From Roseomonas gilardii subsp. gilardii (GTDB taxonomy: Bacteria; Pseudomonadota; Alphaproteobacteria; Acetobacterales; Acetobacteraceae): a stretch of 64,000 nucleotides of DNA. Of the stretch, positions 1 through 64,000 are shown in pieces. Where the stretch lies: contig NZ_CP095554.1 in the NCBI RefSeq assembly GCF_023078375.1, positions 2,621,001 to 2,685,000 on the forward strand, in the 5' to 3' direction. The notes under the pieces were generated by a model. The model saw only the letters and a list, made by a program, of their open reading frames with translations. It was not told where the DNA came from and searched no databases. Made by a program: the position numbers and the translations under genes. The number at the start of each line of letters is the position of its first letter. The first letter of the stretch is position 1.

Positions 1-510
1 TTCCGCTATCCGCGCGGGGAGGGGACGGGGCTGGTCGCGCTGCCGCAGCGGGGGGAGGTCCTGCCCATCGGCAAGGGCCGCATCCTGCGAGAAGGGACGG
101 CCGTCGCACTGCTCTCCTACGGCACGCGGCTCGCGGAATGCCTGAAGGCGGCGGACGAGCTGGCGGCGCAGGGGCTTTCCTGCACCGTGGCCGATGCGCG
201 CTTCGCCAAGCCGCTCGACACGGCGCTGGTGGAGCAGCTCGCGCGCCACCACGGCGTGCTGGTGACGATCGAGGAAGGCTCGGTCGGCGGCTTCGGCAGC
301 TTCGTGGCGCAGCATCTCGCCTGGAAGGGGCTGCTGGATGGCGGATTGCGCTTCCGGCCGATGGTACTGCCCGACCGCTACATCGATCACAACAACCCGC
401 GGAAGCAGTATGACGAGGCCGCGCTGAACGCCGCCCATGTGGTGGCGACGGTCCAGGCGGCGCTGGGCTCCGGTGCGGGGGGCGCGGCACTGGCGCCCGC
501 CCGGGCGTGA
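1..510 (+). CDS. dxs: 1-deoxy-D-xylulose-5-phosphate synthase, C-terminal part (cut by window edge)
   Basis: The reading frame is open from the first base and gives the last 169 residues of DXS, the thiamine-diphosphate enzyme that condenses pyruvate and glyceraldehyde 3-phosphate at the start of the MEP isoprenoid pathway. The segment begins [10 protein letters not shown], the conserved stretch of the central transketolase-like domain. The C-terminal transketolase domain follows, with [13 protein letters not shown] and [11 protein letters not shown] near the end, as in full-length DXS. The N-terminal ThDP and GDG motifs lie outside the window. Its stop overlaps the GTG start of tlyA by four bases, so the two are probably cotranscribed. 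ispG of the same pathway is at 51.7 kb. The identity is secure; only the truncation limits it. Confidence 0.95.
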
Positions 511-1319
511 AGGCGGATCGGAAGGCGGAGCCCGGGGCGGATGCCCCGCGCGCCCCTTCCGGCCCCCCCACGGGGGGGAAGGTCCGCGCCGATCAGGCCC
601 TGGTGGACCGTGGCCTGGCCGAAAGCCGCACCCGTGCCCAGGCGCTGATCCTGGCCGGCAAGGTCTTTTCCGGCGAGGCGCGGGTGGACAAGCCGGGGCA
701 GCCGGTGAAGCCGGACATGCCGCTCCAGGTGCGGGGGCAGGAGCATCCCTGGGTCTCGCGGGGCGGCGTCAAGCTGGCCCATGCCCTGGGGCATTTCGGC
801 CTGACGCCCGACGGGCGCACCTGCATCGATGTCGGCGCCTCCACCGGCGGCTTCACCGACGTGCTCCTGAAGCACGGGGCGACGAAGGTCTATGCCGTGG
901 ATGTCGGCCACGGCCAGCTCGCCTGGAGCCTGCGCCAGGACCCGCGTGTGGTGGTGATGGAGCGGACCAACGCCCGCTACCTCGACACCACCCATGTCCC
1001 GGAGCCTCTGGATGCGGTGGTCTGCGACGCCTCCTTCATCGGGCTGCGCACCGTCCTGCCGGCGGCGCTCGGCCTCGCGGCGCCGGGCGCCTGGGCTGCC
1101 GCGCTGATCAAGCCGCAGTTCGAGGCGGGGCCGGATGCCGTGGGCAAGGGCGGCGTGGTGCGCGACCCGAACGTGCATCGCAGGGTCTGCGGCATGATCC
1201 GGGACTGGTGGGCGGGGCTGGAGGGCTGGTCGGTCCTCGGGGTGACGGAAAGTCCGATCACGGGCCCCGAAGGGAACAAGGAATTCCTGATCGCCGCCCG
1301 GCGGAACGGGAAGTCCTGA
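507..1319 (+). CDS. tlyA: TlyA family rRNA (cytidine-2'-O)-methyltransferase / hemolysin-like protein
   Basis: This 270-residue protein has an N-terminal S4 RNA-binding domain (about residues 30-95, [20 protein letters not shown]) followed by an FtsJ/RrmJ-type Rossmann methyltransferase domain with the SAM loop [18 protein letters not shown] near residue 110. TlyA enzymes 2'-O-methylate cytidines in 16S and/or 23S rRNA; the old hemolysin label is historical. The GTG start overlaps the dxs stop (GTGA), a usual sign of translational coupling, and dxs-tlyA adjacency is common in alphaproteobacteria. The first 25 residues are low-complexity and rich in proline and glycine, so a slightly later start is possible. 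Which rRNA positions are modified cannot be read from the sequence. Confidence 0.93.
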
Positions 1320-1373
1320 CACCGTCCGCCATCGTGGGGCATCCAGGTGGGGAAGGGCGCTGCCTTCCGCGTA

Positions 1374-1562
1374 TCAGGCGGGGGTACCGGCGGAAATGGC
1401 TGGGGTGGCGGTCATGGCGTGGCCGCCACTGCCTGCGGAAGTCACCTGGGCACGGAGCTGGGCAAGAAGATTCCAGACGCGATCCGGATCCATTTTGATC
1501 TCGGGATCGTTAATGAGACGATCCAACTCCTCGAGTGCGTTCTCGAGCTCGCTATCGGTCAT
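1374..1562 (-). CDS. Small acidic hypothetical protein (62 aa)
   Basis: The ATG at 1562 is preceded by a good purine-rich ribosome binding site (GGGGAAGG). The product begins MTDSELENALEELDRLIND and continues with PEIKMDPDRVWNLLAQLR, two amphipathic helices. The last 20 residues are rich in alanine, glycine, serine and threonine and look disordered. The N-terminal half is strongly acidic. The sequence in front of the start is less GC-rich than its surroundings, as expected for a promoter region, and contains the perfect short hairpin TGCCCCTCGGGGCA. I do not recognise a family. It is convergent with tlyA. Helix-forming composition, a start with an SD site and AT-richer upstream DNA support a real gene, but no motif indicates a function. 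Confidence 0.55.
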   Translation of the reverse strand: MTDSELENALEELDRLINDPEIKMDPDRVWNLLAQLRAQVTSAGSGGHAMTATPAISAGTPA

Positions 1563-1814
1563 CCGACCTTCCCCGAATTTTGCACTGCAACAGGCCAAGA
1601 ATGCCCCTCGGGGCAACGGCCTGCAACAATAACATTCATAAAGTCTCAAGGTTTTCCGGATCAGGGCGCGCCGGAGATCAACCGCACGATTCAACCGATG
1701 GTAGCAAAGCCGGATTCCGGCCCTGCGGGTGGGAGGGATGGCGGAAGCGCAACTCGCCGCAGGGAGTCGAGTCGGGCGGCGCCATGCCGAACATCTCCAT
1801 CCGGGAGGCGCAGC

Positions 1815-2879
1815 TCACCGTGACCACATGGCGCGCCAGGGGGTGGTGAGGAAGCGGCGGACCGCCCCCTCCAGCTCCAGGCTTTCGCGCAGGCTGCGCC
1901 ATTCCGTCCGGTTCAGATCCTCCAGGAACATGGCGATGATCCCGGGGCGTGTGCCGCTGAACCGGGAAGCGGCCAGGGCGGCACGGCGGCAGACCGCGGC
2001 GGCGATGCCGTTCTCCCGCCCGGAACGCGCGGCGAGCACGAGGATGCTGTCGCCGCCGGGGTTCCCGGCCATGGCCAGATGCGTGTCGGGGCCGAACTGG
2101 GCCCGCAGCGCCGCCGGCAGCCCGGCCTGCGCCCCGGCGATCAACAGCGGGTCAAGCTTCAGTACCGCCGCCTGATCGGCATCATGCCGCTTGCGGGAGG
2201 ACAGGAGGGCTGTGATCCGGCGATGCAGCTCGGCGACATGCTCCGGCTCCTGGATGCCGTCCGGCAGCGTCACCTTGAGCACGTAGCGGCCCGGATGCGC
2301 CGAGAGCCAGGTGTGCAGGTCGGGATTCACCCGGTCCACCAGGGTGCACCAGCCGCTGTGGTGCAGGGGGCGCCCCTCATCGGCCAGGGCCGTCTCGCAG
2401 ACGATCTCCGCCTCGGCCTCGTCCCGCCGGATCAGCAGGTCGTGCGGGGTGCCGTCGATCAGCCCGGCGTGATGCACGGTGAAGCCGCGCGAGCGTTGCA
2501 GGCTCGCCACCCGCAGCATGTGGAACAGGGGGATGAGGTTGGCCTGTCCGGTCAGCCCGGCGGCCAGCAGGTGGCGCAGCCGGTCGCGCGGCTCCGGCGG
2601 CAGAGTGGCGGCCAGTTCCACCGCCTCCCGCGCGAAATCCAGCGCCCGCGCCTCGGTGGCCTCGCTGCCCGGCCGGCCCAGGCTGGCCTGGGCCTCGCCG
2701 CCGAAGATGCGGGCCAAAGCGAGTTCGAGGGCATGGCGCTGTTGCAGGGCACGGGCGCTGAAGGAACGGCGGCGGGCGGCCTCGCTGATGTCGGAGAGGC
2801 GCTGCAGCCAGGCCTCCTCGCCGGCGAGATCGAGAAAGGCGTCCTTGATGGCGTGATGAGACCCTGCCGCATACGCCAT
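1815..2879 (-). CDS. Conserved-looking hypothetical protein of unknown function (354 aa)
   Basis: I chose the ATG at 2879 because GGAGGG lies nine bases upstream; a TTG three codons earlier abuts the same SD site and is unlikely. The protein is soluble, without signal peptide or membrane segments. Residues 1-130 are mainly helical and alanine/arginine-rich. A mixed alpha/beta segment follows, containing HDLLIRR, EAEIVCETALAD and GRYVLKVTLPDGI. The spacing of acidic residues there is faintly like a PD-(D/E)xK nuclease fold, but the catalytic lysine is not evident, so I do not propose that function. A C-terminal region contains DTHLAMAGNPGGDSILVLAAR. It lies downstream of aroC on the same strand behind a possible terminator. 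I cannot name the family. Confidence 0.7.
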   Translation of the reverse strand: MAYAAGSHHAIKDAFLDLAGEEAWLQRLSDISEAARRRSFSARALQQRHALELALARIFGGEAQASLGRPGSEATEARALDFAREAVELAATLPPEPRDRLRHLLAAGLTGQANLIPLFHMLRVASLQRSRGFTVHHAGLIDGTPHDLLIRRDEAEAEIVCETALADEGRPLHHSGWCTLVDRVNPDLHTWLSAHPGRYVLKVTLPDGIQEPEHVAELHRRITALLSSRKRHDADQAAVLKLDPLLIAGAQAGLPAALRAQFGPDTHLAMAGNPGGDSILVLAARSGRENGIAAAVCRRAALAASRFSGTRPGIIAMFLEDLNRTEWRSLRESLELEGAVRRFLTTPWRAMWSR

Positions 2880-2913
2880 ACGGACCAACCCTCCGAAACC
2901 GTGCCGCCGCTAA

Positions 2914-2930
2914 ATCCCGAGTTTCGGGAT
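2914..2930 (-). terminator. Short hairpin after aroC, possible terminator
   Basis: ATCCCGA and TCGGGAT form a perfect 7-bp stem with a 3-base loop, about 30 bases after the aroC stop. On the minus strand it is followed by TTAG, so the U tract is poor. It lies between aroC and the hypothetical gene that starts at 2879. A weak terminator or a protein-binding dyad are both possible. Confidence 0.4.
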
Positions 2931-2958
2931 CGGTCAATCAAACGTCTTCGTGAGGCAT

Positions 2959-4065
2959 TCAGTTGCGCGGCAGGCGGGCGCGGCTGGGGGCATCCGGGTT
3001 CTGCGCGCGGTGGCGCAGCAGGTGGTCGGCCAGCACGCAGGCCACCATGGCCTCGCCCACCGGCACGGCGCGGATGCCGACACAGGGGTCGTGGCGGCCC
3101 TTGGTGACCAGCTCCACATCCTGGCCGAAACGGTCCACTGCCCGGCGCGGCTGCAGGATGGAGGATGTGGGCTTCACCGCGAAACGGGCCACGACGGGCT
3201 GCCCGGTGGAGATGCCGCCCAGGATGCCGCCGGCATGGTTGGCGGAGAAGAGCACCTCGCCCTCCGCGCCCATGCGCATCTCGTCCGCGTTCTCCTCGCC
3301 GGACAGGGCGGCCGCGGCGAAGCCCTCGCCGATCTCGACGCCCTTCACCGCGTTGATGCTCATCAGCGCGGCGGCGAGGTCGGAATCGAGCTTGCCGTAG
3401 AGCGGCGCGCCCAGGCCGGGCGGCACGCCCTCCGCCACCACCTCGATGACGGCGCCGATGCTGCTGCCCGCCTTGCGGATCGCCATCAGCCGCTCCTCCC
3501 ACCGCGCGGCGGCGGAGGCGTCAGGGCAGAAGAGGGCGTTGCGCTCCACCTCGGCCCAGCTCCAGGAGGAACGGTCCACCCTGTCGCTGCCCAGTGCCAC
3601 CATGGCGCCCCGGATGCGGATCTCCGGCCCCAGCACCTTGCGCGCCACCGCCCCGGCCGCGACCCGCATCGCGGTCTCCCGCGCCGAGGACCGGCCGCCG
3701 CCGCGATAATCGCGCACCCCGTATTTCAGGTGGTAAGCGAGGTCGGCATGGCCCGGGCGGAAGCGGTCGGCGATCTCCCCATAGTCGCGGGAACGCTGGT
3801 CCTGGTTGGCGATCTCCAGCGCGATCGGGGTGCCGGTGGTCAGGCCCTCGAAGGTGCCGGACAGGATGCGGACCTCGTCCGGCTCCTGCCGCTGGGTCAC
3901 GAGCTTCGACTGGCCGGGGCGGCGCTTGTCGAGATAGGGCTGGATATCCGCCTCGGTGAGCGGGAGGCCGGGCGGGCAGCCATCCACGACGCAGCCGATG
4001 GCGGGGCCGTGGCTCTCCCCCCAGGTGGTCACGCGGAACAGGTGGCCGAAGCTGTTATGCGACAT
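2959..4065 (-). CDS. aroC: Chorismate synthase
   Basis: AroC converts 5-enolpyruvylshikimate-3-phosphate to chorismate using reduced FMN, the last common step to aromatic amino acids, folate and quinones. The 368-residue product, of usual length, starts [20 protein letters not shown], which carries the family signature GESHG with its catalytic histidine. It also has [30 protein letters not shown] and the C-terminal stretch [19 protein letters not shown]. The ATG at 4065 matches the family's N terminus. fabI lies 35 bases upstream on the same strand, so the two probably share a transcript. No unusual residues were seen. Confidence 0.97.
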
Positions 4066-4100
4066 GGGGGAGGGGGCCTGGGCTTCGGGGGGAGGGGCGC

Positions 4101-4943
4101 TCAGCCCTTCTCCACCGTGATGTCGGGGGCGTCGGGATTCTTCATGCCGACGGTGTGATAGCCGCAATCCACGTGGTGGACCTCGCCGGTCACGCCGGTC
4201 GAGAGGCCGGACAGGAAGTAGAGGCCGGAATTGCCCACTTCCTCCAGCCCGACATTGCGGCGCATCGGCGCGTTGTACTGGTTCCACTTCAGGATGTAGC
4301 GGAAGTCGCCGATGCCGGAGGCGGCGAGCGTCTTGATCGGCCCGGCGCTGATCGCGTTCACCCGGATGCCGCGGTCGCCCAGGTCGGCGGCCATGTAGCG
4401 CACCGAGGCCTCCAGCGCCGCCTTGGCCACGCCCATGACGTTGTAGTGAGGCATCACCCGCTCGGCGCCCAGATAGGTGAGCGTCAGCAGCGAGCCGCCA
4501 TCGTTCATCATCGCGGCCGCGTGCTTCGCGACGGAGACGAAGGAGAAGCAGGAGATGTCCATCGCCTGCAGGAAGGCCTCGCGCGGCGTGTCGAGATAGC
4601 GCCCGCGGAGGTACTCCTTGTTGGCGAAGCCGATGGCATGGACCAAAAAGTCCAGCTTGCCCCAGCGCTCCCCGAGTGTCTGGAACACCGCCTCCACCGA
4701 GGCGTCATCGGTCACGTCGCAGGGCATCACCAGCTCGCTGCCGACGCTGGTGGCCAGGGGGCGGACGCGCTTCTCCAGCGCCTCCCCCTGATAGGTGAAG
4801 GCCAGTTCGCCGCCCTGGGCCGCCACCGAGCGGGCGATGGCCCAGGCGATGGATCGGTCGTTGGCGACACCCATGACGAGGCCGCGCTTGCCCGCCATCA
4901 GGTTGCCCGTCGGAATCTTGTGTTCTTGCGCGCTGTCGGTCAT
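4101..4943 (-). CDS. fabI: Enoyl-[acyl-carrier-protein] reductase (NADH)
   Basis: FabI reduces trans-2-enoyl-ACP in the last step of each fatty-acid elongation cycle and is the target of triclosan-type inhibitors. The 280-residue SDR protein has the FabI-type cofactor loop [20 protein letters not shown]. The catalytic pair is seen in [11 protein letters not shown], with tyrosine and lysine separated by six residues, and [16 protein letters not shown] follows. The N terminus could begin at the ATG at 4943 (MTDSAQEHK) or nine codons upstream at 4970; neither has a strong SD site. It is followed by aroC with a 35-base gap and is divergent from pdxH across about 100 bases. Confidence 0.96.
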
Positions 4944-5045
4944 GCGGTGTGGTCCCGAGGCACCGGTCATGCGACCGGCCGTGATGTTGCGGCGGGGCCG
5001 GAGGGGTGGCACATGCCTTCCGACCCGGCAAGAGGGGAAGGGATC

Positions 5046-5660
5046 ATGAACGCCACCCTGGACGCCAATACGGACTTCACCCGGAGCACCGATCCGGTCG
5101 CGCTCTTCAGCGAATGGATGCGCGCGGCCGAGGCCAGCGAGCCGAACGACCCGAACGCCATGTGCCTCGCCACGGTGGGGGCGGATGGCCGCCCCGCCGC
5201 CCGGATCGTGCTGCTGAAAAGCGTGGATGCGGGGGGATTCATGTTCCACTCGCACTACACGGGCCGGAAGGGGCGGGAACTCGAGGCCCATCCCTGGGCA
5301 GCCCTCTGCTTCCACTGGAAGACGCTGCACCGGCAGGTGCGCGTGGAGGGCCGCGTCGAGCGCGCCACCCCGGCGGAATCCGACGCCTACTATGCCTCCC
5401 GCGCCCGGATCTCACGCCTCGGCGCCTGGGCCTCGCGCCAGTCGGAGCCGCTGGCCGACCGGGCCGAGCTGGAGGCGCGGCTGCGGGAGGTGGAGCAGCG
5501 CTTCCCCGGCGAGGATGTGCCGCGCCCCGGGCACTGGGGCGGCTTCCGCCTGGTGCCCGACCGCATCGAGTTCTGGCAGGACGCACCCTATCGCCTGCAT
5601 GACCGGGTGCTCTTCACCCGGGACGGCGAGGGCTGGGGACGCCAGCGCCTCTACCCGTGA
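5046..5660 (+). CDS. pdxH: Pyridoxamine 5'-phosphate oxidase
   Basis: PdxH is an FMN enzyme that oxidises pyridoxine or pyridoxamine 5'-phosphate to pyridoxal 5'-phosphate. The 204-residue product is of typical size and has the family blocks RIVLLKSVDAGGFMFHSHY, GRELEAHPWAALCFHWKTL and QVRVEGRVE. It ends with the conserved WQDAPYRLHDRVLFTR and GWGRQRLYP. The ATG at 5046 has a strong SD site (AGAGGGGAAGGG). Its stop overlaps the GTG of the following kinase-like gene (GTGA), so that gene is probably translationally coupled. Confidence 0.96.
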   Translation: MNATLDANTDFTRSTDPVALFSEWMRAAEASEPNDPNAMCLATVGADGRPAARIVLLKSVDAGGFMFHSHYTGRKGRELEAHPWAALCFHWKTLHRQVRVEGRVERATPAESDAYYASRARISRLGAWASRQSEPLADRAELEARLREVEQRFPGEDVPRPGHWGGFRLVPDRIEFWQDAPYRLHDRVLFTRDGEGWGRQRLYP

Positions 5661-7146
5661 GCCTTCCGGAGACGCAGCGCGAGACGGGCGCCCTGCTGGC
5701 GCGCCTGACCGGGGCGTCCGCGCCGCTGGAAACCCATATCTCCGCCATCTATGTCGGCGTGGACCGCACGCTGAAGCTGAAGAAGGCGGTGGCGCTGAGC
5801 TTCCTCGACTTCACCACCCTGGCGGCGCGGGAACGCTTCTGCCGGCGGGAACTGGAGATCAACGCCCCGGCCGCGCCCGGCATCTACCGCGCCGTCCATC
5901 CCGTGATCCGCGGCGCCGATGGGTCGCTCCACCTGGATGGAGAAGGAGAGGTGGTGGACTGGGTGCTGGAGATGGCGACCCTGCCCGCCGACGGCTTCCT
6001 GAACCTGATCGCGGCGCGCCACGGCGTGGACGGCGCGCTGGCGGACGCACTGGGCGACACGGTGGCGGCGCTGCACGCCGCGCAGCCCGTGGTCGAGGGG
6101 CTGGATTCGGAGGCGGAGATGCAGCGCGTCCTCGCGGGCGCCATCGAATCCTGCCGCCTGGCCAGCCTGCCGATGCCGGAGGTGGAGCGGCTGGCCGCCG
6201 ATCTCGGGGCGGGTTTCGCGGCGCGGCGGGGGCTGCTCAATGCCCGCGCCGCCGCCGGTTATGTGCGGCGCTGCCATGGCGACCTGCATCTCGGCAACCT
6301 CGTGCTCTGGCCCAGCGGGCCCTGGGAAGGCCCGTGGCCTTCGACGCGCTGGAATTCGACGAGGCGCTGGCCACGGTGGACACGGGCTACGACCTCGCCT
6401 TCCTGCTGATGGACCTGGACCGGCGCGCCGACCGGACGGCCGCCAACCGGACCCTCTCCCGCTATCTCGGCCGCACCGGGGATACCGGGCTGCTCGGCGG
6501 GCTGGCGCCCTGGCTCGCCTTGCGCGCCATGGTCCGCTCCTATTGCGAGGTCCTGGCCGGCACGGACGGGATGCCCTACCTCCGCGCGGCGCAGCGCTAT
6601 CTGGAACCCGTCCCGCCCGTCCTGCTGGCCGTCGGCGGGCTGCCGGGCACCGGCAAGACCTGGCTGGCCCGTGCCCTGGCGCCGGGGATCGGCGTGGCCC
6701 CCGGCGCGCTGGTGCTGCGCAGCGATGAGATCCGCAAGCGCCTCGCCGGAGTGGAGCCGGAAACCCGCCTGCCGCCCGAAGCCTATACCCCGGCGCGCAA
6801 GGCGGAGACCTATGCCGCCTTCCTGCGGGAGGCGCGCGAGGCCCTGTCCGGCCGCCATTCGGTGATCGCCGACGCCACCTTCCTCGACCCGGCGCAGCGC
6901 GCGGGAATCGAGGCCGTGGCGCGGGAAGCCGGCTGCCCCTTCCTGGGCCTCTGGCTGGAGGCGCCGGTCGAGGTGCTACGGAGCCGGATCGCCGGGCGGC
7001 GCCACGATGCCTCGGACGCCGACCTCGCCGTGCTGGAGGCCAGCGCGCGCCTCGATCCCGGCTCGCTCACCTGGGAAAGGGTGCGGGCGGATGGCGATCC
7101 GGTCGCGGCGGCCAGGACCCTTCTGGAGCGGCCGCGGCCCTTCTGA
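5657..7146 (+). CDS. APH-like kinase fused to P-loop ATPase domain (one frameshift in the sequence)
   Basis: The N-terminal part resembles aminoglycoside-phosphotransferase/choline-kinase folds, with the catalytic loop CHGDLHLGN near residue 206 and FDALEFDEALATVDTGYDLAF after it. The C-terminal third is an AAA_33/zeta-like P-loop domain with VGGLPGTGKTWLARALA near residue 330 and LRSDEIRKRLAG. This two-domain architecture is a known bacterial family of unknown substrate, usually about 500 residues. The frame breaks between 6317 and 6330, just after HGDLHLGNLVLWPSG. Adding one G to the GGG at 6317-6319 restores a continuous protein of 496 residues (GALGRPVAFDALEFDE). I regard it as one gene with a probable base-call error. 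The GTG start overlaps the pdxH stop. Confidence 0.85.
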
Positions 7147-7334
7147 GCGACTGCCCTGAGCGACTGCCGGTTGCATCCACGCCCCGCTTCGTGATGGCAT
7201 CCCGCTCGCGCGACTTGCCCCGCCGCCTCCGCGGCGGGACAATCCGGGCCGAGGCCCACCCTCCGGTCAGCGCGGCGCTTCGGGGAGGAACCCTGGACCC
7301 GCCGCGTGGCACCGGGCCTATAGGAAGCAGTTCC

Positions 7335-8210
7335 ATGGCTTACCGCCGAATCCTTCTCCCCCTGACCGGTACGGCCGCCGGAGAAGCCGCCCTCCAGACG
7401 GCGCTGATGATGGCGCGGATCTGGCACAGCCACGTCCATTGCCTGCATGTCCGCGTCGATGCGCGCGACGTCGCGCCGCTGGCCGGGGAGGGGCTCTCCG
7501 GGGCGATGATCGAGGAGATGATGGCCGCCACCGAGCGCGAGAGCGGCGACCGCGCCCATCGCGTGCGCGCCCTCTTCGACCGCTTCGTGGCGAGCAAGGA
7601 CGTCCAGATCGCCACCAACGCCGCCACCGCCAACAAGGCGAACGCGGCCACCCTGTCCTTCGAGAGCGTGGCGGGGCGGGAGGAGGACCTCGTCGCCCAG
7701 CAGTCGCGCCTCTACGACCTGGCGGTCGTGCCGCATCCGGAGGCGGGCGAGGACGTCTCCTCCTCCGACGCGCTGCATGCCGTGCTCTTCGACAGCGGCC
7801 GGCCCGTGCTGATCGCGCCGCGCCTGCCGCCCGAGACCATCGGCACGCGGGTCTGCTGCGCCTGGAACGGCACGGCGGAAAGCGCCGCCGCCATCGCCGC
7901 CGCGCTGCCCTGGCTGCACCATGCCTCGGCGGTGCAGGTCCTCTATGCCACCGGCTACCAGCGCCGCGGGCCGTCGGTGGACGGGATCCTCTCCTATCTC
8001 CGCTGGCACGGCATCGAGGCCGAGGCCAAGGAGTTCCAGCCGGTGAGCAAGGATATCGGCGCCGGGCTCCTGTCCGCCGCCAAGGATTTCGGCTCCGACC
8101 TGCTCTGCATGGGCGCCTACAGCCATTCCCGGCTGCGGCAGCTCATCCTGGGCGGCGTGACGCGGCATGTGCTGGAGCACGCGGACATCCCTGTCCTGAT
8201 GTGCCGCTGA
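7335..8210 (+). CDS. Universal stress protein, tandem UspA domains
   Basis: The 291-residue product begins MAYRRILLPLTGTAAGEAAL, the first strand of a UspA fold. A second Usp repeat starts near residue 165 (TRVCCAWNGTAESAAAIAAAL), and the protein ends MGAYSHSRLRQLILGGVTRHVLEHADIPVLM. The last segment carries the GxxGSxxxxVLxxxxxPVL-like signature in degenerate form (GAYSHSRLRQLILGGVT), so ATP binding is plausible. Tandem Usp proteins are associated with general stress resistance; the specific role is unknown. The ATG at 7335 has AGGAAG upstream. It is followed by a strong hairpin and a convergent gene. Confidence 0.9.
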   Translation: MAYRRILLPLTGTAAGEAALQTALMMARIWHSHVHCLHVRVDARDVAPLAGEGLSGAMIEEMMAATERESGDRAHRVRALFDRFVASKDVQIATNAATANKANAATLSFESVAGREEDLVAQQSRLYDLAVVPHPEAGEDVSSSDALHAVLFDSGRPVLIAPRLPPETIGTRVCCAWNGTAESAAAIAAALPWLHHASAVQVLYATGYQRRGPSVDGILSYLRWHGIEAEAKEFQPVSKDIGAGLLSAAKDFGSDLLCMGAYSHSRLRQLILGGVTRHVLEHADIPVLMCR

Positions 8211-8216
8211 GGCTTC

Positions 8217-8241
8217 GCGGGGAGGCGCCATGCCTCCCCGC
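8217..8241. terminator. Perfect hairpin between convergent genes
   Basis: GCGGGGAGGC, a 5-base loop GCCAT and GCCTCCCCGC form a perfect 10-bp GC stem seven bases after the universal stress protein stop and 30 bases before the end of the convergent binding-protein gene. There is no U tract on either strand. Its place between two converging genes supports a bidirectional terminator. Confidence 0.65.
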
Positions 8242-8272
8242 CGTCCTGTCAGTCCGCGCCTCAGTCCCCCCG

Positions 8273-9850
8273 TCAGTCCGCTGGGCGCACGTCTTGGGCC
8301 CGCGTGTACTCGTCCGCGCGGGCATCGATGGTCAGCCCGTGGCGCAGCGCCCAGGCGTTCTTCTGGATGTGGATCGGGATCAGCCCCGTATCCGCCATCG
8401 CCATCCGCGTCGCCTCCTGCAGGATCGCCTCCCGCTTCGCGTCGTCGAGCGTGCGCATGGCCTCGTTCAGCTTCGTGTCGAAGGCGGGGTTCGAATAGTG
8501 CCCGCGGTTCGAGGCGCCCGTGCCCAGCTCCTTGTCCTGCGTCGCCAGCAGGGCGCGCAGCATGGTGGAGGCCTCGCCGCTGGTGGCCGCGAGGCCCATC
8601 AGGTGGACGCTGGTGTCGCCACGGCTGGCGCGGGCGATGAAGGCGGTGAAGGGCTGCGCATCGACCTGGGTGCGCACGCCGATGCGCGTCCACATCTGCC
8701 CGACCGCCTGGATGATCCGCGCATCGTTCATGTAGCGGTCGTTGGGGCCGTGGATGGTGATGCGGAAGCCCTGCGGATAGCCCGCCTCGGCCAGCAGCTT
8801 CTTCGCCGCCTCCGGATCGGCCTTTGGCGCCGGCAGGTCGGGCACATAGCCGGTGGTGCCTTCCGCCATCACCTGCCCGGTGGGGACGGTCGCATCCTCC
8901 ATCACCCGTGACGCGATGGCCTGGCGGTCGATGGCGATCGACAGCGCCTTGCGCACCCGCGCGTCGCGCAGCGGGTTGCGGCCCAGCTTCTGCCCGTCCG
9001 GCCCGGTGACGAAGGGCGAGTCGCCCTCGTTGCCCTGGTCCATCGCGAGATAGATCAGGCGCAGCCCGACGGTTTCCGCGACCGTGATCCGCTTGTCGCC
9101 GCGCAGCCGCTTCAGGTCGCTGGTCGGCACCTGGTCGATCACGTCCACATCGCCCGCCAGCAGCGCCGCGGTGCGCGCGGCATCGCTGGTGATCATGCGG
9201 TAATGCACCTTGGACCAGTGCGGCCTGTCGCCCCAGTAGGCGTCGTTGCGCTCCAGCTCGATCCGGTCGCCGCTGCGGTAGGAGACGAGGCGGAAGGGGC
9301 CGGTGCCGATCGCCGCCTTGCCGCTGTTGAAGTCCTCGGTCGTCACGCCCTCATGGGTCTCGCGGTCGAGCATCATGACGTTGACGAGGTCGGTCGGCAG
9401 CAGCGGATAGGGGGTTTCCGTGTGGAAGCGCACGGTCAGCGGATCGACGATCTCGACGCGCTGGATGGCCCGGACATACTGCGCGAAGGAGGAAGGCGAG
9501 TTCGGCACCGTCGGCACGCGCGCGATGGTGAAGGCCACGTCCTCCGCCGTGAAGTCCCGCCCGTTGTGGAACTTCACGCCGGGGCGCAGCTTGAACTCCC
9601 AGGTCGTGTCGTCCACCGGGCGCCAGGACAAGGCGAGGCCCGGCTGCGGCCGCACATTGGCATCCGTGGCGACCAGCGTGCCGAAGACCATCCCGGCCAC
9701 GGCCGAATTGGGCGTGAGGTTGTGGTAGTGCGGGTCCATAGAGGTGACCTGCGCGCCCACGCCCATGGTCAGCTCCTGCGCGCGCCCCTCCGCCGTGGCG
9801 AGGGTGAGCGAGAGCGCGGCGATCCCGCCGAGAAGTGCGCGTTTCAGCAT
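8273..9850 (-). CDS. ABC transporter periplasmic substrate-binding protein, family 5 (DppA/OppA-like)
   Basis: This solute-binding protein of about 525 residues starts MLKRALLGGIAALSLTLATA, a Sec signal peptide probably cleaved near GRAQE. The mature part has family SBP_bac_5 features: LTMGVGAQVTSMDPHYHN, WEFKLRPGVKFHNGRDFTAEDV, TGPFRLVSYRSGDRIELERN and VRKALSIAIDRQAI. I prefer the ATG at 9850, because GGAG sits six bases upstream inside the four extra codons of the earlier ATG at 9862, which has no SD site. No permease or ATPase genes are nearby, so it may work with a transporter encoded elsewhere. With the M20 hydrolase and 2-hydroxyacid dehydrogenase upstream, it suggests uptake and breakdown of a peptide-like or acylated substrate; this is inference. 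Confidence 0.92.
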   Translation of the reverse strand: MLKRALLGGIAALSLTLATAEGRAQELTMGVGAQVTSMDPHYHNLTPNSAVAGMVFGTLVATDANVRPQPGLALSWRPVDDTTWEFKLRPGVKFHNGRDFTAEDVAFTIARVPTVPNSPSSFAQYVRAIQRVEIVDPLTVRFHTETPYPLLPTDLVNVMMLDRETHEGVTTEDFNSGKAAIGTGPFRLVSYRSGDRIELERNDAYWGDRPHWSKVHYRMITSDAARTAALLAGDVDVIDQVPTSDLKRLRGDKRITVAETVGLRLIYLAMDQGNEGDSPFVTGPDGQKLGRNPLRDARVRKALSIAIDRQAIASRVMEDATVPTGQVMAEGTTGYVPDLPAPKADPEAAKKLLAEAGYPQGFRITIHGPNDRYMNDARIIQAVGQMWTRIGVRTQVDAQPFTAFIARASRGDTSVHLMGLAATSGEASTMLRALLATQDKELGTGASNRGHYSNPAFDTKLNEAMRTLDDAKREAILQEATRMAMADTGLIPIHIQKNAWALRHGLTIDARADEYTRAQDVRPAD

Positions 9851-9945
9851 GCTGGTCTCCATCCGTGTGTGTGGCCTGTATCGGCTCTGGGCCCCGTTGC
9901 GTGTTCATTCCCGGCCAAAGGCGGCAATGGGAACGGGGCGGCGAA

Positions 9946-9973
9946 TCAGGCAGGCATCCGGCGGCCTGCCTGA
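9946..9973 (-). terminator. 10-bp hairpin between amidohydrolase and binding-protein genes
   Basis: TCAGGCAGGC and GCCTGCCTGA form a perfect 10-bp stem with an 8-base loop. It lies 40 bases after the amidohydrolase stop and about 95 bases before the downstream binding-protein start. On the minus strand it is followed by TTCGCC, so it is not a classical U-tract terminator. It may terminate, stabilise the upstream mRNA, or set different expression levels for the two genes. Confidence 0.5.
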
Positions 9974-10013
9974 CAGGTCCATGATTGACGCCGCGTGAAC
10001 GGCGTGGCGCGTT

Positions 10014-11453
10014 TCAGCCGCGCTGCTGGCGCAGCGGCGGCGGCAGCACCTCGCCCGGGATCGGGCAGGCATAGGGCCGGCCACCGGTGCGCTCGCGCAG
10101 CTCCGCCTTGGCGCGGGCGAGCAGCTCCGGGTCGCGGAAGGCATCCAGCGCCGTGGCCGCCATCGCCTTGGCCGCCTGCACCATGCCCTTGTGCGCATGC
10201 GGGCTCTTGCCCTGCGCCACGGCCTGCCAGGTGTGGAAGGGCGTGCCGACCGCCCAGGTGGCGCCCCAGCACTGCACGACCGGCACGATCTGGCTGACAT
10301 CGCCGACATCGGTGGAGCCGTTGCCGGCACGGGAATGCCCGTCGAAGGGCAGCACGCCCTCGTGCAGCGGCTGCGCGCCCACTTCCTCCGGCGCGCCGAC
10401 GGCGGCGATGCTGTCGGCGATGTCCTCCTCGCTCAGCGAACGGCGCAGATCGGCGGCGAAGCGGCGGTCCGCCTCGTCGAAGCACGGCGGGCCGAGGCGG
10501 AGCAGGTTCTCGTGCATCCGCATCTCCAGCGCCGTGTTCGGGATGGTGTCGGAGCAGGCCTTGTCGATCTCCATGCTCATGCGCGTGCCGGTCATGATCG
10601 CGGCGCCCTCGGCACAGGCCTTCACCCGGTCGAACAGTGCCCGCGCCTCCTTCACGCGCGGGCCGCGGATCAGGTAGAGCACCTCGGCCTCCGCCTGCAC
10701 CACGTTGGGCGAGACGCCGCCGCTGTTGGTAATGGCGTAGTGGACGCGGCAGTCCAGCGGCATGTGCTCGCGCAGATAGTTCACGCCGACATTCATCAGC
10801 TCCACCGCATCGAGCGCCGAGCGGCCCAGCCAGGGCGAGCCCGCCGCGTGCGAGGCACGGCCATGGAAGCGGAAATAGACCTGGAAATTGGCCAGCGAGC
10901 GGGAGGACATCACGCTGCTGACCACGCCCGGATGCCAGGAAACGGCGGCGTCGAGGTCGTCGAAGGCCCCCTCGCGCGCCATGAAGGTCTTGCCGGAGCC
11001 ACCTTCCTCACCCGGGCAGCCATAATAGCGAACCGTGCCGGACAGGTCGTTCGCCGCCAGCGCGTCGCGCGCCGCCACGGCGGCCAGCATGGCTCCGGCG
11101 CCGAGCAGGTTGTGGCCGCAGCCATGGCCCGTGGCGCCAGGGGTGACGGGCTTCGGCTCGGCCACCCCGGCCTCCTGGCTCAGCCCGGCCAGGGCGTCGA
11201 ACTCGCCCAGGAAGCCCACCACAGGGCCGCCGGACCCGGCCTCGGCCATGAAGGCGGTCGGGATGCCGCCGACATTGCGGGTGATGCGGAAGCCCTCCGC
11301 CTCCAGCAGGGCGATCTGCTCCTCGACCGACTGATGCTCCTGGAAGCGCAGCTCGGCATGGCCCCAGATCCGGTCGGCCACGGCGGTGAAGGCGGGGCTC
11401 TTGGCCTCGACCTCGGCGGAAAGCCGGTCGAGGGAGATCGGATCGTTGCGCAT
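10014..11453 (-). CDS. M20 family amidohydrolase (AbgB-like)
   Basis: The 479-residue product belongs to the M20 metallopeptidase/amidohydrolase group that includes AbgB, a subunit of p-aminobenzoyl-glutamate hydrolase. Visible motifs are GHAELRFQEHQSVEEQ, the metal-binding GHGCGHNLLGAG, YGCPGEEGGSGKTFM with the catalytic glutamate pair, and DAAVSWHPG. The dimerisation domain starts near residue 190, and a conserved C-terminal histidine block (TPFHTWQAVAQGKSPHAHKGM) is present. The ATG at 11453 has a good SD site (GAGGAGAG). A 2-hydroxyacid dehydrogenase precedes it and a peptide-type binding protein follows, all on one strand. The exact substrate is unknown; an N-acyl or aminobenzoyl-glutamate-like amide is most likely. 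Confidence 0.88.
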   Translation of the reverse strand: MRNDPISLDRLSAEVEAKSPAFTAVADRIWGHAELRFQEHQSVEEQIALLEAEGFRITRNVGGIPTAFMAEAGSGGPVVGFLGEFDALAGLSQEAGVAEPKPVTPGATGHGCGHNLLGAGAMLAAVAARDALAANDLSGTVRYYGCPGEEGGSGKTFMAREGAFDDLDAAVSWHPGVVSSVMSSRSLANFQVYFRFHGRASHAAGSPWLGRSALDAVELMNVGVNYLREHMPLDCRVHYAITNSGGVSPNVVQAEAEVLYLIRGPRVKEARALFDRVKACAEGAAIMTGTRMSMEIDKACSDTIPNTALEMRMHENLLRLGPPCFDEADRRFAADLRRSLSEEDIADSIAAVGAPEEVGAQPLHEGVLPFDGHSRAGNGSTDVGDVSQIVPVVQCWGATWAVGTPFHTWQAVAQGKSPHAHKGMVQAAKAMAATALDAFRDPELLARAKAELRERTGGRPYACPIPGEVLPPPLRQQRG

Positions 11454-11571
11454 GCGCTCTCCTCAGGTCTCGCCGGTCCGGGGCCGGCATCGGAAATTTG
11501 GGACGGGCTGTAGCATTTCCGCCTCTGGAAGTCCGCTGGCGGGGAGGAATTTTCCACCCCCGGCCGCCCGA

Positions 11572-12506
11572 TCAGCCGGAAACCGGCGTCAGCACCGGCC
11601 GGCCGGAAAAATGGGCCTGCAGGTTGTCGATCACCAGCCGTATCGTCGCCTGGACCGCCTCGGGCGACCGGCCCGCGATATGCGGGGTCAGGATCACGTT
11701 CTCCAGGCGGGTCAGCCGGGCGGGGATGTCGTCCGGCTCGCCTTCCACCACGTCGAGGCCCGCCCCGGCGATGCGCCCTTGCTCCAGCGCCTCGATCAGC
11801 ACCTGGGTGTCCACCACGCTGCCGCGGGCGATGTTGACCAGGAAGCCCCCCGGCCCGAGGGCCTGGAGCACCGCCGCATCCACGAGATGGCGCGTTTCCG
11901 GCCCGCCCGGCGTGGCAACCACCAGGAAGTCGCACCAGGCCGCCAGGGCGGCGAGGCCGGGCTCATGCCGGAAGGGGAGCCCTCGCGCGGCCTGCGGCTG
12001 TGATAGGCGACCTCCATGCCGAAGCCGCCGGCGGCACGCTCGGCGATGCGCTGCCCGATATGGCCCAGGCCGAGCAGGCCCAGCCGCTTGCCGCTGACCC
12101 CCGGGCGAAGCTGCCGCGACGCCACCCATTCCCCGCGCCGCGCCGCAGCATCCGCCTGGACCACCCCGCGCACGCTGGCCAGGAGGAGCATCATGGCATG
12201 GTCCGCGACGGCCACGTCGTTGGTGCCCGCGCCATTGGTGACGGTGATGCCCCGCGCCGAGGCGGCGGCGAGGTCGATCTTCTCATGGCCGGCGCCCAGC
12301 GCGCAGATGATCTCCAGCGCGGGCAGGGCGGCGATCTGCGCGGCGGAAAAGCCCGTGGAGCCGTTGGTCAGCACGGCGCGGATTTCCGCGGCGCGCGCTT
12401 CGGATGGCTGGGTCCGGCTGGCGGGGAGGGGCTCGAAGCCTGCCTCCCGCAGTCGCGCCTGGTTCTCGGGCGCCATGTCGATGGCAAGCAGGAGGGGAAT
12501 GGTCAA
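11572..12506 (-). CDS. D-isomer-specific 2-hydroxyacid dehydrogenase (one frameshift in the sequence)
   Basis: The N-terminal half starts at a TTG (12506) with GGAG seven bases upstream and reads through the NAD loop GLLGLGHIGQRIAERAAGG. The remainder is in another frame and carries the catalytic residues of the family: arginine in NIARGSVVD, glutamate in AGLDVVEGEPDD and histidine in LTPHIAGRSPEA. The shift falls at 11975-11983. Adding one C to the + strand run there (one G in the gene) gives HSRRPREGLPFRHEPGLAAL and an uninterrupted 311-residue enzyme. These NAD(P)-dependent enzymes interconvert 2-keto and 2-hydroxy acids such as glyoxylate and hydroxypyruvate; the substrate here is not clear. 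It lies between dctD and the M20 hydrolase, all on the minus strand. Confidence 0.85.
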
Positions 12507-12621
12507 GGGCGGCTCCGCAGATCGAGGGCGTGTCCCGGCGCGGGCCATCCTAGGCCGCTCCGGCGCGGCGCGGCATGACGTCTCTGGCATGCGCTCCCCG
12601 GCATGGCGCCCTTTGGCGCGC

Positions 12622-13961
<1,340 letters not shown>

Positions 13962-13965
<4 letters not shown>

Positions 13966-15892
13966 GCGGCTTGCTCCAGGGTGATCACGAAGAGGCTGCC
14001 CTCCGGGTCGGCCTCCGGGTCGGGAGGGGCTCCGCCTCCAGCGTCCCGCCGAAATCGCTCACGATGTCCCGGCAGATCACGAGGCCCAGCCCCAGCCCCT
14101 CCGATTTCGTGGTGGTGAAGGGCATGAACAAGGAGCGCCGGACCTCCGGCGCCAGGCCCGGCCCGTTATCCGAGACGGCGATGCGGATGCGGGGCGGAAC
14201 ATGGCCCGGCTCCAGCCGCGCCATCACCCCGATCCGTCCGCTTGGCCGCCCCTCCGGTCCCCCCTCCGATCCCCCCTCTGGCCGCCCGGCCAGGGCCTCC
14301 ACCGCATTCTGGATGAGGTTCACCAGCACCTGCTCCAGCCGCACCCGCTCGGCCCGCACCGCCAGCCCCTCCGGCACATCCACCGTCACCGTGATGGCAT
14401 CCTGGCGCAGCCGGTAGCCGAGCAGGAGCAGCGCCCCCGCCACGGCCTCCGCCACCGGAACGGCCTCCAGTTCCCCGCCCGCGCGCCGGGCGAAGCCGCG
14501 CAGCCCCCCGGTGATGGCGCCGATCCGCTCGGTCAGGCCGGCGATGGTGCCCAGGCCCCGGCTGGCCGAGGCGGCGTCGCCCCGTTCCAGGAACAGCCGG
14601 GCATTGTCGGCGAAGGAGCGGATCGCCGCCACCGGCTGGTTGATCTCATGCGCCACGCTGGCGGTGATCTGTCCCAGGATGGCGAGCTTGTTGGCCTGCA
14701 CCAGATCGTCGCGCAGCCGGTGGATGGCGGCCTCGGCTCGCTGCCGTTCCTCGCCCTCCGCCCGCAGGCTGGCATTGGCGCGCTCCAGCTCGGCGGTGCG
14801 GAGGCGGACCTCGGCCTCCAGCTCCTCCCGCTGCCGCCGCTGGCGCGCCATGTCCAGGCCCAGGCGGCGGCGGCGGCGCAGCGTCAACCCGGCGAGAAGC
14901 AGCGCCAGCAGCCCCGCCAGCAGGGTCAGAAGCCGCGCCGCGGCGGTGGCCAGCTCCACGGGCACGCGGGTCGGCGTCAGGAGATGCAGCGTCCAGTCCA
15001 TGCTGGGGACGGGGACGCGGGTGAGGAGGAAACTCTCCGTCGCCGCGCCGGGCAGGCGCAGGCGGATGGGGACCTCCGGGGTGGCGGCAGGCAGCGGCAG
15101 CGGCTCCAGCGGCGCGTCACCGAACTGGAGGCTCTCGCGGATGCGCCGGCGCTCCTCCTCCGAAAGCGGCACGAGGGCGCGGAAGCGCCAGGCCGGCTCG
15201 CTGGCGACCAGCACGATGCCCGCCCGGTCCGTGACCAGCACGGGCTGGTTCAGCGGCCGCCAGCCTTCCTCCACACGGTCGAACAGCGTCTTCACCACGA
15301 TCACGCCCAGCGCCCGGGGGCCGGCCTCACCGGGGGAAGGCGGCGCGTCGATCCGGCGGGCGAGGTAGAGGCCGGGCTGGCGGCTGGCCGTGCCCAGGGC
15401 GAAGTGCTCGGCCGAGCCCCGTTCCATGGACAGCCGGGCATAGGGGCGGAAGCTGTAGTCGTTGCCGACGAAGCTGTCCTCCTGGCGCCAGTTGCTGGCG
15501 GCCTGGGTCACGCCCCGCGCGTCGAGCACATAGATCACCCCGGCCCCGGTGCTCCGGCTGAGCGCTTCCAGCTTGACGTCCAGCGCGTGCAGCAGGACGG
15601 GATCGCGGGTTTCCAGGGCGCGGCGCAGGTCCGGATCGCTGGCCAGCACCACCGGCAGGCTGCGCTGCTTGTCGATCTCGCTGCGCAGCAGCGCCACGCG
15701 CAGCTCCGCCTCGGCCCGGGCACTGGTCCGCAGGTCGGACAGGGCGATGCGCGTGGCGAGGCTATCGGCCGCCCGGTCCAGCAGGAGAAGCAGCAGCAGC
15801 GGCAGCAGCAGCCACGCGGTCCGGCGCCAGCGGGAGCGCGGCCGGGCGGGCCGGTGCACCGGAGCGTCCGGGGCGGGGAGGGGCCCGGTCAT
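13962..15892 (-). CDS. dctB: C4-dicarboxylate sensor histidine kinase DctB (one frameshift near the C terminus)
   Basis: The protein has two membrane helices (about residues 22-41, and about 300-325 before an arginine-rich coiled coil) flanking a periplasmic double-PAS sensor of about 260 residues. The H-box [19 protein letters not shown], an N-box ([12 protein letters not shown]) and G-boxes ([22 protein letters not shown]) follow. This is the DctB layout for sensing succinate, malate and fumarate. The printed frame ends early at about 13985 ([11 protein letters not shown]). Adding one G to the + strand run at 14022-14024 gives the normal ending [19 protein letters not shown], a 643-residue protein and a TTGA overlap with dctD. 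I chose the ATG at 15892; an upstream GTG at 15964 would run through the dyads in the promoter region. Confidence 0.9.
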
Positions 15893-15905
15893 CCGGCGAG
15901 GGGAT

Positions 15906-15921
15906 GTGCGGAAAACCGCAC
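15906..15921. promoter_or_regulatory. Predicted DctD enhancer site 1
   Basis: GTGCGG-AAAA-CCGCAC is a perfect 6+4+6 dyad in the dctB-dctA intergenic region, centred about 150 bases upstream of the expected dctA transcription start. Its position and symmetry fit an activator site for DctD. Because it also lies 14 bases upstream of the dctB start codon, binding could feed back on dctBD. Confidence 0.65.
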
Positions 15922-15937
15922 TATCGGGTCCGGCACT

Positions 15938-15953
15938 GTGTGGCGATCCGCAT
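15938..15953. promoter_or_regulatory. Predicted DctD enhancer site 2
   Basis: GTGTGG-CGAT-CCGCAT matches site 1 in 10 of 12 arm positions. The two dyads are centred 32 bp apart, about three helical turns, so two activator dimers would sit on the same face of the DNA. That is the usual arrangement for NtrC-family enhancers. Confidence 0.55.
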
Positions 15954-15999
15954 CCCTCGTCCACCGATACTGCAATGCAGCATGAAATATCTTATAGAA

Positions 16000-16012
16000 G
16001 ATGAAGGGGTTA
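16000..16012 (+). promoter_or_regulatory. Possible IHF site between enhancer and promoter
   Basis: GATGAAGGGGTTA resembles the IHF core WATCAANNNNTTR with two mismatches, and sits in an AT-richer stretch (15980-16016) between the dyads and the -24/-12 element. DNA bending there would help DctD reach sigma-54 polymerase. The match is modest. Confidence 0.3.
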
Positions 16013-16039
16013 GCTTTTCCCTCCCGTCCTCCGCCCCGC

Positions 16040-16055
16040 TGGCACGGGCCTTGCC
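16040..16055 (+). promoter_or_regulatory. Sigma-54 (-24/-12) promoter of dctA
   Basis: TGGCAC-GGGCC-TTGCC matches the sigma-54 consensus TGGCAC-N5-TTGCW almost perfectly, with the invariant GG and GC dinucleotides ten bases apart. Transcription should start about 16067, leaving a leader of about 80 bases before the dctA ATG. The divergent DctB/DctD pair supplies the required activator. Confidence 0.88.
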
Positions 16056-16149
16056 TTTTGCCCCGCGAACGCCGGGCTCCGGCGTGACGTCGGAAACCGG
16101 AACGCCGCATCCCGCAGAAGCGGCGGCGCAGCACAGGGGCGAGCATCCA

Positions 16150-17487
16150 ATGGCCATCATCCAACCCACCGCCGTGGCCGTGCCACGCAAGCCGAAGAAG
16201 CTCTACCAGCAGCTCTACGTGCAGGTGCTCTTCGCGATCACCGTCGGCAGCCTGCTCGGCCATTTCTACCCGTCCTTCGCCCAGGAGATGAAGCCGCTGG
16301 GCGATGCCTTCATCAAGCTGGTGAAGATGATCATCGCTCCCGTGATCTTCCTGACCGTGGTGACCGGCATCGCCGGCATGCGCGACATGGGCAAGGTCGG
16401 GCGCGTCGCCGGCAAGGCGATGCTCTACTTCATCACCTTCTCCACCCTGGCGCTGATCATCGGCATGATCGTGGCCAATGTGGTCCGGCCGGGCGCGGGG
16501 CTGAACATCGACCCGGCCTCGCTCGATCCCAAGGCCGTGGCCGGCTACGCCGCCAAGGCGCATGAGAGCACCATCACCGGCTTCCTGATGAACATCATCC
16601 CGAGCACGCCGGTCAGCGCCTTCGAATCCGGCGACATCCTGCAGGTGCTGTTCTTCTCCGTGCTGCTCGGCATCGCCCTTTCCCTGGTGGGGGAGAAGGC
16701 CGACCCGCTGATGAACGTGCTGAACTCGCTCTCCGCGGGCGTCTTCCGGCTGGTGGCGATCCTGATGAAGGCCGCCCCGGTCGGTGCCTTCGGCGCCATG
16801 GCCTTCACCATCGGCCGCTACGGCATCGGCTCCATCGCCAACCTGGCGATGCTGATCGCCACCTTCTACCTGACCTCGGTGCTCTTCGTGCTGGTCGTGC
16901 TGGGCGCGGTGGCGAAGTACAACGGCTTCTCCATCCTGGCGCTGATCCGCTACATCAAGGAGGAGCTGCTGCTGGTCCTGGGCACCTCCTCCTCCGAGGC
17001 GGCGCTGCCCGCCCTGATGGAGAAGATGGAGAAGGCCGGCTGCGCCAAGTCCGTGGTCGGGCTGGTGGTGCCGACGGGCTATTCCTTCAACCTCGACGGC
17101 ACGAACATCTACATGACCATGGCGGCGCTGTTCATCGCGCAGGCCGTGGGGATCGACCTCAGCATCTGGGACCAGATCCTGCTGCTGCTGGTGGCCATGC
17201 TGTCCTCCAAGGGCGCGGCGGGCATCACCGGCGCGGGCTTCATCACCCTGGCGGCGACGCTCTCCGTGGTGCCCTCCGTGCCGGTGGCCGGCATGGCGCT
17301 GATCCTGGGCATCGACCGCTTCATGTCCGAATGCCGCGCGCTGACCAACTTCATCGGCAACGCGGTGGCCACGGTGGTGGTGGCCCGCTGGGAGGGTGAG
17401 CTGGACCGCGAGAAGCTGAACGCCGCCCTGTCCGGCCAGGCCGAGGAGAAGGTGGTCCTCGCCGTCCCGCTTCCGGCCGCCGAGTAG
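16150..17487 (+). CDS. dctA: C4-dicarboxylate:cation symporter DctA
   Basis: DctA imports succinate, fumarate and malate with protons or sodium. The 445-residue protein of the DAACS/glutamate-transporter-like fold has about eight transmembrane helices and two re-entrant loops. Signature segments are [38 protein letters not shown] (serine-rich loop HP1), [19 protein letters not shown] (substrate and ion motif) and [19 protein letters not shown]. The ATG at 16150 has AGGGGCGAG upstream. It is transcribed from the sigma-54 promoter, divergent from dctBD, and is followed by a strong terminator. Confidence 0.97.
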
Positions 17488-17520
17488 CCGCCGGGCCGAT
17501 CCGGCTTCCGGAACACGGGA

Positions 17521-17550
17521 ACGGGGCGCCCCAACGGGCGCCCCGTTTCG
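17521..17550 (+). terminator. Rho-independent terminator of dctA
   Basis: ACGGGGCGCCC, loop CAAC and GGGCGCCCCGT form a perfect 11-bp stem followed by TTCGTTT, 33 bases after the dctA stop and just before the end of a convergent gene. It may also act on the opposite strand, though the U tract there is poor. Confidence 0.88.
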
Positions 17551-17570
17551 TTTGCGCTGCCCGGATGCTG

Positions 17571-18566
17571 TCAGTCCAGCGCCACCACGAGCTTGCCGAA
17601 GTTCCTCCCCGCCAGCAGCCCGGCGAAGGCCTCCGGCGCGTTGCGCAGCCCGTGCACCACATCCTCGCGGTATTTCAGCACCCCCTCGCGCAGCCAGCGC
17701 GCACCGGTCTCGCGCCAGATGGGGAACTGCCGGGGGTGGTCGCCCACGATGAAGCCGCGGATGCTCAGCTTGTTCCGCACCGCGCTCATCAGGTTCGGGC
17801 CAGGGGTGGGGCTGGCGTCGTTGTACTCCGCGACCATGCCGCACATGGCCACACGGGCGAAGGGGTTCAGCAGCGGCCAGACCGCCCGCTGCACGGCGCC
17901 GCCGACATTCTCGAAATAGACGTCGATCCCGCGCGGGCAGGCTTCCGCCAGCGCGGCCGGCAGATCCGCGCCCCGGTGGTCGACGCAGGCGTCGAAGCCC
18001 AGCTCCTCCCGCACATAGGCGCATTTCTCCGCGCCGCCGGCGATGCCCACGACCCGCGCCCCCATGCGCCGCGCGATCTGCCCGGCCACCGCGCCCACCG
18101 CGCCGGAGGCCGCCGCGACGACGAAGGTCTCGCCCGGCTTGACCGGCGCGATCTCGGTGCAGCCGACCCAGGCGGTGGTGCCGGGCATGCCCAGCACGCC
18201 CAGATAGGCGGAGGGCGGGGCGGCCTCCGCATCGACCGGCGTCAGCAGGTGCGGCGGCACGGAGCAGTAGTGCTGCCATCCCCGGCCGCCCAGGACCCAG
18301 GTGCCAGGCTCGAAGCCGGGGCCGGACACGACCTGCCCGACGCTCTGCCCCTCCATCACCGCACCGAGCGCGACGGGCGGGGCATAGGATTTCGTGTCGT
18401 TCATCCGCCCGCGCATATACGGATCGAGCGACAGGAACCGGTTCCGCACCAGCACCTCGCCCGGGCCGGGCTGGGGGACCGGCGCTTCCTCGTAGACCAG
18501 ATGCTCGCCGGTCGGGATTCCGGTGGGGCGCTGGGCCAGCCGGATCATCGGGTTCGTCTCGGGCAT
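17571..18566 (-). CDS. NADP-dependent medium-chain oxidoreductase (CurA/leukotriene B4 dehydrogenase-like)
   Basis: This 331-residue zinc-free MDR protein starts MPETNPMIRLAQRPTGIPT and has the family segments VRNRFLSLDPYMRGRMND and MPGTTAWVGCTEIA. The Rossmann loop is AAASGAVGAVAGQIARRMGA, and YFENVGGAVQRAVWPLLN follows. Relatives such as CurA, YncB and prostaglandin reductases use NADPH to reduce the C=C bond of enones. AAGGAG lies 12 bases before the ATG at 18566. It is convergent with dctA across a terminator and divergent from mobB. The physiological substrate is unknown. Confidence 0.9.
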   Translation of the reverse strand: MPETNPMIRLAQRPTGIPTGEHLVYEEAPVPQPGPGEVLVRNRFLSLDPYMRGRMNDTKSYAPPVALGAVMEGQSVGQVVSGPGFEPGTWVLGGRGWQHYCSVPPHLLTPVDAEAAPPSAYLGVLGMPGTTAWVGCTEIAPVKPGETFVVAAASGAVGAVAGQIARRMGARVVGIAGGAEKCAYVREELGFDACVDHRGADLPAALAEACPRGIDVYFENVGGAVQRAVWPLLNPFARVAMCGMVAEYNDASPTPGPNLMSAVRNKLSIRGFIVGDHPRQFPIWRETGARWLREGVLKYREDVVHGLRNAPEAFAGLLAGRNFGKLVVALD

Positions 18567-18786
18567 GGGGCGCGTACACTCCTTCGTGTCTTCGGGGCCG
18601 GGGCCGCCCGATTGCGGAACCGCCCGGCATGGGCGCCAAGATGGGGTGCCCCGTCCATGGACGGGAAGGGGGGCGCACGCTTTCGGCCCGGCCCGACATC
18701 GGGTAGCGATGGGGCCATGCCGGCCCGTATCGCCCGCAGGAAGCGGGTGGGCCGGGAACGGAGACGGGGAAGGCCACAGGAACGAC

Positions 18787-19299
18787 ATGAGCGGACCCAG
18801 GCGAATCATCGGGCTGGCGGGCTGGAGCGGCGCGGGCAAGACCACCCTGCTGACCCGGCTGATCCCCAGCCTGAACGCGCGCGGCCTCTCCGTCTCGACC
18901 CTCAAGCACGCGCATCACGATTTCGACGTGGACCAGCCGGGCAAGGACAGCCACAGCCACCGGATGGCCGGGGCGCGGCAGGTGCTGGTGTCCTCGGCCC
19001 GGCGCTGGGCGCTGATGACCGAACTGCGTGACGCACCGGAGCCCGATCTCGCCTTCCTCCTGTCCCGCCTCTCGCCGGTCGATCTCGTGGTGGTCGAAGG
19101 CTTCAAGCGGGACGCGCATCCGAAGCTGGAGGTCTTCCGCGCCGCCAATGGCCGCCCCTGGCTGCATCCGGAGGACCCGGCCATCCGCGCCGTGGCCGCC
19201 GACACGCCGCCACCGGGCGGCCTGCCCTGGGCCGGGCTGGACGAGATCGAGCGCCTGGCTGACCTCGTTCTGGAATTCGCCGCCCCTTGGCCCGGCTGA
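18787..19299 (+). CDS. mobB: Molybdopterin-guanine dinucleotide biosynthesis adapter MobB
   Basis: The 170-residue P-loop GTPase has Walker A GLAGWSGAGKTTLLTRL at the N terminus, then STLKHAHHDFDVDQPGKDSH, and DLVVVEGFKRDAHPKLEVFR, all typical MobB blocks. MobB binds GTP and assists MobA in joining GMP to molybdopterin. Its 3' end overlaps the moeA start by 13 bases, indicating an operon, and mobA lies convergent just downstream of moeA. This gathers late molybdenum-cofactor steps in one place. Confidence 0.94.
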   Translation: MSGPRRIIGLAGWSGAGKTTLLTRLIPSLNARGLSVSTLKHAHHDFDVDQPGKDSHSHRMAGARQVLVSSARRWALMTELRDAPEPDLAFLLSRLSPVDLVVVEGFKRDAHPKLEVFRAANGRPWLHPEDPAIRAVAADTPPPGGLPWAGLDEIERLADLVLEFAAPWPG

Positions 19300-20543
19300 G
19301 CAACGACTGCTTCGCCGCCACCGACGGCACACTGACCCTGGCGGAGGCCGAGGCGCTGATCGCCCGGCTGCCTCCCCTGGCGGGCGAGGGGGAGACCGTG
19401 CCGCTGCTGGCCGCGCGCGGGCGGATACTGGCCGAGGACATCGCCGCCCCCATCGACCTGCCGCCCTTCGGCAACAGCGCCATGGACGGCTACGCCTTCG
19501 CCGGAAGCGCTCTGGGGCGGGAAGGCGGCTGGCTGCCGCTGGCGGGCCGGGTGGCGGCGGGCGAGGCGGCGGCGCCCCTGCCGCCGGGCCATGCCATCCG
19601 CATCCTGACGGGCGCGCCGCTGCCGCCCGGCGCGGATACGGTGATGATCCAGGAGGACGCCCGGCTGGGAGTGGGGGCCGAGGCCGGGCGGGTCTTCCTG
19701 CCGCCGGGCCTGCCGCCCGGGGCCAATATCCGCCGCGCCGGGGAGGATCTGCCGCGGGGCGCGCTGGCCCTGCCGAAGGGGCGGCTGCTCGCGGCCCCGG
19801 AGATCGCCCTGGCGGCGGCGCTGGGCCTGACGGCCCTGCCGGTGACACGGCGCCCGCGCCTGGGCGTCTTCAGCACGGGCAGCGAACTGGTCGCGCCGGG
19901 CGGGCGGCTCGGGCCGTCGCAGGCGCATGACAGCAACCGCTTCATGCTGCTCTCCCTGCTCGCGGGCCTGCCGGTGGAGGCGCACGATCTCGGCCTGCTG
20001 CCCGACCGGCGCGGGGAAACCGAGGCGGCGCTGCGCAAGGCTGCGCTGTCGCATGACATGTTACTGACATCCGGCGGCGTGAGCATGGGCGACGAGGACC
20101 ATGTCCGCCGCGCCCTGGAAACGGTGGGCAGCCTCGCCTTCTGGCGCCTCGCAGTGAAGCCGGGGCGCCCGGTGGCGATGGGGGTGGTGGAAGGCCGACC
20201 GGTGCTGGGCCTGCCTGGCAATCCGGTCGCGGCGCTGCTCGGCTTCCTGCACCTGGCGCGGCCCCTGGCCCTGCATCTGGCCGGGGCGGTGCCGAAGCCG
20301 CTGCCGCGCTTCGAGCTGCGCGCCGGCTTCAGCCACCGCAAGCTGCCGGGGCGGCGCGAATACCTGCGCGTGGCGGTGGAGGCGGGTCCGGAGGGTCCCG
20401 TGGCCCGCAAGCCAGGGCGGGCGGGCGCGGGGCAGATCGCCTCGCTGCTCGAAAGCGACGCCTTCGCCGAATTGCCGGAAGACAGGGGCGATGTCGCGCC
20501 GGGCGACCGCATCCTGGTGCTGCCCTTTGCCGGGCTGTTCTGA
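19287..20543 (+). CDS. moeA: Molybdopterin molybdenumtransferase MoeA
   Basis: MoeA inserts molybdate into adenylated molybdopterin. The 418-residue protein has the expected blocks: PFGNSAMDGYAFAG near residue 60, GAPLPPGADTVMIQED, VFSTGSELVAPGG, SQAHDSNRFML, LTSGGVSMGDEDHV, LPGNPVAALLGF, and a small C-terminal beta domain. The start is probably a TTG at 19287 overlapping mobB, giving MARLSNDCFAATDG, which aligns with MoeA N termini. Its stop is separated by one base from the end of the convergent mobA. Confidence 0.94.
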   Translation: MARLSNDCFAATDGTLTLAEAEALIARLPPLAGEGETVPLLAARGRILAEDIAAPIDLPPFGNSAMDGYAFAGSALGREGGWLPLAGRVAAGEAAAPLPPGHAIRILTGAPLPPGADTVMIQEDARLGVGAEAGRVFLPPGLPPGANIRRAGEDLPRGALALPKGRLLAAPEIALAAALGLTALPVTRRPRLGVFSTGSELVAPGGRLGPSQAHDSNRFMLLSLLAGLPVEAHDLGLLPDRRGETEAALRKAALSHDMLLTSGGVSMGDEDHVRRALETVGSLAFWRLAVKPGRPVAMGVVEGRPVLGLPGNPVAALLGFLHLARPLALHLAGAVPKPLPRFELRAGFSHRKLPGRREYLRVAVEAGPEGPVARKPGRAGAGQIASLLESDAFAELPEDRGDVAPGDRILVLPFAGLF

Positions 20544-20544
20544 C

Positions 20545-21153
20545 CTACTCCCGCAGGCGCCGCTCGGCCTCCGCCAGCTCCTCCGGCGTATTGGCATTGA
20601 AGAACGGATCGCGGGCACCCGCCTCCCAGACGGCCATGGCGCAGCCCCATCGCGCGGCCCAGGCCGCCACCCGCCTTTCCCCGGCCAGCAGGCTGCCCCG
20701 GAGTTCGTCGCGCAGCGCGACAGGCCAGAGCGCGACCGGCGGATGGCGGTTCGGGCCTGAGGCCGCGCAGGCGATGGGGGTGCCGGCGGCCTCGCGCGCC
20801 GCATGCAGGCGCGCGACGAGATCGGCCGGGGCGAAGGGGTTGTCGCCCGGCAGGGACACCAGCCAGGGCAGGTCCGGGCGGTGTTCCGCCACCCAGTCCA
20901 TGCCCGCCAGGATGCCCGCCAGCGGGCCGGGGAAACCCGGCACGCCGTCCGCCGCCACGGGCAGGCCCCAGGGGCGGAACCGCGCCGGATCGCCATTCGC
21001 GTTCAGCAGGCAGGCGGCGACCTGCGGGCGGAGGGATGCCAGCACATGGTCCAGCATGGTCCGTCCGCCGAGCGGCAGCAGGACCTTGTCGCCGCCGCCC
21101 ATCCGCCGTGCCAGCCCGCCCGCCAGGACGAGCCCCGCCGTGTCATCCCGCAT
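20545..21153 (-). CDS. mobA: Molybdenum cofactor guanylyltransferase MobA
   Basis: The 202-residue nucleotidyltransferase starts with GLVLAGGLARRMGGGDK, the GTP-binding LAGGxxxRMGxxDK signature. It has a metal-coordinating aspartate in SLPGDNPFAPADLV and ends NANTPEELAEAERRL as in MobA. It transfers GMP to molybdopterin, giving the MGD cofactor of DMSO-reductase-type enzymes. The stop of the purine-type permease lies four bases upstream on the same strand, so it may be cotranscribed with the nucleobase genes although it belongs functionally with mobB-moeA. Confidence 0.93.
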   Translation of the reverse strand: MRDDTAGLVLAGGLARRMGGGDKVLLPLGGRTMLDHVLASLRPQVAACLLNANGDPARFRPWGLPVAADGVPGFPGPLAGILAGMDWVAEHRPDLPWLVSLPGDNPFAPADLVARLHAAREAAGTPIACAASGPNRHPPVALWPVALRDELRGSLLAGERRVAAWAARWGCAMAVWEAGARDPFFNANTPEELAEAERRLRE

Positions 21154-21157
21154 GGCC

Positions 21158-22543
21158 TCAGCTCAGCCGGGTCATCACCACGATATAGGCGATGAAGACC
21201 AGGCCGAGGCCCCAGACCACGCCACTGATCTCCCGCGCCCGGCCGAGCGACAGGAAAAGCAGGATGTAGCTCAGCGTGCCGATCGCCATGCCGTTGATCA
21301 GATTGTTGGTCAGCACCGTCAGCAACAGCGTCAGCGCGACGGGCACGGCATTGGTGAGCTGGCCCAGGTCGATGCGCGTCAGCCCCTGCAGCATCAGCAC
21401 GCCGACCACCACCAGCGCCGGGGCCGTCGCCTGCGGCGGAATCACGGTGAAGACCGGCCAGACGAAGAGCGCCAGGAAGAACAGCGCCGCGACGGTGATG
21501 GAGGTGAGCCCGGTGCGGCCGCCCGCCTGCACGCCGGTGACGGATTCGATATAGGCCGTGACCACGGAGGTGCCGAGGATGGGGCCCACGATCGTCGCCG
21601 TCGCATCCGTGGAGAAGGCCGCCGTGGCATTGGGGATGGAGCCGTCCGGCCGCCGCAGGTTCGCCGCCCCCGTGACACCGATCACCGTCGCCAGCGTCGA
21701 GAAGAACTCGGCGCAGACGAAGTAGAAGAGGATCGGCAGCACCACGACGAAATTCTGGAACATGTAGGAGAAGTCGAGCTGGCCGAAGGTATTCGAGGGC
21801 CAGTGCGGCAGCGCCAGGAAGGCGGAGGGCGTCCTGGTGATGACGGTGCCGTTCGGCAGCGGCACGAAGCAGCCGATGACCGTCAGCACGGCGATGGAAA
21901 GGATCAGCGCGCCGGGGATCTGCCGCGCCACCAGCATCGGCGTGACCAGGATGCCGGCCAGCGTCAGCAGCACGGCGGGTTCGCGCAGCGATCCCATGGC
22001 GATGAAGGTGCTGGGGTTGGCGACCACGAAGCCCGCGCCACGCAGGGCGATGAAGACGATATAGGCGCCGACCGCCGCGCTGATGCCGACCTTCAGCACC
22101 TCCGGCACGTCCTTCGCCACCTTCTCGCGCAGCTTCGTCAGGCTGAGCAGCAGGAAGACCACGCCGGTGAAGCAGACCATGGCGAGCGCGCCCTGCCAGG
22201 GCACGCCCATCCCCTTCACCAGGATGAAGGTGAAGACGACGTTGGAGCCCATGGCCGGCGCCACGGCGAGCGGCAGGTTCGCCGTCAGCCCCATCATCAC
22301 GCTGCCGAAGATGGCGGCCAGCGCGGTGGCGATCACCAGGTCGCCGCGGTCCATACCCGCCTGCGACATGATCGCCGGGTTCACCGCGATGATATAGGCC
22401 ATGGCGGCGAAGGTGGTCAGGCCGGCGATCATCTCCTGCGGCACGGAGCTGTTGCGCTCGCTCAGCTTGAAGAAGCGGTCGAGCGCGCCTTTCGGCCGCG
22501 CATCGTCGACGGGCGCCCCCGCGCCAAGGCTTGCGTTGCTCAC
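21158..22543 (-). CDS. NCS2 family nucleobase permease (AzgA/GhxP-like, guanine/hypoxanthine/adenine)
   Basis: The 461-residue membrane protein has at least 12 hydrophobic segments. It carries the AzgA-subfamily blocks ALDRFFKLSERNSSVPQE at the N terminus and AGLTTFAAMAYIIAVNPAI, LAVAPAMGSNVVFTF and ESVTGVQAGGRTGLTSITVA further on. Members are purine:H+ symporters. The start is a GTG at 22543 with GAGGGGG eight bases upstream. It is 15 bases downstream of the adenine deaminase gene, so import and deamination of adenine are probably coexpressed. A uracil-carrying role is less likely, since UraA-type transporters lack the RFFKLxER start. Confidence 0.88.
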   Translation of the reverse strand: MSNASLGAGAPVDDARPKGALDRFFKLSERNSSVPQEMIAGLTTFAAMAYIIAVNPAIMSQAGMDRGDLVIATALAAIFGSVMMGLTANLPLAVAPAMGSNVVFTFILVKGMGVPWQGALAMVCFTGVVFLLLSLTKLREKVAKDVPEVLKVGISAAVGAYIVFIALRGAGFVVANPSTFIAMGSLREPAVLLTLAGILVTPMLVARQIPGALILSIAVLTVIGCFVPLPNGTVITRTPSAFLALPHWPSNTFGQLDFSYMFQNFVVVLPILFYFVCAEFFSTLATVIGVTGAANLRRPDGSIPNATAAFSTDATATIVGPILGTSVVTAYIESVTGVQAGGRTGLTSITVAALFFLALFVWPVFTVIPPQATAPALVVVGVLMLQGLTRIDLGQLTNAVPVALTLLLTVLTNNLINGMAIGTLSYILLFLSLGRAREISGVVWGLGLVFIAYIVVMTRLS

Positions 22544-22558
22544 GTGGGAAACCCCCTC

Positions 22559-24430
22559 TTACCAGACGACCGGATGCGTCTCGCCGGTCTGCACGTTGAC
22601 GAAGCCCAGCGGCGCCTGCTCGCAGGGGGCCACGAGCACCCAGCGCCAGGGCGCGCAGGTGAGGGTGGCGAAGATCAGGCGTTCCGGGAAACCGGGGAAC
22701 CAGCGGGGGTGGAAGGTGGGCTCGTACATCCACTCCACCTTCGCGCCCTCGTCATAGAGGTGCTGCATCTCCGCGTTCAGCGCCTCCGCCGGGCGGCAGG
22801 TCATCAGCCCGCCGACCTCGTAGCGCACGGTGGCGGCCAGCTCGCCCTCCCGCACCAGGGCCCAGCCGCCGCCGATCCCGCGCAGCGCGTTCACGGCCTT
22901 CGCCATGGCCGCGTCGCAGGAACCGACGACCCAGATATTGTGCTTGTCATGCGCGACGGAGCAGGCCAGCGCGGTGCCGGGCGTGGCCGGCCCGCAGCCG
23001 AGCCAGAACATCCGCGCCGTCCGCCCCTCGCCGGAGAAACGGTCCACGATGGCGAATTTCGTGACGTTGCGCGCCGCGTCGCGCTGCACGGCGCCCCCGG
23101 CGACCGGCAGTTCCGTGGTGATGAAGCCGTCATTCCAGTGGAAGGGGCGCAGCAGCGCCGCCTGCATCGTCGCGCGGCCCGGTTCGGCGGCGATGCGGAA
23201 ATCCTCCGCCACCATCTCGCGCCGGATGTTCACCGTCCGCGTCGCCCAGCCGGGCCAGTCGATACGCGGCACCGGGCCGGTATAGCGCGTGCCCTCGCTC
23301 ACCGGCTGCCCATCGGCCCAGACCTTGGCGATCTCCAGCGCCGCGACATCGCGCAGCAGCACCACATCGGCGAAGCGGCCGGGGGCGAGGCTGCCGACCC
23401 AGGGCGTCAGCCGCATGTGCCGCGCCGGGTTCAGCGTGACGCACTGGATCGCGGTCTCGGGGGCGAGGCCCAGGCGGATCGCGGTGCGGGCATTGTGGTC
23501 CGTGGCCCCCAGCCTGATCGTGTCCGAGGCGCTGCGGTCGTCGGTGGTGAAGGCGACCTGCGACCAGTCGGCGAGGCCCTTGTCCAGCAGCCAGGGGATC
23601 ACCTGGTCCATGGAATAGGGACGGATCTCGGTGAAGATGCCGTGGCGGAGCTTCTCCCACACCTCCTCCGGCGACCAGGCCTCATGGTCCGAGGCGAGGC
23701 CGGCGGCGGCGAAGGCGTTGATCTCCGGCAACTCGCGCAGCCCCGCGCCATGGCCCTCCACCACGCCGCGCTGGGCGAAGGTCGCCTGGATCATGCCCCA
23801 GAGCCGCTTGTAGGAAGGGTTCTCCGGGTTCCAGACGGCGGGCCAGTCCATCACCTCGTCCAGCCCGGCCACCATCAGGCTCTCGCGCAGGAAGCCCTGC
23901 TGCTCGTCATGGCCGAACCAGCCGCCGCCCCATTCATAGGCGGTGGGCGGCACGGCGGAGCCGGGCAGGGGGAAGATCTTCAGCGGCGAGCCCTGGCGGC
24001 GCGCGGTGAGCCAGAATTCCAGGTTGTGCGGCCCATCCACGTTGGAGAATTCGTGGCTGGCCTCGCAGGTCCAGGTATTGCCACGCGGCAGTACCAGCGC
24101 CGCCTCCCATTCCGGGGTGAGGTGGGAGCTCTCGATATGCTTGTGCACCTCGCCGAAGCCGGGCACGGCGGCGAGGTCCGGCTCATGCACATGCTCCGCC
24201 GCCTCGCCGGGCCAGGAGCCGGCGGGGCCGACATAGGCGATCCGGCGGCCCCGGATGACGATCTCGGCATCCTCCATCCAGCTCCGCGTGTGCACGTCCA
24301 GCAGCCGCCCGACCCGCAGCACCCGGTCCGCCGGGCGTTTCCCCAGGGCCACCAGTGTCAGCTCCTGACGGATGCTCACCTCGTTCGCGGCATCGATCAG
24401 CAGGTCGTCGGGGAGAGGGGAAGGGGTCAT
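22559..24430 (-). CDS. ade: Adenine deaminase
   Basis: This amidohydrolase of about 623 residues has the metal site PGFGEVHKHIESSHLTPEWE, corresponding to the H-x-H-I-E-S-S of Ade-type adenine deaminases. Other family blocks are VLPRGNTWTCEASHE, SDHEAWSPEEVWEKLRHGI, FTTDDRSASDTI and VTLNPARHMRL. A C-terminal Ade domain carries ACSVAHDKHNIWVVGS and GGWALVREGELAA. It converts adenine to hypoxanthine and ammonia. The ATG at 24430 gives a family-like N terminus; an SD site is not clear. A purine permease gene follows at once. It lies downstream of the URC1-URC4-upp operon across a 397-base gap. Confidence 0.85.
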   Translation of the reverse strand: MTPSPLPDDLLIDAANEVSIRQELTLVALGKRPADRVLRVGRLLDVHTRSWMEDAEIVIRGRRIAYVGPAGSWPGEAAEHVHEPDLAAVPGFGEVHKHIESSHLTPEWEAALVLPRGNTWTCEASHEFSNVDGPHNLEFWLTARRQGSPLKIFPLPGSAVPPTAYEWGGGWFGHDEQQGFLRESLMVAGLDEVMDWPAVWNPENPSYKRLWGMIQATFAQRGVVEGHGAGLRELPEINAFAAAGLASDHEAWSPEEVWEKLRHGIFTEIRPYSMDQVIPWLLDKGLADWSQVAFTTDDRSASDTIRLGATDHNARTAIRLGLAPETAIQCVTLNPARHMRLTPWVGSLAPGRFADVVLLRDVAALEIAKVWADGQPVSEGTRYTGPVPRIDWPGWATRTVNIRREMVAEDFRIAAEPGRATMQAALLRPFHWNDGFITTELPVAGGAVQRDAARNVTKFAIVDRFSGEGRTARMFWLGCGPATPGTALACSVAHDKHNIWVVGSCDAAMAKAVNALRGIGGGWALVREGELAATVRYEVGGLMTCRPAEALNAEMQHLYDEGAKVEWMYEPTFHPRWFPGFPERLIFATLTCAPWRWVLVAPCEQAPLGFVNVQTGETHPVVW

Positions 24431-24577
24431 GGCATATCCGGCGGGCTGGAGACGGCGGCCACACGGATCGTGATCCCCGGCCACCGGGTCCCGGGGAAAA
24501 TCTTGCAATTTGAGTGCCATGTACAGGGCCGCCGCGGATCGCCGCCGGCCGGGGGCGTGTCGGGCCGGGGAGCTCAG

Positions 24578-24586
24578 TTATCCCCA
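24578..24586 (+). promoter_or_regulatory. DnaA-box-like 9-mer (one mismatch)
   Basis: TTATCCCCA differs from the DnaA box TTATCCACA at one position. It faces a perfect box 17 bases away on the other strand. Confidence 0.4.
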
Positions 24587-24603
24587 AAATCCGTGGAAGG
24601 TTC

Positions 24604-24612
24604 TGTGGATAA
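24604..24612 (-). promoter_or_regulatory. Perfect DnaA box
   Basis: On the minus strand the sequence reads TTATCCACA, the consensus DnaA box, inside non-coding DNA. Together with the inverted near-box it could bind DnaA or ATP-DnaA as a regulator. Two sites do not make an origin. Confidence 0.5.
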
Positions 24613-24784
24613 CCATCCGGAAATGTGACGGAGCCGAGGCACTTCCTGGACTTTTTCGACCCTGGCGGAAAATGCCTCCGGAGCGGGGGAAAATCGGCCC
24701 CGGCCATCCGGGACCGGAACCGGGCCGGAACCGGGGCGGGGGAGGACCCCGCGCCGGAGGCGCCGCCACACCCCGACAATGCGT

Positions 24785-24826
24785 CCCCGGCGATCCCCCC
24801 GGCGACCCCCCGGGGCACAGCCCGGC
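24785..24826 (-). repeat. G-tract cluster directly after upp (possible G-quadruplex)
   Basis: On the strand of upp the first 45 bases after the stop contain four G tracts (3, 6, 6 and 4 Gs) separated by 5-9 bases, with GCCGGGGGG repeated. An RNA G-quadruplex or a stable hairpin could form at the 3' end of the upp transcript. It may also simply reflect GC-rich repeats. Confidence 0.35.
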
Positions 24827-24827
24827 G

Positions 24828-25469
24828 TCACTTGGTGCCGAAGAGCCGGTCCCCCGCATCGCCCAGGCCGGGCAGGATATAGGCATGGCCGTTCAGCTCG
24901 CGGTCCAGCGAGGCGGTGAAGACCGGCACGTCCGGATGCGCCTCGGCGAAGACGCGCAACCCCTCCGGCGCGGCGAGCAGGCAGACGAAGCTCACCTGCG
25001 ACGCCCCGGCCTGCTTGATCCGCGACACGGCGGCGGCGGCGGAATGGCCGGTGGCCAGCATCGGGTCCACCGCGATCACCTGCCGGGCGCCGATATCCTC
25101 GGGCAGCTTCAGGTAGTATTCCACCGGCACCAGGGTCTGCGGGTCCCGGTACAGGCCGACATGGCCGACGCGGGCGGAGGGGACGAGGTCCAGCATCCCC
25201 TGCAGCAGCCCGTCGCCGGCCCGCAGGATGGACACGAAGCAGAGCTTCTTGCCGGACAGGATGGGCGCCTCCATCACCTCCAGCGGCGTCTCGATGCTGG
25301 TGGTCTCCAGCGGCAGGTCGCGCGTGACCTCATAGGCCATCAGCAGGCTGATCTCGCGCGCCAGGCGGCGGAACTCCCCGGTGGAGGTCTCCTTGCGGCG
25401 CATCAGCGTCAGCTTGTGCTGCACCAGCGGGTGGTCGATCACCTTCAGGGTCGGATAGGCGGCGGGCAT
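24828..25469 (-). CDS. upp: Uracil phosphoribosyltransferase
   Basis: The 213-residue enzyme converts uracil and PRPP to UMP. It shows the UPRT features [15 protein letters not shown] at the start, [13 protein letters not shown], the PRPP loop [15 protein letters not shown], and the C-terminal uracil site [20 protein letters not shown]. It is the last gene after URC1-like and URC4-like genes, with 48 bases between. In the URC route, uracil must first be made into a nucleotide, which is the job of the UPRTase (URC6 in yeast). That explains its place here in addition to ordinary salvage. Confidence 0.96.
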
Positions 25470-25517
25470 GGCGTGGGGCCTTCTTCGTCTCGGCGGGCTG
25501 GGAAGCGGCGGGCAGGG

Positions 25518-26759
25518 TCAGAAGACCGTGCCGTCGCTCCGCACGTTCAGGGGCGGCGTGCCGCCCGGGCGTTTCTCGCGGGCGATGCGGCGGCCGGCGG
25601 CCCAGGTGCCGCCCTCCAGCACGCGGGCCAGGGGCATCCCGGCGGCGGTGAGGCCCAGCCGGGCGCGGACGCCCTCCGCCACCCGGTCCAGCAGCGCCAC
25701 GGTCAGGGCGCGCCATTCCACGATGGCCTCATGCTCCACGGGCAGGGGGCCTTCCGCCAGGGCGGGGTCACGCAGCTCCAGCACGCCGAGATCCAGGAAC
25801 AACCCGCCATTGCGGTATTCCGGCAGGCCGGTGAGCTCGTCGAGCCCGGTCACGCGCAGCCCGGCCTCCTCCAGCGCCTCGATGAGCGAGTAGCTGAGCC
25901 ATTGCGACAGCTTGTGGAAGGGCAGCAGGCCGGGCGCGGGCTCCTCCGGCGCGGCGAGGGGGTGGCGCCAGACATCGCCGAGATTCTCGCCGCCCAGGCT
26001 GAGCCGCGAGGGCCAGATCGGCGCGAAACCCTCCAGCACCGCCGCCAGCACGGTGCGGGCGGGCAGGGTGCCCTCCTCGGCCCGCGCCGCCAGATGGTCG
26101 TAGAGGCGTCCGATCCGCGCCTGCGGGGCGAAGATGTCCGGCCGGGCGCGCAAGGCTTCGCCCAGCGCCCGCATCAGCGCGGCGCGGCCCTCCAGCCCTT
26201 CCAGCGGGTTGCCCGGCCCGGCCTGGAAGGCGGCGCCGAGCGCGGCGGCGCTGATCCGCGACAGGCCATCCGCATCGGCGCGCAGGGGATGGGCCGGATC
26301 GCCGGAAAAGAGGCCAGCCGAGAAGGCATGCAGGCTGGCCACCGCCAGCCCCTCGGAGCGGGCGATGCGCTGCCCGTCCTCGGTGAAGGCCCAGTCGGGC
26401 CCGGCCCCGGCATCCAGCAGCACGCTGACGACGCAGAGGTCGAAGCGGATGCGCGCGACCTCCTCGCCCGACTGGTCCTCCAGCATCCGGGCGAGTTCGC
26501 CCCAGCGGTCGCGCCCGCCCGCGGCGAAATGCCGCCAGCGCGCATGATAGGGGATGGCGAGGTCCGGGTAGTTGTCGCGGATCACCGCCGTGACGTAATC
26601 CGCCGCCGCCTCCAGCCGCTCCGGATGCAGCCGGAAATGCGGCAGCGCGTCGCGTTCCGCCAGCGCCAGCATGGCATGGGCGCGCCGCCGGATCGTCGCC
26701 GGATCGCGCAGCAGGGCGAGCTGGGCGGCGAGGCCGGCCCTGTCCTCCGCCGCGCTCAC
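25518..26759 (-). CDS. URC4/Urg3 family protein (DUF1688), uracil catabolism
   Basis: The 413-residue protein resembles the DUF1688/URC4 family, required for the URC uracil-degradation route of Lachancea kluyveri and widespread in bacteria. Recognisable segments are LRDPATIRRRAHAML, DLAIPYHARWRHF, RIRFDLCVVSVLLDAGAG, RSEGLAVASLHAF and the end RPGGTPPLNVRSDGTVF. There is no signal peptide or membrane helix. Its biochemical step is not firmly assigned; it is thought to act after the ring is attacked, towards urea and a C3 product. The GTG start overlaps the URC1 stop (GTGA), so the two proteins are translationally coupled, which fits consecutive steps or a complex. Confidence 0.88.
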   Translation of the reverse strand: MSAAEDRAGLAAQLALLRDPATIRRRAHAMLALAERDALPHFRLHPERLEAAADYVTAVIRDNYPDLAIPYHARWRHFAAGGRDRWGELARMLEDQSGEEVARIRFDLCVVSVLLDAGAGPDWAFTEDGQRIARSEGLAVASLHAFSAGLFSGDPAHPLRADADGLSRISAAALGAAFQAGPGNPLEGLEGRAALMRALGEALRARPDIFAPQARIGRLYDHLAARAEEGTLPARTVLAAVLEGFAPIWPSRLSLGGENLGDVWRHPLAAPEEPAPGLLPFHKLSQWLSYSLIEALEEAGLRVTGLDELTGLPEYRNGGLFLDLGVLELRDPALAEGPLPVEHEAIVEWRALTVALLDRVAEGVRARLGLTAAGMPLARVLEGGTWAAGRRIAREKRPGGTPPLNVRSDGTVF

Positions 26760-28078
26760 TCCTGCAGCCCGCGTCCCTTGATGCGCGCCAGCTCGGCGGC
26801 ATCCGGCACCTTGTCGGTGAAGTATCCGGCGGCCTTCTTGGCGTCCATCTCCACCTGCGCATCGGGCGGGATCAGCTCCTCGGGGATGGGCACGCGCTCC
26901 ACCACCTCGATGCCGCTGGCGACGATCGGCTCGTATTTCATGTTGCTCATCGAGACGAGCCGGTCGATCCGCGTGATGCCGAGCCAGTGCAGCACATCCG
27001 GCATCAGCTCCTGGAAGCGCATGTCGTGCACGCCCGCCACACCCGCCGTGCAGGCGAAATAGCGGTCGGCACGGTCGCCACCCTCCTGCCGCTTGCGCGC
27101 ATTGTAGACGAGGAACTTCGTCACTTCCCCCAGGGCGCGCCCTTCCTTGCGGTTGTAGACGATGACGCCCACCCCGCCGCGCTGCGCCTGCGCCTCCTCG
27201 ATGCAGACCTCGATCCCATGCGCCAGATAGGGGCGGCAGGTGCAGATGTCGGAGCCGAACACGTCGGAGCCGTTGCACTCGTCATGGATGCGGCAGGCGA
27301 TGCGCGTCTCCGGCTGGCCCAGCTTCGCCGGGTCGCCGAAGAGATAGACGGTCATGCCGCCGATCGGCGGCAGGAAGGTCTTGAGGTCGGGCCGCGTCAC
27401 CAGTTCCGGGAACATGCCGCCGGTCTGCTCGAAGAGGCCACGGCGCAGGTCGTTCTCGGTGATGCCGAAGCGTTCCGCCACCCCCGGCAGCCACCAGACC
27501 GGCTCGATGGCAACCTTGGTCACGCGCGCATCGCCGCTGGCGCCGAGGATCTGCCCATCCGGCTCCAGCCGCCCGGCGCGCATCGCGGCGGTCAGCTCCG
27601 GCATGTTGATATGCGCCTTGGTGACCGCGATGCTCGGCCGGATGTCGCGCCCCGCGGCGATCTCGGCGCCGAAGGCCTCGGTGGTCATGTGGCCCCAGGG
27701 GTCGAGCGAGACGATCCTCGCCGGGTCTCCCCATTGCAGGAAGGGGCCGATCGGTTCGGCCGGGCGGGTGTTGGTCAGGTCCGGCCGGTGCCCGGCGGAA
27801 AGCTGCCCGGCGGCGACGGCCAGGGCGCGGTAGAGCGCATAGGACCCCGCATGGGTGCCAATGGCGTTGCGGTTGCCCTCGCCGGGGGTGGCGATCACCG
27901 GGCCGCGCCGCTGCGGATCGGCGGCGCCCCACTGCACCGGCGGCGCGATCTGGCCGCCGATCCCGGGATGCGAGGTGAGGATGATGGGCCGCGCCGGCCC
28001 GGGCCGGTTGCCGCGGAGGGCCGCCTGCGGCAGCGGCGCGGCGAGCGGGGACGGCACGGTTTCCGGGATCTGGCTCAT
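26756..28078 (-). CDS. URC1-like GTP cyclohydrolase II family protein, uracil catabolism
   Basis: The 440-residue protein has a C-terminal RibA (GTP cyclohydrolase II) fold extended by about 230 residues at the N terminus, the architecture of URC1. The zinc cysteines are kept with RibA spacing: Cys268, Cys279 and Cys281 in HDECNGSDVFGSDICTC. A RibA-like catalytic stretch follows (YNRKEGRALGEVTKFLVYNA). In the URC pathway this homologue opens a pyrimidine ring instead of the guanine imidazole ring. The presence of URC4 and upp in the same operon, and of no rib genes, argues for uracil catabolism over riboflavin synthesis. The ATG at 28078 has a good SD site (AGGGGAG). The operon is divergent from a RutR-like gene. 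Confidence 0.88.
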   Translation of the reverse strand: MSQIPETVPSPLAAPLPQAALRGNRPGPARPIILTSHPGIGGQIAPPVQWGAADPQRRGPVIATPGEGNRNAIGTHAGSYALYRALAVAAGQLSAGHRPDLTNTRPAEPIGPFLQWGDPARIVSLDPWGHMTTEAFGAEIAAGRDIRPSIAVTKAHINMPELTAAMRAGRLEPDGQILGASGDARVTKVAIEPVWWLPGVAERFGITENDLRRGLFEQTGGMFPELVTRPDLKTFLPPIGGMTVYLFGDPAKLGQPETRIACRIHDECNGSDVFGSDICTCRPYLAHGIEVCIEEAQAQRGGVGVIVYNRKEGRALGEVTKFLVYNARKRQEGGDRADRYFACTAGVAGVHDMRFQELMPDVLHWLGITRIDRLVSMSNMKYEPIVASGIEVVERVPIPEELIPPDAQVEMDAKKAAGYFTDKVPDAAELARIKGRGLQE

Positions 28079-28216
28079 CGCGCGAAGCTCCCCTGGCGGG
28101 CGGTTTCCTTCCAGGGCGGGGCTGGCCGGGGGGAGGGGATCTGCACGACGCGCTGGATCATCCGGAAGGGCTCCATGGCGAGGATGGCCGCTCAAGTCAG
28201 GGAGGCTATTGTGACC

Positions 28217-28232
28217 TTGACCGATCGGTCAA
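28217..28232. promoter_or_regulatory. Predicted RutR-type operator
   Basis: TTGACCGATCGGTCAA is a perfect 16-bp palindrome in the 197-base divergent region between the URC operon and the TetR gene. It matches the E. coli RutR site TTGACCAnnTGGTCAA except for the two symmetric inner bases. It lies 44 bases upstream of the regulator start and 139 bases from the URC1 start, so it can control both directions. Confidence 0.75.
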
Positions 28233-28275
28233 CTTGCAAGATGGGCACGGGTCGGCCGCTCTGCGGGGGATCGGA

Positions 28276-28953
28276 ATGGCGAAGCACGCGGAAACGGCAG
28301 GAACCGATGCGGGCGAGGGCAGGCCTGCCTCACGCGAAGGCAGGCGCCAGGCGCTGCGGGCGCAGATCCTGCGGGCTGCGGAGCGCGTCTTCGCCGAGGC
28401 GGGCTTCGCCGGGGCCAGCATGTCGGCCCTGGCCGAAGCCGCCGGGCTGCCGAAGGCCAACCTGCATTACTATTTCGGCACCAAGGAAGCGCTCTACCGC
28501 GCGGTGCTGGACGACATCCTGGCGCTCTGGCTCTCCGCGACCGACGACATCCGCCCCGGCAGCGACCCCGCGACAGCGCTCACCGCCTATATCCGCGCCA
28601 AGATGCGGCATTCGCGCCTGCGGCCCCATGCATCCCGCGTCTTCGCCAATGAGGTGCTGCACGGAGCGCCCCAGTTGCACGGCTTCTTCGCCACGGAATT
28701 GCGGGATCTCGTGGAACAGAAGGCCAAGGTGATGGAGGGGTGGATCGCCGCCGGGCTGATGCACCCGATCGATCCGCGCCACCTCTTCTTCTCCCTCTGG
28801 GCCATGACCCAGACCTATGCGGACTTCGCGGCGCAGATCACCCCGGTGCTGGGCATCCCGGAGATGGACGAACGGAGCTGCGCGGAGGGCGAAGAGACCA
28901 TCCTCAGGCTCATCCTGGGTGCCTGCCTGCCCCGGCGGGACATGCCACCGTGA
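28276..28953 (+). CDS. rutR: TetR family regulator, RutR-like (predicted uracil/thymine-responsive)
   Basis: The 225-residue protein has a TetR N-terminal domain (QILRAAERVFAEAGFAGASM, AEAAGLPKANLHYYFGTKEA). Its ligand domain shares with RutR the stretches YIRAKMRHSRLRPHASRVFANE, here read in parts, then EVLHGAPQLHGFF and MHPIDPRHLFFSLWAMTQ with TYADFAAQ. RutR senses uracil and thymine and, when unliganded, represses pyrimidine-catabolism genes. I chose the ATG at 28276 because GGGGGA is six bases upstream. The gene is divergent from the URC1-URC4-upp operon with a RutR-type palindrome between. The function is inferred from similarity and context. Confidence 0.82.
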   Translation: MAKHAETAGTDAGEGRPASREGRRQALRAQILRAAERVFAEAGFAGASMSALAEAAGLPKANLHYYFGTKEALYRAVLDDILALWLSATDDIRPGSDPATALTAYIRAKMRHSRLRPHASRVFANEVLHGAPQLHGFFATELRDLVEQKAKVMEGWIAAGLMHPIDPRHLFFSLWAMTQTYADFAAQITPVLGIPEMDERSCAEGEETILRLILGACLPRRDMPP

Positions 28954-29063
28954 AGGCGAAAAGGCCACAGGGCGCGCGAAAAGCCCTGGGGCAGAACAAA
29001 CGCTTAATACAACCTTTGCGGCACGGTAACGCCGATGATACACCTCGGATGTGACGAAAATCC

Positions 29064-30140
29064 TTGGGATCCGCCTTGGCGAGCAAGATTACGCGAAGGA
29101 AAGCCATCTGGGCGATAGGTTCTTTCGCCGTCTCGCGTAACGCGGTGGCAGCTTCCCTGCATCGTCCATTGTCTGATGATTTCGCGAAGGGCTGGCACGC
29201 CTTCGCCCGGCACTTCCTTTCGGCCGAGGGCCGGGTGGTCGATACCGCCAATGGCGGGATCACCCATTCCGAAGGGCAGGGATGGGCGATGCACTTCGCC
29301 CTCCGGGCCGGCGACCGGCCCCGCTTCGAGCGAATCGCCGAATGGACACAGGAGAACCTCCGTCTCGGGCCGCATGGCCTGCATGCCTGGCGCGGCACGG
29401 CCAGCGACGGCAGCGAGGATCCCAACAACGCCACGGATGGCGACCTGTTCATCGCCTCGGCGCTGATCCTGGCCGGCGAGCAATGGGGGCGGCCGGACTG
29501 GCGCGCGAGCGGCCTCGCCACCGCGCAGGACATCCTCCGGATGCTGCCGCGCCGGGTCGGCGGCCGGCTCGTCCTGCTGCCGGGGCTGCAGGGCTTCGAG
29601 CGGGGCGGGGAGGTCGTGGTGAACCCGTCCTACTACGCCTTCCCGATGCTGCGCATCCTGGCCCGGGCGCTGCCCGATCCGCTCTGGCTCGACCTGGCCG
29701 CGGATGGCCTGGCCCTGCTGCGGGATTCCTGCTTCGGCCCCCACGGCCTGCCCGCCGACTGGGTCGCGGTGTCCCGGACGGATGGGCGCGTGACGCCGGC
29801 GGAAGGCTGGCCTGCCCGCTTTTCCTACGATGCCGTCCGGGTGCCGCTCTGGCTCGGCTGGGCCGGCCTGGTGGAGGAGCCGGGCCTGCGCGGCCCGGCG
29901 GCCTTCTGGGCCGATGCGCCACGCCCGCCGCCCGCCTGGGTGGATCTGCGCAGCGGGGAAGGCGGGCCGGACCCGGCCCTGCCCGGCATGGTGGCCGTGG
30001 CCGATCTGGCGATGCGGCGCGCCGGCCTGTCCTTGGCGGCCAGCCGTCCTGACGGACTCTCCCGCCCGCCCATGCGGGACGACAACTACTATTCGGCGGC
30101 GCTGAGCCTTCTCGTCGCCCTGGCGGATCGCCCGGCATGA
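29064..30140 (+). CDS. bcsZ: Endo-beta-1,4-glucanase, glycoside hydrolase family 8 (cellulose operon)
   Basis: The GH8 enzyme of about 358 residues has the catalytic acid in THSEGQGWAMHFAL and the catalytic aspartate region NNATDGDLFIASALILAG, as in BcsZ/CMCax. The N terminus ITRRKAIWAIGSFAVS followed by NAVAA looks like an export signal with a twin-arginine-like start. The start codon is uncertain: TTG at 29064 or 29076, neither with a strong SD site. A periplasmic cellulase is needed for proper cellulose export and lies first in this operon, as cmcax does in Komagataeibacter. The 110-base region upstream is AT-richer than the rest and probably holds the operon promoter. Confidence 0.9.
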   Translation: MGSALASKITRRKAIWAIGSFAVSRNAVAASLHRPLSDDFAKGWHAFARHFLSAEGRVVDTANGGITHSEGQGWAMHFALRAGDRPRFERIAEWTQENLRLGPHGLHAWRGTASDGSEDPNNATDGDLFIASALILAGEQWGRPDWRASGLATAQDILRMLPRRVGGRLVLLPGLQGFERGGEVVVNPSYYAFPMLRILARALPDPLWLDLAADGLALLRDSCFGPHGLPADWVAVSRTDGRVTPAEGWPARFSYDAVRVPLWLGWAGLVEEPGLRGPAAFWADAPRPPPAWVDLRSGEGGPDPALPGMVAVADLAMRRAGLSLAASRPDGLSRPPMRDDNYYSAALSLLVALADRPA

Positions 30141-30206
30141 GCGCGCCGTCCCGCCCCCTCGCTCTTTGCATTGCACATGCCCCCGGCCGGTCGAGAGGCG
30201 CCTCGC

Positions 30207-31326
30207 ATGGATGACAAGTCTGATGTGCTGCGCGTGGCGGAAGCCCTGGGCACGACGGGCATGAGGTACCGGAACTTCAGCAACGAGGCCGTGCGCCGCA
30301 ACCCACCGGTCCGGCCGGCCCCGGTGGAAGCGCCGCCATCCGATGCCGCGCCGGCCGCGCCGGCCCAAGTGGCCACGGCACCCATGCCGCCGATGCCCGC
30401 ACCGGCCGTGCCGGCAGCGGCACAGTTTCCTGTCCAGCCTCCCGGCCCGCCTTCCGCGCAATGGATTTCCCAGGGCCAGTCCCCGAACCCGGACCCTGCC
30501 GGCATGCCCCTCCCGCCGCCCGCTTCCAGCCCGCCGCTGCACGACGCGCCGCCCGTACCGGCATCCTGGCCTCTGCCAGCCATGACTTCCGCAATACCCC
30601 CGGCCATGCCTCCGAACGGTTTTCCGGGAACCCCCAGGGAACCCCCCAGGGAAGCCAGCCGGCCTGGCCCGCCTCCGCGCCGCCCCCGCCGGCCGCTGTC
30701 TGGGAGGCGCAGCGGGCCCCGCTCCATCCTGCCCCGCTGCCCGCTGTCCCGCCCATGGCTCCACACGCACTCCCCCAGGCGCTCCCCCAGCCGGAACATC
30801 CCATGTTCCATCCATCGCAGCCGGTCCCGGCACCGCACCGGCCGCCCGCCGCTCCGGCCAGTGCCGCCGCGTGGCCGCCGGGCCATGGCTATCCGCCGCC
30901 CTTCCAGGGCGCGCCTCCCCCCGGTTTTCCCCCCCCCCCGGTTTTCCCCCACCGGGCGCGGGCGCCCATCTCCCTGTGCCACCTCCGGCCCCGCCCTGGC
31001 CTCCGGGGGCCGAAGCGGGTTTCGCCGCGCCGCCCCCGGCCATGCCGGGCTGGCCGGACCCCGCCCGCAACCCGCCCGCCGCGTCCTGGCCGCCGCCCCC
31101 GGCCATGCCGGCGGGCCCCGCGCCCATGGCGGCCGACAATCCGGCACCCGCGCCGCCGCGTACCGTCGAGGTGGATTTCGCGCTCTTCGCCGCCGTGGAC
31201 CACGCCATGGCGGATCTGCGCGCCTCGGTGAAGGTGCCGCAGCCGGGCACCGGCAGCCTCTCGGAACTGCTGCGCGGCATCGCCAACGCGACGGCGCCCC
31301 ATCCCTTCCCCCCGGACCAAAGGTAG
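30207..31326 (+). CDS. Proline-rich cellulose-synthesis accessory protein (two frameshifts in the sequence)
   Basis: The start MDDKSDVLRVAEALGTTGMR and RYRNFSNEAVRR resembles the short conserved N-terminal motif of BcsR/BcsP/CcpAx-type accessory proteins. A long disordered Pro/Ala-rich middle follows. A conserved-looking C terminus (VDFALFAAVDHAMADLRASV, GSLSELLRGIAN) ends the protein. Two frame breaks, at 30626-30640 and in the 11-C run at 30929-30939, are each cured by one added base, giving about 373 residues. It lies between the GH8 gene and bcsQ, the place of ccpAx in Komagataeibacter. I infer a role in placing or activating the synthase; the family name (BcsO, BcsP or BcsH/CcpAx) is unresolved. 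Confidence 0.7.
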
Positions 31327-31333
31327 GCCGAGC

Positions 31334-32134
31334 GTGCCGCTGATCTGCATGGCATCGCCGAAGGGCGGGGTGGGCAAGACCACCCTGGCGGCGAACATCG
31401 CCCACAACCTTTCCCGGGCCGGACGCCGCGTCCTGGTCATGGATTTCGACCCGCAGAACGCGCTGCGGCTGCATTTCGGCCTGTCCATCGGCGACCAGGC
31501 CGGCTGGGCCACGGGCCTGCCCGAGCGGCCCGACTGGCACCGGGCGCTGCGGCAGACGGGCTCGGGCGTCGCGCTCCTGCCCTTCGGCGTGATCGACCTG
31601 GCGCGGGCGCTGGCGCTGGACGGGCTGCTCGGCCGCCAGCCGGAACTGCTGCTCGGCCCCATGCGGGCCATGCTGGCCGACGAGACGCTGCTGATCGTGG
31701 CGGACCTGCCGCCCGGCCCCTCGCGCAGCCTGGCCCTGCTGGCGCCGCTGGCGAATCTCGTGGTCTGCGTCCTCAAGGCCGAGGCGATGAGCGCCGCCCT
31801 GATGCCGGAGGTCGAGAGCGGCCGCTTTTCCGGCATCGGCCTGGGCACCGTCGATACGCACCGGCTGCGGGTGGTGATCAACGAGGTGGACCTGCAGTCG
31901 CGCCTGTCCCGGGCGGCAGCGGAGGCGGTGGCGCGGCATGCCGGCTGGCGCCTGCTGGGCGCGGTGAGCCGGGACGAGGCGGTGATGGAAAGCCTCGCCT
32001 GCCAGCGCCTCGTGGCCGACCATGCGCCGCAGTCCCGCGCCGCCAACGACCTGCGGGAGGTGGCGGAGGCGATCGCCGCCTGCATCCCCGTCCAGCAGCA
32101 GCCCGTGCCCGTCAGCATGTGGGGGGGGCGATGA
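31334..32134 (+). CDS. bcsQ: BcsQ-like ParA/MinD family ATPase of cellulose operon
   Basis: The 266-residue protein starts at GTG 31334 with a deviant Walker A motif ASPKGGVGKTTLAANIAHNL, then VLVMDFDPQNALRLHFGLS and a Walker-B-like LLIVADLPPGPSRSLALL. This is the BcsQ (YhjQ) subgroup. In E. coli BcsQ is needed for polar cellulose secretion and forms a complex with BcsR and BcsE. The stop overlaps the ATG of bcsAB, so translation is coupled. No bcsE or bcsG genes are seen, so this operon mixes an Acetobacter-type core with a BcsQ subunit. Confidence 0.9.
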   Translation: MPLICMASPKGGVGKTTLAANIAHNLSRAGRRVLVMDFDPQNALRLHFGLSIGDQAGWATGLPERPDWHRALRQTGSGVALLPFGVIDLARALALDGLLGRQPELLLGPMRAMLADETLLIVADLPPGPSRSLALLAPLANLVVCVLKAEAMSAALMPEVESGRFSGIGLGTVDTHRLRVVINEVDLQSRLSRAAAEAVARHAGWRLLGAVSRDEAVMESLACQRLVADHAPQSRAANDLREVAEAIAACIPVQQQPVPVSMWGGR

Positions 32135-35100
32135 ACCGTCTCGCGCAGTTCTTCGAACGTCTCTCGCGCGGCCGCGCCGGGGTGCTCCTGCTCACGGCGG
32201 CGGGGCTGCTGCTCGCCATCCCCTTCGTCGTGGCACCCCTGGAGGCCCAGCAGCAGGCCTGGCTGGCCATCGCCTGCTTCCTCGTCTTCCTGCTGGCCTC
32301 GCGGCTCAAGGGACGGGGGGCGAACTTCTTCCTCGTCATGCTCTCGGTGCTGATCTCGGCGCGCTACCTCTACTGGCGCCTGACCGACACGCTCGATTTC
32401 TCGGGCTTCTGGGCGCCCTTCCTCGGCACGGGCCTGCTGCTGGCCGAACTCTATGCGGTGATCGCGCTGCTGCTCGCCTATCTCCAGTCGATCTGGCCGC
32501 TGGAGCGCAAGCCGGTGCCGCTGCCGGACGATCCGGCGGAATGGCCCGTGCTCGACATCTACATCCCGACCTACAACGAGCCGCTCTCGGTGGTGAAGCC
32601 GTCCGTCTTCGGCGCGCTGGCCATGGACTGGCCGAAGGACAAGATGAACGTCTACATCCTCGATGACGGGCGGCGCGAGGAGTTCCGCGCCTTCGCCGAG
32701 GATATCGGCTGCGGCTACATGATCCGTCCCGACAACAAGGGTGCCAAGGCCGGCAACATCAACCACGCCCTGACCCGGACGAAGGGCGAGTTCATCCTCA
32801 TCTTCGACTGCGACCACGTGCCGGTGCGCGCCTTCCCGCAGATGACGCTGGGCTGGATGCTGCGCGACCCGAAGATCGGCATGCTGCAGACGCCGCACCA
32901 CTTCTACAGCCCCGATCCCTTCGAGCGGAACCTCGCCTCCGGCCTGCGCGTGCCCAACGAGGGCCTGCTCTTCTACGGGCTGATCCAGTCGGGCAACGAC
33001 CTCTGGAACGCGACCTTCTTCTGCGGCTCCTGCGCCGTGATCCGGCGGACGGCGCTGGAGGAGGTGGGCGGCGTGCCGCACCAGACGGTGACGGAGGACT
33101 GCCACTGCTCGCTGAAGATGCAGCGGCGCGGCTGGCGCACCGCCTATCTCCGCCTGCCCCTGGCGGCCGGCCTCGCGACGGAGCGCCTCGCGCTGCATAT
33201 CGGCCAGCGCATGCGCTGGGCGCGCGGCATGATCCAGATCTTCCGCGTGGACAACCCCTTCCTCGGCGGCGGCAAGCTGAGCTGGACGCAGAAGTTCTGC
33301 TACGTCTCCTCGATGTGGCACTTCATGTTCCCGCTGCCACGCTTCGTCTTCCTGACCTCGCCGCTGGCCTTCCTGATCTTCGGGCAGAACCTGATCGCCG
33401 CCTCGCCGCTGGCCATCGCCGCCTATGCCGGGCCGCATGTGATCCACGCCGTGGCCACCAACAGCCGCCTGCAGGGCTCCGTGCGGCATTCCTTCTGGTC
33501 GGAGATCTACGAGACCGTGCTGACGCTCTGGCTGCTGCCGGTGATGCTGGCGACGCTGCTCGACCCGAAGAAGGGCAAGTTCAATGTCACCGACAAGGGC
33601 GGCGTGCTGGAGGAAGGCTTCTTCGACGTGCGCGCCGTCTATCCCAATGCCGTGCTGGCGCTGGTGATGTTCGGCGGCCTGCTCCTCGGCATCTGGGGCC
33701 TCCTGAGCAGCGGCACGGGCACGCTGGCCTTCCAGGCCTATGCGCTGAACACGCTCTGGCTGTCGCTGTCGCTCTTCATCGTGCTGGCCGGGATCGCGGT
33801 GGGGCGCGAGCGGCGCCAGGTGCGGGAACGCGCCCGCGTCTCGGCCCGGCTCCCGGCCTCGGTGGTGCTGCCGGATGGCCGGGTGCTGGAGGGGCACAGC
33901 GTGGACCTCTCGCTGGGCGGCGCCGCGATCGAGGTCGCCGCCCCGGACAACATCGCCCCCGATCAGCCGCTGGTGCTGGACGTGGCGGTGGGGCCGGACC
34001 GCGTTTCCCTGCCGGCCCAGGCGCTGCGCTGGCAGAACAACAAGCTCCAGCTCCGCTTCACGCCGCAGAACCTGCGCGACGAGGGCAACATCACCCGCGT
34101 CGTGCTCTGCCGCGCCGATAGCTGGCTGCACTGGGACAGCGTGCGCCGCGACCGGCCGATGCGGGCGCTCTACGAGGTGGGCGTCAGCATCCGGGGCCTG
34201 TTCCGCGGCGACAGCCAGCTTTCCCTGCGCCGCAACCGCCGCCCGGTGCCGGGTGGCAAGGCCCGCCGCCCGGGCGCGCAGCGTGCCGCCCTGCTGCTCG
34301 GCCTGGGCCTGGGCGTGAGCGCGGCGGCGGCACAGCCCGCGCCGCCGCCCCCGCGCCCGGTGACAAGGCAGGCCGCGCCCGCGCCGGCATGGACCTCCCC
34401 CGACCTGCCCGCGCCCGCCGAGCCTCCGGCCGCCGCCTCGCAACCGGTCCAGGACGGTGTCCAGGAGCCGGGCCATGGGGGGGGGCAGGGAGCGGTCCAG
34501 GGGGCAGTCCAGGGATCGCCCGGCGCGGCGGTCCCGGCCGCCGCGTCCCAGGGCCGGGTCCTGCGCCGCACCCTGCGCGAGCTCGGCCTGCAATCGCCGA
34601 TGCAGCTCCGGGGCCTGACCGACCTTCAGGGCGTGCTCTTCGGGGTGCGGGAGGACGAGGTGGTGACAGGCGCGCGGCTCGTGCTGCGCGGCGCCACCAG
34701 CCCGGCGCTGATCCCGGAACTGTCGCAGATCGCGGTGACGCTGAACGAGCAGTTCATCGGCGCCATCACGCCGGAGCGCGCGCGGCCGAGCTTCGGGCCG
34801 CTGGAATTCCCCATCAACCCGGTCTTCTTCGCCGATACCAACCGGCTGAACTTCCGCTTCACCGGCCGCTATGCCGCGGAGTGCAACGACCCGCTCTCGG
34901 GGCTGCTCTGGTCCACCATCTCGGACCAGTCCGTGCTGGAGATCACGACCGAGCACCTGGCCATGCCGCGCGACCTGGCGCGGCTGCCAGCGCCCTTCTT
35001 CGACCGGGTGCAACTGCGCGCGCCGCTGGTCCTGCCCTTCGTGGTGCCGGCCGAGGCGAGCAACGACCTGGCGCGGGCGGCGCTGATCGCCTCCTCCTGG

Positions 35101-36687
35101 TTCGCGGTGCAGGCGGACTATCGCGGCGCCAGCTTCCCGGTCTCCAGCGCCCCGCCGACCCGGGGCCATGGCGTGGTGGTGGCGGTGGGCGCGGATTCCG
35201 TGCCCGGCGTGGCGCTGCCCCGCTTCGAGGGGCCGACCCTGGCGCTGGTGCCCAACCCCACCGACCCCGAGGCGGCCCTGCTGGTCGTCGGCGGCCGCAC
35301 CGGGGCTGAGGCCGTCGCCGCCGCCCAGGCGCTGGCCGTGTCCAGCCAGGGGCTGTCGGGGGAGGCCGCGCTGGTCTCGGCCCCCGACATCGCGCCGCGC
35401 CAGCCCTATGACGCGCCGCGCTGGATCCGCACCGAACGGCCGGTGCGCTTCGGCGAGCTGGTGGACCCGTCGGAGCTCCAGTCCTACGGCTTCGCACCCG
35501 GCAACATCGCCGTGCCGTTCCGCACCGCGCCCGATGTCTATACCTGGCGGCAGCGGCCCATCCCGGTGGACCTGTTCTTCCGCGCGCCGCCGGGCCCCGT
35601 GGCGGACCTCCAGGTGTCCCGCCTCGATGTCTCGCTGAACGGCAACTACCTGAAGTCCCTGCCACTGCGGGAAGGCGATCCGGCCTGGCCCTGGAACTGG
35701 GTGGCGCGGCAACTGGGCGTGAACTTCGGCGAGGACCGCGGCAGCGGCTCGGCCGGCCTGCCGCCCTACCTGGTCTTCGGCCTGAACAACCTGCAGATGC
35801 GCTTCGACATGCGCCCGCTGAACCGGGGCGACTGCACCGCCATCCCGGGCGACATCCGCGCCTCGATCGACCCGGACAGCACGATCGACCTGTCCCGCTC
35901 CTACCGCTTCACCACCCTGCCGAACCTCGCCTTCTTCGCGGGCTCCGGCTTCCCCTACACGAAGCTCGCGGATCTTTCCGACACGGCGCTGGTGCTGCCG
36001 GACCGGCCGACATCGCTGGAACTCTCCAACGCCATGGGGCTGATCGGCCGGCTGTCGGCCAATACGGGCGTGCCGGCCCTGCGCCTGGCCATCGCCCATT
36101 CCGGCAGCCTGGACAGCGTGGCGGACCGCAACCTGCTGGTGGTCGGCGCGCTCAACCGCGTGCCCGGGCTCGCGCGCCTGCTGCGGGACGGCCCGGTCCA
36201 CCTGGAGGGCAACCGCCTCCAGGTCTCGCTGCCGGGGCCGCTGGAGAATTTCCGCAACATCTTCCTGTCGGATGACCGGCTGCGCGACCGGACGCGGCTG
36301 AACGCCGTCGTGTCCGGGCCAGGGGACGGCCAGGGCATCATGATCGGCGCCGAAAGCCCGCTCCAGGCGGGGCGGACGCTGGTGGCGATCACCGGCACCA
36401 CGCCCCAGGGCGTCGAGGCCATGCTGAACGCGCTGAGCGACCCGGACCAGTTGCCGCGCATCCAGGGCGATGTCGCCTGGCTGGCGGGCGGGCGGATCGA
36501 GTCCTACCGCATCAGCCCGACCTATTCGGTGGGCAGCCTGCCGATCTGGCTCTGGCCGCAGCTCTATCTCGGCAACCGCCCCGACGCGGTGCTGCTGCTG
36601 GTGGTGGGGGCGGCGCTGCTGCTGGCCATCCCGTCCTACTGGATCATCCGGCGGCGCGTCGCGGCCCGCCTCAGGGCGCAGATCTGA
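32131..36687 (+). CDS. bcsAB: Cellulose synthase BcsA-BcsB fusion (AcsAB type)
   Basis: The 1518-residue protein joins the catalytic and periplasmic subunits. The BcsA half has TM helices at both ends of a GT2 domain with Asp179 (LDDG), DCD at 226-228, TED at 321-323 and QRMRW at 359-363. A PilZ domain follows, with c-di-GMP residues R561-x3-R565 and DLSLGG at 592-597. Near residues 718-734 a hydrophobic stretch (AALLLGLGLGVSAAAAQ) looks like the former BcsB signal peptide. After a Pro/Gln-rich linker comes BcsB, ending in a C-terminal membrane anchor (DAVLLLVVGAALLLAIPSYW). It polymerises UDP-glucose and exports the chain, activated by c-di-GMP. Processing into two subunits at the internal signal is plausible. 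Confidence 0.96.
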   Translation: MNRLAQFFERLSRGRAGVLLLTAAGLLLAIPFVVAPLEAQQQAWLAIACFLVFLLASRLKGRGANFFLVMLSVLISARYLYWRLTDTLDFSGFWAPFLGTGLLLAELYAVIALLLAYLQSIWPLERKPVPLPDDPAEWPVLDIYIPTYNEPLSVVKPSVFGALAMDWPKDKMNVYILDDGRREEFRAFAEDIGCGYMIRPDNKGAKAGNINHALTRTKGEFILIFDCDHVPVRAFPQMTLGWMLRDPKIGMLQTPHHFYSPDPFERNLASGLRVPNEGLLFYGLIQSGNDLWNATFFCGSCAVIRRTALEEVGGVPHQTVTEDCHCSLKMQRRGWRTAYLRLPLAAGLATERLALHIGQRMRWARGMIQIFRVDNPFLGGGKLSWTQKFCYVSSMWHFMFPLPRFVFLTSPLAFLIFGQNLIAASPLAIAAYAGPHVIHAVATNSRLQGSVRHSFWSEIYETVLTLWLLPVMLATLLDPKKGKFNVTDKGGVLEEGFFDVRAVYPNAVLALVMFGGLLLGIWGLLSSGTGTLAFQAYALNTLWLSLSLFIVLAGIAVGRERRQVRERARVSARLPASVVLPDGRVLEGHSVDLSLGGAAIEVAAPDNIAPDQPLVLDVAVGPDRVSLPAQALRWQNNKLQLRFTPQNLRDEGNITRVVLCRADSWLHWDSVRRDRPMRALYEVGVSIRGLFRGDSQLSLRRNRRPVPGGKARRPGAQRAALLLGLGLGVSAAAAQPAPPPPRPVTRQAAPAPAWTSPDLPAPAEPPAAASQPVQDGVQEPGHGGGQGAVQGAVQGSPGAAVPAAASQGRVLRRTLRELGLQSPMQLRGLTDLQGVLFGVREDEVVTGARLVLRGATSPALIPELSQIAVTLNEQFIGAITPERARPSFGPLEFPINPVFFADTNRLNFRFTGRYAAECNDPLSGLLWSTISDQSVLEITTEHLAMPRDLARLPAPFFDRVQLRAPLVLPFVVPAEASNDLARAALIASSWFAVQADYRGASFPVSSAPPTRGHGVVVAVGADSVPGVALPRFEGPTLALVPNPTDPEAALLVVGGRTGAEAVAAAQALAVSSQGLSGEAALVSAPDIAPRQPYDAPRWIRTERPVRFGELVDPSELQSYGFAPGNIAVPFRTAPDVYTWRQRPIPVDLFFRAPPGPVADLQVSRLDVSLNGNYLKSLPLREGDPAWPWNWVARQLGVNFGEDRGSGSAGLPPYLVFGLNNLQMRFDMRPLNRGDCTAIPGDIRASIDPDSTIDLSRSYRFTTLPNLAFFAGSGFPYTKLADLSDTALVLPDRPTSLELSNAMGLIGRLSANTGVPALRLAIAHSGSLDSVADRNLLVVGALNRVPGLARLLRDGPVHLEGNRLQVSLPGPLENFRNIFLSDDRLRDRTRLNAVVSGPGDGQGIMIGAESPLQAGRTLVAITGTTPQGVEAMLNALSDPDQLPRIQGDVAWLAGGRIESYRISPTYSVGSLPIWLWPQLYLGNRPDAVLLLVVGAALLLAIPSYWIIRRRVAARLRAQI

Positions 36688-39600
36688 TGCCGTCGCGCCG
36701 TTCCGGGCCGCATCTCGCGGCGCTGCTCCTCGCCTCCACCGCCCTGCCGGTGCCGGCCCTGGCCCAGACTCAGAGTGGAAATACTCAGAGTGGCAATCCT
36801 CAGAGTGGCACCCCGGCTGGCACCCAGGACAGGGCGATCCAGATCCTGCTCGACCAGGCGAACTACTGGCGCGGCCAGGGCAGGCCGGATCAGGTGGTGC
36901 GGACGCTGGAACGCGTGCTGGTCGCCGATCCCGAGAATGTCGCGGCCCTCTCCGGCCTCGCCCAGGCCCAGGCGCAGCAGGGCGACCGGGCCGCGGCCGA
37001 CCGCACCCTGGCGCGGCTGCGGCAGGCCGCGCCGGGCAATGCCGTGGTGGGCAGCACCGAGACCCAGCTCCGGGGCGCCGCCGCCGACCCGGCCCAGGTC
37101 GCCGAGGCGAGGCGGCTGGCGCAGTCGGGACAGAACGCGGCGGCGGTGGCGCGCTACCGGCAGATCTTCGGCGGCAACACCCCGCCGGATGTCTTCGCGC
37201 AGGAATACTACCAGGCCCTGGCCGGGACGCCCGATGGCTATGCGGAGGGGCGGGACGGGCTGAGGCGCCTGCTGGACCGCAGCCCGGGCAACCGCGCCCT
37301 GCAACTCGCCTATGCCCAGACCCTGACCTGGCGCGAGGGCTCGCGCGCGGAGGGCATCCGCCAGCTCCAGCAACTCGCCCAGAGCCCGGACATGGCACAG
37401 CAGGCGCGGAACTCCTGGCGTCAGGCCCTGAGCTGGAGCGGTGCCAGCGAAGCGGCCATTCCCGCGCTGGAAGCCTATCTGGCCCGCTATCCGGATGACC
37501 AGCAGGTACAGCGGCAACTGGCGGAGGCCCGCAACCCCACCCGCACCCCGCAGGATGAAGCGGGAGCGCAGCGCCAGGCGGGCTTCGAGGCGCTGAACGG
37601 CAACCGCATCGCCGCGGCGGAGGCAGCCTTCCAGGCGGTGCTGCAACGATCGCCCGAGGATTCCGATGCGCTCGGCGGGCTGGGGCTCGTGCGGCTGCGC
37701 CAGGGCCGCAACAGCGAGGCGAAGACCCTGCTGGCCCGCGCCATCGCGGCCGACCCGCAGGAAGGGCGCCGCAAATGGGGGCAGGCGCTGGACGGCGCCA
37801 GCTATGCCGGGGCGGTCAACACCGCGCGGGCGCAGATCGCCCGCGGGCAGGTGCAGCAGGCCGAGGCGACGCTGGAGGCGGCGGTGCGCCAGGGTGGCGC
37901 GGAGCAGGCCGATGCCCAGGCGCTGCTGGGCGATATCCTGATGCGGCGCGGCGACGCGGCGGGGGCGGAGAGACGCTACCGCGCCGCCCTGAGCCGCCGG
38001 CCCAACCTGCCCGCCGCCCTGTCCGGGCTCTACGAATCCCTGCAATCCCAGGGCCGGCTGGCCGAGGCGGAGGAACTGGCGGCGCGGCAGGGGGGCGCCT
38101 TCGCCAACAACCTCGCGGCCTCGCGCGCCGAGCAGTTGCGGGCCGAGGCGCAGCGCAGCACCGATCCGGCGCAGGCGGTGGCCCTGCTCCAGTCGGCCTA
38201 TGCCTCCAACCCGGAAAACCCCTGGGTCCGGCTCGACCTCGCCCGCGCCATGGCGCGGCAGGGGCGGGGGCGGAAGGCCGCGCGCTGATGCAGGAGCTGG
38301 TCCAGCGCAGCGCCAGCGCCGACAACCTCTACGCGGCGGCCCTCTTCGCGCAGGAGGAAGGCCGCGCCAGCGAGGCCGCCTCCCTGGTCGAGCGGATTCC
38401 CGCCCGGCTGCGCTCGGCCGATGCCAGCCGCCTGCTCCGTGCCACCGCCGTGCAGAGCGAGGTCGCGGCCGCGGCGGAACCCGCGCGCTACGGGCAGTAC
38501 GACCTCGCCCGGCAGCGGCTGATGCAGATCGTCGCGCGTCCCGATCCCAGCGGGGAGACCGCCGCCCAGGCGGTGCGCGCGCTGAACGCGGTGGGCGACA
38601 CGCGCGGCGCCGTGGACCTGGCCCGGATGGCGCTGGCCACCAATGCCAATGCGGCCCCGGCGGGGCGGATCGCCCTGGCGGATGCGCTGCTCGATGCCGG
38701 GCAGGGGGCGGAGGCCACCGCCATCGCCGCCAGCCTGACGGCCGATCCGCGCCTCACGGCCCAGGACCGGCAGCGGCTGAGCGGCCTGCAAACGGGGATC
38801 GCCATCCGCGAAAGCGACCGGCTCAACGAGGCGGGCGACCAGGCCGCCGCCTATGACCGGCTCGCCCCCGCGCTGAGCGCGAAGCCGCAGGACCCGGATG
38901 TGAACCTCGCCCTGGCGCGGCTCTACCAGGGGGCGCAGGACCCCGCCCGGGCGCAGGACATCGCCGAGGCGGTGCTGCGGCGCGACCCGCGCAACGCCGA
39001 TGCGCGCCTGGCCGCCGCCAGCGCCGCCATCGCGCGCGGGCAGACGCGGCGGGCGGAGGAACTGCTCGCCGAGGGACGCACGCTGACGCCCAACGACCCC
39101 CGGGTCGCGGTGGTGGAGGCGCAGCTCGCCCGCTCCTCCGGCGATTACCGGCGGGCGCAGGCGGCGCTGCAACGCGCCGAGGAACTGCGGCAGGCGCAGC
39201 TCCGTGGCACCCAGGCGGCGGCCCCGGCCCTGGCGGCGCAGCCGGCCCTGATGCGGAACCAGACGGCGAATCCCTTCCGCCAAGTGGCGCTGGCGGGCGG
39301 GGAGCCGGCCATCCTGGCCACGGCGGCGCCGGCCGTGGCCAGCGACCCCCTGCTCGGCGACATCCAGCGCCAGCTTGCCGAGGTGCGGGAAGAAGCCGCG
39401 CCGCGCGTCGGGCCGAATTTCGCCGGGCGCTTCCGTTCCGGCAGCGGCGGCCTCGACCGGTTGCAGGAATATTCCGGCGGGGCCGAGGCCTCGGCGGCGA
39501 TGCCGGGGATCGGCGGGCGGATCGCCGCCCGCGCCCAGCTCTACAGCATCGATTCCGGCACGCTGGACCAGAGCACGGGCAACCTGCGCCGCTTCGGCAC

Positions 39601-40519
39601 GAACCCGCTGATGCTGCCGGGGGCCAGCGAGAGCATCTCCGCCGCCACCGCGTCCCGGCTGGTGCCAAAGGACACCACGGCCTCCGGCGCCACCTTCGGC
39701 CTCGGCTATACGCGGGGCGAGAGCCTGTCGCTCGATCTCGGCACCACGCCGATCGGCTACCGTGTGCAGAACATGGTGGGCGGGCTGGAACTCGCCCCGT
39801 CGCTGAACGGCAACCTGCGCCTGCGCCTGACCGGAGAGCGCCGGGCCGTCACCGACAGCCTGCTGGCCTGGGCCGGGCAGCGCGATCCGGTCACCAGCCG
39901 GGTCTGGGGCGGCGTGGTGCGCAACACCGGGCGCGGCCAGTTCGAATGGAGCGCGGGGCGGGCGAATTTCTACGCCGGCGGCGGCTACTCCCAGTTCGAG
40001 GGCAAGGGGGTCGCGGACAACAGCCGGATCGAGGCCGGCGCCGGCATGAGCTACGCCTTCTTCCGGCGGCCGGACGAGGAGCTGACCAGCGGGCTCGACC
40101 TCGTCTACCTCTCCTACGACAAGAACCTGCGCTTCTTCACCCTGGGCCAGGGCGGCTATTTCAGCCCGCAGAACTATGTCGCGGCGAATATCCCGATCGA
40201 TTACCGCGCCCGGATCGGGAACCTTTCCTACCACCTCGGCGGCCAGATCGGCCTCGCGCATTTCAAGGAGGACCGCTCCCCGCTCTTCCCCAACGACCCG
40301 GCCCTGCAGGCCCAGGCCGAGTCGCGGGCGGCGGCGGATTCCACGCAGAGCGCCTTCTACAGCGGCCAGACCCAGACCAGCCTGGTCGGTGGCGTGCGGG
40401 CGGATGCGGAATATGCCGTCACGCCGCAGTTCAAGGTCGGCGGCCTGCTCCGCTACGACCGCGCGGCGGACTGGAACGAGGTGCGTGCCATGCTCTTCGC
40501 GCGCTACCGCTTCGACTGA
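36687..40519 (+). CDS. bcsC: Cellulose synthase outer-membrane subunit BcsC (one frameshift in the sequence)
   Basis: BcsC forms the outer-membrane exit for cellulose. The protein starts with a signal peptide (LAALLLASTALPVPALAQ), then a short TQSGN repeat. Many TPR repeats follow (for example IQILLDQANYWRGQGRPDQV), then a C-terminal beta barrel from about residue 900 (GFGLGYTRGESLSLDLGTT region) ending MLFARYRFD with the terminal aromatic residue needed for outer-membrane insertion. The ATG overlaps the bcsAB stop (TGATG). The frame breaks in the G run 38266-38270. One added G gives GRGAEGRALMQELVQRS and a full 1277-residue protein. No bcsD gene follows; the next gene is unrelated and convergent. 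Confidence 0.93.
36768..36812 (+). repeat. 15-bp repeat, three copies, at the BcsC N terminus
   Basis: Three near-identical units of ACTCAGAGTGGCAAT encode TQSGN, TQSGN and PQSGT just after the predicted signal peptidase site. The AGT serine codons and AAT/ACT are unlike the GC-rich codons around them, so the unit looks recently expanded. Confidence 0.85.
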
Positions 40520-40547
40520 CCGGATGGCTGCTCGGATAATCCGGGGC

Positions 40548-41453
40548 TCAGCGCTTCCGGGTGCCGGGCGCCGCCTCGCCCAGGCCACGTTCCTCGGTGC
40601 CCAGCGCCTCGGCCAGCCGGACCGTGGCGCTGCCGGGCCGAGCGGGCTGCTGCTGGCTCGGCGCCGGGGCCCAGCCCGTCAGTGTCAGGAGGCGGAGGGT
40701 GACGGGCACCGGCTCGTCCGGCGCTCCCGCCGCCAGCCGCGCCAGGGCCGCCGGGAACAGGGCGCGCGGCGCCGGGCGCGGGTCCCGGGCCAGGATCGCG
40801 TTGCTTTCCCCCGCCGCGCGCAGGTCACGCAGCAGCGCGAGCGGCGAGCGGTAGGCGAGGCGGAGCGTTTCGGTATCCGCCACCGGCAGGGCGAAGCCCG
40901 CCCGTTGCAGCAGGGCCGCGCCATCCGACACCTCCGGAAAGGGCGAGACACGTGGCGAGACACCGCCGCGCAGTGCCTCCTCCTCGCTGGCCAGGGCCTC
41001 GCGCAGATTCTGCAGGGTGCCCAGCGCCGGCAGGCTGGCCAGGAACAGCCCATCCGGGCGCAGCGCGCGGCGGATCTGCACGAGGGCACCGGGGAGGTCG
41101 TTCACCCAGTGCAGCGACAGGCTGGCCACCACGAGATCGAAACTGCTCTCGGCGAAGGGCAGCCATTCCTCGTCCCCGGCGACGGCCAGCCCGCCGGCCT
41201 GCCGCGCCAGGGCCGTGGACAGGTCCATGGACACCACCTGCCCGATGCCCCGGTCCCGCAGCCGCGGCGCCACCACGCCCCGCCCGCCGAGGTCGAGGGC
41301 GCGGCCGAAGCGCAGGGTGATGTCGTCCAGCCGGTCCAGCAGCCGGTCGGCGGCTTCCTCCAGGATGGGGGCGACCTGTCCCTGGCTCGCGGCGGAGCGG
41401 TCGCGGCGGAGTCGGTGGAGGCGGCGGTCGAAGATCTGATGCGGCGCGGACAT
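40548..41453 (-). CDS. SAM-dependent methyltransferase (BioC / NDUFAF5-like)
   Basis: The 301-residue class I methyltransferase begins MSAPHQIFDRRLHRLRRDRS, the N-terminal pattern of alphaproteobacterial relatives of mitochondrial NDUFAF5. It has a SAM loop in degenerate form (ALDLGGRGVVAPRLRDRG), then SSFDLVVASLSLHWVNDLPG, a post-motif shared with BioC and NDUFAF5. NDUFAF5 hydroxylates an arginine of complex I, while BioC methylates malonyl-ACP; sequence alone cannot separate these. It is convergent with bcsC and divergent from comF across a region of 13-bp repeats. Confidence 0.82.
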   Translation of the reverse strand: MSAPHQIFDRRLHRLRRDRSAASQGQVAPILEEAADRLLDRLDDITLRFGRALDLGGRGVVAPRLRDRGIGQVVSMDLSTALARQAGGLAVAGDEEWLPFAESSFDLVVASLSLHWVNDLPGALVQIRRALRPDGLFLASLPALGTLQNLREALASEEEALRGGVSPRVSPFPEVSDGAALLQRAGFALPVADTETLRLAYRSPLALLRDLRAAGESNAILARDPRPAPRALFPAALARLAAGAPDEPVPVTLRLLTLTGWAPAPSQQQPARPGSATVRLAEALGTEERGLGEAAPGTRKR

Positions 41454-41493
41454 GCAGCGGCAGATGGCGCGAAGCGGGCCGCGGCGCCAGAGG

Positions 41494-41558
41494 GATATGT
41501 CATGGGGATACGTCATGGGGATACGTCATGGGGATACGTCATGGGGATACGTCACGGC
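41494..41558. repeat. Five tandem 13-bp repeats upstream of comF
   Basis: The unit GATACGTCATGGG occurs five times without gaps in the 157-base divergent region between the methyltransferase and comF. The three middle copies are identical; the first and last each carry mismatches (GATATG, CACGGC). The array ends 52 bases before the comF start. The 13-bp period is not a whole helical turn, so successive copies rotate around the DNA. Confidence 0.9.
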
Positions 41559-41610
41559 GGAGCATGATGCGGCGCGGCCCCCGGGCCGGGCGCGGCGGCC
41601 GTTGATCGGG

Positions 41611-42462
41611 ATGGAGCCGGCCCCCGCCGCCGTGGCCGGCCGCTGGCGGGGCTGGGGCCGCCTCGCGGGGCGGGTGGGGGAGGGGCTGCTGGATGCGCTG
41701 CTGCCGCCCACCTGCCTCACCTGCCGGGAGCCGGTGATGCGCCATGGCGCCTTCTGCCCCGACTGCTTCCGGGAGTTGCAACGGATCGGCGATCCGCTCT
41801 GCGATGGCTGCGGCCTGCCCTTCCTGCACGCGGAACAGGGCATGACGGTCGAGGGCATGGCGGACGGGGGCATGACGGACGGGGGCCGCCTCTTCTGCGC
41901 GCCCTGCGCGGAACGGCCCTTTCCCTTCGCCCGCGCCCGCGCGGCCTTCGTCTATGGGGAGGTGCCGAAGCGCCTGATCCTGCCCTTCAAGCATGGCGAC
42001 CGCCCCGACCTGGCCCGCCCCATCGCGCGCGCCATGGCCCTGGCGGGAAAGGATCTGCTGGCGGAGGCCGGCATCCTGGTCCCGGTGCCGCTGCACTGGC
42101 GGCGCCTGTTGCGGCGCCGCTACAACCAGTCGGCCCTGCTGGCCCGGCACCTGGGGCGGCTCTCGGGGCGGCCCTGGCTGCCCGATGGGCTGCGCCGCGT
42201 CCGGGGCACGGCTTCCCTGGGCGGCCTCGGCATGGTCGGGCGGCTTCAGGAAGTGGAGGGAGCCTTCCGGGTGACGCCACGGGGGGGCAGGGCCATCGCC
42301 GGACAGCGGGTGCTGCTGGTGGACGACGTGCTCACCAGTGGCGCCACCGCCGCCGCCTGTGCCCGCGCCCTGCTGGCGGCCGGGGCGCGGGAGGTCGATG
42401 TGCTGGCGGTGGCCCGCGTCCTGCCCAGGGGATCATCGGAGAGCATGGATGGGTGGGGGTGA
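41611..42462 (+). CDS. comF: ComF family protein (phosphoribosyltransferase-like)
   Basis: The 283-residue protein has an N-terminal zinc ribbon with CxxC pairs at CLTC, CPDC, CDGC and CAPC. A type I phosphoribosyltransferase domain follows, with VPVPLHWRRLLRRRYNQSA and the PRPP loop VLLVDDVLTSGATAAACAR. ComF relatives act in DNA uptake in competent bacteria, but in alphaproteobacteria the role is unproven. Between the third and fourth CxxC pairs there is an insertion of three 5-residue repeats (MTVEG, MADGG, MTDGG). The ATG at 41611 is the first family-like start; the SD site is weak. grxC follows after 40 bases. Confidence 0.9.
   Translation: MEPAPAAVAGRWRGWGRLAGRVGEGLLDALLPPTCLTCREPVMRHGAFCPDCFRELQRIGDPLCDGCGLPFLHAEQGMTVEGMADGGMTDGGRLFCAPCAERPFPFARARAAFVYGEVPKRLILPFKHGDRPDLARPIARAMALAGKDLLAEAGILVPVPLHWRRLLRRRYNQSALLARHLGRLSGRPWLPDGLRRVRGTASLGGLGMVGRLQEVEGAFRVTPRGGRAIAGQRVLLVDDVLTSGATAAACARALLAAGAREVDVLAVARVLPRGSSESMDGWG
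41841..41885 (+). repeat. Three 15-bp repeats in the comF zinc-ribbon loop
   Basis: Three copies of CATGACGGACGGGGG-like sequence (the second differs at one base, the first at several) add 15 residues between two zinc-binding CxxC pairs. The reading frame is kept. Confidence 0.75.
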
Positions 42463-42502
42463 CGGCTTGACCCGGAGGTCCGGCGGAACGAATTGAGGGG
42501 GC

Positions 42503-42760
42503 ATGGCCAAGGTCGAGATCTTCACCACCCCCTTCTGCCCTTATTGCGCGCGCGCGAAGACGCTGCTGACGCGCAAGGGCGCCAGTTTCGAGGAATTCGA
42601 TGCACCGCATGGTTCCGCGGCCCGCGAGGAAGCGGTCCGCCGCTCCGGCGGCCGCACCACGGTGCCGCAGATCTTCATCGACGGGCAGGCGATCGGGGGT
42701 TGCGACGACCTTTTCGCGCTGGACCGCGCGGGCAAGCTGGACAGCCTGCTGGCGGCCTGA
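42503..42760 (+). CDS. grxC: Glutaredoxin 3
   Basis: The 85-residue protein has the dithiol active site Cys12-Pro-Tyr-Cys15 (FTTPFCPYCARAK), the cis-proline segment TTVPQIFIDGQAIGGCDDL and a typical C-terminal helix. It reduces disulfides with glutathione, for instance in ribonucleotide reductase. A strong SD site (GAGGGG) precedes the ATG. The order comF-grxC-DUF1178 is common in alphaproteobacteria, usually with a carbon-nitrogen hydrolase between grxC and DUF1178; that gene is absent here, replaced by 198 bases without coding signal. Confidence 0.95.
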   Translation: MAKVEIFTTPFCPYCARAKTLLTRKGASFEEFDAPHGSAAREEAVRRSGGRTTVPQIFIDGQAIGGCDDLFALDRAGKLDSLLAA

Positions 42761-42804
42761 CCCGCCGCGCCCGGTGTGGCGGGCCGGCCCTGGCCGCTAA
42801 GCCG

Positions 42805-42828
42805 CACGGGTCCCTGCACGGGTCCCTG
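42805..42828. repeat. Perfect 12-bp tandem duplication between grxC and DUF1178
   Basis: CACGGGTCCCTG occurs twice head to tail in non-coding DNA, followed by a partial third copy (CACTGG). No regulatory role is evident. Confidence 0.85.
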
Positions 42829-42958
42829 CACTGGCACTTGGCGGGGCCGGATGCCAAATACGGGTCTGGACAAGCGTATGGGCCCGCGGGTCCGGAATGC
42901 CGGTGCCCGGATGGAACGGGGCCGGCGCGGAGCTGACGGGGCCAAGAACGGGACAAGG

Positions 42959-43471
42959 ATGATCCACTACCAGCTTCGTTGCGAAGGCGGCCATGAATTC
43001 GATGGCTGGTTCAAGGACAGTGCCGGTTTCGACAAGCTGGCCAAGGCTGGCCTCGTGGAATGTCCGGTCTGCGGCGGGACGCAGGTCAGACGCGCGCTGA
43101 TGGCGCCATCGATCGCGAAGTCGCGGCCGGAAGCCATCCCCGTCCCGGACCAGGCCATCCCCGCCGCGCCCGTGCCGTCGCCGCCCGTCCCCGCCGCACC
43201 AAACGCCGCCTCCGGCCCCGCGACCCCGCCCGTGGCGGCGGGGCCCATGCCCGCCCAGGTCATGGCGCTGCTGCAACGCATCCGCGCCGAGGTCGAGCGC
43301 AACTGCGACTATGTGGGACGCGACTTCAGCGAGGAAGCGCGGCGGATGCAGGCGGGCGAGAGCGAGCGCCGCGGCATCTATGGCGAGGCCACGGAGGCCG
43401 AGGCCGAGGCCCTGCGCGACGAGGGCATCGAGATCGCCCGCATCCCCTGGGTCCCCCGGTCGGATGGCTGA
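42959..43471 (+). CDS. DUF1178 family protein
   Basis: The 170-residue product starts MIHYQLRCEGGHEFDGWFKD and has a zinc-ribbon-like pair of cysteines in VECPVCGGTQVRRALMAPSI. A Pro/Ala linker precedes the conserved C-terminal block YVGRDFSEEARRMQAGESE and GIYGEAT. DUF1178 proteins are typical of proteobacteria and have no assigned function; the N-terminal ribbon resembles that of FmdB-type regulators. GGACAAGG precedes the ATG at 42959. A 16-codon mini-ORF links its stop to the start of the LOV kinase. Confidence 0.92.
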   Translation: MIHYQLRCEGGHEFDGWFKDSAGFDKLAKAGLVECPVCGGTQVRRALMAPSIAKSRPEAIPVPDQAIPAAPVPSPPVPAAPNAASGPATPPVAAGPMPAQVMALLQRIRAEVERNCDYVGRDFSEEARRMQAGESERRGIYGEATEAEAEALRDEGIEIARIPWVPRSDG

Positions 43472-43514
43472 TATCCCGCCCTGGGACGAGGGCCGCGTCG
43501 CGGCACCCGGCTGA
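43464..43514 (+). other. 16-codon mini-ORF linking DUF1178 and the LOV kinase
   Basis: An ATG at 43464, eight bases before the end of the DUF1178 gene, opens MADIPPWDEGRVAAPG. Its TGA overlaps the LOV-kinase ATG (TGATG). Such overlaps on both ends could carry ribosomes from one gene to the next. It may also be the remnant of a longer gene. No evidence of a functional peptide. Confidence 0.3.
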
Positions 43515-45937
43515 TGGACATGCTGGATCGCTGGGGGCGGGACACCGGCTCCGCCCTGGTCGGCGACTTTCCCGATCCCGGCCTGCCTTTCCTGGCCGCC
43601 GCCGGCCATAGCCAGGCCGCCATGGTGCTGACCGATCCGTCGCGCCCGGACAATCCGATCGTCTTCGCCAACGCCGCCTTTCTCCAGATGACCGGCTATG
43701 CCGCCTGGGAGGTGCTGGGCCGGAACTGCCGCTTCCTCCAGGGGCCCGGCACGGACCGTGGCACGGTGGCCGCCCTGCGGGACGCGGTGCATGAGGCGCG
43801 GGACATCACCGTCGAGCTGCTGAACTACCGCCGGGACGGCACGCCCTTCCGCAACGAGGTCCATGTCGGCCCGCTGCGGGACGCGCAGGGCCACGTCCGC
43901 TACTTCCTGGCCACCCAGCACGACGTGACCGTGGCGCGCGACGTCGTCCGGGTCGAGCGGGCGCTGCGCGTCAGCGAGGCGAGCGCGCGCCTCGCGGTGG
44001 AGGCGAGCGGCCTCGGCACCTGGGACCTCGATGTCGCCCGCGGGGTGCTGCACTGGAATGCCGCCTGCCGGACCCTGTTCGGCCTGCCCCCGGATGACGG
44101 GCGGCCGCTGACCTATGAGGACAGCTTCCTCGCCGCCCTGCATCCCCGCATGCGCCCTCGGGTCCGGAAGGAGATGGAGAACGCCTTCTCCCCCGCCGGC
44201 AACGGCCGGCTGGCGACGGAGTTCCGGGTCATCGGGCTGGTGGACCGGCGCGAACGATGGCTGTCGCTGACCGGGCAGAGCTTCTTCGAGGACGGGCGCT
44301 GCGTCCGCTTCGTCGGCGTGGTCGGCGACACCACCGCGCGGAAGCGCGAGGAGGAGGCGCTGCTCCGCTCGCACGAGAAGCTGGAGGCCAGGGCCGAGCG
44401 CAGCAGCCGGGACCTGGACCGCATCTGGCAGCATTCCCGGGACATCATGGTGGTGATCCGCCAGGGGGCGCTGACGGCGGAGGCGGTGAACCCGGCCTGG
44501 GAGCGCGTCCTGGGCTGGCCCGCCGAGACGCCTTCCGGAGCCGGCATCCTGGCCTTCGTCCATCCGCAGGACATGGCGCGGACCCGGGCCCAGTTGGCGC
44601 GCCTGGCCGACGGCCAGGGGGTGGAGCATTTCGAGAACCGCATCCGGCACCGGGATGGCTCCTATCGCCGGATCTCCTGGAATGTCGTGCCGGACAGCGA
44701 TTTCCTGCATGCCGTGGGCCGCGACGTGACGGCCGAGCGGCGGCAGGAGGAAACCCTGCGCCGGACCGAGGCCCAGCTCCGCCAGTCCCAGAAGATGGAG
44801 GCGATCGGCCAGCTCACCGGCGGCGTGGCGCACGACTTCAACAACCTCCTCCAGGTCGTGCTGGGCAATCTGGACATCCTGCAGCGCAGCCTGCCGGCCG
44901 AGGCGGGCCGGCTGCGGCGTTCGGCCGAGAACGCCGCCAGCGGCGCCCGGCGCGCGGCGGTGCTGACGCAGCGCCTCCTGGCCTTCTCGCGCCGCCAGCC
45001 CCTGGCGCCGCGCGCCCTGCGGGTGAACGGGCTGGTGGAGGGGATGTCGGACCTGCTGGCCCGCACCCTGGGCGAGACCATCTCCATCCGCACCGCCCTG
45101 GCGCCCGATCTCTGGCAGGTGGAGGCCGATCCGGGGCAGCTGGAGAACGCGCTGCTGAACCTCGCGGTGAACGCGCGCGACGCCATGTCCGGCGGCGGCC
45201 GGCTGGCGATCGAGACGGAGAACCTGACCCTTTCGGAAGCCATCACCCTCCGCGGCGAGGAACTGGGGCCGGGGCAGTATGTGGTGATCAGCGTGACCGA
45301 CACCGGCACGGGCATGGACCAGGAGGTGATCGGCCGGGTCTTCGAACCCTTCTTCACCACCAAGCCGGTGGGGCAGGGGACGGGGCTGGGCCTGTCCATG
45401 ACCTATGGCTTCGTCCGCCAGTCCGGTGGCCATGTGCGGATCTATTCCGAGCCCGGACTCGGCACCACGGTGCGGATCTACCTGCCGCGCCTGCTGTCGG
45501 CGAGCGAGGAAGCGGCACCGGAGGCGGAGTCCCCGCCCGCCGCCCGCGCCCGGCAGGAATGCATCCTGGTGGTCGAGGACGATGCCGATGTCCGGAGCTA
45601 CTCGGTGGAGGTGCTGTCGGAGCTCGGCTACCAGGTGATCGAGGCGGAGGACGGGCCGGGCACGCTGCGGCTGCTGGAGGACTCGCCCTCCCTGATGCCG
45701 GACCTCCTCTTCTCCGACGTGGTCCTGCCCAACGGCATGAACGGGGCGGAGCTGGCAGCGCAAGCCCGCCTGCTGCGGCCGGCGATGAAGGTCCTCTTCA
45801 CCAGCGGCTATGCCCGCGACGCGCTGACGCATCACGGCCGGCTGGACCCGGGCGTGGAGGTGATCGGCAAGCCCTTCACCTTCGCCGAGCTGGCGGCGCG
45901 GGTGCGCGGGGTGCTGGACGGGCCGCCGGGCCGTTGA
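43514..45937 (+). CDS. LOV-domain hybrid histidine kinase with C-terminal receiver (predicted blue-light sensor)
   Basis: The 807-residue soluble protein has an N-terminal PAS domain of the LOV type, with the flavin-cysteinyl motif GRNCRFLQGPGTD and the photoactive Cys72. Two more PAS domains follow (about 150-275 and 295-420). The kinase core has His440 in GGVAHDFNNLLQVVLGN, N-box NALLNLAVNARDAM, and DTGTGMDQEVIGRVFEPFF and GTGLGLSMTYGF. A receiver with Asp735 (LLFSDVVLPNGMNG) ends it. LOV domains bind FMN and form a cysteinyl adduct in blue light, here likely controlling phosphate flow from His440 to Asp735. No output regulator is adjacent. The ATG overlaps the mini-ORF stop. Confidence 0.93.
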   Translation: MDMLDRWGRDTGSALVGDFPDPGLPFLAAAGHSQAAMVLTDPSRPDNPIVFANAAFLQMTGYAAWEVLGRNCRFLQGPGTDRGTVAALRDAVHEARDITVELLNYRRDGTPFRNEVHVGPLRDAQGHVRYFLATQHDVTVARDVVRVERALRVSEASARLAVEASGLGTWDLDVARGVLHWNAACRTLFGLPPDDGRPLTYEDSFLAALHPRMRPRVRKEMENAFSPAGNGRLATEFRVIGLVDRRERWLSLTGQSFFEDGRCVRFVGVVGDTTARKREEEALLRSHEKLEARAERSSRDLDRIWQHSRDIMVVIRQGALTAEAVNPAWERVLGWPAETPSGAGILAFVHPQDMARTRAQLARLADGQGVEHFENRIRHRDGSYRRISWNVVPDSDFLHAVGRDVTAERRQEETLRRTEAQLRQSQKMEAIGQLTGGVAHDFNNLLQVVLGNLDILQRSLPAEAGRLRRSAENAASGARRAAVLTQRLLAFSRRQPLAPRALRVNGLVEGMSDLLARTLGETISIRTALAPDLWQVEADPGQLENALLNLAVNARDAMSGGGRLAIETENLTLSEAITLRGEELGPGQYVVISVTDTGTGMDQEVIGRVFEPFFTTKPVGQGTGLGLSMTYGFVRQSGGHVRIYSEPGLGTTVRIYLPRLLSASEEAAPEAESPPAARARQECILVVEDDADVRSYSVEVLSELGYQVIEAEDGPGTLRLLEDSPSLMPDLLFSDVVLPNGMNGAELAAQARLLRPAMKVLFTSGYARDALTHHGRLDPGVEVIGKPFTFAELAARVRGVLDGPPGR

Positions 45938-45998
45938 GGGCCGGCCTTGCCGGGAACGGCCGGTGGCGGGAAGCTGCCGGACGGACACGGATGGGAAC

Positions 45999-46026
45999 CG
46001 GCATGAAGGTCTCGGCATGAAGGTCT
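45999..46026 (+). repeat. 14-bp tandem duplication spanning the start codon of the deacetylase-like gene
   Basis: CGGCATGAAGGTCT is repeated exactly, duplicating both the ATG and the first codons. The first copy's ATG (46003) opens a five-codon frame MKVSA whose stop overlaps the true ATG at 46017. The AAGGTC of the first copy now stands at SD distance from the second ATG. Confidence 0.85.
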
Positions 46027-47048
46027 TTTGGGACGACCGGCAACTGGCGCATGCGCCGCGCTTCTTCCTGCAGCGGGGGCGGCTGCGGCCGCATTTCGAG
46101 GTCCCGGCCCGGGCGGAGGCGCTGCTGGCGGCCTGCCGGCGCATGGGGCTGGAGATCGCCGCCCCGGGGGAGACAGATGCCACCGCGCTCGGCACGGTGC
46201 ATGCCCCGGACTACCTGGACTTCCTGCGCGGCGCGCTGACGGAATGGGAGGCCATGCCGGGCCATGGGGAGGAGGCGGTGCCCAACATGCACCCCTCGCC
46301 CGAGATGCTGGCCCAGGGCGCGCGCCGTTCCGCCACGATCATCGGCAAGACCGGCTGGTACACCGCCGACACCTCCTGCCCGATCGGGCCGGGGACCTGG
46401 GAGGCCTCCATGCTGGCGGCGGCCGGCGCCCTGGCCGCCGCCGAGGTGGCGGCGGAGGGCGGGGCCGCCTATGCGCTGGCGCGGCCGCCCGGGCACCATG
46501 CCTATGCCGCCCGGGCCGGCGGCCACTGCTACCTGAACAACGCGGCCCTGGCGGCGGAACGGCTGCGCGCGAAGGGCGCCGGCAAGGTCGCCGTGCTCGA
46601 CATCGACAGCCACCACGGCAACGGCACCCAGGGGATCTTCTGGGAGCGGGACGACGTGCTCTTCGTGTCCGTCCATGGCGATCCGGACCGCTACTACCCC
46701 TGGTATGTCGGCCATGCCGACGAGCGCGGCGCCGGCCAGGGCGCGGGTTTCAACCTGAACCTGCCGCTGGCCCTGGGCAGCGGCGACCCGGAATGGCTGG
46801 AGGCGATCGGCACCGGCCTGGGCGCCATCCGGGACTTCGGCGCGGAGGCGCTGGTCATCAGCCTGGGCTTCGACGCCTCGAAGGACGAGCCGCTGAACGC
46901 GCTCTCCGTCACGGAGGACGGCTTCGCCCGGGCCGGCGAGGCCATCGGCGGCCTGCGCCTGCCCACCGCCATCGTGCAGGAGGGCGGCTATGCCGTGGAG
47001 GTGATCGGCGGGCTGCTGGAACGCTTCCTGACCAGCTTCGGGCGCTGA
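46017..47048 (+). CDS. Histone deacetylase superfamily hydrolase (acetylpolyamine amidohydrolase-like)
   Basis: The 343-residue protein has the class II deacetylase landmarks: ALARPPGHHAYAARAGGHCY with the catalytic His-His, the zinc ligands in LDIDSHHGNGTQGIFW, SVHGDPDRYYPWY, and the C-terminal loop QEGGYAVEVIGGLL. The pattern is closest to bacterial acetylpolyamine amidohydrolases, which release acetate from acetylated polyamines or other amines. It lies 79 bases after the LOV kinase gene on the same strand, and may share its transcript. The start is duplicated by a 14-bp repeat. Confidence 0.92.
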   Translation: MKVFWDDRQLAHAPRFFLQRGRLRPHFEVPARAEALLAACRRMGLEIAAPGETDATALGTVHAPDYLDFLRGALTEWEAMPGHGEEAVPNMHPSPEMLAQGARRSATIIGKTGWYTADTSCPIGPGTWEASMLAAAGALAAAEVAAEGGAAYALARPPGHHAYAARAGGHCYLNNAALAAERLRAKGAGKVAVLDIDSHHGNGTQGIFWERDDVLFVSVHGDPDRYYPWYVGHADERGAGQGAGFNLNLPLALGSGDPEWLEAIGTGLGAIRDFGAEALVISLGFDASKDEPLNALSVTEDGFARAGEAIGGLRLPTAIVQEGGYAVEVIGGLLERFLTSFGR

Positions 47049-47105
47049 GGCCCGATGGGGAGGACCCGATGGGGAGAACCCGGCGGGGAGGCCCAATGGG
47101 GAGGC

Positions 47106-47837
47106 TCAGTCCTTCCCCGCCATCAGGATGTAGTTCACCCCGACATCCCGCGTGGCCTTCCAGCGGCGGCCGAGCGGATCGAAGCCCATCCCGGAAATAT
47201 CCTCCACCCGCAGCCCGGCCTCGCGCAGCCCGGCCCCCAGCTCAGCCGGGGTGATGAAGAGCTTCCAGTCATGGGTGCCGCGCGGCAGCAGCCGGAGCAT
47301 GTACTCCGCCCCCAGCTTCGCCATCAGGAAGGCGCGCGGCGTGCGGTTCAGCGTGGACAGGAAGACGGCGCCGCCGGGGCGTGTGGCGCGGGACAGGGCG
47401 GCCAGGAAGGCTAGCCGCTCCTCCGGCGCCACATGCTCGATGACCTCCAGCGAGACCACCGCATCCCATTCGCCGGAGAGTTCCTCGGGCCGGGCGGCGC
47501 GGTAGTCGATCTCCAGGCCGGACCGGGCGGCATGGGCCCGCGCGGCTTCCAGCGCGGCACCGGCCGCGTCGATGCCGGTGACGCGGGCGCCCCGCCGCGC
47601 CAGCGCCTCGCTGGCCAGCCCGGCGCCGCAGCCGACATCCAGCACCCGCAGGCCGGACAGGTCCTCGCCCGAACCTTTCCCCTGATGGCCGAGGCGCCGC
47701 GCCAGCCGCTCCGCCACCCAGCCGCAGCGGAGCGGGTTCATGGCATGGAGGGGCGCCATGGGGCCGCGCGGGTCCCACCAGCGCTCCGCCAGCGCATCGA
47801 ATTTCGCGATCTCCTCCGCCCTCGCCGTGCCGGACAT
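47106..47837 (-). CDS. ubiG: Ubiquinone biosynthesis O-methyltransferase
   Basis: UbiG carries out both O-methylations of ubiquinone synthesis. The 243-residue protein has the typical start EIAKFDALAERWWDPRGPM and PLHAMNPLRCGWVAERL, the SAM loop VLDVGCGAGLASEALARRGA, and late blocks FLSTLNRTPRAFLMAK and RGTHDWKLFITPAEL. The ATG at 47837 has a good SD site (GGGGAGAA). It is divergent from lysC, a common alphaproteobacterial neighbour, across 150 bases. Confidence 0.96.
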   Translation of the reverse strand: MSGTARAEEIAKFDALAERWWDPRGPMAPLHAMNPLRCGWVAERLARRLGHQGKGSGEDLSGLRVLDVGCGAGLASEALARRGARVTGIDAAGAALEAARAHAARSGLEIDYRAARPEELSGEWDAVVSLEVIEHVAPEERLAFLAALSRATRPGGAVFLSTLNRTPRAFLMAKLGAEYMLRLLPRGTHDWKLFITPAELGAGLREAGLRVEDISGMGFDPLGRRWKATRDVGVNYILMAGKD

Positions 47838-47857
47838 GCGATTCTCCCCAGGGTGCT

Positions 47858-47879
47858 GTGATGGTGCCGTGATGGTGTC
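47858..47879. repeat. 11-bp tandem repeat between ubiG and lysC
   Basis: GTGATGGTGCC is followed by GTGATGGTGTC and a partial GTGG. The spacing is about one helical turn, so an operator is conceivable, but the unit is simple and may be a slippage product. Confidence 0.6.
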
Positions 47880-47987
47880 GTGGCGCGGACGAGGTTGCAG
47901 CCATCCGCCGCGCCCGGTATCTGTCCCGACCCTTCGCGGCGCGCAACCGCCGCCGCTCCTTAGCAGAACCGGAAAACGCCCGGCGCC

Positions 47988-49223
47988 ATGGCCCGTATCG
48001 TGATGAAGTTCGGCGGCACCTCCGTCGCCGACCTGGACCGTATCCGCAATGTCGCCCGCCGCGTGAAGCGCGAGGTCGAGGCCGGCAACGAGGTCGCCGT
48101 GGTGGTCTCCGCCATGTCGGGCGTGACCAACCAGCTGGTGAAATACTGCACCGACCTGTCGCCGCTGCACGATGCGCGGGAATACGACGTGGTCGTCGCG
48201 ACCGGCGAGCAGGTGACGACCGGCCTCACCGCCATCGCCCTCCAGGCGGAGGGGGTGGACGCCCGCTCCTGGCAGGGCTGGCAGGTGCCGATCCGCACCG
48301 ATGGCGCGCATGGCAAGGCGCGGGTCGAGGAGATCGACGGCTCGGCGCTGATCGAGCGGATGAAGGCCGGGCAGGTGCCGGTGATCGCGGGCTTCCAGGG
48401 CATCGGCCCGCGGGAGCGCATCACCACCCTGGGCCGCGGCGGCTCCGACCTCTCGGCCGTGGCCGTGGCGGCGGCGGTGAAGGCCGACCGCTGCGACATC
48501 TACACCGATGTGGACGGCATCTACACGACCGATCCCCGCATCGTGCCGCGCGCCCGCAAGCTGGAGCGCGTGAGCTTCGAGGAGATGCTGGAACTGGCCT
48601 CCGTGGGGGCCAAGGTGTTGCAGACCCGCTCGGTCGAGCTGGCGATGAAGCAGAAGGTGCGGGTGCAGGTTCTGTCCTCCTTCGAGGACAAGCCGGGCTC
48701 CCTGGTGGTGGACGAGGACGAGATCGTGGAACAGCCCGTTGTGACCGGCGTCGCCTATTCGCGCGACGAGGCGAAGATCACCCTGCGCCGCCTGCCGGAC
48801 AAGCCCGGCATCGCGGCCCATGTGTTCGGCCCGCTCTCGGCGGCCAATGTGAACGTGGACATGATCGTCCAGAACCTGGGTGCTGACGGCACCACGGACA
48901 TGACCTTCACCGTGGGCAAGACCGACCTGCCCCGCGCGCGGGAGACGCTGGAGAACGCCCGTTCCTCCATCGGCTTCGACGCCATCCTGACCGATCCGGA
49001 GGTCGCCAAGATCTCCATCGTCGGCATCGGCATGCGCTCCCATGCCGGCGTGGCGGCCACGATGTTCAACACGCTGGCCGAGAAGGGGATCAACATCCAG
49101 GTCATCTCGACCTCGGAGATCAAGACCTCGGTGCTGATCGGCGTGGAATACACCGAGCTGGCGGTGCGCGCCCTGCACACGGCCTACGGGCTCGACGCGC
49201 CGGCCGAGAAGGCGCGGGCCTGA
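47988..49223 (+). CDS. lysC: Aspartate kinase (aspartokinase)
   Basis: The 411-residue enzyme phosphorylates aspartate, the first step to lysine, threonine and methionine. It starts MARIVMKFGGTSVADLDRIR with the KFGGTSV nucleotide site, has TLGRGGSDLSAVAVAAAVKA, and ends with two ACT domains (from about residue 265) for feedback control. Length and lack of a homoserine dehydrogenase domain fit the monofunctional alphaproteobacterial type. No lysine riboswitch was seen in the 150-base leader. Its stop overlaps the ATG of the next gene (TGATG). Confidence 0.96.
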   Translation: MARIVMKFGGTSVADLDRIRNVARRVKREVEAGNEVAVVVSAMSGVTNQLVKYCTDLSPLHDAREYDVVVATGEQVTTGLTAIALQAEGVDARSWQGWQVPIRTDGAHGKARVEEIDGSALIERMKAGQVPVIAGFQGIGPRERITTLGRGGSDLSAVAVAAAVKADRCDIYTDVDGIYTTDPRIVPRARKLERVSFEEMLELASVGAKVLQTRSVELAMKQKVRVQVLSSFEDKPGSLVVDEDEIVEQPVVTGVAYSRDEAKITLRRLPDKPGIAAHVFGPLSAANVNVDMIVQNLGADGTTDMTFTVGKTDLPRARETLENARSSIGFDAILTDPEVAKISIVGIGMRSHAGVAATMFNTLAEKGINIQVISTSEIKTSVLIGVEYTELAVRALHTAYGLDAPAEKARA

Positions 49224-50305
49224 TGCTCGCCCCGTCCCCCACCGTTCCGCCGGCCGAAGGGGGCACCGATTCCACGGTGCCCGCCGGGGCCTTCGCCGAA
49301 CTCGACCGGCTGATGGCGCGGGGGGCGGGCTTCCTGGGCTCCCGCTGGGCGATCCTGGGCGGCGCCATGTCCTGGGTCAGCGAGCGCAACCTGGTGGCGG
49401 CACTGAGCGAGGCCGGGGCCTTCGGCGTGCTGGCCTGCGGCGCCATGGAGCCGCCGCGGCTGGCCGAGGAGATCGCCGCGACCCAGGCCCTGACGGACAA
49501 GCCTTTCGGCGTGAACCTGATCACCATGCATCCCCGGCTGGAGGAGCTGGTGCAGGTCTGCCTGGACGCGAAGGTGGGCCATATCGTCTTCGCCGGCGGC
49601 ATCCCGCCCGGCCCCGCGATCCGCAAGGCCAAGGATGCCGGCGCCCGGGTGATCTGCTTCGCCCCGGCCCTGGCCCTGGCGAAGAAGCTGGTCCGCTCCG
49701 GCGCCGATGCGCTGGTGATCGAGGGCTCCGAGGCCGGGGGGCATATCGGCCCGGTCTCCCTGAACGTGCTGGCGCAGGAGATCCTGCCGCATATCCGGGA
49801 CGTGCCGGTCTTCGTGGCCGGCGGCATCGGGCGGGGGGAGGCGATCCTGTCCTATCTGGAGATGGGCGCCGCCGGGGCGCAGATCGGCACCCGATTCGTC
49901 TGCGCGACGGAATGCGTGGCGCATCCGAACTTCAAGCGCGCCTTCATCCGCGGCGCGGCACGTGACGCCCTGCCGACCGTGCAACTCGACGAGAGCTTCC
50001 CCGTGATCCCCGTGCGGGCCCTGCAGAACGCGGGCACCAGGCGGTTCCTGGAGCATCAGGCGGAGGTGATCCGCCGCTTCCGGGCCGGGGAGCTGAGCAA
50101 GGAGGCCGCACAGCTCGACATCGAGCATTTCTGGGCCGGCGCGCTGCGCCGGGCGGTGGTCGATGGCGATGTGGAGAACGGCTCCCTGATGGCCGGCCAG
50201 TCGGTCGGCATGGTGGCGCGGGAGGAGCCGGTGGCGGCCATCCTGGCCGAGATCATGGCCCAGGCGGCGGCGGCGATCGCCGCGCGGGGGCCCGCCCGCC
50301 CGTGA
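49223..50305 (+). CDS. Nitronate monooxygenase / 2-nitropropane dioxygenase family flavoprotein
   Basis: The 360-residue TIM-barrel FMN protein has AILGGAMSWVSERNLVAAL, LEELVQVCLDAKVGHIVFAG, the family signature DALVIEGSEAGGHIGPVS and the phosphate site VPVFVAGGIGRGEAILSYLEMG. Related enzymes oxidise nitronates or act as enoyl-ACP reductase FabK; FabI is present in this genome, so FabK activity is less likely. The first 25 residues are an extra low-complexity segment. It overlaps lysC by one base and is presumably cotranscribed with it, though no functional link is evident. Confidence 0.88.
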   Translation: MLAPSPTVPPAEGGTDSTVPAGAFAELDRLMARGAGFLGSRWAILGGAMSWVSERNLVAALSEAGAFGVLACGAMEPPRLAEEIAATQALTDKPFGVNLITMHPRLEELVQVCLDAKVGHIVFAGGIPPGPAIRKAKDAGARVICFAPALALAKKLVRSGADALVIEGSEAGGHIGPVSLNVLAQEILPHIRDVPVFVAGGIGRGEAILSYLEMGAAGAQIGTRFVCATECVAHPNFKRAFIRGAARDALPTVQLDESFPVIPVRALQNAGTRRFLEHQAEVIRRFRAGELSKEAAQLDIEHFWAGALRRAVVDGDVENGSLMAGQSVGMVAREEPVAAILAEIMAQAAAAIAARGPARP

Positions 50306-50374
50306 AACCGGGGCTGGGCCGGGGGGTTTGCTCCGCCGCAAGCTGCGGGATAGGGTCGTTTCTTGCCCGATGAC

Positions 50375-51547
50375 ATGACGCCTATGGCCAGAACAGTGGA
50401 ACCGACCGCCCTCGACACCTCCGGGGTGGGAGCAGAGCTTCGCGACGCCCGCCTGGCGATCGGCGCGACGATCGAGGACATGTCCGAGCATCTCCGCATC
50501 AGCCGCCGCTATCTGTCGGCGCTGGAGGAGGGACGGACGCGGGATCTTCCGGGGCCGACCTACGCGCTCGGCTTCGTGCGGTCCTATGCCCAGTCCCTGG
50601 GCCTGGACGCGGAGGAGCTGACCCGGCGCTTCCGCGACGGGGCCGGGGCGGCGGCGAAGCAGCGCACCGACCTCGTCTTCCCGGAACCCGTGCCCAAGCG
50701 CGGCGTGCCCGCCGGCGCGGTGATCCTGATCGGCGCCGTGCTGGCGATCGGCAGCTACGTGGCGTGGTGGCAGTGGAGCGGCTCCGGCGACCGGAGCGTG
50801 GATCAGGTCCAGCCACCGCCGCGCCAGTTGGAGGAAGCCGCCGGGACGGCGCCCCACCCCGCCGCGCCCGTGCTGCCGCCGACCCTGGGGCAGGTGGTGC
50901 CGGCCACGCCTCCCGCCGGCGGGCATAATCCGGGCCAGACCCCGAATCCCGCGACCGGACAGCCTGCCCCGGCGGCAGCGCCGGCCCCGGTCCCGGGGCC
51001 GGCCGCCTCCACGGCCACGCCCCCCGCCCGGACGGGCACCCCGATCCCGGCCCAGGCGCCCATGGCCGCCCAGCCGGGAACGGTCCCCGGAACCGCGCCC
51101 GGCACGCTGGCGCAGCAGGCCCCGGCCTCCGCGCCCCGTCCGGGCGTGCCTCCGGCCCCGCAGCCTTCCCAGCCCGCGACCGCCGAGGCGCCCGCCGCCC
51201 CGGCTCCGCCTCCGCTGGCCGCGCCGGTCACCCCCACCACACCCAACCAGGCCGATGGCCAGGGCCGCATCGTGCTGCGCGCCGCGCCTGGACCAGGAGA
51301 GGGCTCCTGGGTTCAGATCCGGGCGAAGGGGGCCAGCCGCCCGCTGCTCAGCCGCCTGCTCCGGCCGGGCGAGACCTATACCGTGCCGGCGGGCGAGGGG
51401 ATGACCCTGACCACCGGCAAGGCCGACGCGCTGGAGATCATCGTGGACGGACAGCCGAGCCCCTTCCTGGCGGGCCGGACCAATGTGGTGCGGGATATCC
51501 CGCTGGACCCCGACCGGCTCCGCAATCCCGCCCCGGCGGGCGGCTGA
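50375..51547 (+). CDS. RodZ-like helix-turn-helix membrane protein
   Basis: The protein of about 390 residues has an N-terminal HTH_25 domain (GAELRDARLAIGATIEDMSE, RISRRYLSALEEG, GPTYALGFVRSYAQSLGL) and one transmembrane helix (GAVILIGAVLAIGSYVAWW). A Pro/Ala-rich linker of about 150 residues leads to a C-terminal DUF4115 domain (GSWVQIRAKGASRPLLSRLL, GETYTVPAGEGM). This is the RodZ plan, linking MreB to the envelope for rod shape. The start is uncertain between TTG 50363 and ATGs at 50375 and 50384. ispG follows, as is usual for rodZ-like genes in proteobacteria. Confidence 0.88.
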   Translation: MTPMARTVEPTALDTSGVGAELRDARLAIGATIEDMSEHLRISRRYLSALEEGRTRDLPGPTYALGFVRSYAQSLGLDAEELTRRFRDGAGAAAKQRTDLVFPEPVPKRGVPAGAVILIGAVLAIGSYVAWWQWSGSGDRSVDQVQPPPRQLEEAAGTAPHPAAPVLPPTLGQVVPATPPAGGHNPGQTPNPATGQPAPAAAPAPVPGPAASTATPPARTGTPIPAQAPMAAQPGTVPGTAPGTLAQQAPASAPRPGVPPAPQPSQPATAEAPAAPAPPPLAAPVTPTTPNQADGQGRIVLRAAPGPGEGSWVQIRAKGASRPLLSRLLRPGETYTVPAGEGMTLTTGKADALEIIVDGQPSPFLAGRTNVVRDIPLDPDRLRNPAPAGG

Positions 51548-51743
51548 CCCGCCGCCCGGCCTCCCCGGGGGCCGGAGAGGGGCGTGACATTCCGGTGAAA
51601 GTCGCGCGCCTCCCCCGCCGGTCATGGCCGCCCCGGCCCCCGCGCGCCCCGCCAAGGCTTGGCCCCCGCCCTGGCTCCTGCCATATCTTGGCCGTCCGAA
51701 CAGTCTGAACCGACTATTCCCTGCCGGCCGCACAGGAATTTCC

Positions 51744-52922
51744 ATGTCCTACCGTCCCTACCAGCAGATCCTGCGTCGCAAGTCCCGCCAGATCCGCGTG
51801 GGCAACGTGCTGGTGGGCGGGGATGCGCCGATCTCCGTCCAGACCATGACCAACACCCCCACCGAGGATGCCGAGGCGACCATCGCCCAGATCCGCCGGG
51901 CGGAGGTCGCGGGGGTGGACATCGTCCGCGTCTCCTGCCCGACGCCGGAAGCCACGGCGGCGCTGCGCGAGATCACCCGCGAGGTGAACGTGCCGGTCGT
52001 GGCGGACATCCACTTCCACTACAAGCGCGCCATCGAGGCGGCGCAGAACGGCGCTGCCTGCCTGCGCATCAACCCGGGCAATATCGGTTCGCCGGAGCGG
52101 GTGAAGGAGGTCATCAAGGCCGCCCGCGACCATGGCTGCTCCATCCGCATCGGCGTGAATGCGGGCAGCCTGGAGAAGCACCTGCTGGAGAAGTATGGCG
52201 AGCCGAACCCGGAGGCGCTGGTGGAAAGCGCCCTGTGGCACGCCGACCACCTGCTGCAGAACGGCTTCGACGAGTTCAAGATCAGCGTGAAGGCGTCCGA
52301 CGTCTTCCTGGCGGTGGCGGCCTATACCGCCCTGGCGGAGGCCTGCGACCACCCGCTGCATGTCGGCATCACCGAGGCGGGCGGCAAGCGCGCCGGCACC
52401 GTGAAGTCCTCGATCGGCATCGGCAACCTGCTCTGGGCGGGGATCGGCGACACGATCCGCGTCTCCCTCTCCGCCGAGCCGGAGGAGGAGGTGCATGTCG
52501 GCTGGGAGATGCTGAAGACCCTGGGCCTGCGGCACCGTGGCGTGAAGATCATCTCCTGCCCCTCCTGCGCCCGCCAGGGCTTCAACGTGATCCAGACCGT
52601 GGCCACGCTGGAGGAACGCCTCGCCCATATCGAGGTGCCGATGAGCCTCTCGATCATCGGCTGCGTGGTGAACGGGCCGGGCGAGGCGCTGATGACCGAC
52701 CTGGGCGTCACCGGCGGCGGCAATGGCCGCCACATGGTCTATGCCGCCGGCAAGACCGACCACACGGTCGAGAATGGCGACATGATCGAGCACATCGTCG
52801 GGCTGGTGGAGGCCAAGGCCGCACAGCTCCTGGCCGAGAAGAAGGCCGAGGCCGAGCGAAACGGGCAGGAGAACGCCCAAGGGAACGAACGCGGCCACGA
52901 AGCGCCCCAGGCGGCGGAATAG
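51744..52922 (+). CDS. ispG: 4-hydroxy-3-methylbut-2-en-1-yl diphosphate synthase
   Basis: IspG (GcpE) makes HMBPP in the penultimate MEP step with a [4Fe-4S] cluster. The 392-residue protein has [58 protein letters not shown], and the cluster cysteines in [10 protein letters not shown] and [11 protein letters not shown]. The ATG at 51744 has AGGAA upstream. A 30-residue hydrophilic tail follows the conserved core. dxs of the same pathway is at the left edge of the window. Confidence 0.96.
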
Positions 52923-53293
52923 GCCGCCCTCGCGGTCCGCGGGAAAAGCCCAGGCGCCAATTTATGCTGGATTCTCAACCGCGTATCGGATAACTTCCGC
53001 GCATCGGGGGGATCGCCGCGCGCCTGCCCCCACCGATGGCCTTAAAGCGGTAAAACCGTAAAATCCTTAAAGCGATAAAAACCGGCCTCTCCCGCCTCCG
53101 GTGCGCGATCACCGCGTCCTGGCGGGGAGGAGGCCCGGCGCGCAGCCCGTTCATGCCCCACTCGCAGAGGGTGTCCGTCACCGCGGAATCCCCCTTCCGG
53201 GCCGGCAGGCCAGGGGCCGCGCGGGCGGGGCGGGAAGCGTCCCGCGCACCATCTCTCGCCCTCTGCCGCGAGCGGTGGTAACTGCGCCGGATC
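52923..53293. other. Intergenic region upstream of hisS with AT-rich repeats
   Basis: No gene is supported in these 371 bases. Most is GC-rich, but 53040-53085 is a sharply AT-rich island holding two direct repeats. No T-box or other leader fold was recognised. The hisS start at 53294 follows CGCGAGCGGTGGTAACTGCGCCGG, with no clear SD site. Confidence 0.5.
53040..53085. repeat. AT-rich direct repeats CCTTAAAGCG(G/A)TAAAA
   Basis: CCTTAAAGCG occurs at 53040-53049 and 53065-53074. The copies are followed by GTAAAACC and ATAAAAACC, with GTAAAATCC between. The 25-bp period and the strong AT contrast with a GC-rich background suggest a protein site or promoter element. Confidence 0.6.
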
Positions 53294-54550
53294 ATGGCCT
53301 CCCAGCTTCAGCCCGCCCGCGGCACGCGCGACCTCATCGGCGAGGATTTCGCCCGGCACCACCATGTCATCGCCACGGCGCGCCGCGTCGCGTCGCTCTA
53401 CGGCTTCGAGGAATGGGCGACGCCCGTCTTCGAGGACACGCGGGTCTTCTCGCGCTCGCTGGGCGAGACCTCGGATGTCGTCTCCAAGGAGATGTACACC
53501 TTCCCCGACCGGGGCGGGGAAAGCCTGACGCTGCGGCCCGAGGGCACGGCGGGCGTCTGCCGCGCCCTGGTCTCCAACGGGCTGACGCAGGGCAACCTGC
53601 CGCGCAAGGTCTTCTATGCCGGGCCGATGTTCCGCTACGAGCGGCCGCAGAAGGGCCGCTACCGGCAGTTCCACCAGATCGGCATCGAGATCCTGGGCGC
53701 GGCCGAGCCGCTCTCGGATGCCGAGGCCATCGCCTGCGGCTGGCACATCCAGCAGGAACTGGGCATCGCCGAGGGCACGGTGCTGGAGATCAATACGCTG
53801 GGCGACACGCCGTCGCGCGAGGCGCACCGGGCGGCGCTGGTGGCCTATTTCACCGGGCACAAGGACAGGCTCTCCGCCGACAGCCTGGTGCGGCTGGAGA
53901 AGAACCCGCTCCGCATCCTCGACAGCAAGGACCCGGGCGACAAGGCGCTGGTGGGTGATGCCCCTTCGATCCACGACCACCTGACCGAGGCGGCGCGGAC
54001 GCATTACGACGCGGTGCGGCGCTATCTGGACGGGTTCGGCGTGCCCTACCGGGTCAACCCCAACATCGTGCGGGGCCTGGACTACTACAGCCACACCGCC
54101 TTCGAGTTCGTGACCGAGCGGCTGGGTGCCCAGGGCACGGTGATGGCCGGCGGCCGCTATGACGGGCTGGTCGAGGAAATGGGTGGGCCGCACACCCCCT
54201 CGGTCGGCTGGGCGGCGGGGATCGAGCGGCTGTCCATGCTGATGGAAGGCACCCCCGAGGCACCGCGCCCGGTGGCCGTGATCCCCGTGGGCGAGGCGGC
54301 CGAGGCGGCGGCGATCGCCGCGATCCAGGCGCTGCGCCGGGCCGGGCTGGTGGCCGAGATCGCCTACAAGGGCAACACCAAGCGCCGCATGGAACGGGCC
54401 AACAAGCTGAAGGCCCGCGCCGCCGTGCTGATCGGCGAGGAGGAGCTGGCGCGCGGCGTGGCGCAGGTGAAGGACCTCGATGCCGGCACGCAGCGGGAGG
54501 TGCCGCTGGACGCGCTGGCCGCCGCCCTGCTGGAGATGGGCGAGGGCTGA
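53294..54550 (+). CDS. hisS: Histidyl-tRNA synthetase
   Basis: The 418-residue class II synthetase starts [19 protein letters not shown], carries motif 2 ([20 protein letters not shown] with [11 protein letters not shown]), the histidine-specific [19 protein letters not shown] and [17 protein letters not shown], and motif 3 ([13 protein letters not shown]). A C-terminal anticodon-binding domain starts near residue 325. Gene order hisS-prfA-prmC with two-base gaps suggests one transcript for translation functions. Confidence 0.97.
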
Positions 54551-54552
54551 CC

Positions 54553-55608
54553 GTGGCGCTGCCGGAGAAGCTGGACCGCCTCCTGCTCCGTGCCGAGGAG
54601 ATCCGCCACGCGCTGAACACGGCGGATGGCGGGCAGATCGGCGCCCTGACCCGGGAATTGTCGGAGCTCGACCCGCTGGTGGAGAAGGTGACCGCCCTGC
54701 GGAGCGCCGAGCGCGCGCGGGATGAGGCCGAGGCGCTGCTGGCCGATCCGGAGATGCGCGAGCTGGCCGAGGCGGAGTACCAGGCACAGCGGGAGGCGGT
54801 GCCCGTGCTGGAGCATGAGATCCGCCTCATGCTGCTGCCGAAGGATGCGGCCGACGAGCGTTCCGCCATCCTGGAGATCCGCCCCGCCGCGGGAGGGGAC
54901 GAGGCCGGTCTCTTCGCCGCCGAGCTGTTCCGCGCCTATCAGCGCTATGCCGAGTCGCGCCGCTGGCGCTTCGAGGTGCTGGACTATGACGAAAACGAAC
55001 TCGGCGGGGTGAAGGGCGCCAGCGCCGAGATCGCGGGGCAGGGGGTCTTCGCCCGGCTGAAGTTCGAATCCGGTGTCCACCGCGTCCAGCGCGTGCCGGC
55101 CACCGAAACCCAGGGCCGCATCCATACCTCGACCGTCACGGTGGCCGTGCTGCCGGAAGCGGAGGAGGTGGATGTGCAGATCGACGAGAAGGACCTGCGG
55201 ATCGACACCTACCGCGCCTCGGGCGCCGGCGGGCAGCATGTGAACAAGACGGACAGCGCCGTCCGCATCACCCACCTGCCCACGGGCGTCGTGGTGGCGA
55301 TGCAGGAGGAGCGCTCGCAGCACAAGAACCGCGCCAAGGCGATGAAGGTGCTGCGCGCCCGGCTCTATGACGCGCAGCGCACCAGCCTCGACGCCACCCG
55401 CACCGATGCGCGCCGGGCCCAGGTCGGCACCGGCGACCGCAGCGAGCGCATCCGCACCTACAACTTCCCCCAGGGGCGGGTGACGGACCACCGGATCGGC
55501 CTGACCCTGCACAAGATCGACCGGGTGATGCTGGGCGAGTTCGACGAGATCATCGATGCCCTGATCGCCGAGGACCAGGCGGCCCGCCTGGCGGCCCAAG
55601 GGGAATAG
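54553..55608 (+). CDS. prfA: Peptide chain release factor 1
   Basis: RF1 recognises UAA and UAG stops. The 351-residue product starts at GTG 54553, two bases after hisS. It has the GGQ peptidyl-hydrolysis motif in [18 protein letters not shown] near residue 226 and the flanking [16 protein letters not shown] and [15 protein letters not shown], as in RF1 and not RF2 (no programmed frameshift). The glutamine of GGQ would be methylated by PrmC, encoded next. Confidence 0.96.
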
Positions 55609-56496
55609 GTGGCGAGTGGCCGGGGCATGAGCGCTTCCTGCGCCGATCCGGAAGGCTCGGTCGGTGCCTTCCTGTGCCGGGCGGGGCAGCATCTGCGCGC
55701 CGCCGCCATCCCCCAGCCGCGGATGGAGGCCCGGATGCTGCTGGCCCATGCCATGGGGGCGACGCAGGATGCCCTGCTGCGCGATCCCCGCGCGCCCGTG
55801 CCGGAGGAGGCCGCCCTGCGGTTCGCGGAGATGCTGCGGCGCCGCCTGGACGGGGCGCCGATGGCCTACCTCACCGGCCACCAGGGTTTCTGGACGCTGG
55901 ACCTCGCGACCTCCCCGGACACGCTCATCCCCCGCGCCGATACGGAAACGCTGATCGAGGCGGCGCTGGAGCTGTTCCCGCAGCGCGGGGCGGTGCGGCG
56001 GGTCCTTGATCTCGGCACCGGCACCGGGGCGATCCTGCTGGCGGCGCTGGCGGAGTTTCCGGACGCTTTCGGGGTGGGGGTCGATCTCGTGCCCGGGGCC
56101 GCGTCGCTGGCCGCGCGGAATGCCCATCGCAACGCGCTCGGGGAGCGCTGCGCCTTCCTGGCCGGGTCCTGGGCGGAGGCGCTGTCGGGGCGCTTCGACC
56201 TGATCCTGTCCAACCCGCCCTATATCGAAAGCGCGGCCATCGCCGGGCTGATGCCCGAGGTGGCGCGGCACGAACCGCTCTCGGCCCTGGATGGCGGTCC
56301 CGACGGGCTGGTGGCCTATCGTGCCCTGGCCACCTGCCTGCCACGCCTCCTGGCGCCGGAGGGCCGGGCTGTGCTCGAACTCGGCCAGGGGCAGGAGCCG
56401 GCGGTCGCCGCGCTGATGCGCGATGCGGGGCTGCGGGTGCCGGGGGCGAAGCAGGATCTGGGCGGCATCGCCCGCGCCCTGGTGGTGGCCCCCTGA
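55609..56496 (+). CDS. prmC: Peptide chain release factor N5-glutamine methyltransferase
   Basis: PrmC methylates the GGQ glutamine of release factors. The product of about 295 residues has the N-terminal helical domain (PRMEARMLLAHAMG), LTGHQGFWTLDLATSPDTLI with PRADTETLIEAAL, the SAM loop VLDLGTGTGAILLAALAEFP and the catalytic NPPY motif (LILSNPPYIES). I prefer the GTG at 55609, directly after the prfA stop, since AGGGGA precedes it at SD distance; an ATG at 55627 is possible. Confidence 0.95.
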   Translation: MASGRGMSASCADPEGSVGAFLCRAGQHLRAAAIPQPRMEARMLLAHAMGATQDALLRDPRAPVPEEAALRFAEMLRRRLDGAPMAYLTGHQGFWTLDLATSPDTLIPRADTETLIEAALELFPQRGAVRRVLDLGTGTGAILLAALAEFPDAFGVGVDLVPGAASLAARNAHRNALGERCAFLAGSWAEALSGRFDLILSNPPYIESAAIAGLMPEVARHEPLSALDGGPDGLVAYRALATCLPRLLAPEGRAVLELGQGQEPAVAALMRDAGLRVPGAKQDLGGIARALVVAP

Positions 56497-56829
56497 TCTC
56501 ACCCCTGGAAAAGCGGGGCGCGGCCTCCCACCTGCGCACCAACCGGCATCGTTTCCCGCGCGGCGCATGGCACCCTTGCCATGGCAGCTGCCGGTTGCCC
56601 GTCATGGCCCCGAAAAAAGGGTTGGCGGGACCGGGCGCCGCCGTTAGGTTGCCCTGGCGGACCCTGCGGACCTCAAGAGGCGTAAGCAGGTTGTCACGTT
56701 CGGTGCTCCAGGTGGCAAATCCACCAGCCGGCGTGCCGCGTGGGAAGAGAACCACCATCGCTAGTCCAGCCGGCGGAGCACGCAGATGCCCCCGGCCGGC
56801 TGCAGCATGAGAGTGCGAACACGACACCC
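56497..56829. other. Intergenic region between prmC and the DUF4167 gene
   Basis: These 333 bases hold no supported gene. A 7-bp perfect hairpin (CATGGCA-CCCT-TGCCATG, 56566-56583) lies 70 bases after prmC and may mark the 3' end of the transcript, but has no U tract. The DUF4167 promoter is presumably in the second half; no clear -35/-10 pair was found. Confidence 0.4.
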
Positions 56830-57336
56830 ATGAATATGAAGCGCATGCGCGGCCGTGGCGGCCACCGTCACAGCGGCGGCGGCCAGGGCGGAGGCGGGGG
56901 CGGCGGCAATTTCCGCCACAGCGGCCAGCAGCCGATGAACCGGAACCATGTGTTCGACTCTTCCGGACCGGATATGCGGATGCGGGGCACCGCCCAGCAG
57001 CTTTTCGAGAAGTATCTCCAGCTCGGCCGCGACGCGACCGGCTCCGGCGACCGCGTGATGGCGGAAAGCTATTTCCAGCACGCCGAGCATTACTTCCGCA
57101 TCCTGAACGCCATGACCCAGGCGCAGCAGCAGAACCAGCCGGGCGACCGGCAGGGCGGCGATCGCCAGAATGGTGACCGTCAGAATGGCGACCGCAATGG
57201 CGACCGGCGCCGCTGGCAGAACAATGCCGGTGCCGACGACCAGGGTGGTGAGCCGGGCGAGGGCGCCGAACAGGGCCTCAACGGCCATTCCGACAGCGAC
57301 GACGCCTCGGATGAGCCGCGCCATCCCATCCAGTGA
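56830..57336 (+). CDS. DUF4167 domain-containing protein
   Basis: The 168-residue protein begins MNMKRMRGRGGHRHSGGGQG, followed by a glycine run and the conserved DUF4167 core NHVFDSSGPDMRMRGTAQQL, FEKYLQLGRDATGSGDRVMA and ESYFQHAEHYFRILNAM. A Q/G/D/N-rich tail has repeats of DRQNG. The basic RG-rich head and disordered tail suggest RNA binding, but the family has no established function. It is common in alphaproteobacteria. ATGs at 56830, 56836 and 56845 are all possible starts. Confidence 0.9.
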   Translation: MNMKRMRGRGGHRHSGGGQGGGGGGGNFRHSGQQPMNRNHVFDSSGPDMRMRGTAQQLFEKYLQLGRDATGSGDRVMAESYFQHAEHYFRILNAMTQAQQQNQPGDRQGGDRQNGDRQNGDRNGDRRRWQNNAGADDQGGEPGEGAEQGLNGHSDSDDASDEPRHPIQ

Positions 57337-57342
57337 CGCTAG

Positions 57343-57391
57343 GCCGGGCCATCCGATGGGAGGCCCGGCGACGCGGGGCGGCTGACCCCGC
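57343..57391. terminator. Two hairpins between convergent genes
   Basis: GCCGGGCC/GGCCCGGC (8 bp, 11-base loop) and GCGGGG/CCCCGC (6 bp, 7-base loop, then TTCC) follow the DUF4167 stop by 6 and 36 bases, before the end of the convergent debranching-enzyme gene. Together they are a likely bidirectional terminator. Confidence 0.55.
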
Positions 57392-57460
57392 TTCCTGATC
57401 CCTTCCGCCTTTCCCTGGCTCGCCCGTTCCGCCGGGCAGGGCTCCCGAGGGGCATGACGG

Positions 57461-59658
57461 TCAGGTGATGACAGCCACCTCGACATGGCCGCGCCGGCCC
57501 AGCACGTTCAGCGACACGCTGCCATCGGTGCCGTGGCGACGCAGCCGGACATCGACGCTGGCATCGTTCAGCGTCAGGTTGTCGATGCGCAGCTCCTCCA
57601 GCCAGGGCGGCAGGACCGGATGCAGGAAGCGGATCACCCGCAGCTCCGGCCGGAAGGAGATCCCCAGCATGGCGCCGATCACCGCGAAAGCGCTGGCGGC
57701 GGCCCAGGCCTGCGGCAGGCAAGCGACCGGGTAGGCGGTCGGCCCCTCGGCATCGATGCGCGGGAAGCCACAGAAGAGTTCCGGCAGGCGCTTCATGTCC
57801 ACGGCAAGCGCCGTGTCGAAGAGGCCGCTGGCAAGCCGTTCCAGGGCCTCGTTCATGCCATAGCGCTTCAGCCCCATGGCGATCAGCGCGTTGTCGTGCG
57901 GCCAGACGCTGCCGTTGTGGTAGGACATCGGGTTATAGCGGGCCTCGCCTTCCGCGATGGTCCGGATGCCCCAGCCGCAGAAGGATTTCGGATCCAGCAG
58001 GGTCTCGGCGAGTTGCGCCGCCCGTTCGGGCAGGGCGAGGCCGGTCAGCAGGGCATGGCCCGCATTGCTGTTGCGGACGCGGCAGGGGCGGTTCTCCCCA
58101 TCCAGTGCCAGGGCATAGGTGCCGAGATCCTCGCACCAGAAGAGACGGTCCACCGTGTCCCGCAGCGCATCCGCCCGCGCCAGCCAGCCCCGCGCGGCAT
58201 CCTGCTCCACGCCCAGCAGGCCAGCCAGGCTGGCCGCCCCCGCCACGCGGCCTCGGCATAGGCCTGCACCTCGATCAGCGCGATCGGCGCGTCGGCGAGG
58301 CGGCCATCCGCGTGGAAGACGCTGTCGAAACTGTCCTTCCAGCCCTGGTTGACCAGCCCGTTCACCGAACGGCGGTCATAGCGCAGCAGCCCGTCATCGC
58401 CCGCCCCGCCATGAGCCGCCATCCAGCCCAGCGCCTTGACGATGGCTGGCCAGATCTCGCGGATCGTCGCGAGGTCGCCGGTGCGCTCCGCATAGGCGGT
58501 GGCGAGCACCACGAAGAGCGGCGTCGAATCGACCGAGCCGTAATACTGGCCGAAGGGGACTTCCCCCAGTGCCGCCATCTCGCCACGCCGCATCTCGTGC
58601 AGGATCTTGCCCGGCTCCGCATCCCGCTTCGGGTCCAGCGTTTCCGCCTGATGCGCGGCCAGGAAGCGCAGCGTCCCGCGGGCCAGGAAAGGGTCCGCCC
58701 AGAGGCATTGCAGCGCCGAGATCAGGCTGTCCCGCCCGAAGGGGCAGGAGAACCAGGGGATGCCGGCATAGGGGAAGGGGCCCTGGGGCATGCTGGTGGT
58801 GAGCATGGCCAGGTCGGCCTGGGAGCGGTGAACCCAGTCGTTGAAGGCGGCATTGGAAGTGTGGACCATGGCCCGTTCCTCCACCCGGCGCATGGTCCAG
58901 CGCCGCAGACTGTCCAGCAGCGTCTCGAAATCCGGTACCGGCTCCGGCACGCGGTCGTCGCGGAGGCAGCGGATGGTCACGCCGAGATGCCAGGATTCAC
59001 CGGGCTCCAGCGCCAGCTGCCAGATGCTCTCGCGGCCCTGGTTGTGGGTCGGCCGGGGCTCGAAGATCAGGTCGGTGTTGCGGGTGACGCCGTCCAGGCC
59101 AGTATAGCCGAGGCGGATCCCGGCCTCGGTCTCGGCCACGGGATGCCTTTCGCCGCGCCGGGCGCGCTTCATGCCTCGCACCTCGAAGATGTCGGCGAAA
59201 TCCGCGGAATGCGTGAGCGAGATCTCGAAGCGCAGCGGCTTGTCACCGAAATTCTCGATCTCCAGCTGCTCCTGCACCACCCCTGAGCCCAGCACCATCT
59301 TCCGCTGCAGGTGCAGAGTGTCCCGCTTCAGCACCGTCCCGTCGGTCAGGTGCAGGTCGGGGTTGGTCATGTTGATGGACAGCAGCGCGTTGTCCTGGCT
59401 GACCGCCGAGGAAAGCAGCAGCGGCCGGATGCCGCACAGCCGCAGCGACATGCGCGACAGGTGGCGGGCATCGTCGTGGAACAGGCCCTCCGCCGTGTTC
59501 CCGATCGCCTGGGCATCGCCGTAATGGTCCAGGACCAGGAAGGTATCGCCGCATTTCAGCGTCCGGGGCCGGTAGAGGCTCAGGGCCGTGGCGGCGGTGG
59601 CGGCGATCGCCCATTCCCCTTCCGTGTTGACGACGGATGGCGCCGGCGAGTCGTTCAT
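57461..59658 (-). CDS. Amylo-alpha-1,6-glucosidase / glycogen-debranching-like enzyme (one frameshift in the sequence)
   Basis: The N-terminal domain (LKCGDTFLVLDHYGDAQAIG to about residue 240) matches the GDE N-terminal domain. The rest is an (alpha/alpha)6 barrel with AGIPWFSCPFGRDSLISALQ, FGQYYGSVDSTPLFVVLA and NQGWKDSFDSVFHADGR. After the shift it continues with HNGSVWPHDNALIAMGL. The frame breaks at 58237-58241. One added C in that run (a G in the gene) gives EAAWRGAASLAGLLGVEQ and a complete 732-residue protein. Such enzymes cleave alpha-1,6 branches or act on related glucans. A GT4 glycosyltransferase is encoded upstream on the same strand. No signal peptide is present. Confidence 0.88.
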
Positions 59659-59897
59659 GCTGTCTCTGCCCCTGTTGCATTCTGCGGAAGCGCCATTCCT
59701 GGATCATGCCCGATGGGATGGACCGTAGGCTTCCCCCGGCCAGGAGCCGGGGGAGGGACCGGAAAGGAACGGGAAAAGGCAGCCCGGCCCCACCCGGACT
59801 GCCTCAACTTCCACTTGCAGGGTACAGTTTCCCGGAAGCAGCCGGCGCCTGTCCAGGGGGACGTGCGCCGCGCCACATTCCGTTTCAGAAGCGCTGC

Positions 59898-60950
59898 TCA
59901 GACGGCCCGGAGGACCGCCGGGCGCTGCTGCGCGATCATGCCGTGATAAAGGGCGAGATGGTCCTCGGCCATGCGGCGGGCGGTGAAGCGTTCCTCGAAG
60001 CAGGCGCGCACCTTGCGGCGGTCCAGTTCCCCCAGGCGCTTCACGGCGGCCACGGCGTTCACCTCGTCATGGACGATGAAGCCGGAACGGCCGGGATCGA
60101 TCACCTCCGGCACGGAACCGTGGCTGAAGGCGATGACCGGCGTGCCGCAGGACATCGCCTCGATCATCACCAGGCCGAAAGGCTCGGGCCAGCAGATCGG
60201 CATCAGCAGGGCGCGGGCCTTGCCCAGGAAGGCAGCCTTCTCCTGCTCGTTGATCTCGCCGATGAACTCCACCCCGGGGCCATCCAGCATCGGCTTGATG
60301 ACCTCGTCGAAATAATCCCTGTCGGCGCGGTCTACCTTGGCGGCGATCTTCAGCGGGATGCCGGCCGCGCGGGCGATGCGGATCGCCGCGTCCGGGCCCT
60401 TCTCCGGCGAGATGCGGCCGAGGAAGGCGAGGTAGCCGCCCTCGCCCTCGCCATAGGGTAGCAGGTCCCTGGGCAGGCCGTGCAGGATGGTGCCCGCCCA
60501 GTTCACATTCTTCAGCGGACGGCGCTGCGAGTCGGAGATCGAGATGAAGGGCGCCCGGGGATAGGCATCCACCAGCGGCTGCAGTTCCTTGAGGTCGAGG
60601 CGGCCGTGGAAGGTGGTGACATAGGGCGTGTCCCGCTCCCGCATCACGGGGAGCTGGAAGTGGTCGATGTGGAAATGCACGATGTCGAACTGGTCGAGCA
60701 TGTCCACTACACGCGTCACCGCGAGCACATGCGGCGAGACGGGGTCACGCGATTCCGGGTCCAGCCGCAGCGCCATGGGCACAACGGCTTCCAGGTTGGC
60801 GCTGGTGATGCTGTCGCCGGAGGCGAAGAGGGTCACGTCATGCCCCATCGCGACCAGTTCTTCCGTCAGGTAGGAGACGATACGCTCGGTTCCCCCGTAC
60901 AGCTTGGGGGGCACGGCCTCAGCGAGCGGGGCCACCTGGGCGATTCGCAT
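59898..60950 (-). CDS. Glycosyltransferase family 4 protein
   Basis: The 350-residue GT-B protein starts MRIAQVAPLAEAVPPKLYGG, with the Gly-rich loop YGGTERIVSYLTEELVAMGH. Its C-terminal donor domain has YLAFLGRISPEKGPDAAIR and the EX7E-type motif PEPFGLVMIEAMSCGTPVIA. A GAGGAGAG SD site precedes the ATG. The donor and acceptor are unknown. Pairing with a debranching-type hydrolase 240 bases downstream suggests synthesis and trimming of a storage or osmoprotective glucan; this is inference. Confidence 0.9.
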   Translation of the reverse strand: MRIAQVAPLAEAVPPKLYGGTERIVSYLTEELVAMGHDVTLFASGDSITSANLEAVVPMALRLDPESRDPVSPHVLAVTRVVDMLDQFDIVHFHIDHFQLPVMRERDTPYVTTFHGRLDLKELQPLVDAYPRAPFISISDSQRRPLKNVNWAGTILHGLPRDLLPYGEGEGGYLAFLGRISPEKGPDAAIRIARAAGIPLKIAAKVDRADRDYFDEVIKPMLDGPGVEFIGEINEQEKAAFLGKARALLMPICWPEPFGLVMIEAMSCGTPVIAFSHGSVPEVIDPGRSGFIVHDEVNAVAAVKRLGELDRRKVRACFEERFTARRMAEDHLALYHGMIAQQRPAVLRAV

Positions 60951-61343
60951 TCTCGAAGTCTCTCCTCGATACGGTCCGATGCAGGACAGGTCCGCTGGCG
61001 AGGCTCGGAAGCCGCCCCGGGCCGGGTGGCCTCAGACTCCGGGCGGTCATTTCGCATAAGCGAAGAACCGCCCGCCGGGTTTCGTCCCGCACGATGGTGC
61101 CGTGCAACAGGACACAGTTGCGCCTCGTCTCTGGACGCCATCAGGGCCGCATTGCGGCGTTTTCGTGGCGGCCCGGGAACGGATCGGTCCCGGGGCCTAT
61201 CCGTGAAGCGTCAGTCGAAGCCGGCGATCCCGTCAGGAGAGGCCATGGACCGGGGCAGGACTTGCCGGCCGGAACCGGCACCGCAGCCCATCCCCTTGAT
61301 CCATATGGGTTCGCGTTGCGGCATCCGGCAAGGGAGGAGGAAG
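60951..61343. other. Intergenic region with a long imperfect hairpin
   Basis: These 393 bases separate the MOSC gene end from the GT4 start, both on the minus strand. They contain the hairpin at 61040-61074 and otherwise no coding pattern I can support. A small gene or RNA cannot be excluded. Confidence 0.45.
61040..61074. other. 35-nt hairpin in the GT4 leader region
   Basis: CGGGCGGT pairs with ACCGCCCG (8 bp). After a small internal loop, TTCGC pairs with GCGAA around an ATAA tetraloop. It lies about 90-125 bases upstream of the GT4 start on its transcribed strand. It lacks a U tract. It could be a leader structure, a small RNA element or a protein dyad. Confidence 0.5.
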
Positions 61344-62096
61344 TCAGACCGGCTCCAGGGAATCGCCCACCGCCACACGGCCGCCTTCCAGCACGGCGGC
61401 ATGCACGCCCAGATCCGCATGGCCGAAATGCTCCCGGAGCAGGCGCGGCACGTCGCAGTCCCGCTCGCCGGTCTCCAGATCCACCTGGGTCGCCGGGCAG
61501 CGGACCGTGCGCTTGAAGACCTCCAGCCGAGCGCCGCCGAGCAGGACTTCCTGCCCCAGCCAGGCGAACTCGGCCCAGGCGGGCAGGCCGGAGAAATAGA
61601 TGTTGGCGCGGAAGCGGAGCGGATCGAGTCGGCGGCCGATGGCGTCCTCCAGCGCCCGCAGGCTGGCCAGGTTGAGCAGGGAGACGCCCTTGCGCTTCTG
61701 GTCGGTGAAGGCGTGGCCCGGTGCCTCGACGAATCGGAGCTGGCCACGCGCCTCCGCGCCCAGGAAGCGGGTCACGAAGTCGGAGAGCGTGGCGCGGCCC
61801 TCGGCGGTGCGGGTGGATGCCGCGACCCGGTCCTCGCCGGGGCCCCGGATCACCAGGATACCGGAGCGGGAATCGAAGGCGCTGTGCAGCAGGGCCACCC
61901 GGGCATTCGCCATCAGGCAGGCGAAGTTCTGCTTGGGCAGGAAGCGCGGCGCGGCCTCGTCGAAGGGCGCATCGCCCTGCGCCAGGGCGAAGCGGCGATC
62001 ATGCGGGATGACCTCGCCTTCCGCCAGCGTCACTTCCTCCAGGCTCTCGGCACTTAGCCCTTTGACCGGGTAGCGATAGAGATGTTCGATGCGCAT
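61344..62096 (-). CDS. MOSC domain-containing protein
   Basis: The 250-residue protein starts MRIEHLYRYPVKGLSAESLE, the MOSC_N beta-barrel domain, and has a C-terminal MOSC domain with the conserved cysteine in VRCPATQVDLETGERD, as in YcbX and mARC. Such proteins bind molybdenum cofactor and reduce N-hydroxylated compounds, though this one has no ferredoxin domain. A MOSC enzyme would use the cofactor made by the mobB-moeA-mobA genes at 19-21 kb. It is divergent from clpB. Confidence 0.92.
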   Translation of the reverse strand: MRIEHLYRYPVKGLSAESLEEVTLAEGEVIPHDRRFALAQGDAPFDEAAPRFLPKQNFACLMANARVALLHSAFDSRSGILVIRGPGEDRVAASTRTAEGRATLSDFVTRFLGAEARGQLRFVEAPGHAFTDQKRKGVSLLNLASLRALEDAIGRRLDPLRFRANIYFSGLPAWAEFAWLGQEVLLGGARLEVFKRTVRCPATQVDLETGERDCDVPRLLREHFGHADLGVHAAVLEGGRVAVGDSLEPV

Positions 62097-62215
62097 GACG
62101 GCTAACCTCTTGAACTCCCTCTTCGAGCGTTACCACATCGGAGGCATCAACGGCGCCCCCATTGCCTGATCAGGGGTGAGAGGTGCCGGTCGCCTCAAAG
62201 GAGGGGCCATAACAG

Positions 62216-64000
<1,785 letters not shown>

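Follow-up and report, generated by a model that had tools for sequence, protein, structure and literature searches.

The window analyzed here, a 64,000-nucleotide stretch of the Roseomonas gilardii subsp. gilardii genome, carries URC1, URC4 (DUF1688) and upp, with a TetR-family gene divergent from URC1 (Table 1). All four genes were found where a first-pass annotation of the bare sequence had placed them and their families were confirmed by profile scores, with a Pfam-type family scan additionally giving the upp product a uracil phosphoribosyltransferase (UPRTase) match of 253 bits. The GTGA overlap said to join URC4 to URC1 is seen in the sequence, the GTG start codon of URC4 overlapping the URC1 stop codon. 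URC1 is 440 amino acids long and the TetR protein, read from its ATG, 225, with an alternative TTG start at 28234. Downstream of the operon, on the same strand, lie an adenine-deaminase-like gene and a gene for an NCS2-type permease.

Table 1. Coordinates of the features in the window and the evidence for each.
Feature	Position	Strand	Evidence
upp, URC6-type uracil phosphoribosyltransferase, third operon gene	24828..25469	-	NF001097 277 bits (cut-off 114), TIGR01091 261 bits (cut-off 208)
URC4 / DUF1688, proposed N-glycosidase of ribosylurea-5'-phosphate	25518..26759	-	PF07958 489 bits; remote Qng1 homology
URC1, GTP_CH_N + diverged GTP cyclohydrolase II domain, proposed UMP ring-opening hydrolase	26756..28078	-	NF005536 730 bits (cut-off 403)
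Divergent intergenic region, 197 bp	28079..28275	.	sequence
RutR/PydR-type operator (predicted) TTGACCGATCGGTCAA, perfect inverted repeat in divergent promoter region	28217..28232	.	pattern scan
PydR/RutR-like protein of the TetR family, proposed repressor sensing uracil, transcribed divergently from URC1	28276..28953	+	PF08362 166 bits

With URC1, URC4/DUF1688 and a UPRTase encoded together, the cluster belongs to the known URC type, which has been described in both bacteria and fungi and was reportedly studied by Andersen et al. 2008 and Andersson Rasmussen et al. 2014. The same three proteins (GTP cyclohydrolase II (GCHII)-like, UPRTase and DUF1688) are clustered as URC in Lachancea (Saccharomyces) kluyveri and as urg1/urg2/urg3 in S. 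pombe, where all three genes are induced by uracil according to PMC2174524. The occurrence of URC1 and URC4 in bacteria is no new observation, since PMC3869809 already states that they are conserved in many bacteria and fungi. The same paper describes a putative zinc-finger transcription factor in the fungal URC cluster, whereas here a TetR/PydR-type protein is accompanied by a predicted operator.

URC1, URC4 and upp follow one another in this order at 22 of 23 loci of the class set, 62 of 80 of the named set and 33 of 40 of the family set. These counts include Legionella loci, and the three sets overlap in part (for example L097/L182, L098/L183 and L099/L178), so that the 143 loci represent fewer organisms. 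The TetR regulator was located in 13 of the 143 loci, most of them (130) being without it. Some loci end near URC1 or URC4 (e.g. L061, L095, L118 and L187) and a missing regulator there consequently means little.

Similarity between URC4 and Qng1

URC4 appears to be a remote homologue of Qng1 (DUF2419), a nucleotide N-glycosylase acting on queuosine-5'-phosphate. Matches to PF10343 (Q_salvage) were obtained for 19 of 51 URC4 family members and, when 20 URC4 proteins were scanned singly, for 11 at consistent positions; the window's own URC4 did not match. The best single score (22.3 bits, L170) lies under the gathering cut-off of 25 bits, which makes URC4 a remote homologue and not a family member. 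Profile A2, selected after the Pfam scans and consisting of all 11 singly matching proteins and four not scanned singly, found only Qng1 in the PDB (best E-value 6.3e-4), and the similarity extends over two separate stretches in the same order. K283 and E314 of URC4, invariant in 51 of 51 sequences, align with Qng1 K199 and D231 (7u07 chain numbering), which we take to be the catalytic residues of Qng1, a protein whose structure is reportedly the subject of a paper. A glutamate therefore replaces an aspartate at the second position, where PDB entry 7ulc has N in place of D.

Other searches were less productive. The full A1 profile (the window's URC4 with those of 50 of the 80 named loci, L134 having been removed for a stop in the reference and Legionella loci excluded) found nothing in the PDB, a single-protein URC4 search of the PDB gave only chance-level matches, a further PDB search led to no relative and an NCBIfam scan yielded no convincing second family. 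An hhalign comparison of URC4 with a Qng1 fragment gave a probability of 29.5 and an E-value of 5.7e-4. No Q_salvage protein was detected in 398 genomes of the phylum, in a search in which no control gave a signal either, so that a deep Qng1 alignment was not possible. The remote scores, the empty full-length PDB search, the hhalign probability and the nine of 20 singly scanned proteins without a Q_salvage match would suit a URC4 that acts on the ring-opened base as a hydrolase or lyase, its similarity to Qng1 reflecting shared nucleotide binding or chance. We regard this as rather unlikely, given that all four distinct sequences matched by A2 at E-values up to 10 are Qng1, that the two stretches are collinear, that K199 and D231 are matched by the invariant K and E, and that in yeast the conversion of ribosylurea to urea is assigned to URC4 in PMC7530994. 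Homology with Qng1 would point to the reaction, namely the cleavage of ribosylurea-5'-phosphate into urea and ribose-5-phosphate, the expected substrate thus being ribosylurea or its 5-phosphate, unlike that of Qng1.

The divergent TetR regulator and its predicted operator

The TetR protein carries a TetR_C_3 domain (YcdC-like, PF08362) and a TetR_N domain (58 bits), and its closest solved structures in a PDB search are RutR (E-value 3e-44). For the uracil pocket of E. coli RutR, PMC10891134 gives the five residues W77, Y97, W167, Q171 and Q179; all are identical in the TetR protein (W85, Y105, W175, Q179 and Q187), and the equivalent of E. coli RutR K52 is also kept. The RutR operator is described in the same paper as palindromic and of approximately 16 bp; here too a 16-bp palindromic box adjoins the regulator gene and, together with the YcdC-type C-terminal domain and the pocket residues, would place the protein in the RutR/PydR-like group of uracil sensors. 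Control of the operon by a uracil-sensing TetR repressor is supported by homology, and no second regulator of PydR/RutR type was found in the genome, where the next best score is 49 bits.

The box is situated in the gap that separates URC1 from the TetR gene and is the sole exact match in the 4.62-Mb genome to the RutR-type consensus, in the form that we assumed for the scan. At up to two mismatches the window has five matches, compared with 1.09 expected, and all but this one are inexact. Genome-wide, eight places match when a single mismatch is tolerated, a count that does not exceed the reversed-pattern control (11), and only the exact, well-placed box therefore carries meaning. Mononucleotide shuffles of the 400-bp region produced a box with at most one mismatch in 6 of 20,000 cases and an exact box in 0 of 20,000, and in an E. 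coli control a two-mismatch box was found in the rutR-rutA gap. Such a box (at most one mismatch) is located upstream of URC1 in all TetR-bearing URC loci (10/10 family and 3/3 named loci) and in none of the 130 URC loci without the TetR gene, among 143 fetched loci, some of which overlap. No sigma-70 consensus promoter was found in the divergent region, nor any overlapping the box. It is to be noted that the operator had not been seen in the first reading of the sequence; we rank it as the strongest regulatory evidence.

A sensor borrowed from the Rut system, as the first-pass annotation had it, was not upheld. The protein scores under both RutR equivalog cut-offs (195 versus 368 and 168 versus 230 bits, TIGR03613 / NF011584) and, in a tree built without Rut-operon RutR and without P. 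putida PydR sequences, the regulators linked to URC fall into a single clade (100/97), which is nested among 26 regulators of genomes that lack URC. Pyd-type (reductive-pathway) genes are carried by 18 of the 19 fetched loci of these relatives, the gene set of L256 being named separately; within 3 kb and at up to two mismatches, no box was found at L260, L266 or L271, and at L267 and L270 the box lies on the opposite side of the regulator. Because its closest relatives sit at Pyd loci, the sensor looks PydR-like, and a direct Rut origin was rejected on model cut-offs, tree and gene context. Besides the solved structures and the identical pocket, a RutA-family gene over cut-off in the genome (L252) would speak for a true RutR acquired from a Rut operon; however, no other rut gene was recognized in the 16 kb around it, where the family scan covered RutA and one neighbor, and that 16-kb stretch holds no box with at most one mismatch, so that we consider such an acquisition improbable.

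The PydR-like assignment likens the protein, through its sister regulators at Pyd loci, to P. putida PydR, likewise a RutR-like regulator of pyrimidine breakdown according to a reference title in PMC7332683. In contrast to the Pyd system, URC is the target at this locus and no PreA over cut-off occurs in the genome; with E. coli RutR the protein shares a box of similar form, the pathway downstream being different. Among 397 family genomes, URC has 44 carriers (two of the DUF1688 genomes, G518 and G662, being fragmentary cases) and PreA 78, with none shared, in counts that ignore kinship. On the URC1+URC4 tree the presence of the TetR gene needs two changes, and a single recruitment would therefore also require later losses or movement. 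We found no report of RutR/PydR control of URC, or of a DUF1688-Qng1 link, in the literature searched, to which subscription papers mostly do not belong.

URC1, urea and the proposed pathway

URC1 comprises a GTP_CH_N domain (266 bits) and a GTP cyclohydrolase II domain (PF00925, 55 bits). Its zinc-type Cys268, Cys279 and Cys281 stand at exactly the positions first claimed and are conserved in every one of 135 homologues, some from overlapping loci; the long N-terminal extension is the known domain PF12471. URC1 shares PF00925 and the zinc cysteines with RibA, from which it differs by the extra PF12471 domain and by scores below the RibA model cut-offs (56 versus 148 and 52 versus 206 bits). 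It also lacks CDCGxQL, which we take to be the GTP cyclohydrolase II motif and which is present in the genome's own RibA. Of two other GCHII-domain genes in the genome, one has the usual RibA motifs CDCGPQL and TNNPEK, at whose positions URC1 has CTCRPYL and SMSNMK; URC1 was rejected as the organism's RibA. It is very improbable that URC1 acts as a GTP cyclohydrolase, of the riboflavin type or another, in a cluster serving purine or flavin metabolism: its GCHII domain with intact zinc cysteines, the name GTP cyclohydrolase II given by NF005536 and by the depositors of its PDB relatives 7eev and 7ej3 (no paper naming '7EEV' was found in a literature search), and the adenine-deaminase-like gene and permease downstream, kept in L174 and L175, are outweighed by the altered motifs, by the RibA-type gene elsewhere, by the linkage of URC1 with both DUF1688 and upp at most loci in each of the three sets, and by the occurrence of an adenine-deaminase-like gene in only 2 of 143 URC loci.

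The expectation that later steps must be encoded elsewhere held for the main one, as a full-length urease alpha gene lies away from the locus (1539018-1540709). Urea carboxylase, tried as the local urea step, gave no match over cut-off in the genome, a difference from fungal URC, and urea is probably split by urease here. Urease over cut-off was present in 37 of 40 URC genomes and 23 of 40 PreA genomes (p 2.7e-4, kinship ignored), the URC genomes being mostly larger; the samples were 40 of the 44 URC genomes (four less than 80% complete were omitted) and 40 of the 78 PreA genomes, hand-picked before the result. Additionally, ureC lies near URC in loci L207 and L211.

The degradation of uracil through a nucleotide, as first suggested, is supported by homology, the function being read from sequence. 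We consider it likely that the locus is a uracil-inducible URC operon under a PydR-type repressor, with ring opening by URC1, N-glycosidase action by URC4, urease encoded elsewhere and a regulator derived from the reductive pathway. When uracil is absent, a PydR-type TetR dimer on TTGACCGATCGGTCAA would block URC1-URC4-upp and its own gene, and uracil bound in the W85/Y105/W175/Q179/Q187' pocket would release it. Upp, by its family function, would convert uracil and PRPP to UMP, whose ring URC1 may open in two hydrolytic steps analogous to those of GCHII, forming ribosylurea-5'-phosphate and a three-carbon piece (malonic semialdehyde, which would be reduced elsewhere to 3-hydroxypropionate). 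URC4 would then cut the N-glycosidic bond to yield urea and ribose-5-phosphate, the sugar going back to PRPP, and the distant urease would convert urea to ammonia. The regulator would have been taken from the reductive pathway, whose genes its relatives in sister genera still adjoin.

We are evenly divided on a broader proposal, in which DUF1688/URC4 would make up a second branch, ureido-specific, within the nucleotide N-glycosidase family of Qng1 and URC1 a UMP ring-opening cyclohydrolase, ribose-5-phosphate (via PRPP) would carry the uracil ring and be returned at the end, and in this lineage the whole module would have displaced the reductive pathway and come under that pathway's uracil sensor. 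The URC pathway is a known route of uracil breakdown that is chemically unsolved, and sequence comparison suggests a role for its mystery enzyme, the link to Qng1 supplying a fold, a reaction and two testable residues (K283 and E314). The regulator supplies a cheap reporter consisting of box, repressor and uracil, and at this locus one pathway probably took the place of another while the type of sensor stayed the same.

A URC cluster with a divergent TetR gene

The first-pass annotation had described URC1, URC4 and upp in this order with a divergent TetR gene, and this arrangement is real: coordinates and Pfam domains were obtained for all four genes (Table). The URC1 stop and the URC4 start have the sequence GTGA in common. 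Judged from sequence, the cluster is of a type already known, and Pseudoroseomonas and Roseomonas were among the best matches in the named URC4 survey (from which the window genome's own records were possibly left out). The host genome (window at C1:2621001-2685000) measures 4.62 Mb in two contigs.

Table. Features of the URC locus (window coordinates)
Feature	Position	Strand	Remarks
URC1	28078-26756	minus	Pfam domains strong; NCBIfam name over cut-off
URC4/DUF1688	26759-25518	minus	strong Pfam score
upp	25469-24828	minus	strong Pfam score; NCBIfam name over cut-off
TetR gene	start 28276, alternatively TTG 28234	plus	strong Pfam score
Perfect inverted repeat TTGACCGATCGGTCAA	28217-28232		between TetR gene and URC1
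NCS2-type permease and adenine-deaminase-like protein	21158-24520	minus	307 bp downstream of upp
Apparent cellulose synthase cluster	29064-36687	plus	adjoins the URC locus

For comparison we assembled 143 URC loci from three partly overlapping sets: a class sample (23), named loci (80) and the family (40). The permease and adenine-deaminase-like pair, whose second member scores below NCBIfam cut-offs, is kept only in L174 and L175 among them. The apparent cellulose synthase cluster includes a glycosyl hydrolase 8/BcsZ-like gene (Pfam; NCBIfam score below cut-off), followed, by eye, by a BcsQ-like ATPase and then a BcsA/BcsB-like frame of 1522 aa; a BcsZ homologue also adjoins URC in L174-L176. 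At the Xanthobacteraceae/Ancylobacter loci L142, L157 and L161, upp is divergent and upstream of URC1 instead of following URC4.

Predicted operator box and probable PydR-like sensor

The inverted repeat lies 43 bp from the TetR ATG and 138 bp from the URC1 ATG. A search pattern built from the window sequence and a RutR consensus (TTGACCNNNNGGTCAA) has its sole exact genome-wide match at this site; one-mismatch matches occur at 8 places versus 11 for the reversed pattern, which is background level, so that the case for an operator is based on the exact match and where it lies. Among 20,000 shuffles of the window's 400-bp region, six contained a match with no more than one mismatch and none an exact match. 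In an E. coli control, the same search returned two-mismatch boxes in the rutR-rutA gap and inside rutR (0.18 expected). The regulator gene was found in 13 of the 143 loci (10 family and 3 named, the latter apparently duplicating three of the family organisms) but not in the other 130. In all 13 regulator-bearing loci the TetR-URC1 interval contains a box deviating from the pattern at no more than one position, and none of the 130 regulator-less loci has one upstream of URC1; in five of these (L047, L053, L134, L140, L159) a box is present at another place, 2.7 kb or more away from the start of URC1.

The regulator had initially been taken for a sensor borrowed from the Rut system. Its best solved relatives are indeed RutR structures (E 3e-44), and the residues described around uracil in RutR (W77, Y97, W167, Q171, Q179') and in its DNA-reading motif (K52), according to passages of PMC10891134, are shared without exception by the window protein and 11/11 URC-linked regulators. 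However, the protein scores below the cut-offs of both RutR models, and its kin are found at reductive-pathway loci. Related regulators sharing 44-63% identity occur in family genomes that lack URC, and we retrieved the surroundings of 19 of them: 18 contain relatives of reductive-pathway genes, the L256 set among them with assigned gene names, and genes of the dihydropyrimidinase, PreA, PreT-like and carbamoyl-hydrolase types are each present in 16. At 14 of the 19, a box with two mismatches or fewer lies 12-149 bp ahead of the regulator's matched start; it is on the other side of the regulator at L267 and L270, and is absent within 3 kb at L260, L266 and L271. A tree built from 37 regulators groups the 11 that are linked to URC into a single clade (100/97), which is nested among the remaining 26; its neighbours are the regulators of G438, G382 and G472, three genomes that all have PreA over cut-off. 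A RutR-like protein, PydR, represses the reductive pathway in Pseudomonas putida (title of Hidese 2012, as cited in PMC7332683). The sub-cut-off scores, these loci, the tree position and this precedent together indicate that the sensor is best called PydR-like, on a tree that left out P. putida PydR and Rut-operon RutR.

The window's genome holds no second RutR-like regulator (next best 49 bits). Elsewhere on its contig, L252 (G000:C1:2383000-2399000) contains a gene that exceeds the cut-off of its RutA-family model, with an amidase and, by eye, a polysaccharide deacetylase as neighbours; no other rut genes were recognised nearby.

URC and the reductive pathway across the family

DUF1688 occurs in 44 and PreA over cut-off in 78 of 397 family genomes, and the two were never found together (0 versus 8.6 expected; Fisher 3.5e-5, uncorrected for kinship). 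In a 200-genome sample, 43 genomes encode a RutR-like regulator scoring 130 bits or more (5 with URC, 35 with PreA, 3 with neither); 20 further URC and 7 PreA genomes lack one. In the URC1+URC4 tree, the regulator-less loci L176, L096, L189 and L197 fall inside a 15-row clade (96/98) holding all 11 with the regulator, which counts against one clean recruitment event. Both this and the TetR tree would be accounted for by a single acquisition followed by losses, or by mobility of the cassette.

Predicted roles of URC1 and URC4 and presumed fate of urea

The zinc cysteines noticed in URC1 (268, 279, 281) are invariant in 135/135 homologues. Its "long N-terminal extension" is present but corresponds to an established domain, PF12471. 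URC1 matches the solved 'GTP cyclohydrolase II' (GCHII) entries 7eev/7ej3 with 603 bits and shares the GCHII domain family with E. coli-type RibA (2bz0), to which it is only distantly alike (39 bits). Two further GCHII-domain genes exist in the window's genome; the CDCGPQL and TNNPEK of one of them correspond to CTCRPYL and SMSNMK in URC1, both of which are strongly conserved among the 135 URC1 homologues. We infer that URC1 may open the ring of UMP by zinc-dependent hydrolysis. At L007 (G000:C1:2842778-2843200), a GCHII-domain protein without the zinc cysteines carries the motif MHAVNMLADTLSRQ in a 601-residue open frame.

No solved relative of URC4 was found with the single window protein or the full profile. 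The queuosine-salvage glycosylase family PF10343 (Qng1) is matched by 19 of 51 DUF1688 proteins (best E 1.1e-4), the window's URC4 not being among them. Of 20 scanned singly, 11 match at consistent positions, the best stretch being protein residues about 255-384 on profile 147-271 in nine and 138-195 on 63-109 in two. Profile A2, built from residues about 130-370 of 15 DUF1688 proteins (these 11 and four not scanned singly), was compared with all PDB sequences at E up to 10 and retrieved only four distinct sequences (six entries), all Qng1/DUF2419, with a best E of 6.3e-4 and both stretches present in order. Invariant URC4 K283 (PFHKLSQ) aligns with Qng1 K199, and E314 (EYRNGG), also invariant, with the aspartate D231 (7u07 chain numbering), a position occupied by N in the Qng1 entry 7ulc. 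Alignment of the 51 proteins with the matched Qng1 stretch by hhalign gave E 5.7e-4 with a probability of only 29.5. The primary substrate of Qng1 is queuosine-5'-monophosphate (passage of PMC12301720); in L. kluyveri, 3-hydroxypropionate and ribosylurea arise from URC1 and URC6, and URC4 converts ribosylurea to urea (passages of PMC7530994). Taken together, the natural reading is that URC4 would cleave ribosylurea-5'-phosphate as an N-glycosidase, the phosphate being presumed.

If URC makes urea, urease should be commoner in URC than in PreA genomes; it was found in 37/40 versus 23/40 (p 2.7e-4, uncorrected for kinship or genome size, the URC genomes being mostly larger). The first-pass annotation had noted no urea gene near the cluster and placed the later steps elsewhere; the window's genome does carry a urease alpha gene elsewhere, but no urea carboxylase match exceeded the cut-off. 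At 2/143 loci, L207 and L211 (both of genus g318), URC1 is preceded within a few kb by a urease alpha gene in the same orientation, its identity being named for L207; at both, a gene resembling ureF by eye, with no NCBIfam match at 1e-20, is likewise upstream and co-oriented. Furthermore, 13/143 fetched stretches (L105, L114, L129, L132, L135, L136, L139, L143, L146, L147, L148, L149, L163; Microvirga, Methylobacterium, Alsobacter) contain a phosphopentomutase homologue, directly preceding URC1 at L105 and L129, the two checked for position, which suggests a nucleoside-breakdown setting.

The finding is real, with all functions deduced from sequence. Within the literature searched, three points are new: the pairing of operator and sensor at URC, the probable reductive-pathway origin of that sensor, and a concrete mechanism proposed for DUF1688.
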